From NCBI GenBank assembly GCA_001001045.1, contig LCIL01000008.1, positions 1-38,234 of the forward strand: 38,234 nt of DNA, written 5' to 3'. This DNA is from Candidatus Woesebacteria bacterium GW2011_GWA1_44_23. Lineage in GTDB: Bacteria > Patescibacteriota > Microgenomatia > UBA8517. A model generated the notes under the pieces. It did not search any database, had not been told where the DNA came from, and saw nothing but the letters and a program-made list of their open reading frames with translations. Both the position numbers and the translations under genes were made by a program. This document shows positions 1-38,234 of the stretch, one piece after another; the stretch's first letter is position 1, and the number at the start of each line of letters is the position of its first letter.

Positions 1-1295
1 CTTCTACGTTCATCTTCGGTTAAACCAATTTTTGTTTCTGTCCCCCCATAGATGTTTTTAGCAAAATAGAGATCACATTCGGTTTTCTGTTTCAAAGATA
101 ACGGCGCCGGTAATTCTTTACTGTGTAATTTTGAAAGGTTTTCTGTTTTGGTGGTACTGGTATACGGAAAATGATAAAGATCAGATAGCTCCGAAGTTGA
201 GAGAATTGGATTACCTACAATATTTAACAATCGATGTTGATATAACCAAAATAACAGATCGTTTATGGCTTTAATTCTTATATATCTCCTCGCTTTTAAT
301 GACTGGTAGCCAGCATTAGTAAACGGTGACAGAGCTGCCAGAAAGCCTTTTTCGATTGTTGACCTATTCGAATATGAATTTGAGACTGTTAAAAGCCTCA
401 AGGAAGCGGTGAATAACTGCTGGTCAGTTTTCTGTTTGATTTGAGTTTCAATGATATCCCGATATGTACTGTCCGGTAATTTTGTTTTCAACGACATTAT
501 CGGCAGGACTGGCCCTTCCCGTCCGAGAGTCACTATCCAAATCCCAAAGGGACTGGCGACTTGTAATTCAGAAAGGACATCTTTATCACCTAGGAAAAGT
601 CCCCGTAACCGTCCAATAACCCGAGTTGTACCTCTGTTTATGGGCGAAACCACCATTTGCACTGCCACCATTTCATTTTCGGATAGCTTTGTCATGGCTC
701 CGGTGACATAGGCAATCGGATCGTATTCTTCAAGGTTATCTTGTTTTTTCAACGGAAAGACAAAATGTTTGGCTAAACGAATATCAATAACATGACCATG
801 TGTACCGTTTTTCAAATAATCATCAGCTTCTTTAACTTGGATACCTGGTAAATAAGCAATCAGATTTTTCTTGATTATTTGAGCGTCATCGACTGAAACC
901 CGCAGGATATACCGGATACCTTTGTCTTTAGTGGAAACAATTTCAAAAGCATATGACTTGGAGACGTCGAATAATCGGAGTATCCAAGAACGCTGGCGCA
1001 GCAGTCCATGGACAGAGGTAAATAGTTGAGCAGTGGTAAATGAGCTTTGTTCCGTACTTGTCGGTGGTGAAACTTCAAATATTTGTGTTGGTTTATTTGA
1101 TTCTTTCCAAAACAAATAAAGCTTAACGGAAAGACAGATAATCCAAAGAATAAAAAACGCAATAATAAGCCAAATCAGATATGGCAAATAAGTAGTAACA
1201 AAATGAGACAAAACCAGAAAATAGGGACTTAATGAATGGCTATAACCAACAAATTCTTTCTGGAGGATTTTAAGAACGATATTATTTTTCAGCAT
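1..1295 (-). CDS. VirB4/TraC-like (DUF87-type) conjugation ATPase-like protein, N-terminal part; truncated by window edge
   Basis: Open minus frame of about 431 codons from ATG at 1295 to the window edge (MLKNNIVLKILQKEFVGYSHSLSPYFLVLSHFVTTYLPYLIWLIIAFFIL...), with an N-terminal TM segment then a soluble domain ending ...CDLYFAKNIYGGTETKIGLTEDERR. Family assignment from recalled similarity; the Walker motifs would lie outside the window. Confidence 0.6.
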   Translation of the reverse strand, partial: MLKNNIVLKILQKEFVGYSHSLSPYFLVLSHFVTTYLPYLIWLIIAFFILWIICLSVKLYLFWKESNKPTQIFEVSPPTSTEQSSFTTAQLFTSVHGLLRQRSWILRLFDVSKSYAFEIVSTKDKGIRYILRVSVDDAQIIKKNLIAYLPGIQVKEADDYLKNGTHGHVIDIRLAKHFVFPLKKQDNLEEYDPIAYVTGAMTKLSENEMVAVQMVVSPINRGTTRVIGRLRGLFLGDKDVLSELQVASPFGIWIVTLGREGPVLPIMSLKTKLPDSTYRDIIETQIKQKTDQQLFTASLRLLTVSNSYSNRSTIEKGFLAALSPFTNAGYQSLKARRYIRIKAINDLLFWLYQHRLLNIVGNPILSTSELSDLYHFPYTSTTKTENLSKLHSKELPAPLSLKQKTECDLYFAKNIYGGTETKIGLTEDERR

Positions 1296-1394
1296 AACTA
1301 CCCATGTTTGGGCAGTTAGCATCACCTATTTGACGTTGCACGAATAATACTCCACATAATGATTTTCTGCAAAGTGGTCAGCTTCAAGATGTGC

Positions 1395-1423
1395 TTGACA
1401 CTATAAATATAATGATATAGACT
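1395..1423 (+). promoter_or_regulatory. Sigma70-like promoter: TTGACA-N17-TAGACT
   Basis: TTGACA at 1395-1400, TAGACT at 1418-1423; overlaps the tandem repeats. Confidence 0.6.
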
Positions 1424-1440
1424 ATAAATATATTGATAGT
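1399..1440. repeat. Two tandem ~21-bp near-identical units abutting the start codon at 1441
   Basis: CACTATAAATATAATGATATA / GACTATAAATATATTGATAGT read directly from sequence. Confidence 0.8.
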
Positions 1441-1806
1441 ATGCCCACTATGTTAAGCGAAATAGAGCCAAATCAAGTAGTTACAGAACAACAAATACTT
1501 CTCCCTGTAGCCCAAATAATAGATGGTTCTTCATATAAACCAACACAAGCGAGAGTGATAGGCACATTTCCCACATCTGCAAAATCCATACAGGATTTAT
1601 TTCCCGAACAAGAGTATGAAGAGAAGAGTATACAACTAGCCAAAAAGGCTCTTGGATCGCTTTCGACTGAGTTTTCAGCTGAACAATTGAAAACCGTTAT
1701 TACCGAAGTGGAATTTCTTACAGAGAGTTGGCTTGACGAATTTGAACGGCAAATTTTCAAAGGCTCGACATTACAAGAATTACTTCATGAGAAAGGAGGC
1801 AAATGA
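1441..1806 (+). CDS. Hypothetical 121-aa protein, overlapping the recombinase start
   Basis: ORF with promoter upstream; stop overlaps the recombinase ATG (ATGA). Confidence 0.75.
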   Translation: MPTMLSEIEPNQVVTEQQILLPVAQIIDGSSYKPTQARVIGTFPTSAKSIQDLFPEQEYEEKSIQLAKKALGSLSTEFSAEQLKTVITEVEFLTESWLDEFERQIFKGSTLQELLHEKGGK

Positions 1807-3338
1807 AATCTGATAACCATATTTATGCAGACGGAAAACTAGCAGTACTTTATCTTCGTGTGTCCACAGAAGAACAAGTCGATAATTTTTCTTTAGGCAC
1901 GCAAGAAGAAATTTGTAAAAAAGAAGCAGAAAAACGCGGCTACCAGGTGATCGAAATTTTCCGAGAAGAGGGCAGATCTGCTAAAAGCATCACAGGCAGA
2001 CCCGTGCTCATTCAACTTCTTGAATATTGTCGAAAACATAAACACGCTGTACAAGCAGTGTTCGTTTATCGTCTTGACCGCGTATCCCGTATCACTGCTG
2101 ATTATTTAGCCATTCGAAAGAAACTAACCGAAAATGGAGTTACCATACTATCCGCTACCGAACCGACCGGAGATAGCCCAACCGAAAAACTGGTTGAGAC
2201 TATTCTTGCCGGATTTGCTCAGCTTGATAACGACATACGAAGCGAGAGGTCAAGAAACGGTCTTAAGGCACGTTTTCTTTCCGGCATGGTTGTTACTGGC
2301 CAAGTTCCATTGGGTTACGCTGTTCAGGCAGGGTACGCAGTTAAAAATACAACCAATTGGGATTTAATGAAAAAAGCCTGGGATCTCATGGCCACAGGGA
2401 CAAAAAGTCTTCAGGAAATGGCAAATCTCATGAATGAGTGGGGACTAAAGGAACATCGGGGTAATAGAGAATTTATTATCAGAGCCCAACGCGTCGACGT
2501 CTTATTCAGAAACAAATTTTACGTGGGAGTTATCACCTCCAAAACATATCTTGAGGAAGTAAAAGGACAGCATGTGCCCATGATCACAGAGGAACAATAT
2601 TATCGCGTACAAGCCATTATAGACGGTAGAAATCCCAATAAGGTGGCTTTGGCTAAACGGAATCACAATAACCCCGACTTCCCGCTACGCCGAATCGTTC
2701 GGTGTGGAGTTTGCGGTCTGGGAATGACAGGCGGTTGGAGCAAGGGCAGAAATGCTCGCTATGCATATTATCGTTGCGGCGGTGTATGTAAAGGCATTGC
2801 CGCAAAGTCAGAAATACTCGAAAGTTCAGTTGTTCAAACACTTAAACAAATAACACCCAAAAAGGAATGTCTTGATCTTTTTATTGCGTTTCTTTACCGG
2901 ACATACCACGAAAGATTATCGAGATTACAAAAAATCAAAAGCGCTGCTGATCAGGAAATTGCTACATTAAAAGCTCTTAGAAAGACTTTAGTTGAGAAAA
3001 ATCTAGCCGGTGTCTATTCCGATGAGGTATATAAAGAGCAAAACGCTGTTATTGAAGACCGAATGACAAAAGCTCAAGTCGTCAAAGACGACGCCACGAT
3101 TGATAAATACAACATCAACGATGTAACGACTTTTATACGAACATTACTTGCTGATTTAGGGGAAACATACAAACGCTCGAACCTAAGTCAGATAAAAGTA
3201 CTCTTGGGTTCAATATTTCCGTCCGGACTGGCTTGGAGACAAAATGGTACATTGAACCACCAGATTAGCCCGATTTATCAATCTATTTGCACCTTTAACA
3301 ACGGTGCCATCTCCTCTTGTGCCAAGGGCGGGAGTTGA
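1803..3338 (+). CDS. Large serine site-specific recombinase
   Basis: N-terminal resolvase motif YLRVSTEEQVDNFSLGTQ, VYRLDRVSR, recombinase domain, Cys-containing zinc-ribbon-like segment (RCGVCGLGMTGGW...YYRCGGVCKG), coiled coil. Confidence 0.95.
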   Translation: MKSDNHIYADGKLAVLYLRVSTEEQVDNFSLGTQEEICKKEAEKRGYQVIEIFREEGRSAKSITGRPVLIQLLEYCRKHKHAVQAVFVYRLDRVSRITADYLAIRKKLTENGVTILSATEPTGDSPTEKLVETILAGFAQLDNDIRSERSRNGLKARFLSGMVVTGQVPLGYAVQAGYAVKNTTNWDLMKKAWDLMATGTKSLQEMANLMNEWGLKEHRGNREFIIRAQRVDVLFRNKFYVGVITSKTYLEEVKGQHVPMITEEQYYRVQAIIDGRNPNKVALAKRNHNNPDFPLRRIVRCGVCGLGMTGGWSKGRNARYAYYRCGGVCKGIAAKSEILESSVVQTLKQITPKKECLDLFIAFLYRTYHERLSRLQKIKSAADQEIATLKALRKTLVEKNLAGVYSDEVYKEQNAVIEDRMTKAQVVKDDATIDKYNINDVTTFIRTLLADLGETYKRSNLSQIKVLLGSIFPSGLAWRQNGTLNHQISPIYQSICTFNNGAISSCAKGGS

Positions 3339-3403
3339 ACCCGCACGCTCTTTCGAGCACACGCTCCTGAAGCGTGCCTGTCTGCCAATTTCAGCACCTC
3401 GGC
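3320..3403 (-). tRNA. tRNA-Leu(CAG)
   Basis: GCCGAGG/CCTTGGC acceptor (one G-U), long variable arm, GGTTCAACTCC T-loop, anticodon loop TTCAGGA; no encoded CCA. Confidence 0.93.
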
Positions 3404-3473
3404 TTGCATGCAATTATATCAAAAGCGTCTCAAACTTGACAGACTGTCTCCTTTTGTGGCATCCTGACAAATA

Positions 3474-4109
3474 ATGGTAAGTGACAGTTTTACGAGAGAA
3501 GAGAATATTGGATTTTGGAAGAATTTAATTTTGGTCACCGCCTTTTTTGTTGTTACTCCGTTGACCCTGGGAATAAGCCTTTATTCTCTTTTTTCCTTTA
3601 AATCCAATACCGCCGCCAGGGAAGTTTTCGATACTGCCAATCTTATTGTCTCCCCACAATCGGGTATAAAGGTGTACGCGTCTCTGCCCACAGTATTTCC
3701 GACAGTCTCCGAGCAGATTTCTTCATCCGACGCCAGGTCCGAGATATTAAGGCAATATATGGAAAACTATGGTTCACCACTTGCCCTCTATTCGGGGCTA
3801 ATTGTCCAAACGGCCGACAAGTATTCACTGGATTTCCGTCTGATTACGGCTATTGCCCAACAAGAGTCCAATATCTGTAAGATAATACCGCCGGGCTCCT
3901 ATAACTGCTGGGGATGGGGTATACACAGCAACGGGTCTTTGGGTTTTAAATCTTTTGATGAAGGCATTGAAGAAGTTTCCAGGGGACTAAGGACGGATTA
4001 CTTAAATAAAGGCTATACCACGGTGAATGAAATCATGGGTAAATACACTCCTCTGAGCAACGGATCCTGGGCTGATGGAGTGAACGAGTTCATGTCCGAA
4101 ATGGAATAA
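3474..4109 (+). CDS. Membrane-anchored lysozyme/glucosaminidase-like peptidoglycan hydrolase
   Basis: N-terminal TM; LDFRLITAIAQQESN...SYNCWGWG...SFDEGIEEVSRGLRTDYLNKGYTTVNEIMGKYTP pattern. Confidence 0.75.
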   Translation: MVSDSFTREENIGFWKNLILVTAFFVVTPLTLGISLYSLFSFKSNTAAREVFDTANLIVSPQSGIKVYASLPTVFPTVSEQISSSDARSEILRQYMENYGSPLALYSGLIVQTADKYSLDFRLITAIAQQESNICKIIPPGSYNCWGWGIHSNGSLGFKSFDEGIEEVSRGLRTDYLNKGYTTVNEIMGKYTPLSNGSWADGVNEFMSEME

Positions 4110-4141
4110 GGCTTCTAACTATGAGTATGCTCCTATAATAG

Positions 4142-4170
4142 TTGACATACCTATAATTCTATGCTATAGT
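4142..4170 (+). promoter_or_regulatory. Near-consensus sigma70 promoter TTGACA-N17-TATAGT
   Basis: TTGACA 4142-4147, 17-nt spacer, TATAGT 4165-4170. Confidence 0.8.
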
Positions 4171-4176
4171 ACGCGT

Positions 4177-4261
4177 AGATTTCGAGGCTTAGGCATGGAA
4201 ACATGACCCCGGCGTTGAAATACATATTTGGCCCGTCTATTTATAGGCGGGCCTTCTTTTT
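4177..4261 (+). ncRNA. Candidate small structured RNA or attenuator leader ending in an intrinsic terminator
   Basis: Starts ~7 nt after the -10; contains CATG-GAAA-CATG hairpin and ends with a GC-rich hairpin plus T tract; no family recognised. Confidence 0.5.
4230..4261 (+). terminator. Rho-independent terminator
   Basis: GGCCCGTCTA-TTTA-TAGGCGGGCC then TTCTTTTT. Confidence 0.88.
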
Positions 4262-4281
4262 ACAGCATTTGTTATACGGAC

Positions 4282-4806
4282 ATGAGAAAAATTATCATTT
4301 ATATCCTAATTACAGGATTCTTGCTTTTCCTGTGCACGGTAACCACCCGCGCGCAGGGTGTATCCGATTCTTCCGCATCTCTAAAAATTGCAGCGGCGAA
4401 GGGCGGATTCGATTACCGTGTCGAAAATCTTAGGGAGTTTCTTGAAAAATATAACTCTCCTCTTGCCGTGTACGCAGAGGAATTCGTTACTTATGCCGAC
4501 TTAAACGGTCTTGATTATAGGCTTGTTCCTTCTATTTCGGGTGTGGAATCCACCTTCGGAAAACGCATTCCCGCTGATTCTTATAATGCCTACGGCTGGG
4601 CAAACGGGGAATATAGTTTTACGTCTTGGGAAGATTCGATTGCACATGTTTCCAAGACTTTAAGAATTGCATATATAGATAGGGGTGCTGCCTCCATCGC
4701 AAAAATTGCCAAAAGATACGCCCCTCCTTCCGTAACCTGGGCAGGAAAGGTGACATTCTTTGTCAAAAAAATCGACTTCCTACCTCTAGACTTTGATATA
4801 ATCTAA
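4282..4806 (+). CDS. Exported lysozyme/glucosaminidase-like peptidoglycan hydrolase, paralog of 3474..4109
   Basis: ATG at 4282 preferred over the TTG of the ORF track, which lies inside the terminator; signal/TM then LDYRLVPSISGVESTFGKRIPADSYNAYGWANG... Confidence 0.75.
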   Translation: MRKIIIYILITGFLLFLCTVTTRAQGVSDSSASLKIAAAKGGFDYRVENLREFLEKYNSPLAVYAEEFVTYADLNGLDYRLVPSISGVESTFGKRIPADSYNAYGWANGEYSFTSWEDSIAHVSKTLRIAYIDRGAASIAKIAKRYAPPSVTWAGKVTFFVKKIDFLPLDFDII

Positions 4807-4811
4807 GCTGA

Positions 4812-4895
4812 GCCGGGGTGGTGAAACGGTATACACGCTAGGTTTAGGACCTAGTGCCCCTTAAAGGCGTGCAGGTTCGATTCCTGTCCCCGGCA
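4812..4895 (+). tRNA. tRNA-Leu(UAG)
   Basis: GCCGGGG/CCCCGGC acceptor, anticodon loop TTTAGGA, long variable arm, GGTTCGATTCC; no encoded CCA. Confidence 0.95.
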
Positions 4896-4947
4896 CAGAT
4901 TACGGGTGGATTTAATATAATCCGATAAATTTGTGCTAATATTAATC

Positions 4948-5070
4948 ATGGAGTCAAAATCTCTTCATATCAATAAAGTCACCCGTTCAACACTCGAGCA
5001 CGTTCTTTTTATGATAATCCCGGTTTTGGTCTTTTTGGCCGCTTTGGTCATCTTTTTAAAATATGTTTAA
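4948..5070 (+). CDS. Small (40 aa) single-TM protein
   Basis: MESKSLHINKVTRSTLEHVLFMIIPVLVFLAALVIFLKYV*; TAATAT 5 nt upstream; overlaps the start of the DUF192 gene by 8 nt. Confidence 0.6.
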   Translation: MESKSLHINKVTRSTLEHVLFMIIPVLVFLAALVIFLKYV

Positions 5071-5569
5071 GCATATAATCCTTCCGATATTGGGGGTATT
5101 GGTGTTTATAGTGGTTGTCGGACTTCTGGTTAGGAAATCCGGCTCGCCGGGACTGACAAATATTTTTATTCCCAAGCCGACTGGCGGTCCGGTAAAGACA
5201 ATAACGGTAAGTGCGGCCAAAATTGACGTACAGATCGCGGATACGGCGGAAAAGAGGGTGGCCGGTCTTTCGGGTGTCACCTCTCTGAAAGAGAACGAGG
5301 GAATGCTTTTCGTTTTTGACGCAAAGGGAGTTACCCCGCTTTTCTGGATGAAGGGCATGCTCATTCCGCTCGATCTGATCTGGATCGGCGACGGAAAAAT
5401 TGTCAAGATAGATAAAAACATCCCGATACCTCCTCCCGGCACCCCTGATGTCAATCTGCAAACCTATTCTCCGGGGGCCCCTGTTGACTACGTGCTTGAG
5501 GTTAATGCGGGATTTTCGGATAGAAATAGCGTCAACGTGGAAGACGACGTCGACCTATCCGGTATTTAG
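5063..5569 (+). CDS. DUF192 family protein with N-terminal TM
   Basis: VQIADTAEKRVAGLSGVTSLKENEGMLFVFD...FWMKGMLIPLDLIWI. Confidence 0.9.
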   Translation: MFKHIILPILGVLVFIVVVGLLVRKSGSPGLTNIFIPKPTGGPVKTITVSAAKIDVQIADTAEKRVAGLSGVTSLKENEGMLFVFDAKGVTPLFWMKGMLIPLDLIWIGDGKIVKIDKNIPIPPPGTPDVNLQTYSPGAPVDYVLEVNAGFSDRNSVNVEDDVDLSGI

Positions 5570-6802
5570 GCTGAATTCCTCCAGTTCTTTGATTCCTCCA
5601 AAAGCGATCCTGTCAATTACCGTTTGCGCCCCTCCGAAGCTTCTGGCAGATCCGACACTGAAACTTCCCCATCTTTCGTTTATGCCATCAACTGCCCTGG
5701 TAAGGTTTTGCTTCTTGCCCATGTCTTCAAAGAATTCAAGCTGGAGTGAATCCGCCCGCGTCAATCCAAAACAGGAAACGGCGATATTAAGAACGGGGGA
5801 AGCGGGGGCCGCTTCGATTAAAAGCCTGAATGCTGGTTTGTAAAAGTCCCTTGAATCAAACTGAGGTTGAGGAAGCCTTCTGCCCCTGTGCCACCAGGAG
5901 CCGTTTTTAAAGATCAGCATAAGGTGGATGCCCGAAGCTTTGTATCCCGCCCCTCTCAGCCTGCTACACATCTTCTCCGTAAGTCTGGCGAGGATGGGGG
6001 AAAGTTCCTCAATTCTTGAGAGATTCCTGCCCAAGGCCACGGAATTCCCGTAGCTTCTTCTCCCGAATTCCGTACTGTCAATCTCGTAGCCGGATAAACG
6101 TGCGTTCCAGTAAAAACCGGTGATTGAATGAAAAGCGGCTCTAAGCTTCCAAACGGGGGCTTCATAAAAATCGAGAACCGAGTAAATTCCCATTCCGTTA
6201 AGACGCGCCGCATTCCTTCCCTTTATACCGGTCAGGTCGGTAAGTTTTAACCCGGAATATACATCCAAAAAATTATCTTTATTTATCTCATCGAGCCCGT
6301 CGGGTTTTTTTAATCCCGCCGCAATTTTGGCCAGGTATCTATTGGGGGCCATCCCGATGGAGACGGTAAGCCAATTTCCAATCTCACTTTTTATCCTTTG
6401 TTTTATCTCCCGGGCAACGGACTTTAACGGGGTCTTTTTAAGGGGCAGGTAATCCGCCATATTCAAAACAAACTCGTCGATAGATTTAGGGGAAAAGTCG
6501 GCGGTGTAATCTGAAACGAGTTTCCGGAGTTTCAAGTGTACATTTCTGTATTTCCAGGGGTCGGGGGAAAGTACCACCAGTTTGGGATAAAGACTGCGCG
6601 CGTCTCCGACCCTCATCCCGGTTTTAATTCCCAGGCGTTTAGCCTCCACGGAGGCAGCCAAAATACAGCCCCGGGGAGTCGTAAAGGCCGCAACGGCAAC
6701 GGGCTTTCCCCTTAAACGCGGGTTTGCCTGCTGCTCCACGCTCGCAAAACAGGAATTAAGATCAATGTGCATGACCCCCGAAGGCAGGGGATTAAATTCC
6801 AT
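5555..6802 (-). CDS. dinB: Y-family DNA polymerase (DinB/ImpB-MucB-like)
   Basis: MHIDLNSCFASVEQQANP, LAASVEAKRLGIKTGMR, SIDEFVLNM, LTGIKGRNAARLNGMGI HhH. Confidence 0.93.
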   Translation of the reverse strand: MEFNPLPSGVMHIDLNSCFASVEQQANPRLRGKPVAVAAFTTPRGCILAASVEAKRLGIKTGMRVGDARSLYPKLVVLSPDPWKYRNVHLKLRKLVSDYTADFSPKSIDEFVLNMADYLPLKKTPLKSVAREIKQRIKSEIGNWLTVSIGMAPNRYLAKIAAGLKKPDGLDEINKDNFLDVYSGLKLTDLTGIKGRNAARLNGMGIYSVLDFYEAPVWKLRAAFHSITGFYWNARLSGYEIDSTEFGRRSYGNSVALGRNLSRIEELSPILARLTEKMCSRLRGAGYKASGIHLMLIFKNGSWWHRGRRLPQPQFDSRDFYKPAFRLLIEAAPASPVLNIAVSCFGLTRADSLQLEFFEDMGKKQNLTRAVDGINERWGSFSVGSARSFGGAQTVIDRIAFGGIKELEEFSLNTG

Positions 6803-7025
6803 TTTCCACCTCCAGAAGGCGCCAACCCAAAGTTTCCGTGTTGAAGCTAAGTTTCATGTATAGGGTTTCCGTATTAACCGAAAACAGGTGATAAAGAATA
6901 CGACCTTCGCGGAGGGTGTAGTGGAACCCCACTTCTTGGATTTTGTAGATACAAAGCTTCCACTGGACCCATTTCGGAGCATCGCTCATTCCGACTTTTA
7001 CCTTTTCGTTTACCGCCACCACCAT
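6792..7025 (-). CDS. Hypothetical 77-aa protein, translationally overlapping the Y-family polymerase
   Basis: ORF overlapping the downstream dinB-like start by 11 nt. Confidence 0.65.
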   Translation of the reverse strand: MVVAVNEKVKVGMSDAPKWVQWKLCIYKIQEVGFHYTLREGRILYHLFSVNTETLYMKLSFNTETLGWRLLEVENGI

Positions 7026-7106
7026 GATTAGTTTTACACCCGAATAAAATACGAAGTCAAATATATCTTTCTGTTACAAGTCCCGTTTTTATGCTAGAGT
7101 ATATGT

Positions 7107-7451
7107 ATGCAGGCACTATATGCCCTAATTTCCCTTCTGGCGGGTTTCAAAATCTGTGACGTCTTGACCCATCCGGATTCAAAAATACGCAGAAAAACCC
7201 CCACCATTAAAATCAGGGGGTTTGAGCTTCTGCCCAGTATAAGGATTACCGTAAGGGGAAGATTCGTTCATTTTCATCACTGGATGAATTTTTCGATCCT
7301 TTTTGTTATTTCAGTTGTAGTAGGAGGCAGCATTCTTGACTCGTGGCTTACAAGAGGGGTCCTTCTGGGAGGAATTATTCAAGGACTTACGATTCCGAGT
7401 CCTATTGCGAGAAAAATAATCTACAGCAAAAAAATAGATGTCCAATCTTAG
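7107..7451 (+). CDS. Hypothetical membrane protein (114 aa)
   Basis: Hydrophobic segments, HFHHW motif; TAGAGT -10-like hexamer 6 nt upstream; overlaps next CDS. Confidence 0.65.
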   Translation: MQALYALISLLAGFKICDVLTHPDSKIRRKTPTIKIRGFELLPSIRITVRGRFVHFHHWMNFSILFVISVVVGGSILDSWLTRGVLLGGIIQGLTIPSPIARKIIYSKKIDVQS

Positions 7452-8442
7452 GGGCTTTTTTTACTATTTATCCATAGCCGTAATATTCTTTTTAATAGGC
7501 TGGTTTGGCAATAATGCGTATCGCCTTCCCAGGGCTCCCGATCCCGTACCTCAGGCAAAGCCGACGCCTCTTTTGAAGTACACCGTAGAAAATTTGTCAA
7601 AATCTGAATTTAAAAAATCGGAGATTATCATAGGGAACACACTAAAAGAGACGACATCTTATACATCTTACGAGTTTACGATGGAATTCTCTCCCGATTT
7701 TTCCGGCAATCTCAAAAAAACATCGGGCATGATAAATATTCCAAAAGGCCCGGGGCCATTTCCTGTAATTGTGATGTACCGGGGATATATAAACCAGGAA
7801 ACCTATGCGATAGGGGAAGGGACTTCCCCCTCTGCTTCATTTTTTGCCCAAAACGGTTATATAACCGTGGCTCCCGACTTTTTGGGATACGGAAATAGCG
7901 ATTCCGAGGCTGCGAATATTTTTGAATCCCGGTTCCAGACATATGTCACGGCCGTATCCGTACTCAAGTCGGTGGGTTCCCTAAGTTCGTGGGACGGAAC
8001 CAATATTTTTATCTGGGGGCACAGTAACGGCGGCCAAATTGCGCTGATAACCCTCGAAATAACAGGCGAGAATTACCCTACGGTTCTTTGGGCACCCGTA
8101 ACAAGACCTTTTCCGGCATCCATCCTCTACTATATCGATGAGGCCACCGACAGCGGAAAACTGATTATAGGCAAACTTGCCGAGTTTAACGATACCTATG
8201 ATGCAGGCATGTTCTCATTGACCGGGTACTACGTCAAAATCAAAGCTCCTATACAGTTAAATCAGGGCACGGCCGACACGGCGGTTCCTTATTGGTGGAG
8301 CGACTCCTTCGTCCAAACGCTTAAAAATAGCGAAGTTGACGTTACTTATATAAAATACCCCGGAGCCAACCACAATCTGCTTCCGTTATGGAACCAGGCC
8401 GTAAATGCCTCTCTGCTTTTTTTTAAATCATATTTGCGCTAA
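7438..8442 (+). CDS. Alpha/beta hydrolase (prolyl-oligopeptidase-like), N-terminal TM anchor
   Basis: VAPDFLGYGNSDSE, IFIWGHSNGGQIAL nucleophile elbow, PGANHNL histidine motif. Confidence 0.88.
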   Translation: MSNLRGFFYYLSIAVIFFLIGWFGNNAYRLPRAPDPVPQAKPTPLLKYTVENLSKSEFKKSEIIIGNTLKETTSYTSYEFTMEFSPDFSGNLKKTSGMINIPKGPGPFPVIVMYRGYINQETYAIGEGTSPSASFFAQNGYITVAPDFLGYGNSDSEAANIFESRFQTYVTAVSVLKSVGSLSSWDGTNIFIWGHSNGGQIALITLEITGENYPTVLWAPVTRPFPASILYYIDEATDSGKLIIGKLAEFNDTYDAGMFSLTGYYVKIKAPIQLNQGTADTAVPYWWSDSFVQTLKNSEVDVTYIKYPGANHNLLPLWNQAVNASLLFFKSYLR

Positions 8443-8457
8443 AATCCGCGTAATAAT

Positions 8458-8940
8458 ATGAAAGAGAGGGGTGCATTCGAAAAAGCGAGAATCGACGGAA
8501 TACTTAACGCGCTTTCGGAAGGTAAAACTGGTTACGATGAATTAAGTGAGGCCGGCAAAACGTCCGAATCAAGAGCAATCGAAGATATTGGCTTGGAATC
8601 CGAAAGAAGATTCACCAGGTACGCAAGACAAGTGGATTTTATAGAATGCGTACAGGACGCCGTTCCCTATGAAGACGCTTACGAAGGAGTTGATAAATGG
8701 TTGAGGTTTAAACCTTATAAAAAGCTACCAGATCTTCCCGTTCAGGTTAAAAGTTCATTCAGGGATGTGAATTCATTCAGGAAAAATCCTAAATACAAAA
8801 ACCGTGGCGGCATGGAAATCGTAATAAACTGCGGCCCCTCTATCAATTACGGAATATTTCTTAGACAGTTAACACTGGAGGTGAACAGAATTAAGATCTC
8901 ACTCGAAGAAAGCCCTTCTCTGGGAAGGTTTATTGTTTAA
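8458..8940 (+). CDS. Hypothetical 160-aa protein, possible PD-(D/E)XK-like nuclease (QxK variant)
   Basis: E-rich helix, GVDKWLRF...LPVQVKSSF pattern resembles D-x(n)-(E/Q)xK; weak. Confidence 0.55.
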   Translation: MKERGAFEKARIDGILNALSEGKTGYDELSEAGKTSESRAIEDIGLESERRFTRYARQVDFIECVQDAVPYEDAYEGVDKWLRFKPYKKLPDLPVQVKSSFRDVNSFRKNPKYKNRGGMEIVINCGPSINYGIFLRQLTLEVNRIKISLEESPSLGRFIV

Positions 8941-9038
8941 AGATAGCAACTCTTTCAAAATCCGCTATTACGCTTTTTATTATTATGATATTTCTTTAGC
9001 AAACATCATATAACTATCTTTTTAAACCTAGGCACAAA

Positions 9039-9299
9039 TTATTGCCTCGGTTCCATCGGACGGGCTATATTAACGTTAATCTTGCGGCCTTTAAGGTCTG
9101 CCTGATTAAACATTTCTATAGCTTTTTTAGCCTCTTCATCGCTGCCCATGGTTACAAAACCAAAGCCGCGGCTTCTTCCTGTCATCTTGTCGCTTATAAC
9201 GGCGGCATCGGTAACACTTCCCGCACCAGCAAAAAGAGCCTTAAGGTCGTCTGCCGTTACTTCCCACGACAAATTCCCTACAAAAAGTTTAGATTCCAT
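9039..9299 (-). CDS. RRM-domain RNA-binding protein
   Basis: RNP2 KLFVGNLSWE and RNP1 RSRGFGFVTM; SD-like GGAGGTGA upstream. Confidence 0.95.
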   Translation of the reverse strand: MESKLFVGNLSWEVTADDLKALFAGAGSVTDAAVISDKMTGRSRGFGFVTMGSDEEAKKAIEMFNQADLKGRKINVNIARPMEPRQ

Positions 9300-9414
9300 T
9301 TAAATTAAAAATTCACCTCCTCTCATTTGAAGTCGGTCAAAGGCTGAAGCTTACCAAACTGAAGCTCACTATCCCTTGAAAACTCTGAGGATAGTATATA
9401 ATATTCATAGTCAA

Positions 9415-9597
9415 ATGGCAAACGCTGACAATAAATCAACGGAAATTCCCAAAATCCCGAGCCTAAACTTCGGCGGAGGCAAGCCGTCAATTTTTACTCC
9501 GAATAAGGGTTTTATGCCTAAAGGACCCCAAAGGGGTAAATTTAACCAGGCTACTTTCCACACACAACATAAGGGCGGGCCAAGCGGGGGAAAATAG
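9415..9597 (+). CDS. Small basic hypothetical protein (60 aa)
   Basis: ATG at 9415 downstream of TATAAT 9397-9402; MANADNKSTEIPKIPSLNFGGGKPSIFTPNKG... Confidence 0.5.
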   Translation: MANADNKSTEIPKIPSLNFGGGKPSIFTPNKGFMPKGPQRGKFNQATFHTQHKGGPSGGK

Positions 9598-9613
9598 TGT
9601 ATAATTGCCACTT

Positions 9614-10495
9614 ATGCCTGATAAAATAACCTCCGTTATCGCCCGTGAGACCGACGGAAATATCCAAATCACATTCACCGTTCCTTTTTCCGTTATACGG
9701 AAGGAGGAAGATGAAACCCTCAAGGAATTTGCCAAAGATGCTGAAATACCAGGTTTCAGGAAGGGGATGGCCCCAATCGCAAAAGTGGCCGAGAAGATCC
9801 CCCAAAGCAAAATCGTAGAGCATTCTTTAGGTCACATATTACCCAAGGCTTTATCGGAAGCCGTAACCGAAAATAACCTTAAAATAGCGGTTTACCCCAA
9901 ATTTGAGTTAATAAGCGCGGAGGAAGGTAAAGATTGGCAAGTGAGGGGGATTACCTGCGAGCTTCCTGAGGTTAACTTGGGCGATTACAAAAAAGCCGTT
10001 CAGGGGGCATTCCGCGCCTCCACCCTCTGGACTCCCGATAAAGGAAAGCCCGAGGAAAAAAAGGAGCTAAGTGCCGAGCAGAAAGAGCAGGTGGTTATAA
10101 AAACACTTCTTGAAAATGTAAAGATAACCATCCCCGCAATATTAATTGAGGAAGAAGCGGACAGCCGCCTTTCAAATCTTCTTTCAAGACTGGAAAAGCT
10201 GGGGTTGGCCCTTGAAACGTATCTGTCCTCAATAGGCAAAAAGGCGGATGACCTTAGGGCCGACTATGCCAATCAGGCAAAGGATGCAATTGCTCTGGAT
10301 CTTATTTTGACAAAAATTGCCCAGGAAAAAGACATTAAGGTAGACCCCAAAGATGTCGATTCGGCCATGGGTGTTGCGCAGGTCTCAAAAACAAGTGAAA
10401 ACGGGACCCCGGAAGATCCCGAAGGCAGAAAAAGGCTTCTTGAATCGATTCTTAAGCGCAGGGGTGCGCTGGACTTTCTTATTAAGTTGGGGTAG
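9614..10495 (+). CDS. tig: Trigger factor-like chaperone apparently lacking the FKBP/PPIase domain
   Basis: PGFRKGMAPIAKV N-terminal signature, trigger-factor-like helical C-terminus; no FKBP segment between. Confidence 0.8.
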   Translation: MPDKITSVIARETDGNIQITFTVPFSVIRKEEDETLKEFAKDAEIPGFRKGMAPIAKVAEKIPQSKIVEHSLGHILPKALSEAVTENNLKIAVYPKFELISAEEGKDWQVRGITCELPEVNLGDYKKAVQGAFRASTLWTPDKGKPEEKKELSAEQKEQVVIKTLLENVKITIPAILIEEEADSRLSNLLSRLEKLGLALETYLSSIGKKADDLRADYANQAKDAIALDLILTKIAQEKDIKVDPKDVDSAMGVAQVSKTSENGTPEDPEGRKRLLESILKRRGALDFLIKLG

Positions 10496-10506
10496 ACTTT
10501 TGGCAA

Positions 10507-11136
10507 ATGGCGGACCCAAAAAAGAAAACTCAACAGCTTCGCACAAAGCAAAATGTTCTTGAATCCCTCAAGGATTTGGGCATAGGTGCGGGTTCTCAAA
10601 CCGGAGATTTTTTGAAAAGCACTTCTGAAGACTTTTTTAGGGAATTGATGGGTATTCCCGTCCCTGCTATCAAAAGAAGCGGGGAAATCAGTGCAGGGCA
10701 GTCTATTCAAATGAACGAGGTTATGAGCGGCAAGGAAGAAGAGAGTAAACATCTCAGGGATCAGATTTCACTTGAACGGCAGCTTTCCAGCGACGAACAA
10801 CGGGTTTCTGAGGGTAAACGCAACGAACTTAAAGTGGAGCTTCAGGCTCTTATGCAGGAAGTCCAAAAAGTTGCCGCAAGCAGTGAAAACCTTGCGGAGG
10901 CAACACGGGTGGCTATGATGACGGCTCCTGTTGAACCCGGAATTTATCACATTAATTTTTTCAAAAACATCTTGGAGTTTTTGCAGTCTTTCAGAAAGAG
11001 GATCGATTACGCCGCCGCCTGGCTTCAAAGTTCCAATAAACGCGCACAAAAGAAAAACTACTGGAACATGTACAAGAAAAAGGGTAGCTCTTTCCTTCTT
11101 TCTCCGGATCATTATCTTCAAAGATCGGCTGGTTAA
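10507..11136 (+). CDS. Hypothetical protein (209 aa), possibly DUF5660-like
   Basis: Intact ORF 11 nt after the trigger factor gene; family label tentative. Confidence 0.65.
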   Translation: MADPKKKTQQLRTKQNVLESLKDLGIGAGSQTGDFLKSTSEDFFRELMGIPVPAIKRSGEISAGQSIQMNEVMSGKEEESKHLRDQISLERQLSSDEQRVSEGKRNELKVELQALMQEVQKVAASSENLAEATRVAMMTAPVEPGIYHINFFKNILEFLQSFRKRIDYAAAWLQSSNKRAQKKNYWNMYKKKGSSFLLSPDHYLQRSAG

Positions 11137-11161
11137 TTTTTGATATAATACAAGTCGGCGG

Positions 11162-11235
11162 GGACGCTTAGCTCAGTTGGTTAGAGCGCATTCTTGACGT
11201 GAATGAGGTCGGGGGTTCGAGCCCTCCAGCGTCCA
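11162..11235 (+). tRNA. tRNA-Val(GAC)
   Basis: GGACGCT/AGCGTCC acceptor, anticodon loop TTGACGT, GGTTCGAGCCC; no encoded CCA. Confidence 0.95.
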
Positions 11236-11236
11236 C

Positions 11237-12190
11237 TCATTTTGAAGCAAAAATTACTGCATTGGGAATGTCTCGCCCAGGTCCGTATACATATCTTGCC
11301 CCATAATACAAGGCGGTTGATCCTCCGGTATCCAAATTCAAAGCACCACTTGCTCCAAGGCTCTTAAAAACATATGCAAATTCCTGCATGTTTACATTCA
11401 TCGCAACAACCACCATGATGGTGTTTTCCCTTAAACCCAGTCCCACTTTCGTTCCTTTTGCCTTTTGTTTATCGCTTAAACCCGACTGGTTGTCGTCTAT
11501 CTGGACGGCTCCGCCGTTAACCAGGCCCGGGAAGTTTACAATCCCCGCGGTTAAACCTCCCGAAAACGATTTGGCATCCTGTACATAGTGGGCCCTACTA
11601 CCGTCAAAATAAACCATAGCCCGACCATTCCAGAAAAGATTCCCGCCGTTTATCCAGTGGCTCAAACGGGTGTTATAAACGGGAAAATCAAAAGAATTGG
11701 TCTTCCCCGAGCATTCCGGATACGTAATCGGGCAAAAATATGTTCCGTTTACTCCCGCAAATCCGTTATTTTTAGTGACAAAAGTCTGCAAATTATTGGC
11801 AAGGCATCCGTTTCCGCAGTCTCCGTCATTTGCGGTATCCGTAATCATCCTGGTACTGCCCATCTCAAGAGAAAGTACCGTTGCCGTAAAATTTCCCTTT
11901 TCCGTTGCAACATTAATGGTAGAAAGTCCGCTTCCGGGAGGACCGCTTACGGGCTTTGCGGTCGGCTTGGGAGTAACTGATGGCTTAGAAGTGGGAACTG
12001 CCGTGGGCTTTATCGTAGGAGCAGTGGTGAAAGAAGGAGAAGGAACTGGGGTGGCCGTCGCAACCGCGGTGGGAGTGACAGCCGTGATGTTGGGCTTAAT
12101 ACTGCCGTTTTTAAATATTATGTAACCGACCAGTGAGATAACGGTAATAAAAACCAACATTAAAACAGGAGCAAAACCAGGGCTCTTCAT
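11237..12190 (-). CDS. Phosphodiester glycosidase (NAGPA-like) domain protein with Thr/Pro linker and TM anchor
   Basis: GFAGVNGTYFCP, GALNLDTGGSTALYYG; TPTAVATATPVPSPS... linker. Confidence 0.85.
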   Translation of the reverse strand: MKSPGFAPVLMLVFITVISLVGYIIFKNGSIKPNITAVTPTAVATATPVPSPSFTTAPTIKPTAVPTSKPSVTPKPTAKPVSGPPGSGLSTINVATEKGNFTATVLSLEMGSTRMITDTANDGDCGNGCLANNLQTFVTKNNGFAGVNGTYFCPITYPECSGKTNSFDFPVYNTRLSHWINGGNLFWNGRAMVYFDGSRAHYVQDAKSFSGGLTAGIVNFPGLVNGGAVQIDDNQSGLSDKQKAKGTKVGLGLRENTIMVVVAMNVNMQEFAYVFKSLGASGALNLDTGGSTALYYGARYVYGPGRDIPNAVIFASK

Positions 12191-12226
12191 ATTTCATTCT
12201 AGCAAATCTCCTAATATAATATGCGT

Positions 12227-12640
12227 ATGGAAAGCGGACATGAAGCGGAAGACTTCAGAAAGAAATCCGTTCTTGCCGTATGCTGGGCAGGAACCGACAG
12301 GAGCCAATATATTGCCGAGGAATTAAATAGAAGGAATTATTTTGCAACAAGCGCAGGTGTTTTGAAAAATAATAACCATGCGGTCTCAAATTACGTCACA
12401 CCTGCCGATCTGTCCAACGTGGGTATCGTCGTTTTTGCTTCCATACACGAAAGGAATGTTTTTTGTAAAGACGAAAAGCTTAAAGCAATTGTCAAAAAAA
12501 ACGGTATAGAAGTCAGAGTGCTGAATATTACCGAAAGCGATAAGGACAGGGCACACAATTACGGCAAGGTGGAAGAATTAAAAGCCGAAATTTCAAAACA
12601 GCTGGACTGTATCGGTTTAAAGGACCTCACAAATCAATAG
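12227..12640 (+). CDS. Low-MW phosphotyrosine phosphatase-like protein
   Basis: CX5R-type loop AVCWAGTDRSQYIAEEL; start placed at 12227, 6 nt after TATAAT. Confidence 0.65.
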   Translation: MESGHEAEDFRKKSVLAVCWAGTDRSQYIAEELNRRNYFATSAGVLKNNNHAVSNYVTPADLSNVGIVVFASIHERNVFCKDEKLKAIVKKNGIEVRVLNITESDKDRAHNYGKVEELKAEISKQLDCIGLKDLTNQ

Positions 12641-13608
12641 TTCAAATATTTGTCGATATTTGCCAGGTGCTCCTTATAGGTTTTTGCGCAGTGTATTTCT
12701 TTATATACATCATGCAAATAGTATAAACACTCGGTAGTCTCTGGGTTAAGGGCGGCTTCGATGGCATCGATTCCAGGACTGCAGATGGGGGTGGGGGGAA
12801 GGCCTTCGTTCAGGTAACTGTTATACGGCGAGTCGCTTTTCTTTTCGGCTATATTTACGCTACCCCACCACTTTCCGTTTTCATTTTTGCCCAGCGTGTA
12901 CTGCATTGTCGCATCAATTTGCAAACGCATTCCGGTATCCAGCCTGTTCCAGATGATTCCCGATATTAACTTCATATCTTTTGCTCCTGCCGCCTCACGG
13001 GCAATAAGTGAGGCAATCTTTACTCCCGTGGTCCATTTTATGTTTTTGTCGGCAAATTGCGGCAAGAGAGGAGACATTTTTTGATTAAAGTTATTAATAA
13101 ATCTTTGGGCAACGGCCTCGGGTGTTTCATCCAGCGGAATTAAGTAAGTATCGGGATAATAAACCCCCTCAAAATAATCGGAACCTAGATTTTTGTAAAA
13201 CGAATTCCACGAAACCAGTTGACTATCGTTCCAATTGAGGGCGTCAGCCAAATATTCTCCCAATTGTTCCCTCCTTACACAAAATGATTCGGTAAACCAG
13301 ACCAAATCGGCGTTTCCGGTTATTTTTTTCATAACAGCCCAGGCGTTCATGTCCTGAGACAGCCTGTAGCCGCCGGCTTTTACGTCGTAGCCTCCGGAAA
13401 AGTTATCTAGGAGAAATTGGAAAGCACCTGAGTCCCTTATGAATTTTTGATCCTGCAGGGCCTTGGAAACGTCAAAATTTTCCGTATTCTCGGGAACAAC
13501 AAAAACCTTAACTTCTTTCGAATCCCCGACGGATCCAAAACGGCTCCAAACCATATATAAAATCAGGAATGTCGCTGTCGGAATGAGGATAAATTTAAGA
13601 ACCTTCAT
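12634..13608 (-). CDS. mltG: Endolytic transglycosylase MltG
   Basis: YPDTYLIPLDETPE, ASLIAREAAGAKDMKLISGIIWNRLDTGMRLQIDATMQYTLG, SPYNSYLNEGLPPTPICSPG; start set at 13608 by TAGAAT spacing. Confidence 0.92.
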   Translation of the reverse strand: MKVLKFILIPTATFLILYMVWSRFGSVGDSKEVKVFVVPENTENFDVSKALQDQKFIRDSGAFQFLLDNFSGGYDVKAGGYRLSQDMNAWAVMKKITGNADLVWFTESFCVRREQLGEYLADALNWNDSQLVSWNSFYKNLGSDYFEGVYYPDTYLIPLDETPEAVAQRFINNFNQKMSPLLPQFADKNIKWTTGVKIASLIAREAAGAKDMKLISGIIWNRLDTGMRLQIDATMQYTLGKNENGKWWGSVNIAEKKSDSPYNSYLNEGLPPTPICSPGIDAIEAALNPETTECLYYLHDVYKEIHCAKTYKEHLANIDKYLNY

Positions 13609-13849
13609 GTCCCATTCTATCATCTGATTCAGGATGGGGTTTCCCTGCAAAATTGGGGCAGCCTGACAGAGCGGCCGCTTGTTCTATTTGAGACTTTATT
13701 TCCACTTTTCTGTCCGACGGAAGTTTATTCAAAAAATGACCTTTTTTAAACTTCTGCACACGGCATCCCACATCTTTACCGCAGCGGACTCCATAGTTGG
13801 CCATAAAACTACATTCGGAGTATTGAGCTTCGGACGGCTTTTCGTGCAT
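13595..13849 (-). CDS. Small Cys-containing hypothetical protein (84 aa) overlapping the mltG start
   Basis: TAAAAT at 13856-13861, 6 nt before ATG; 14-nt overlap with mltG start. Confidence 0.5.
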   Translation of the reverse strand: MHEKPSEAQYSECSFMANYGVRCGKDVGCRVQKFKKGHFLNKLPSDRKVEIKSQIEQAAALSGCPNFAGKPHPESDDRMGHEGS

Positions 13850-13939
13850 TCGTGGATTTTACCATAATTCTTGAGGGAATTTAATTACGGTATAAAATAC
13901 TTCTATTGACTATTTGTTATCAAAATTTGATAATAAGGT

Positions 13940-14278
13940 GTGAAGTTATTTGTAAGATTGGCAATAAATGTTTTTGCGCTTTTCGTGGTGGAGTACCTGG
14001 TTCCCGGATTTCACCTGGCGGGTCTTTGGACCGCGGTTGTAGCAGCCATTGTCATAGGAGTAGTAAATACTTTTATCCGCCCGATAGTTCAGCTTATCGC
14101 GCTTCCCATTTCAATCCTGACTTTCGGTATTGCGGCCATTATTATTAACGTATTACTTTTTTGGGGAGCTTCCATGCTTGTCCCGGGGTTCACCATCGAC
14201 GGCTTTTTAACGGCACTCGTCGCATCTCTAGTACTATCCCTCGTCTCCTGGTTTATGCATAGGCTTGCATCCGATTAA
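13940..14278 (+). CDS. Phage-holin-4_2-type membrane protein
   Basis: Four hydrophobic helices; VVNTFIRPIVQLIALPISILTFGI...NVLLFWGASMLVPGF pattern. Confidence 0.85.
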   Translation: MKLFVRLAINVFALFVVEYLVPGFHLAGLWTAVVAAIVIGVVNTFIRPIVQLIALPISILTFGIAAIIINVLLFWGASMLVPGFTIDGFLTALVASLVLSLVSWFMHRLASD

Positions 14279-15384
14279 AGCGGTCGGGGGTCCACTTTGA
14301 ATATTTTGTCGTCCCCGCTTTTTGCCCGGCCCCGCCCGTCATTGTTGCTTGTTGAAAAGTAAATATATCCGTCCGGTCCCAGCACAACGGCCCTGATTCT
14401 TCCGTATTCCTTTTTGAAATGTGAGGTCAAAACGAGGCTATTGTCGTTTTTAATTTTCACCTGGAAAAGACTTTCTCCCCTTAATCCCGAAAAAAATAGA
14501 CTTCCTTTATAGTATGCCATCCCGGAAGGTGCCCATGTTTCCTCCGTCCCTGATTGTATAACGGGGGAAATAAGTCCCTCTCTTGTCTCGTCTCCCTTAA
14601 TTGTCGGCCAGCCGTAATTGCCTCCTTTATAAATTATGTTTATCTCATCGTTGCCGGTTTCAAGACCCGACGGACCGTGCTCAGTCTCCCACAAAACACC
14701 TTTCTCATCCCAGGCAAGTCCCTGAGGGTTCCTGTGCCCCAGTGAATAGACCTCATTTCCGAAAGGATTGTCGGATGGGATATCTCCTTCTTCCGTTATT
14801 CTTAAAATCTTTCCGTTCAAAGAATTTTTATCCTGTGCAAGGTCCGGACTCCCCGCATCTCCCGTCGTTACGTATAAATATCCGTCAGGACCGAATGCTA
14901 TTCTTCCGCCGTCGTGGTTTACCGAGCCTTTAATTCCCTCCAGAATTACTTTCCTGTCTGTCAGGGTGTCATTCTCAAACTTGTATCTTTCAACCCTGTT
15001 GGATATGCCGCTCGAATCCTGGGTTGTCGAATAAAGGTATATATAATTGTTTTTGACAAAATCTGGGTGAAGGGAAAGACCCAATAAGCCTCCCTCGCCG
15101 ATATGCTTAACTCCTTCAATCTTTTTTACCGTTTTTGTTTGTGCTCCTATTTTAAGAAGCTTTCCCGATCTTTCGGTTACAAGCATTTCACCGCCCGGTA
15201 AAAATGCAATCTCCCAGGGTATATCCAAATTTTGTGCAACAATCTCCGCACCTGCCGAATTAACGATTGTTGTTTCGGGGGCGGATTTATTTTCACTTCT
15301 GTCCTGCTTTTTGTTAAAAAAATACAGAAATGCTCCGGCCGATACCAAAAGCAGGGTAATAATAATTACTTTGTTTTTTTGCAT
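14275..15384 (-). CDS. PQQ-dependent sugar dehydrogenase-like (glucose/sorbosone dehydrogenase family)
   Basis: LDIPWEIAFLPGGEMLVTERSGKL, GGLLGLSLHPDF, NHDGGRIAFGPDGYLYVTTGD, YSLGHRNPQGLAWD. Confidence 0.93.
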   Translation of the reverse strand: MQKNKVIIITLLLVSAGAFLYFFNKKQDRSENKSAPETTIVNSAGAEIVAQNLDIPWEIAFLPGGEMLVTERSGKLLKIGAQTKTVKKIEGVKHIGEGGLLGLSLHPDFVKNNYIYLYSTTQDSSGISNRVERYKFENDTLTDRKVILEGIKGSVNHDGGRIAFGPDGYLYVTTGDAGSPDLAQDKNSLNGKILRITEEGDIPSDNPFGNEVYSLGHRNPQGLAWDEKGVLWETEHGPSGLETGNDEINIIYKGGNYGWPTIKGDETREGLISPVIQSGTEETWAPSGMAYYKGSLFFSGLRGESLFQVKIKNDNSLVLTSHFKKEYGRIRAVVLGPDGYIYFSTSNNDGRGRAKSGDDKIFKVDPRPL

Positions 15385-15399
15385 GTATTTTGCACGGAC

Positions 15400-16464
15400 C
15401 TATTTAAGATGTCTGTCAAAGAATTCAACGGATCTTCTCATTGCCGTTGAAAAACTATCGGAAAGGTTGTGGTCGTCTCCTTCGTAAAGAAATAGTTCGG
15501 CTTCTTTTCCCGCTTTATCCATCAGCCCTTTTAAATTTTCGGAAAATTCACTCGGAACGGAGGCGTCAAGGGTTCCGTGATGGATTGAAAGGGGACCCGA
15601 TATATCCGCAAGGTAACTTGTTGCGGAGATGGAATTCCAAAAGTCGGGATTTTCTTCGGGTGTTCCGAAAGCGGCCTGAAGTTCATCCCTCCATCTCCTT
15701 GCGCTTGAAGGAATTCCGGGAGGAGGGGTGGAGGCTCTTCTTCTCCAACTGCTTATCATTTCGGGGTATGATCCCACAACCCCAGCCCAAATAACACCCG
15801 CTTTTATATCATCCGATACAACCATGCTTCTTAAGGTAATGAATCCTCCCATGGAGTGTCCCCACATTCCGATCTTTTCGGGATTGACCGAAGGATACTT
15901 TTTAACGGATGAGACGGCATTCAAAGCATCAACCGTATACGCGTTTGATCCGTATGCTCCTGTCGGCTCGCCTTCGCTTTCTCCATGACCCCGGAAATCG
16001 GGCTTAAAGACAACGTACCCGTTTCTGGCAAAACCGTCAACGTAGGAAACATATTTCTCGGTGGTCCTGTACTGGGCAGGAGGAATATAGCCATGGTTAA
16101 ATATTATCGCCGGGAATCCTTCCGGGGGTTCTTCTTCCTCGGGTACTGTTAAAAGGCCGTAAACCTTTAATCCTTCCGACCGGTATGAGGCAATATACCG
16201 TTTGTAATTTGAACCCGGGGTAAGTGTTTCTTCAATAATCAAATCGCTTCCGGGATAGTTTCCTTTTCTAAGGTACTCGATGGAAAGAAGAAAGGGGACC
16301 CCAAGTTCGGAGGATCCGACAAACCCTCCTTCATCCAGGAAATTGTTTAAATCGGTCGGGAAATCGGGTTTTTTTGGAAAATATCCCTTTGAGTAGAACA
16401 AATAGCCGCCAAAAAGAGCAAATAAAAGTACCGAAACTATTAAAATTTTCTTCTTTTTGAACAC
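15400..16464 (-). CDS. Alpha/beta hydrolase (prolyl-oligopeptidase-like)
   Basis: IIFNHGYIPP, PDFRGHGESEGEP, IGMWGHSMGGFITLR, YEGDDHNLS; internal GTG at 16464 fits TAAAAT 16470-16475. Confidence 0.9.
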   Translation of the reverse strand: MFKKKKILIVSVLLFALFGGYLFYSKGYFPKKPDFPTDLNNFLDEGGFVGSSELGVPFLLSIEYLRKGNYPGSDLIIEETLTPGSNYKRYIASYRSEGLKVYGLLTVPEEEEPPEGFPAIIFNHGYIPPAQYRTTEKYVSYVDGFARNGYVVFKPDFRGHGESEGEPTGAYGSNAYTVDALNAVSSVKKYPSVNPEKIGMWGHSMGGFITLRSMVVSDDIKAGVIWAGVVGSYPEMISSWRRRASTPPPGIPSSARRWRDELQAAFGTPEENPDFWNSISATSYLADISGPLSIHHGTLDASVPSEFSENLKGLMDKAGKEAELFLYEGDDHNLSDSFSTAMRRSVEFFDRHLK

Positions 16465-16518
16465 CTTACATTTTAACACGCGGGGTAAAGCGTTTTTATG
16501 AAGTACGGTTTTGTGTTA

Positions 16519-16737
16519 TCAATTCTGCTTTTTCCTGTTCCACAAACTTCCGAAGACGTCTCTTACGTCGTAACCGAAATAGGCGAGAACGGAGAAAAGT
16601 AAAAACGATGCGGTTGCCTCATCCAGATTTCCCAAAAAAGGGACGTTATCGGGAATAAATTCAAAAAATCCGGCAGTGGGGTTTAGAAGATAAATGAATG
16701 CTAAAAAGCCGATGGCTGCAACTAAATATTTTTTCAT
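16519..16737 (-). CDS. DUF1232-like small membrane protein
   Basis: FFEFIPDNVPFLGNLDEATASFLL. Confidence 0.65.
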   Translation of the reverse strand: MKKYLVAAIGFLAFIYLLNPTAGFFEFIPDNVPFLGNLDEATASFLLFSVLAYFGYDVRDVFGSLWNRKKQN

Positions 16738-17089
16738 TTTTTAAGAACCGAGGTGCAAAACATACACTTTTTTGCGCCAAGGGGGACAACGCTAAGACAT
16801 TCCGGGCACTTTTTTGTAGTAGGGTCAATTGGCTTTTGTTTATTGGTTAAGGCTATAAGTTTATTCATTGGAAGAACTACAAGGAAGTAAACGACAAACG
16901 AAATGATGACAAAAGAAATAAGGGCATTAAGAAAATCTCCTATCATAAACTCGCTCCGGTTAACGGTAAAGCTTATTTTTGAAAAATCAAGGCGGTAACA
17001 ACGGCTCCGAAAGCTACACCGATTACCACTCCGACCGCAAGGTCAACGACGTTTCCTTTCAAAATAAACTGCTTAAACCCTTTTAACAC
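16734..17089 (-). pseudogene. mscL: mscL large-conductance mechanosensitive channel, disrupted by internal deletion plus frameshift
   Basis: Frame A from GTG 17089: [38 protein letters not shown]; frame B continues [44 protein letters not shown]...CPECLSVVPLGAKKCMFCTS. Confidence 0.88.
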
Positions 17090-17157
17090 TAATTGTATTT
17101 TCGCACAGCTTTTTTGTTTTTGCAAAAATAGCATTAGGGGCTGGGATGGGGCAAGAA

Positions 17158-17865
17158 TCAGAAGGGTATATCTTCCTGTACTGGTTTATCTTCAATGTGG
17201 GCAATTGTTTCTCCAACGTGCCTATAAGCGCACCATTTACAGCTTTTTCCCTCTTCCGGTGGAGGACCGGCAAGAAGTTTGTCAATTTCGGCAATAAACT
17301 TAATAAATCCGGGCTGGTCCATCGGCACCTCAAGCCATTTGGGAGGAAATGTCAAAAGTGCTTCACCGTCTTTATAGGAAACCTGATCAGGGTAAAAAAT
17401 CAAAAGACCCATCCTGTTAATTTCAACCGGTTTTCCGGATTTCGGATTTTCCAGGGCAAACTTATAGGCATTAAGTTGTGTTTTATATTTATCGATTTTC
17501 CCGACATCCGGATTACTGATTTTAAGATCAACCAAAGTATTGCCATCACTCCCATTAACCAGAAGATCATATTTGCCTTTTAAATAAACGTGTGTTCCCG
17601 GAATAATCTTCGAGTCCACCCAACCTTCCTGCATGATTACTTTCCCTTCCGGTAAACTTTCAGAAAGAGTTCTCAGTTCTTTCCCCACAAGACTTCCCTG
17701 AATCCTGGTGTTTATGGCAGAAAATACCCCAGGCATCGGCATGCTAGGTTGATAAATTCCGTTTTTAACTTTAAGGTAGTAGCAAAGTTTGCATTCTTCG
17801 TAAAGGTATGCAAAATCAGAAGGGGAGAGCTTAAATATTTCCTGGTGGATGTCTCTTTCCGGCAT
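17158..17865 (-). CDS. PD-(D/E)XK nuclease with two CxxC pairs (Cas4/RecB-like)
   Basis: [40 protein letters not shown] and [10 protein letters not shown]. Confidence 0.8.
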
Positions 17866-17906
17866 ATGAGGCTATTATACCACCATAAAAATGCTAATAT
17901 TCGATT

Positions 17907-18347
17907 GTGAAAAACAGGGTACCTACTTTAAAAGAATTTAATAGTATTTATTGGAGAACCGTAGGTAACTTATTTCATAAAATATCCCCTTGCATCGAAC
18001 ACCCGGGGTTACTTTTTAGGGACGTTCATATTCTATATCATGACTTAAAGTATAGATTCTTCCTTGTTACCGATCCTCCACCTATACAACATAAAAAAGA
18101 GCAGACGGATAATTATTTTGAAAGAATAGACCCAAAACACGGATTGAGATTTTATGAATGCATGGCAAGTAAATGTTCCGGGATTGATCTTGATTATGCA
18201 ATTCCCCGCGTGGATGAATTTTATAGCGACAAAAGATCCAGGAAAATTATAAGGGAATTTTTAATAAGCTTAAATCAAGCCGAACAACAAGTATTGGATA
18301 ACTATAAAAAATATTTAATTAGAAACGAAATACTAAAAGGGAATTGA
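17907..18347 (+). CDS. Hypothetical 146-aa protein
   Basis: GTG start 6 nt after TAATAT (17895-17900); intact ORF. Confidence 0.6.
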   Translation: MKNRVPTLKEFNSIYWRTVGNLFHKISPCIEHPGLLFRDVHILYHDLKYRFFLVTDPPPIQHKKEQTDNYFERIDPKHGLRFYECMASKCSGIDLDYAIPRVDEFYSDKRSRKIIREFLISLNQAEQQVLDNYKKYLIRNEILKGN

Positions 18348-18385
18348 GGCAATTATACTACTCTGAAAGTGATAATATTTAACTA

Positions 18386-18919
18386 GTGGCATTCGATTTT
18401 AGTCAAATCATTTTCCAATCCATTATTAATTCAATCAAAATAGCACCAGCCTTATGGCTTATGATTCTTGCACTTCTTTTTGCAGCCACAGCAATTTGGG
18501 TTTTCAAACTTCTTCATCTTGCAAAAGCAGACATATTCAAAATAGACAAAATGAGTGGCGAGGAATTCGAAACTTTCCTCGAAATATTATTTAGAAACGA
18601 TGGGTTTAAAGTAAACCACACAGGTAGTTCGAATAAATATAAAGGAGATTGGGGTGCAGATTTAATCATTGAGAAAAACGGAATAAAAACTTCTGTCCAA
18701 GCAAAAAGGTGGAAATGGATGGTTACTGAAAAATCAGTGCAAGAAGTTGTTACTTCAAAAGCACAATATGGTTGCCAAGGTGCAATGGTTATTACAAACA
18801 GTCATTTTTCCTATCACGCGAAACATTTAGCACGAGTTAACAATGTCTTACTTTGGGACAGAAACACTCTCGCTTCAGAAATATTGAGAATAAGAAAACA
18901 AAATAAAAGAGAACAATAA
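18386..18919 (+). CDS. Mrr-like restriction endonuclease-fold protein with N-terminal TM
   Basis: MSGEEFETFLEILFRNDGFKVNHTGSS...GDWGADLIIEKNGIKTSVQAKRW core. Confidence 0.88.
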   Translation: MAFDFSQIIFQSIINSIKIAPALWLMILALLFAATAIWVFKLLHLAKADIFKIDKMSGEEFETFLEILFRNDGFKVNHTGSSNKYKGDWGADLIIEKNGIKTSVQAKRWKWMVTEKSVQEVVTSKAQYGCQGAMVITNSHFSYHAKHLARVNNVLLWDRNTLASEILRIRKQNKREQ

Positions 18920-19034
18920 TCAAGAAAAATTCTAAATAAATTATTTTGGGATGACAAAATTAATACATAAAATCTTTTTGTACAGTCACTAGGGTATTGA
19001 CTTTCCGCCATTTGAATGTTTAAATCTAGAAGCT

Positions 19035-19074
19035 AAAACTGGAGAGTGAGCCTTTGGCCGCTAGCCAGTTTTTT
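19035..19074 (+). terminator. Probable rho-independent terminator after the Mrr-like gene
   Basis: AAAACTGG ... CCAGTTTT followed by TT. Confidence 0.55.
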
Positions 19075-19078
19075 GCAT

Positions 19079-19876
19079 TTAAGGAATATTGACAATCGCT
19101 TGAAAGTTTTTATATAAATTCTTCTTTTTCAGCCCCATACTTTGAGGGGTATGGAATAGTTTATTTTCCGCTTCTTTTCGTATCATTCTTTCATAACCAT
19201 TTAATGAAGCTACTTTGACAATTCTATTTTTTACCCTGTGACTAAGATTTAAACCGTAGCCCAACAAATCCGCCACTTGGGTAAGTGTATCCATGTTTCT
19301 TTTAGTTGAAAACGATAGAGAGGTAAGTCTTCTTTTAATTTCAAGGTGGTCAAGCTTATCAGATGGAAGACCTAAAGATTGATAACCAAAAAACGCTTCA
19401 TAGATGGAAATATCCTGAATTGGCGTAGAGGCTTCTTGTATAAATTCACCCGTTTTATCTTGAGCAACCAACACTCTTATAAAGTTTGCAATTAAATGTT
19501 CATATGCAATCTTTATTACTCTTCGTTGCTTCCAATTCAAGTTATAAACAGATTTTTGATCAACAATTATACAAATTGTATATAACGGGCATTTATTAAA
19601 AAAAAATTTAAGATCATTTATAAATTCTCTAAATTTCTTTAGGTCGTTTTTAAAAATTGTAAAATCTTTATCTTTTCTGCCAATATTTTTTGAATGAAAC
19701 ACCACATTTACCCTAGACCAATATTTAAATTTGATGTGATCAAGATTGGTAGAAATTTCAGAAATTCGATCCTTATCAACTACACATCCCGTCAAAATAA
19801 AAAAGGGCGAAACTTTATATCTTGCTGGGACTGACTCACCCAACTCATCAACAAACAATGCTAATTTCCTATTCAT
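19079..19876 (-). CDS. DUF3800 domain protein
   Basis: ALFVDELGES N-terminal motif, C-terminal VADLLGYGLN. Confidence 0.75.
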   Translation of the reverse strand: MNRKLALFVDELGESVPARYKVSPFFILTGCVVDKDRISEISTNLDHIKFKYWSRVNVVFHSKNIGRKDKDFTIFKNDLKKFREFINDLKFFFNKCPLYTICIIVDQKSVYNLNWKQRRVIKIAYEHLIANFIRVLVAQDKTGEFIQEASTPIQDISIYEAFFGYQSLGLPSDKLDHLEIKRRLTSLSFSTKRNMDTLTQVADLLGYGLNLSHRVKNRIVKVASLNGYERMIRKEAENKLFHTPQSMGLKKKNLYKNFQAIVNIP

Positions 19877-19938
19877 AAAAACAATTCAATCCTACTCCAA
19901 ATTATCAATATTTCAAATCCTGAATAGAATCGAAGGGT

Positions 19939-22900
19939 TCAAAGGTCAAACTTTAATACTTCATCGATCTTTTTTTGCAATTTATCTGTTTCTACTAACG
20001 CTACTATCATTTTTTGATAATGCTCAATATCCCCATTTGTTAATTCCGTACCTTTACGATCCTTCAACCATTTTTGTGCGGGCTGGTACCCGCCAATATA
20101 AAAATTCCATGCAACCTCAGGGACATTTCCAAAAAATTGATTTTGATTTATATAAACAGCTCTATTCTTGTAATCAATTTTTTCTATAATATTCGGTCCA
20201 TCAACGGGATAGGTGGTAACAAATTGATCCAATTTGGGTGATTCAAACAAATGAGAGGATCTTAATTCATTTCCAAAAGCAGCAATTTCTTTAAACTCCT
20301 CCTTATTCCTGGGGTATGGGACTCTTGGAAAACCACTTTTTAGGAGTTCTTTGTATTTTTCTCGGTAATTTGGCGAATATAAAACTGCATAAATATAATC
20401 AAAAATATTTTCTGGCGAAGTCTTTCCGATTATTTTTTCTATTTTATCAATTATCTCCCTCTTGAAATTTGGAACCCGAGACCCGTCCTCATTATAAATA
20501 TATAAAGGGCCAAGGTAACTAATTCCAGCACCCGCGCTTTTGTTACCTGCGTAGCATTGGTCTATGATGTATTTAGAAATGAAAATATCAAACTTATATT
20601 CTGTTGACATTGGCCTAATCCAACTCAAGCCAAAGTTTTCACCTTTTAAAAAATTCCCGAATATTTTGAACCTTCCCCAATCTACCATCTTTGGTGAATA
20701 ATAAATATAACGTTGATCAAAAGGCCTGTAGCTTATAAATTTTATTAAGTCTTCGGGCATTTCATCGATTACGGATTTTCTAGCAGTAGCGAGTTTCCAC
20801 CCTCTGGAGTCTCCCGCCAAATACTTTCCATTTTGTTTATTGGGGAATAGCCATGCGCGTATTTCATTATCAGAATAATTAAAATCTGAAAAACGAATGA
20901 TTCTCTTTAACAGTGAATCTTTATCGGTATCGATTACAACAGCATCCCGTGCAGTTACAATACCCGTCGAATTTCTTACAAAAAGTTCATTTACATCAAA
21001 CCCTTTAAGATATTCCTTTTCAAGTTTTGCAGAACTTCCTTCTTTAAAAAATAAATTAGGGAGACGGGGTTCAATAAGCTTCCATTTAATATTTTCTAAT
21101 GACGAATTATTTAACTGTTCATATTTTTTAATTCGCTTCCCCCATAAATCTTGAGAATATAGTTTTGCTAGATCTCCTTGTTTTTTCTTTCCGGTCTTTA
21201 CTGCCAGAAGAATTGAAACACCTTGTTGTATATCAAAAACATTTTCATCCTTTCCCCCATCTGGTGGTATCTCATGTTTCTTTGAATTGCCATGAAGATC
21301 CATCGAATATAAATAATCAAAAGTGTCCAGTAAACTCCATCTCATTCCTCTAAATGTTGGATTATCAAGGTAACCATGGTTAGTAATAAAACCGACAATA
21401 CCTTCGCCGTTTTTCTGAATCATTTTTTCCGCAAGCGCAATAAACTTTACATAATCATCATTAAGCCAATGTTTCTTTTCCCGAAGTCTTTGTTTTCCCC
21501 CTGGCTCTACCTTATATTTCTCAACAAGTTTGTTAGCATACTCTGTTTCATTTGATGAAATTCCACTATAGGGAGGGTTACCAATTACGATCATGATGGG
21601 TTTTTCATTTTTTATTTTTGAGGCCGCCTTCGATTCTTCGGCGATACTTTCCGCCAACCCAAGAGCAAATAAACCCTGTTGTTGGATACCGCTTTCTTCT
21701 AATGAGTTAGTAAGATAAATACCCAACCTACGATCATTAAAATATTTAAAGCCGGTATCTCTGAAAGCCAAACTTAACTTAAGATGGGCGATTGTATATG
21801 GAGTCATCATTAACTCAAATCCATAAATACGGGGAAGCAAATCATGAAGCACGTAAGGGTGCCATTGTCCTTTTTGTCCGGTTTTGATCAAGTGCTCATA
21901 AATATTCCGAATAATTTTGCTAATAAAAGTGCCTGTTCCAACGGCTGGGTCGAGGATTTGAACTTTATGCAAACCATTTTTCGTTTTTGTTGTACTTGAT
22001 AAACCCCCAGCGAGGTCAAAATCTTTCTTAAGTAAATAATCAACTGAACGTACTATAAATTGAACCACAGGAACGGGGGTATAGTACGCACCTATTTTTT
22101 TACGTAAATCTGGATCATATTCCTTAAGGAAGTCTTCATAAAAATGGATTACGGGGTCTGGTTCAATGTGTGTATTACCCCACAAATCCTTTTTGTAATA
22201 TTCTTTCATAAGTTCAGAGACGTCCGCATGAGAAAGCACATCGCACAGTTCATCAACAATATATTCGAGTCGCTTGTCGAAGTTGGGCCCAACAATATGA
22301 TCAAAAAAATCTCTAAGAAAAGGGTTTGATCTTGGTATTAAGTCACGTGCTTCTTGTCTAGAAAACGTGCTTTGAGGGTCGTCTTCATGTCGAGCTGCAA
22401 AAAGGCCGTAAACAAGCGTCTGTGCATACATATCGGCAAAAGCGTCCTTAGTTAAATCATGAACCAAAAGCTTTTTAATGGTCTCGTAAACTTTAACAAT
22501 TTCGGTGTTTATATCGGAATCATTAGCAAGGTATTGTCGTAGATTATCTCGAATTCTTCGAGCTTTACCTGCCATAATTTTTGAAAGATGTACGCCTGAT
22601 TTAATAGGCTCCTTCTGTGATTGGGAAAAGTCAATTAAGGTTTTTGCAAGATTTACAAAATTTTGAGGAAATTGCCTAATTATACGTCCCTTAAGATTAT
22701 ATTCTGCAATTTTTATTGGTTCTCCATACCGAATACCATTTCTATAAAAACGAAATTCTACATAATCGGTAAGCACTAGGTTTGTGTATCCGTAGTACCG
22801 AGTCATTTGTTCTGAATCTTCAATCCTGTCAAGAGATACACCAATATCTTTAGCTTCTATATACAATATTGGAACATCATTTTTAAGTACAATAAAGTCT

Positions 22901-23073
22901 GGTTTGTTGTGTTGTTCCGCTTTTGGATCGTGATCTATACGCCTGACATTAATTTCTTCAAAAATCTTTTTGATTAAGACCTCGAAATCAGTACGATAAC
23001 CCATCTCGCTAGTTTCCACATGAGCAAATTTAGCAGAGAGAGATGAAATATAATCAGCAAAAACATCCTGCAT
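19939..23073 (-). CDS. Type IIG / ISP-like restriction-modification enzyme (fused N6-adenine methylase)
   Basis: N-terminal KPDFIVLKNDVPILYIEAKDIG nuclease motif, LDPAVGTGTFISKIIRNIYEHL, IVIGNPPYSG, ISP-type C-terminal region (FDQRYIYYSPKMVDWGR...). Confidence 0.93.
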   Translation of the reverse strand: MQDVFADYISSLSAKFAHVETSEMGYRTDFEVLIKKIFEEINVRRIDHDPKAEQHNKPDFIVLKNDVPILYIEAKDIGVSLDRIEDSEQMTRYYGYTNLVLTDYVEFRFYRNGIRYGEPIKIAEYNLKGRIIRQFPQNFVNLAKTLIDFSQSQKEPIKSGVHLSKIMAGKARRIRDNLRQYLANDSDINTEIVKVYETIKKLLVHDLTKDAFADMYAQTLVYGLFAARHEDDPQSTFSRQEARDLIPRSNPFLRDFFDHIVGPNFDKRLEYIVDELCDVLSHADVSELMKEYYKKDLWGNTHIEPDPVIHFYEDFLKEYDPDLRKKIGAYYTPVPVVQFIVRSVDYLLKKDFDLAGGLSSTTKTKNGLHKVQILDPAVGTGTFISKIIRNIYEHLIKTGQKGQWHPYVLHDLLPRIYGFELMMTPYTIAHLKLSLAFRDTGFKYFNDRRLGIYLTNSLEESGIQQQGLFALGLAESIAEESKAASKIKNEKPIMIVIGNPPYSGISSNETEYANKLVEKYKVEPGGKQRLREKKHWLNDDYVKFIALAEKMIQKNGEGIVGFITNHGYLDNPTFRGMRWSLLDTFDYLYSMDLHGNSKKHEIPPDGGKDENVFDIQQGVSILLAVKTGKKKQGDLAKLYSQDLWGKRIKKYEQLNNSSLENIKWKLIEPRLPNLFFKEGSSAKLEKEYLKGFDVNELFVRNSTGIVTARDAVVIDTDKDSLLKRIIRFSDFNYSDNEIRAWLFPNKQNGKYLAGDSRGWKLATARKSVIDEMPEDLIKFISYRPFDQRYIYYSPKMVDWGRFKIFGNFLKGENFGLSWIRPMSTEYKFDIFISKYIIDQCYAGNKSAGAGISYLGPLYIYNEDGSRVPNFKREIIDKIEKIIGKTSPENIFDYIYAVLYSPNYREKYKELLKSGFPRVPYPRNKEEFKEIAAFGNELRSSHLFESPKLDQFVTTYPVDGPNIIEKIDYKNRAVYINQNQFFGNVPEVAWNFYIGGYQPAQKWLKDRKGTELTNGDIEHYQKMIVALVETDKLQKKIDEVLKFDL

Positions 23074-23114
23074 CCTGGCCTATTTTACTACATTTCCCAA
23101 AGATTATAAGGATA

Positions 23115-23348
23115 TTATCTTCTATTCGTTCTTTTCCAAACTGAAGTAATTCTACAAACACCTTTTGAATCGGTAAGGTAGGCAACACCAATTTCGTAGC
23201 CATTATATTTTCTTACGGAGTTGTAGCCTGCACCGTTTGTCCACTTTTCAGGAGTTCCTTTATTGTAGACGTCCATTACCTGCCCTTCGGAAAGGCCAAA
23301 AGAAGCCATTTTTGAAAGCGCTTTGTTTGTAAAAATGATATTAGCCAT
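23115..23348 (-). CDS. DUF4258-like small protein
   Basis: FTNKALSKMASFGLSEGQVMDVYNKG...YEIGVAYLTDSKGVCRITSVWKR. Confidence 0.6.
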   Translation of the reverse strand: MANIIFTNKALSKMASFGLSEGQVMDVYNKGTPEKWTNGAGYNSVRKYNGYEIGVAYLTDSKGVCRITSVWKRTNRR

Positions 23349-23413
23349 AACCTTGGCCTATTGTAGCACTTTGCTGTATTGAAATTTATTGCTTCACGAT
23401 ATTTAATGGACGC

Positions 23414-23542
23414 ATGTCATTAACGATGCAGGATCTCGACGCGATAGAAAAAGTTGTGGGTGAACAAATTGAAGAAAGAACGAAAAATTTACCCACAAGA
23501 GATGAATTTTTTAATAAGTTGAAGATTCAACCCGCTATTTAA
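23414..23542 (+). CDS. Short (42 aa) charged/coiled-coil protein, possibly a truncated gene
   Basis: MSLTMQDLDAIEKVVGEQIEERTKNLPTRDEFFNKLKIQPAI*; resembles the start of a longer helical protein type recalled from CPR genomes. Confidence 0.4.
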   Translation: MSLTMQDLDAIEKVVGEQIEERTKNLPTRDEFFNKLKIQPAI

Positions 23543-23555
23543 TTACCCCAAGAGA

Positions 23556-24077
23556 CTAGGGCATGAAGAAGTAATTGTACTCATCAAAGGCAAAATGGCC
23601 CGAGGGTCTATTTAAAAGAATGTCTGCAATCTGCCAGGCATCCATATCCTCAGAGATCCTGTACTCGGCGTTTTTGTCGATGGTCCTGGTTTTACCAACA
23701 CTAATCGCATTTTCGCCTGAAGTTACGTCTTTCGTGTGCTCTAAAGCATATCGGAAACTTTTTTCATCCCTGATAAAACCGTAATAAGCGAGGTTACTGA
23801 CCAGGGCGTCCAGGGTTGTGTTGTTGCTGATTCTCAGATCCACCGTTCCGTCAACTCCGGGCTTTGACCTGATCTCCTGCGCTTCCTGAGGTGTCATTCT
23901 CAAATTTTGGATAAAATAATCTTCAACTTTCTTAGGGGAATTCCAATTCCTTCCCGGGGCATCAAAGCTTTCATCGATAGGATTGGATAGTTTAGAATAT
24001 CCAAAAATACTGACAACTCCAAGAAATATTATGCCTGCAATTACATAAAGACGGTATTTGGAGAAATATTTAACCAT
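23556..24077 (-). CDS. MltG-like N-terminal (LysM-like) domain protein without catalytic domain
   Basis: NLAYYGFIRDEKSFRYALEHTKD...AEYRISEDMDAWQIADILLN parallels MltG KALQDQKFIRDSGAFQFLLDNFSG...GGYRLSQDMNAWAVMKKITG. Confidence 0.7.
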   Translation of the reverse strand: MVKYFSKYRLYVIAGIIFLGVVSIFGYSKLSNPIDESFDAPGRNWNSPKKVEDYFIQNLRMTPQEAQEIRSKPGVDGTVDLRISNNTTLDALVSNLAYYGFIRDEKSFRYALEHTKDVTSGENAISVGKTRTIDKNAEYRISEDMDAWQIADILLNRPSGHFAFDEYNYFFMP

Positions 24078-24194
24078 CCTGCCCTATTTTAACACTTTCC
24101 CGTTTGACTTCACTCAGTCAATCTGCTTTCTTTCCTTCCCCATAGCCAAAATTTTTTCAAAATCTTCCACATTACCCACAAAACATATTGGTTT

Positions 24195-24698
24195 TCAGGC
24201 AAGCTTCTCACCCTTGTAATTTTGTTCCTTAATATTAAATCCAACTTTAAGTTTATTCATTACTTCTCTTTCAATTGGACCGGCTTTCGGGTAAATTGCT
24301 CTAAATCTCTTCTTAAAGTTTTTGCTCCAATTTTTCCCTTGAATATGGTTTCTTGCTAAGCTGGATTTATACCTTTCTATTTCATTTGCAATAATTATTT
24401 CCTCCATGGGTCCTCTCAAGGCGAGGTTGTTTTCGTATGTGTCGCTGTTATATAACTCCATAGGTAGGGTTAAGAGGTGATCACGGTAATCGTTATTCAT
24501 AACTATATTCGGATTTGCTATCCTATTAAATACTTCCGGAATGTCGGGAAAAAACTTTGGTAAATTCTCACCACAACCCATTTTCATGACTGCATCCGTA
24601 AAACCTTCTTTTGTATTTAGAGGCGGTTTGAATAAATTAAGATCAATAATGTGTTTTAAAGGAATTTCTCTTGTTATATCTAAATCTACTTTATCCAC
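24195..24698 (-). CDS. Hypothetical 167-aa protein
   Basis: GTG start 6 nt after TAAAAT (24705-24710). Confidence 0.55.
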   Translation of the reverse strand: MDKVDLDITREIPLKHIIDLNLFKPPLNTKEGFTDAVMKMGCGENLPKFFPDIPEVFNRIANPNIVMNNDYRDHLLTLPMELYNSDTYENNLALRGPMEEIIIANEIERYKSSLARNHIQGKNWSKNFKKRFRAIYPKAGPIEREVMNKLKVGFNIKEQNYKGEKLA

Positions 24699-24788
24699 AA
24701 AAACATTTTACATCCTTTTAAAACTAAACTCCATACAGGGCAATTGGCGACTCTGATTAGACAAATATGAAGTGAAGATAAATTTGTA

Positions 24789-24831
24789 GCGCCTGCAGGA
24801 TGTAAATAAAAATAAACAATCCTGCAGGCGC
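24789..24831. repeat. Perfect 13-bp inverted repeat (hairpin)
   Basis: GCGCCTGCAGGAT ... ATCCTGCAGGCGC with 17-nt A/T-rich loop; 20 nt past the stop of the 24852..25067 gene. Confidence 0.9.
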
Positions 24832-24851
24832 AGTCCTCGGTATTACAAATT

Positions 24852-25067
24852 TCATAAATGGCGGAGCCTATTGATCATTAGCCATACGGCTAATAATAAA
24901 AACCATACGGTAAACAACCCTCCACAACATGACGTATACGCCATTCCCAGGTCCAAATGTGATACGTAATTAAACACGTCTCTTACCATTGCGTTAAACA
25001 AAGAAAAAGCAAACAGCAAAATGAATGGGATCGCGATCAAAAACAACAGCCAATGTGACGTGCGCAT
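24852..25067 (-). CDS. Small two-TM membrane protein (71 aa)
   Basis: MRTSHWLLFLIAIPFILLFAFSLFNAM...SCCGGLFTVWFLLLAVWLMI; SD AAAAGGAGG; consensus promoter. Confidence 0.75.
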   Translation of the reverse strand: MRTSHWLLFLIAIPFILLFAFSLFNAMVRDVFNYVSHLDLGMAYTSCCGGLFTVWFLLLAVWLMINRLRHL

Positions 25068-25135
25068 TGCACAGCCTCCTTTTCTTTAAAGTGCCAGGTT
25101 AGTTTATATATGAAATATAATACTCAAGGAACCAT

Positions 25136-25164
25136 ATTATAGGACAGGTGAGTATTTATGTCAA
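25136..25164 (-). promoter_or_regulatory. Perfect consensus sigma70 promoter TTGACA-N17-TATAAT
   Basis: Minus strand: TTGACA (25164-25159), 17-nt spacer, TATAAT (25141-25136). Confidence 0.9.
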
Positions 25165-25279
25165 TCGATGGACGTTGTATTTAACAAAGCGTCGCAAGGC
25201 AATCGACCGACTTTTACACATTAAGGTGAAGGGAATGTTTTTGTTTTTTTGAACCACATGGATTTGAAAGATCCGGTTA

Positions 25280-26029
25280 TTAAGACTTTTCGGCAACGAG
25301 AACTATTCTATGGCGCTGAAGGGCTATTCCTTTTTCCGTTTTGTGCTCTGCGATATACCGTGCAAGATTGTCTCTGTCTTTTATGGGGTCGTAATCCTCA
25401 AAAATAGGGACTTTCTCCAGATAACTGCTCAGATCAACCGATGTTTTAAAATATTCGGTATATAAGTACTCTCCCGCACAGGAAACCGTAAGCCAGACAT
25501 CTTCAAGATCCTTAATGTCCCTTTTTAAAACAGGTTCGTTCCACTTTCCGTAATTCTGACCTCTCCCGAAAATTTCTTTTATCGCCCGTGCATCCTGTTC
25601 ACCGACTTTTATTCCGATGTACTTGCCTCCGGGAACAAGAAGTCTTTCAAATTCAAGGTAGTCCGTGGGGCCGCGTCTGGAATAAATGACTCCGAAGATT
25701 TCGGAAAAGTATTGATTATGGAATATATCAATCTTCCTGAAACTGACGTTTGTTATTCCCGTTTCCTTTTGCAATTTACATGCGGTTTCTAGCATGCTGT
25801 CGGAGGTTTCTATTGCCGTGATTTTTTTAAAGTTCGGGGCGACACTTAGCGTAAATCTTCCGTCTCTGGAACCCACATCCAAAGCTTCTATACGGGAATC
25901 CGCGGCCTGCAGGAGTTCGCTTATAAATCTTTCTTCAGGGTCCTCACCGGGAAACTCTTTCTGCATGTCAACTTCCGTAGAATAGTTTTCGAATTTCTCG
26001 GCTACTTTATTGTAAAAATCAATTTCCAT
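25280..26029 (-). CDS. SAM-dependent methyltransferase
   Basis: IEALDVGSRDGRFTLSVAPNFKKITAIETSDSMLETA. Confidence 0.88.
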   Translation of the reverse strand: MEIDFYNKVAEKFENYSTEVDMQKEFPGEDPEERFISELLQAADSRIEALDVGSRDGRFTLSVAPNFKKITAIETSDSMLETACKLQKETGITNVSFRKIDIFHNQYFSEIFGVIYSRRGPTDYLEFERLLVPGGKYIGIKVGEQDARAIKEIFGRGQNYGKWNEPVLKRDIKDLEDVWLTVSCAGEYLYTEYFKTSVDLSSYLEKVPIFEDYDPIKDRDNLARYIAEHKTEKGIALQRHRIVLVAEKS

Positions 26030-26046
26030 GGGGATATAATAGCACC

Positions 26047-26574
26047 TTAAGGGTAGCAGTTGGGCCAGAGGGCACTTTTTCCGATACTTAGGGCGTAGGC
26101 AGCGGTTTGAACGGCTTCCTCCGCATTAAAGCGCAGGTTTGCGTCCGGATCCTCTCCGATTTTTACTCTCAGGTTTTTCCAGGTAACGGCTCCGAACTGA
26201 TAAAGGCCGGCATATCCTAAATTTTGGGCTAAAGGGTTAAATCCTGATTCGCAGATTGCCATGTAGCGCAAAACGTCAGGGCTTACCCCATACTGCCCTG
26301 CAAACCTGTTTATAAACTCATTAATTTGCTGGGAAGTGTATTTTGGCTGCGGAACGGGCGTTGGGGTTTTGGTCGGGGTAGGTTTGGGCTTTGGTGTAGG
26401 GGTAGGTGTCGGGGTGGCAGTCGGCGTTGGAACGGCGGTTGGAACGGGTGTTGCCGTAAAGGTGGTTACTTCTGCCAAAATTTTTTGCTGGGACTTGTCC
26501 CTATTTATCAAGAGTAGGGCAATGCCTTCCCCTGTAAGAACCAAAAGAAGAAAATATAAAACAAGCGTTTTCAT
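26047..26574 (-). CDS. Transglycosylase SLT/Rpf-like exported protein with Thr/Pro linker
   Basis: YGVSPDVLRYMAICESGFNPLAQNLGYAGLYQFGAVTWKNL; TPTPTPTPKPKPTPTKTP linker. Confidence 0.85.
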   Translation of the reverse strand: MKTLVLYFLLLVLTGEGIALLLINRDKSQQKILAEVTTFTATPVPTAVPTPTATPTPTPTPKPKPTPTKTPTPVPQPKYTSQQINEFINRFAGQYGVSPDVLRYMAICESGFNPLAQNLGYAGLYQFGAVTWKNLRVKIGEDPDANLRFNAEEAVQTAAYALSIGKSALWPNCYP

Positions 26575-26598
26575 CCGCGCTATTTTACCATGCTTAAT

Positions 26599-27228
26599 TC
26601 ATTTATTTTCAACTTGTCCCTTTGCGATTTTAATAGGCTTAATTTTTAACTGAAAGGCATCATCGATTTCCAAAGACTGCATCTGGAATCCTGTTATGTA
26701 GTCTGGGTGAAATTTGAATTTTTTTGCCGCCTGGTCAAATATCTCGCTATCCCAGATATTTACTATCAACTCCTCGGTAATTACACCTATGTAATCGGGG
26801 ATTCCCTGTCCTTTTACCCGAGAGTAGAGAACGGCGGTTTTAACGTCGGCGGGTTTCATCTCCCAGCACTTGGAGGTAATCATATTAAGGGTTTCTCCTG
26901 TATCACATATCTCATCTACCACCAAAACCTTCTTTCTTTTTAAGTCTTTTGCGGGCAAAACCGACCATACGGGGCGTTCGTGTTTAATGACATTGTTTTC
27001 CCTTCTCGATATGCGAATGGGGAAAAGATCTTTTTGAAGCATGTGTGATACTAGGGTGGCTGCCATAAGGCCACCACGGCCGTTGCCTACTATGACGTCG
27101 GGATCGTACTTGGCTATATTTTGTACAAGACCTTTGCAAAGCCTATGGAAAACTTCCCAGGAAACGGGTCGTATTCCAACCTTTTCCTTGTACGGATATT
27201 CCTTGTATCTTTTATCTTGTTCAACCAT
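26599..27228 (-). CDS. Phosphoribosyltransferase family protein
   Basis: PRPP motif KVLVVDEICDTGETL; VIVGNGRGGLMAATLVSHML. Confidence 0.92.
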   Translation of the reverse strand: MVEQDKRYKEYPYKEKVGIRPVSWEVFHRLCKGLVQNIAKYDPDVIVGNGRGGLMAATLVSHMLQKDLFPIRISRRENNVIKHERPVWSVLPAKDLKRKKVLVVDEICDTGETLNMITSKCWEMKPADVKTAVLYSRVKGQGIPDYIGVITEELIVNIWDSEIFDQAAKKFKFHPDYITGFQMQSLEIDDAFQLKIKPIKIAKGQVENK

Positions 27229-27366
27229 GTTCCCAATAAAGAAGTGTTATTGTACCATTTTAGAGGCAACCAGGCTATTTGCCTGCCGCGCCCGGGGGAT
27301 GGACTATGCCGGTTTGAACTGGGTAACCCGCTTTACCTCCTTCACTCACAGAATAAGGGCGTTTTG

Positions 27367-27828
27367 TTATAGTATTCCCGAGATAACGCCCGCGTGGTTT
27401 TCTTCTCCTGCCGAATACAAAAATCTTTCTCCGGCTGATTTGCCCGAAATTGCACTACCCAGCGGGGAGTCGGGCGAAATAAAATTAATTCCTGAGATAT
27501 AGGCGGAGTTTTTTACAAAATAGAACTCCGAAATTCTTCCGTCGTCAAATGTTACGGAAGTAAAGCAAACGGGGGACACGGTTTCTGGCACGGCGCCTAT
27601 CCGGGATTCTTCAATTTCCGCTTTAAGTTTTTTGAGCTGTTCAAGCTTTTGATAACTTAAAAGTGCCGTATTACCGGCATGTTCCGCATCTCCAGCGGCG
27701 GAATAGGAAGTGGCTAACCCATGGCTTGCTTCGTTTGCAGTCTTTCTTGTATGCAAAGCGGAAACTTCGGCTTTCCCGAGTTCTTCCTTTAGCCTTGCTG
27801 CCAGATTCTCAAGTTTTTGTCTTTTCAT
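27367..27828 (-). CDS. GreA/GreB-family-like protein
   Basis: N-terminal coiled coil; ISPDSPLGSAISGKSAGERFLY C-terminal motif; start chosen at 27828 (TACAAT 6 nt upstream). Confidence 0.75.
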   Translation of the reverse strand: MKRQKLENLAARLKEELGKAEVSALHTRKTANEASHGLATSYSAAGDAEHAGNTALLSYQKLEQLKKLKAEIEESRIGAVPETVSPVCFTSVTFDDGRISEFYFVKNSAYISGINFISPDSPLGSAISGKSAGERFLYSAGEENHAGVISGIL

Positions 27829-27873
27829 TAAGCAATTGTACCACCGGTGCAATGTCTGCTATATTATTTAAAT

Positions 27874-28938
27874 ATGCCAAATGTGCTTCAAGGAAAAAAG
27901 TTGGGTTTTATTTATAACGTCAGACATAAGTATCCCGATCCCAAAGACCCCGAAACTTTCAATGAGACGGATTTTGACGACCCTGTCACGATTGAATCTA
28001 TAGTGACGCACCTTACAAACATAGGCTTTGATGTTTTGGCTATCGAATCCGACACCCGGGCGGAGGAAATTTTGATTAGGGAAAAGGAGAATATCGGTTT
28101 TATCCTGAATTATTCGGAGGAGGTTTTCGGCTCAAACCCTAAAATTTATATGGCCGAGGTTTTGGAAAAAATAGGCCTTCCTTTTTCCGGTTGTTCCAAT
28201 GAAGTTCAAAATATAGTCATAAATAAGGGCAAGATGAAGGAGGTTTTGCTTTCCAAAAACGTTCCCACTTTACGTTTTCAGGTTATGAAAAGTGAGGGTG
28301 AAAGATTGGATCCCGAACTCCGCTTCCCCGTCATCGTAAAACCCATCGCCAGGGGGTCTTCCGCGGGAATAACGAATAAAAGCGTTGTCCACAGGGACAA
28401 AGAATTGCACGAACAGGTTAAATTTATTCTTGATACTTTTAAAGAGCCTGCATTAATTGAACCTTTCATAGAAGGCAGAGAGTTTTCCGTAGGAATGTTG
28501 GGAAATCCTCCCGAAGTTTTTCCTATAATCGAACCCAAACACGAAAGCCTTCCCAAAGATTATTACCACATTGATTCGCTGGAGGTTAAATGGCTCTTGG
28601 AAGAGGAGTTGGGGGAAAACTATTTTAATTGTCCCGCCAAGGTGGAACCCAAGCTTAAAGACCGCATAGAAAAGGTTTGTCTTTCCGCATGGGAGGCTCT
28701 TGATATTACCGACTTTTGCAGGATTGATCTCAGGGCAGACTCTGTGGGAGATATATACGTTCTTGATATCAATACACCCCCCGGCTTAATTCCTCCGGAA
28801 ATATCAATGACTTCATATTTTCCGATGGCCGCAAGAGTCATGGGTGATGACTATGAAACACTACTACGTAAAATTATTTCTGAAGGACTCAAAAGATATA
28901 AGCTGGAAGATTCTATTTCCCCAGGTGCGAGGGGTTAA
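27874..28938 (+). CDS. D-alanine--D-alanine ligase-like ATP-grasp protein
   Basis: FPVIVKPIARGSSAGI, LIEPFIEGREFSVGML, FCRIDLRADSVGDIYVLDINTPPGL. Confidence 0.88.
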   Translation: MPNVLQGKKLGFIYNVRHKYPDPKDPETFNETDFDDPVTIESIVTHLTNIGFDVLAIESDTRAEEILIREKENIGFILNYSEEVFGSNPKIYMAEVLEKIGLPFSGCSNEVQNIVINKGKMKEVLLSKNVPTLRFQVMKSEGERLDPELRFPVIVKPIARGSSAGITNKSVVHRDKELHEQVKFILDTFKEPALIEPFIEGREFSVGMLGNPPEVFPIIEPKHESLPKDYYHIDSLEVKWLLEEELGENYFNCPAKVEPKLKDRIEKVCLSAWEALDITDFCRIDLRADSVGDIYVLDINTPPGLIPPEISMTSYFPMAARVMGDDYETLLRKIISEGLKRYKLEDSISPGARG

Positions 28939-29416
28939 AGTTGTAGGGGAATATGGCCTTTAGCGAAGTTATTCTTACGACTTCCCCTTCGGTATCGGCA
29001 ACAATAATGAGGCAATTGTCCGTATGCTCCACTATCCTTTGCAAACATTCTCCGCAAGGACCGGAGTTTCCCTTCGCGCAAACCGCAACTGCCCTTATGA
29101 ATTTTCTGTTGGGTATTGAGGCTCCTTCGCTGTTGGCGGCTGCGATTGCCGATCCTTCCGCGTGATTTGTAGGAGAGTAGGCAACCGATTCCGAGTTGCA
29201 TCCTCCGAAGATTTGTCCGTCGGTTGTTAAGAGAGACGCTCCGACATTGTAATGCGAGTAAGGGGTATAGGCACGTCGCCTGTAACTAACGGAGCAGGAA
29301 ACAAGGGCATCGATGACATCTTTTCCCAACTCTTTGACTTCGGATTTAATAAATTTATACTCGGCCAGTAAGTCCGCTTCCGAAGGCGTCCAAATTCTAT
29401 CCGAATAACGTTCCAT
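28913..29416 (-). CDS. cdd: Cytidine deaminase
   Basis: AYTPYSHYNVGASLL, NHAEGSAI, GPCGECLQRI zinc motifs. Confidence 0.9.
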   Translation of the reverse strand: MERYSDRIWTPSEADLLAEYKFIKSEVKELGKDVIDALVSCSVSYRRRAYTPYSHYNVGASLLTTDGQIFGGCNSESVAYSPTNHAEGSAIAAANSEGASIPNRKFIRAVAVCAKGNSGPCGECLQRIVEHTDNCLIIVADTEGEVVRITSLKAIFPYNFNPSHLGK

Positions 29417-29515
29417 ATATCAGACGTTATACAGCAATTAGCGTAAAAGTCAAAAAGATAGCTTTCTTCCGTGCATGATTTGGCAGGTAATTTGGAGAGG
29501 GTTCAAAAAAGTTTT

Positions 29516-30286
29516 CTATTTTACAAAAATCCAAAAAAGAATTGATAGGGCAATCCTGTAGATTCCGAACGAAGTAAAATCATGTTTTTTAACATAGTTC
29601 ACCAGGAATTTAACCGCGGCAACGGCAAAGAAAAAGGAAAGAACAGATCCGATAAAAAGCGTTAAGACCCCGCCTTGAGTTATCATGTCCCGGGATTTAT
29701 ATATATCAAAAACTGTTGCCGCAAACATGGTTGGCACTGCCAAAATGAATGAAAATTCTACTGCAGCTTCGCGTTTCAAACCCGTCAAAAGCCCGCCCAC
29801 AATTGTTGCTGCGGCCCTTGAAACGCCGGGAATAACCGAAATCGACTGAAAAGTACCGATAATAAAAGCTTGTTTATAAGTGATTTCGGAGGATTTTTTA
29901 ACTTCCGACTTCTTTCTTTTTAAAAACCATTCCACTGCGATCAAGGCAACACCTCCCCAAAAAAGGGCATTAAGAGTTATTGAACTGCTTCCGAGAAGTA
30001 CCTCCTTGATAAGAGGATAAAGGGTGGCTCCGACAACGGCGGTGGGGATAAATGCCACAAATATTTTTTTGACAAGATCACGGCTCATCAATAACTTTTT
30101 GAAGTAAAGTACGACTATTGCCAAAATTGCACCGAGCTGGATTACTATCTCAAAAGTTTTAACAAAGTCGGTTTCGGCAATTCCCATTAGTTTCGAGGCT
30201 AAAATAAGATGCCCTGTGGAGGAAATAGGCAGGAATTCCGTTAAGCCCTCAAGAGCGGAAAGGATTAAAACTTGGATAGAGTTCAT
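29516..30286 (-). CDS. uppP: Undecaprenyl-diphosphatase
   Basis: ALEGLTEFLPISSTGHLIL, SVIPGVSRAAATIVGGLLTGL. Confidence 0.97.
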   Translation of the reverse strand: MNSIQVLILSALEGLTEFLPISSTGHLILASKLMGIAETDFVKTFEIVIQLGAILAIVVLYFKKLLMSRDLVKKIFVAFIPTAVVGATLYPLIKEVLLGSSSITLNALFWGGVALIAVEWFLKRKKSEVKKSSEITYKQAFIIGTFQSISVIPGVSRAAATIVGGLLTGLKREAAVEFSFILAVPTMFAATVFDIYKSRDMITQGGVLTLFIGSVLSFFFAVAAVKFLVNYVKKHDFTSFGIYRIALSILFWIFVK

Positions 30287-30335
30287 CGATTCAGTATATT
30301 CGTGTTATAATTTGTGGTCAAATACTAGTGTATAA

Positions 30336-30406
30336 GGGCCTGTAGTATACTGGTAGCACGCGCCCATGGCATGGGTGAAAAGCGGGTTCGATTCCCGCCA
30401 GGTCCA
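30336..30406 (+). tRNA. tRNA-Ala(GGC)
   Basis: GGGCCTG/CAGGTCC acceptor, anticodon loop ATGGCAT, GGTTCGATTCC. Confidence 0.9.
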
Positions 30407-30452
30407 CCCAAAGGATTGCTAATTAGCTTCATTTGGCGTAAAATATCCTATA

Positions 30453-32267
30453 ATGGAAATCAGGAATATTGCTATTATTGCTCATGTTGATCACGGAAAA
30501 ACAACTCTCGTGGACGCTCTTTTGCGCCAGTCTAATACGGTAATGAAGAAAGAGATTGCCGATCAGGGAACTATTATGGACAGCAACGAACTTGAAAGGG
30601 AAAGGGGAATTACAATTTTTTCCAAAAATGCATCGGTTGAATATAAAGGCGTCAAAATAAATATTATCGATACTCCGGGTCACGCGGACTTTGGGGGAGA
30701 AGTGGAGAGGGTTTTATCCATGGCCGACGGAGCACTTCTTTTGGTTGATGCCAAGGAAGGGCCCATGCCTCAGACAAGATTTGTTTTGAGGGAAGCTCTT
30801 AAGCTGGGTTTGAAGATCATTGTCATTGTAAATAAAATCGATAAAAAGGGAGCCAGACCCGAGTATGTGCAGGGGAAGACTTTTGATCTTTTTTGCGAAC
30901 TCGGAGCAGACGAGGAAACCGCTCTTTTTCCCACGGTTTATGCAAGCGGGCGCGACGGCAGGGCTGGGCTTACTCCTGACCTGGACAAAATGACCGATAT
31001 TTCGACTATTTTTGACGCGATTTTGAAATATATTCCGGAGCCTGATGCCAATTTGGATAAACCCCTTCAGATGCTTGTCAGCAATATCGGCTACGACAAT
31101 TACAAAGGAAGGATCGCCATTGGTAAGATCCACTCCGGCTCCATCAAAAACGGCCAGGAAATTGCCCACATTGACAGAGACGGAGTCATAACAAAGTATA
31201 AAATAACTTCCCTTTCAACCTTTAAAGGCCTCGGAAAACTTGAGGAGGAGGAAGCTGTCGCCGGGGATATTGTGGCGGTAACGGGAGTGCCTGATGTAAA
31301 TATCGGGGAAACTTTCGCCGATCCCGTTACACCGGTAGCACTGCCCCTGATCGATATTGAAGAACCCACCGTAAAAATGGTTTTTATGGTTAATAATTCT
31401 CCTTTTGGGGGGAAAGAGGGGGAGTTTAAAACATCAAGCCAGATTAAGGCCAGACTTTATAAAGAGCTTGAAACCGATGTGGCCCTAAAAGTGGAGGATA
31501 ACGCAGACGGAACATGGACGGTATTCGGAAGAGGGGAACTGCATTTGGCGATATTTATAGAACGTATGAGGCGCGAGGGATATGAGTTCCAGGTTTCCAG
31601 GCCTCACGTTGTCAATAAAGTAGTCGACGGGAAAAAACTGACTCCGTACGAGAAGGTCTATATCGAGGTTCCCGAGACGTATTCGGGAGTGGTTATCCAA
31701 AAAATGGGTATGAGACATGCCACCATGGACAATCTGGAAACCACCGAGGGCCTTACTTATTTGGAATTTACGATTGCCACAAAGGAACTCATTGGTTTTA
31801 GAAGCGAATTTATAACGGATACGAAAGGACTTGGCATAATGAATGCTGCATTTTTCGAATTCCTTCCCGATGACGGATTTACCCGGGAGAGGGAAAGGGG
31901 AAGCCTTGTTGCTTACGAGACCGGGGAAACCAGACTTTACGGAATGACCCAGGTTCAGGATCAGGGGGAACTTTTCATCGGTCCGGCCGTAAAAGTATAT
32001 AAAGGGCAAGTTGTGGGCCAACATAGCAGAACCGGAGATCTTCGTATTAACGTCTGCAAAGAGAAAAAATTAAGCAATATGAGAAGTAAAGGGGAAGGAA
32101 CCATGGAACATTTTAATACTCCCAGGGAGATGGGGCTTGAAGACGCTCTTGAATATATAGATGATACCGAGTTTGTCGAGGTAACTCCAAAATCAATCCG
32201 CATCCGAAAAGTCATACTGGATGAGGTCGAGGCACGTAAACAGGCAAAACTTCTGAAAAACAGATAA
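30453..32267 (+). CDS. typA: Translational GTPase TypA/BipA
   Basis: NIAIIAHVDHGKTTLVDALL, RERGITIFSKNASV, DTPGHADFGGEVERVL, full length. Confidence 0.97.
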   Translation: MEIRNIAIIAHVDHGKTTLVDALLRQSNTVMKKEIADQGTIMDSNELERERGITIFSKNASVEYKGVKINIIDTPGHADFGGEVERVLSMADGALLLVDAKEGPMPQTRFVLREALKLGLKIIVIVNKIDKKGARPEYVQGKTFDLFCELGADEETALFPTVYASGRDGRAGLTPDLDKMTDISTIFDAILKYIPEPDANLDKPLQMLVSNIGYDNYKGRIAIGKIHSGSIKNGQEIAHIDRDGVITKYKITSLSTFKGLGKLEEEEAVAGDIVAVTGVPDVNIGETFADPVTPVALPLIDIEEPTVKMVFMVNNSPFGGKEGEFKTSSQIKARLYKELETDVALKVEDNADGTWTVFGRGELHLAIFIERMRREGYEFQVSRPHVVNKVVDGKKLTPYEKVYIEVPETYSGVVIQKMGMRHATMDNLETTEGLTYLEFTIATKELIGFRSEFITDTKGLGIMNAAFFEFLPDDGFTRERERGSLVAYETGETRLYGMTQVQDQGELFIGPAVKVYKGQVVGQHSRTGDLRINVCKEKKLSNMRSKGEGTMEHFNTPREMGLEDALEYIDDTEFVEVTPKSIRIRKVILDEVEARKQAKLLKNR

Positions 32268-32278
32268 CCCTTCAAAAT

Positions 32279-32307
32279 TTGACATTTGTTCATTATTGTT
32301 ATAGGAT
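32279..32307 (+). promoter_or_regulatory. Sigma70-like promoter TTGACA-N17-TAGGAT
   Basis: TTGACA 32279-32284, TAGGAT 32302-32307. Confidence 0.65.
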
Positions 32308-32350
32308 AGTTTAGTTGAAATATAGCTTTTTCATCTAAGGAGGTGAAATA

Positions 32351-32500
32351 ATGAACGCCAATATAGTTATTGGTTTATTGGTGATTCTTACAGTATCTGT
32401 CTCGGTTTCGATGTTTTGTATTTTCTTAAGATTGACAGATATAGAGGTCGATTTAGCAAATATCGCCTCAGAACTTAAAATCGCCAACAATAAAAAATAA
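32351..32500 (+). CDS. Small single-TM protein (49 aa)
   Basis: SD AAGGAGGTGAAATA-ATG; MNANIVIGLLVILTVSVSVSMFCIFLRLTDIEVDLANIASELKIANNKK*. Confidence 0.75.
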   Translation: MNANIVIGLLVILTVSVSVSMFCIFLRLTDIEVDLANIASELKIANNKK

Positions 32501-32508
32501 TTTCAACC

Positions 32509-32554
32509 GGGAGGTGAGATCCAAAAAATCTAAGCTAATAAAATCTCACCTCCC
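32509..32554. repeat. Perfect 12-bp inverted repeat (hairpin) between the 49-aa gene and thrS
   Basis: GGGAGGTGAGAT ... ATCTCACCTCCC, 22-nt A-rich loop. Confidence 0.9.
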
Positions 32555-32598
32555 AAGTAATTCTTCTAGATAAATACCATTTGCTATATAATCAAATC

Positions 32599-34333
32599 GT
32601 GGAACCTTTAAGACATTCAACTGCACATCTTTTGGCAGCGGCCGTGACGGAACTTTGGCCAAATGCCAAACCGACGCTTGGCCCTGCTATTGCCGACGGC
32701 TTCTATTACGATTTTGACTTTGGAAATGCAAAAATTTCCGAGGAGGATTTTCCAAAAATTGAAGAGAGAATGCACACGATCATAAAGACCTGGAAAGGTT
32801 TTGAAAAAAATGTTTTAACCAAAGAGGAAGCCTTAAAAGAATTTGCCGATAACCCTTACAAAAAAGAATTAATCGAAGAGCATTCAAAAGATAGCGACGG
32901 ACTAACCGTTTACCAGTCGGGGGGCTTTCGCGATCTTTGCCGGGGCGGGCATTCTACTGATCCAAAAGAAATTAAATATTTCAAACTTCTCTCGGTAGCC
33001 GGAGCTTACTGGAGGGGAGACGAGAAGCAGAAAATGCTGACCAGAATTTACGGCACCGTCTTCCCCACGCAAAAAGAGTTGGATGAATACCTTACCCTCC
33101 AGGAAGAAGCCAAAAAGAGAGACCACAGGAAATTAGGACGGGAGCTGGATCTTTTTACCTTTTCCGAACTGGTCGGAGCCGGCCTTCCTCTATACACGCC
33201 AAAAGGAGCTCTTTTAAGAAGGCTTGTTAACGATTACGTTGAATCGGTCCAGGCTGCCCAGGGCTACACGCAGGTCTGGACTCCTCAAATTGCAAAGGCG
33301 GAACTGTTTAAAACATCTGGGCACTACGACAAATACAAAGATTCAATGTTTAAAGTTACCTCCAACTATTCCGAGGAAGAATATTTCCTTAAACCTATGA
33401 ATTGCCCTCAGCATACTCAAATTTATGCAAGTAAAGCCAGGAGTTACCGGGATTTGCCGATCCGTTTAACCGATTTTGCCATGCTTTATAGGGACGAAAA
33501 ACCGGGTGAGCTTTCGGGGTTGGCTAGGGTCAGGGCATTTTCTCAGGACGATTGTCATGTTTTCTGCAGGGAAGACCAGGTTGATCTTGAAGTTGATATG
33601 GCCCTCGCCATGACCAAGGAAATTATGAAAACTTTCGGCCTTTCTTATAAATACAGGCTTTCCACCCATGACCCCGAGCACCCCGAAAAGTATATCGGGG
33701 ATCCCAAAGTCTGGGAGAAAACAGAAGAATGGGCGGAGAAGATAATGAAGCGCAATAAAATTGAGTACATCGACGGGCCCGGGGAAGCAGCCTTCTATGC
33801 ACCCAAAATGGATCTTATCGCCAAGGATTCCCTGGGACGGGAGTGGCAGCTTTCTACTATACAGATTGATTTCTTCCTGCCTGAAAGATTTGATTTGGAG
33901 TATGTCGACTCCGACGGGGCAAAGAAGCGTCCCGTTATGATTCATAGGGCAATAGTGGGCTCACCCGAAAGATTTTTGATGGTTCTTATCGAACATTTTG
34001 CCGGGAATTTCCCGACCTGGCTTGCCCCGGTCCAGGTCAAAATGCTTCCCATTACCGAAAGAAAGAAATCTTGAATACGCGGTAAGGGTTGCAAAAATCC
34101 TCAAAGACAACGGAATCAGGGTTGAGGTGGACGACAGAAGTGAGAGGCTTCAGGCAAAAATAAGGGATGCGCAGTTGGAGAAAGCGGCTTACATGCTTAT
34201 CGTGGGAGACAAGGAAGAAAAAGAGGAGTCTGTTTCCAAACGCGGACGGTCCGGAAAAGATTACGGCCCCCAGCCTCTTGAGAAGTTTGTTGAAGACATC
34301 AAAAAAGAGATTGAAGAAAAAATTATTAGCTGA
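32599..34333 (+). pseudogene. thrS: Threonyl-tRNA synthetase, frameshifted at a (GAAA)3 run (34057-34068); could be functional if polymorphic, misassembled or recoded
   Basis: EPLRHSTAHLLAAAV...DDCHVFC...FPTWLAPVQVKMLPITER then the anticodon-binding domain in another frame (NLEYAVRVAKILKDNGIRVEVDDRSERLQAKIRDAQLEKAAYMLIVGDKE). Confidence 0.88.
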
Positions 34334-34355
34334 TATAATTCACACTTAGATCAAG

Positions 34356-34913
34356 TTGGGAAAAACAAACACCTTTTGGCGGACAGATTACCAGATCAGA
34401 GCTTCCTCATTGCGGGTTATCGGAGCAGACGGAAAACTGATTGGGGTTTTGTCCAAAAACGATGCAATTGAAAAGGCGAAAAAGCTGGATTTAACCTTAG
34501 TGGAAATTGCGCCCAATGCTGTTCCGCCCGTTGCCAAGATTGTCGATTTCGGCAAATTTAAATATGCGGAGGAAAAAAAGCTAAGGGCCCAGGCCAAGAA
34601 TGTCAAGGGCGGGGAAGTAAAGGAAATAAGGTTCAGTCCTTTTATAGCCGACAACGATTTCAAAGTAAGGGTTGAAAGGATAAAAGAGTTTTTTGCGGAT
34701 AAAAACAAGGTCAGGGTGGTTGTGGTTTTCACCGGACCCCAGATGAGGGTTAAACAAACGGGGTACAAGGTAATTCAAAGAATCCTTGTGGAATTCGGCG
34801 ACACCGCGGCAATAGACATGGAACCGAAGTTTCTGGGAAAGCACTTAATAACCGTAATTTCGCCTATTTCCAAAAAATCTGCTAAAATACAGGCTGTTGC
34901 AAAAAAAGAATAA
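34356..34913 (+). CDS. infC: Translation initiation factor IF-3 (TTG start)
   Basis: YQIRASSLRVIGADGKLIGVLSKNDAIEKAKKLDLTLVEIAPNAVPPVAKIVDFGKFKY. Confidence 0.97.
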   Translation: MGKTNTFWRTDYQIRASSLRVIGADGKLIGVLSKNDAIEKAKKLDLTLVEIAPNAVPPVAKIVDFGKFKYAEEKKLRAQAKNVKGGEVKEIRFSPFIADNDFKVRVERIKEFFADKNKVRVVVVFTGPQMRVKQTGYKVIQRILVEFGDTAAIDMEPKFLGKHLITVISPISKKSAKIQAVAKKE

Positions 34914-34914
34914 T

Positions 34915-35148
34915 ATGGGAAACAAGATGAAGGGCAGAAAATCTATAGCAAAAAGGCTCAAAATTACCAAAAACGGCAAGATCATGCGTCGTCAAAGCTT
35001 CAGGCGCCATCTGAAAGCAGGCAAGACCAGTAAACGCCTCAGAAACCTGAAAAGAATTAAGGAGCTAACGGGTTACTATGCCAAAAAGATCAGAAAAGCC
35101 ACAGGAACCGGAACGAGGAAAAAGTCGAGAGTAAAAACAAATAAATGA
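34915..35148 (+). CDS. rpmI: 50S ribosomal protein L35
   Basis: KMKGRKSIAKRLKITKNGKIMRRQSFRRHL. Confidence 0.93.
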   Translation: MGNKMKGRKSIAKRLKITKNGKIMRRQSFRRHLKAGKTSKRLRNLKRIKELTGYYAKKIRKATGTGTRKKSRVKTNK

Positions 35149-35501
35149 GAGTTAAATCAATTTCGGCAAAACGTCACAGAAAAATATTAAAAAGGGCAAA
35201 AGGTTTTAAGCAAGCCAGGAGCAAGCGTATCCAAGTTGCCAAAGAAGCCCTGGTTCATGCCGGAGCATATGCATATCATGGCAGAAAACTCAAAAAGAGG
35301 GATTTGAGAACTCTCTGGATTTCAAGGATAAATGCCGGAGTGAAAGCGGGTGGAATTTCCTACAGCCGCTTTATAGCGGGACTTAAAAAAGAGAAAATTG
35401 AAATTGACAGGAAAATTTTAAGCGATATTGCCACCTCTGACCCCGAAATTTTCAAAAAAATAGTTAAAGAAGCCGGTTTTAGCTTTACCCAGCCCAAGTA
35501 A
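35145..35501 (+). CDS. rplT: 50S ribosomal protein L20
   Basis: AKRHRKILKRAKGFKQARSK...AYHGRKLKKRDLRTLWISRINAG. Confidence 0.97.
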   Translation: MRVKSISAKRHRKILKRAKGFKQARSKRIQVAKEALVHAGAYAYHGRKLKKRDLRTLWISRINAGVKAGGISYSRFIAGLKKEKIEIDRKILSDIATSDPEIFKKIVKEAGFSFTQPK

Positions 35502-35525
35502 GGAGGTAAAGCAGCTTTTATATTT

Positions 35526-35549
35526 GCCTCCTGAAAGGGAGGCTTTTTT
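35526..35549 (+). terminator. Rho-independent terminator/attenuator between rplT and pheS
   Basis: GCCTCCT-GAAA-GGGAGGC-TTTTTT. Confidence 0.85.
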
Positions 35550-35568
35550 CGTTTAGAATAGATACTGT

Positions 35569-36434
35569 ATGCAGGAAGAACTGATTAACTTAAGGAATGA
35601 GGCCATAGCCCAAATTTCGGGTTCCAAAGACAGTGGGGAACTTGAGGAATTAAGGGCGGCTTATCTGGGACGCAACGGAAAATTTACGCTTCTTGTTAAA
35701 AAAATTAAGGATGTGCCGGCGGATCAGCGCAAAACCTTCGGAATTACCCTCAACGAAAGTAAGGTTGCCATTGAAAACCTGATTTCGGACAAAAAGCAGG
35801 CCCTTTTAAAAAGTCTTTCCGAAAAAAGGGATTGGTTTGATTTGACCATGCCCGGGTTTAAGCCTTCTTTGTCGACACAAAAGGAACCGGCCTCAAACCC
35901 CTTGAAACAATTCTCAGAACGCAAACCTCGGCAATGCAAGGAAGGGTAATGAAACTGGGTAAGCCCCCTTTTAGAGTTTTGGTCCCGGGAAGAAACTTCA
36001 GATACGAACAGGTGGATGCCTCCCACGGGTTTGAGTTTTGGCAGGTTGAAGGATTTGTGGTTGATGAAAATATTCATCTGACCGATCTTTTCGGAACAAT
36101 TAAATACGTATTGGGGGAACTTTTTGGGAAAGAGGTAAAGACACGCTTTGCCACGACCAATTTTCCTTTTGTGGAACCCGGGGTTGATACTTATTTAGAG
36201 TGTACCATTTGTAAAGGTAAGGGCTGTTCTTTCTGCAAAGGAACGGGCTGGAGTGAAATAATGCCTGCCGGCATGATCCACCCGAATGTGCTTAAGATGG
36301 CAGGAATAGATACGAAAAAGTGGAACGGGTTTGCTTTTGCAATAGGACTTTCCCGGATTGTAAACCTCCGCTATCAGATAAAGGATTTGAGAACTCTGAC
36401 AACGCCCGATATGAGGATTCTCAGTCAATTTTAG
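35569..36434 (+). pseudogene. pheS: Phenylalanyl-tRNA synthetase alpha subunit, apparently missing an internal segment and frameshifted
   Basis: N-terminal frame ...RDWFDLTMPGFKP then, in another frame, FFVDTKGTGLKPLETILRTQTSAMQGRVMKLGKPPFRVLVPGRNFRYEQVDASHGFEFWQVEGFVVD... Confidence 0.85.
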
Positions 36435-36437
36435 ATT

Positions 36438-38234
36438 ATGTTAATACCTATCAGCTGGCTTAAAGAATATGTGGAAATCAAGTTACCCCTGAAGGATCTT
36501 ATGTGGAAAATGACCGAAGCCGGGCTTACTTGCGAAACTGCCAAGAAAGTCGGAGGGGAAGTAATAATGGATGTTGAAGTTACCGCCAACAGACCCGACT
36601 GGATGAGCATTCTCGGAGTTGCCAGGGAGGTTGCCGCAATACAAGGGTTGAAAGTAAAAGAGCCAAAGATCGGGAATATGCCTTCCCAAACGGCCAATTT
36701 TCCGATTGATCTTATGCCGGACTACCGTCTTTTTGAACGCTGGACCGGAATTGTTATCAAAGGAATTTCCATAGCTCCTTCTCCCGAATGGCTGAAAGAA
36801 AGGATTGTCTCTATGGGGCATACTCCGATAAATAACGTCATCGATATTACAAATTATGTTATGTATGAACTGGGGATTCCCATGCACGCTTTTGATTACG
36901 ACGAAATTTACGGACAGGTCATGAATCTTCAGTTGTCCGCAGGGGGGGAGAAATTTACCTCGGTTGACGGCATTGAATATACGCTTCCCAAAGACGCGAT
37001 GATAATAAAAGACGCAGAACGCCTTATCGATTTGGCCGGGATCAAGGGGGGCCTTAATTCGGGAATTAAAGAAACAACCAAAAATATTTTTCTGCATGTG
37101 ACAATCGATAACCCGGTTTTTGTCAGAAGAACTTCTCTTGCAATGGGACTAAGAAGCGATGCTTCGGCGGTTTACGAAAGGGGGCCGGACAAGGGGGGGA
37201 CTCTTAAAAGCCTGACAAGGGCGGTCAACCTGATATTGGATCTTGCCGGAGGAGAGGTTGCATCCAAGCTGATCGATTTGAAAGAAAAAGATTATGAGCC
37301 TACCAAAATGATGCTCGGGTTTGACAAACTTGAAAAAATTTTGGGAATAAAAATTCCGGACTCCGATACGGTCAGGATTCTTTCAAGCCTTAATTTGTCC
37401 CCGAAGGCGGTCAAAACAGGTGTTAGGTGCGTTATACCCACATATAGGGGAGATCTGAAAATCGAAGAGGATCTAACTGAGGAGGTTGCGCGGCTTTACG
37501 GATACAATAGGTTTCCCGCAACGATGCCGGAAGGAAGGGTAAGCGATGAAAAAATCCCGTACTTCTTTGACGACACTTTGATTTTAACCATCAAAAGCCT
37601 CCTTGTCTCCTGCGGATATTCCGAGGCGAAAAATCTTTCGCTTATCTCAAAGGATCTGATTGAGAAATTCGGGCTTAATCCCGCAAAACATTTCAGAATA
37701 GAAAACCCGGTAAGTACGGAATATGAATATATGAGAACTACGCTTATCCCGGGTCTTGTAGCCGCCGTAAAGATAAATTCCGCGGATAACCTGAAGCTTT
37801 TTGAGGTTGATAAGGTCTATTTAAAAAGTGCTAAGGGGGCTGATGAGAGATATAGGGTTGCCGGCATTTATACGGCTGGTTCTTTCAGGGATTTCAAAAC
37901 CGCTATTGATTTATTTTCTTCCAGATTAAATATAGACGGATATTCCGTTGAGTTTGAAACGGATAAACCTTACTTGCACGCTTCCAATGCGGGATCAATC
38001 AAAGCGGCCGGTTCCGTGATCGGCGAATTCGGAGAGGTGGACCCGATGGTACTTGGTTCCCTGGAAATACGCGGAAAAGTTTATTGCTTTGAATTTGATC
38101 TGGACTCTTTGGCCGGTTTGTCAAAGTTTAAAACTTTTTCTGCCATCCCGATTAATCCCGCACAGGTTGAGGATCTGACTTTGACTTTTCCTCCCAAGAC
38201 CAAAATAGGGGAGGTACTTAAACTGATAACCGGT
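36438..38234 (+). CDS. pheT: Phenylalanyl-tRNA synthetase beta subunit (partial, runs off window)
   Basis: MLIPISWLKEYVEIKLPLKDLMWKMTEAGL...VTANRPDWMSILGVAREVAAIQGL...INNVIDITNYVMYELGIPMHAFD; frame open to window end. Confidence 0.95.
   Translation, partial: MLIPISWLKEYVEIKLPLKDLMWKMTEAGLTCETAKKVGGEVIMDVEVTANRPDWMSILGVAREVAAIQGLKVKEPKIGNMPSQTANFPIDLMPDYRLFERWTGIVIKGISIAPSPEWLKERIVSMGHTPINNVIDITNYVMYELGIPMHAFDYDEIYGQVMNLQLSAGGEKFTSVDGIEYTLPKDAMIIKDAERLIDLAGIKGGLNSGIKETTKNIFLHVTIDNPVFVRRTSLAMGLRSDASAVYERGPDKGGTLKSLTRAVNLILDLAGGEVASKLIDLKEKDYEPTKMMLGFDKLEKILGIKIPDSDTVRILSSLNLSPKAVKTGVRCVIPTYRGDLKIEEDLTEEVARLYGYNRFPATMPEGRVSDEKIPYFFDDTLILTIKSLLVSCGYSEAKNLSLISKDLIEKFGLNPAKHFRIENPVSTEYEYMRTTLIPGLVAAVKINSADNLKLFEVDKVYLKSAKGADERYRVAGIYTAGSFRDFKTAIDLFSSRLNIDGYSVEFETDKPYLHASNAGSIKAAGSVIGEFGEVDPMVLGSLEIRGKVYCFEFDLDSLAGLSKFKTFSAIPINPAQVEDLTLTFPPKTKIGEVLKLITG

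Follow-up and report, generated by a model that had tools for sequence, protein, structure and literature searches.

The window we analyzed is the whole of contig C8 (38,234 nt) of a 596-kb draft genome that is 93.7% complete and that, judging from its size and gene content, probably belongs to a reduced, Patescibacteria-like bacterium. On its minus strand, from 25164 to 24780, lies a compact one-gene unit, here called unit 1, whose ORF (25067..24852) encodes a 71-aa protein (Table 1). The initial annotation of this stretch had described, with no strand given, a perfect consensus promoter, a leader of about 70 nt, a strong Shine-Dalgarno (SD) sequence, the small ORF, and a perfect 13-bp hairpin beginning 20 nt past the stop codon. 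All of these are present, with two amendments: the predicted leader is somewhat shorter than described, and nine more outer base pairs of the hairpin had been missed. The suggestion of a stand-alone, possibly strongly expressed unit also fits these parts, which run from a private promoter through leader, SD, and ORF to a hairpin at the end, and the opposite (plus) strand has no consensus promoter. What that strand does carry is two -10-like boxes without a -35 box, inside the leader and promoter region and directed away from the ORF. There is no second copy of the unit 1 sequence in the host genome, and an Rfam scan of the window returned tRNAs only.

Table 1. Features of unit 1 and of two other small SD-led units of the host (window coordinates unless a contig is named).
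Feature	Position	Strand	Basis
Unit 1, sigma-70-type promoter TTGACA-N17-TATAAT, 12/12	25136..25164	-	sequence match
Unit 1, predicted 5' leader, about 62-65 nt	25068..25132	-	start site inferred from -10 box
Unit 1, Shine-Dalgarno AAAAGGAGG, 9 nt, 7 nt ahead of ATG 25067	25075..25083	-	sequence
Unit 1, 71-aa orphan ORF, two TM helices	24852..25067	-	ORF and model
Unit 1, 5' arm of closing helix, TCCTTGAGTATTATATTTCATA	25109..25130	-	computed pairing with 24834-24856
Unit 1, 3' arm of closing helix, stop codon onward	24834..24856	-	computed pairing
Unit 1, terminal hairpin, perfect pairs in two blocks (9 outer, 13 inner) separated by a 12-nt bulge on one side	24780..24852	-	sequence and fold
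Unit 2: TTGACA-N17-TAGGAT, SD AAGGAGGTGA, 49-aa one-TM ORF 32351-32500, hairpin 32509-32554 (12 bp, loop 22)	32278..32554	+	sequence
L056 unit (G000:C3): TTGACT-N17-TATTAT, SD AAGGAG, hairpin 13 bp, 24-nt loop, T tail	15421-15761	+	sequence

The two promoter boxes of unit 1, at 25164-25159 (-35) and 25141-25136 (-10), form the only 12/12 match in the window when spacings of 15-19 nt are allowed, where chance would give 0.037 matches, or 0.003 at a spacing of 17. Across the host genome there are three perfect promoters at spacings of 16-18, unit 1 included, and none in a reversed-pattern control. The count is 1-10 per genome in relatives, where a number of the promoters that we inspected belong to leaderless or tuf-type genes. 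We considered the perfect promoter as a mark of foreign or non-coding RNA genes and rejected it, because relatives use such promoters for leaderless genes and for tuf.

The contrast with surrounding genes, which the initial annotation had emphasized, stands for SD use and is weaker for the promoter, given the counts of perfect promoters in the host and its relatives. Most genes in the window have no SD and many carry a -10 box directly ahead of the start codon, and in 277 kb of the host, which contains 265 ORFs of at least 100 aa, just 10 of these ORFs show a 6-nt SD close to a start. The 3' end of the host 16S rRNA, found on contig C13 (L065), is GGATCACCTCCTTTCT, so the host can use the unit 1 SD. 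We found no description, in the open full-text literature, of bacteria of this kind having a leaderless and an SD-led class of genes together. On the same contig, the 16S match stops at model position 1387 (contig coordinate 9583), with GGATCACCTCCTTTCT about 1 kb further on, and a 153-aa ORF on the same strand (8777-9238) resembles a homing endonuclease; given this ORF and the gap ahead of the 3' end, the host 16S is likely interrupted by an intron.

The inner arms of the terminal hairpin (24831-24819 and 24801-24789) form 13/13 pairs around an A+T-rich loop of 17 nt. Beyond the bulge, AAATTTGTA (24852-24844) and TACAAATTT (24788-24780) add nine further perfect pairs, for a 3' stem of 22 bp in total whose 81-nt fold has an energy of -32.2 kcal/mol and a z-score of -6.8. 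The T tail behind this hairpin is weak, which makes termination here uncertain.

The reading of the product as a double-TM protein was borne out by AlphaFold2, run on the single sequence, which predicts a helical hairpin with helices at residues 3-34 and 40-70 and a mean pLDDT of 80. A Cys-Cys pair stands at the start of the second TM helix, and the distribution of charges suggests an N-in/C-in topology. The gene has the lowest codon-usage score in the window. No relative of the protein was detectable in several hundred related genomes, phages, plasmids, IMG/VR, Pfam, PHROGs, NCBIfam, PADLOC, or the PDB. By taxonomic level, there were no homologs among 57 genomes of the order and one weak match, within a 425-aa frame, in 374 genomes of the class; in 380 genomes across the phylum, 35 had matches at E <= 0.1, which is about chance level, and many of these matches had internal stops or lay inside long frames. 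A single match on a GTDB contig was rejected, as it covers a TM segment in a Bacteroidetes protein that is longer and unrelated. A DNA-level search of unit 1 against plasmids and phages found nothing, and a fold search with the two-helix model gave no significant match.

Class II holins are similar to this protein in size and topology, so we considered whether unit 1 is a phage remnant in the chromosome that encodes a holin or another lysis peptide. The protein lies within about 65-95 aa, has two TM helices, and is basic at both ends, and a gene that looks by eye like a lytic transglycosylase (26047-26574) is found about 1 kb upstream. Nevertheless, there is no PHROG, phage, or IMG/VR match and no structural match, the neighbors scanned are non-phage genes, and both a methyltransferase gene and the strong private promoter lie between unit 1 and the transglycosylase-like gene. 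We therefore regard a phage origin of this kind as highly improbable.

A further property of unit 1, which the initial annotation had missed, is found at the level of its predicted mRNA. The first 22 or so nucleotides are complementary to the sequence from the stop codon onward, and the energy of this duplex, -20.4 kcal/mol, was matched by 0 of 2000 shuffled leaders. In the fold of the full-length RNA (z -4.75), this closing helix is dominant (about 18.8 expected pairs), and the terminal hairpin is open in its outer 9 bp; when the leader is removed in silico, these 9 bp re-form. Because 24844-24852 serves in both structures, the closing helix and the extended 3' stem are mutually exclusive. 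We rejected masking of the SD as a role for the helix, since the computed unpaired fraction of the SD is 0.47 with the post-stop stretch and 0.46 without it. With the SD open, the closing helix would more probably protect the mRNA against decay than repress its translation.

The ORF might instead be incidental, the locus being a structured non-coding RNA that has a strong promoter and a terminator. This would be compatible with the stability of the full-length fold, the low codon score, and the missing protein homologs. We consider this quite unlikely, given that a 9-nt SD stands at ideal spacing ahead of the ATG, that two TM segments are found in just 3/383 spurious ORFs of similar size, that Rfam has no match, and that the arms of the helix flank the ORF exactly, from the start of the leader to the stop codon.

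In Staphylococcus aureus, the icaR mRNA has a UCCCCUG motif in its long 3'-UTR that pairs with the SD, and it is like unit 1 in being a bacterial mRNA whose 3'-UTR is paired to its own 5'-UTR (PMC3868564). In unit 1, by contrast, it is the extreme 5' end that pairs with the stop-codon stretch, in a message of about 350 nt.

Paired ends are also a property of type I toxins, the main rival explanation, in which a membrane-active peptide is encoded by an mRNA held inert by pairing of its ends until it is processed, and an antisense RNA acts as the antitoxin. The hok and AapA mRNAs use long-distance pairing of their ends, and the AapA/IsoA and hok/Sok systems resemble unit 1 in having a short mRNA, a small membrane peptide, a stable 3' structure, and alternative folds (PMC6733600). 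A small hydrophobic protein, a strong promoter, a stable RNA with paired ends, and two mutually exclusive folds would all suit such a toxin, but SD masking is the central part of hok/AapA control, and in unit 1 the SD is left open by the pairing. Typical toxins of this kind are shorter than 71 aa, and a protein of this length with two TM helices is large among them. There is also no evident antisense gene, the opposite strand having only the two -10-like boxes, though in a host whose genes often lack a -35 box an antisense promoter may be present. Other members of the class to which unit 1 belongs encode soluble proteins (L072, described below), and we found no sequence relation of unit 1 to AapA/IsoA or hok/Sok. 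On balance, we believe that a type I toxin is unlikely.

The initial annotation had set the signals of unit 1 in sharp contrast to those of the genes around it, but unit 1 is not the only gene built in this way. Perfect inverted repeats with arms of at least 11, loops of 3-40, and at least 5 G+C occur just six times in 277 kb of the host, and three of the six sit behind SD-led small membrane ORFs: unit 1, unit 2, and the unit at L056. All three have TTGAC(A/T)-N17 promoters with the -35 box 72-97 nt ahead of the start codon. In a discovery set comprising the 277 kb of the host and four family genomes sampled at 200 kb each, a long-loop perfect hairpin lies within 35 nt of the stop codon in 8/50 SD-led ORFs of at least 100 aa, compared with 2/884 other ORFs (Fisher p 1.6e-9), a count in which some SD-led calls will be false because SD starts were called by motif. 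Short-loop hairpins have no such link (1/50 SD-led ORFs and 22/884 others). The definition of the class was shaped partly on the data on which it was tested, so the fairer number comes from replication in 800 kb outside the discovery set, where the link is weaker (5/52 versus 10/657, p 0.003). Since unit 1 is a member of a small SD-led class in the host and its family, we read its signals as a minority expression mode of the host and not as alien to it.

The hairpins of class members resemble intrinsic (rho-independent) terminators in having a G+C-rich perfect stem soon after the stop codon and, in several members, a T tract after it. They differ in their loops, which are 17-37 nt in class members compared with the 3-8 nt of a standard terminator scan, and in the weak T tail of unit 1. 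Genome G017 shows the link between SD and long-loop hairpin most strongly. There, SD-led genes that end in a long-loop hairpin (L081, L084, L086, L087) mostly encode large, accessory-looking proteins, and some genes near L087 resemble ThiF/JAB-type proteins by eye.

End-to-end pairing was also found in some of the other units. Unit 2, which is placed between typA and thrS and has an SD of 10 nt, has a minimum-free-energy fold in which GTTGAAAT, at the 5' end, pairs with ATTTCAAC after the stop codon, beside the terminal hairpin (p 0.05). The same fold places the SD of unit 2 within a local hairpin, and the 3' hairpin arm of the unit is complementary to this SD (-15.2 kcal/mol), which brings unit 2 closer than unit 1 to the icaR kind of pairing (PMC3868564). 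Unit 2 has no homologs in the order or in IMG/VR. The 63-aa ORF at L056 (15512-15703), which has a C-terminal TM helix and no Pfam match, belongs to a unit with no clear closing helix.

Support for conservation of such a helix comes from L072 in genome G006, a 66-aa SD-led gene (13352-13552) in whose leader GTGTTGGTTAGCTCTTTT pairs with AAAAAGAGACTAACCAACAC just ahead of a 16-bp hairpin (p<0.001). In L152 of genome G007, a relative of L072 at 44% identity, the helix is kept as GTTGGCTGG/CCAGCCAAC (duplex p 0.002), with one T-A pair changed to C-G and one A-T pair to G-C, both of them compensatory. In L153, a more distant relative, the closing helix is not clear (p 0.07). The pairing of 5'-UTR and 3'-UTR in unit 1 is a computed one, and compensatory changes are seen in the L072/L152 pair only. 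Among 23 small SD-led units with promoters that were found by rule, 5 (22%) have cognate pairing at z<-2, compared with 1.4% of 138 swapped pairs. Across all SD-led ORFs of at least 100 aa there is no significant shift (Mann-Whitney p 0.11), and we therefore claim the pairing for small units alone. Testing the whole leader against the whole 3'-UTR is uninformative for most units because the hairpin arms dominate the duplex. End-to-end pairing looks real for some members of the class and is not a constant of it. We also noted on host contig C13 (L065, 3204-2500, minus strand) an SD-led pair consisting of a 67-aa two-TM ORF and a 112-aa soluble ORF, both with AAAGGAGG, which has the promoter TTGATT-N17-TATACT, a T-tailed terminator, and no Pfam match.

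As for origin, the proposal that unit 1 might be an acquired element is supported only indirectly: the gene is an orphan that is missing from all relatives searched, no other gene of the window has so low a codon score, and a low-GC stretch that includes restriction genes borders on it. No donor, boundary repeats, or empty site was found. In relatives, no empty site could be seen, and the flanking genes are not syntenic there. The low-GC stretch (17158-23348) encodes a Cas4/PD-(D/E)XK-like nuclease, an Mrr-like endonuclease, a DUF3800 protein, and a Type IIG/ISP restriction-methylase, and going by sequence it is a defense island adjoining unit 1.

It could also be that the repeats act at the DNA level and delimit a small mobile cassette, either a MITE or an attC-like one, the RNA pairing being a by-product. 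The imperfect inverted repeats 25109-25130 and 24834-24856 bracket the ORF, a bulged hairpin lies directly behind the stop codon, and the low-GC stretch with its restriction genes adjoins. In integron attC cassettes, too, a hairpin that is imperfect and bulged stands close behind one gene; unit 1 differs from integron cassettes as a single gene with a private promoter, and its hairpin arms have no GTTRRRY/RYYYAAC core pair (by eye, 24775-24860). With the promoter outside the repeats, no target-site duplication visible by eye, no second genomic copy, repeat sequences in other units that are unrelated, and one pair of units with compensatory changes, we judge a DNA-level element to be very unlikely.

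Several other features of the window deserve mention. An SD-led gene for a large serine recombinase (1803-3338) has one of the next-lowest codon scores, and its 3' end is overlapped on the opposite strand by a tRNA-Leu(cag) gene (3319-3403, ARAGORN), which is perhaps an integration site. On the plus strand at 35569-36434, pheS is split over two overlapping ORFs, one with the N-terminal domain and one with the core domain from profile position 91, so that part of the gene seems to be missing or frame-shifted; this may be an assembly error. A short YceG-like fragment (23556-24077, minus strand) has a Pfam E-value of 0.002, below the cut-off, and what is likely a full-length MltG/YceG-like gene, judged by eye, is located at 12634-13650.

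Taken together, we see about an even chance that unit 1 is an accessory one-gene unit that uses the minority SD mode and produces a closed-loop, probably stabilized mRNA. The sequence provides the parts of a self-contained unit: a full sigma-70 promoter, a leader about 63 nt long, an SD that fits the host ribosome, a two-helix 71-aa membrane protein, and a long-loop hairpin. Once transcribed, the first 22 or so nucleotides of the mRNA would pair with a similar length at and behind the stop codon and close the message into a loop, in which the SD and start codon would stay as accessible as before, and the terminal hairpin would seal the 3' end. Such a loop may shield both ends from decay, the 5' end from a 5'-end-dependent RNase and the 3' end from a 3' exonuclease, and the protected mRNA would allow steady production of the small protein, a hairpin-shaped membrane peptide. 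If the leader were removed or otherwise engaged, the post-stop arm would be expected to switch into the extended 3' stem. Among the RNA-processing enzymes of Patescibacteria, RNase J, RNase III, and PNPase are discussed in a survey (PMC12641178), and these are the kinds of enzyme that a closed RNA would meet.

Unit 1 would then belong to a minority class in this family, made up of SD-led genes that are for the most part orphans and carry their own signals, in contrast to the leaderless mode of the housekeeping genes, and many members of the class may stem from horizontal transfer. What is new here is the end-to-end pairing of the unit 1 mRNA and the small class of similarly built genes, which had gone unremarked. 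More broadly, and as a tentative idea that we think somewhat improbable, this reduced-genome family may combine leaderless housekeeping mRNAs with SD-led closed-loop units, ending in a long-loop terminator, for fast-changing small proteins, with turnover of the proteins on an RNA architecture that stays in place. Little is known in these bacteria about the control of mRNA lifetime or about small membrane proteins. If the class holds, its signature of full promoter, SD, long-loop 3' hairpin, and end-to-end pairing would find orphan small genes where homology fails, and bacterial closed-loop mRNAs could be put to the test on this class.
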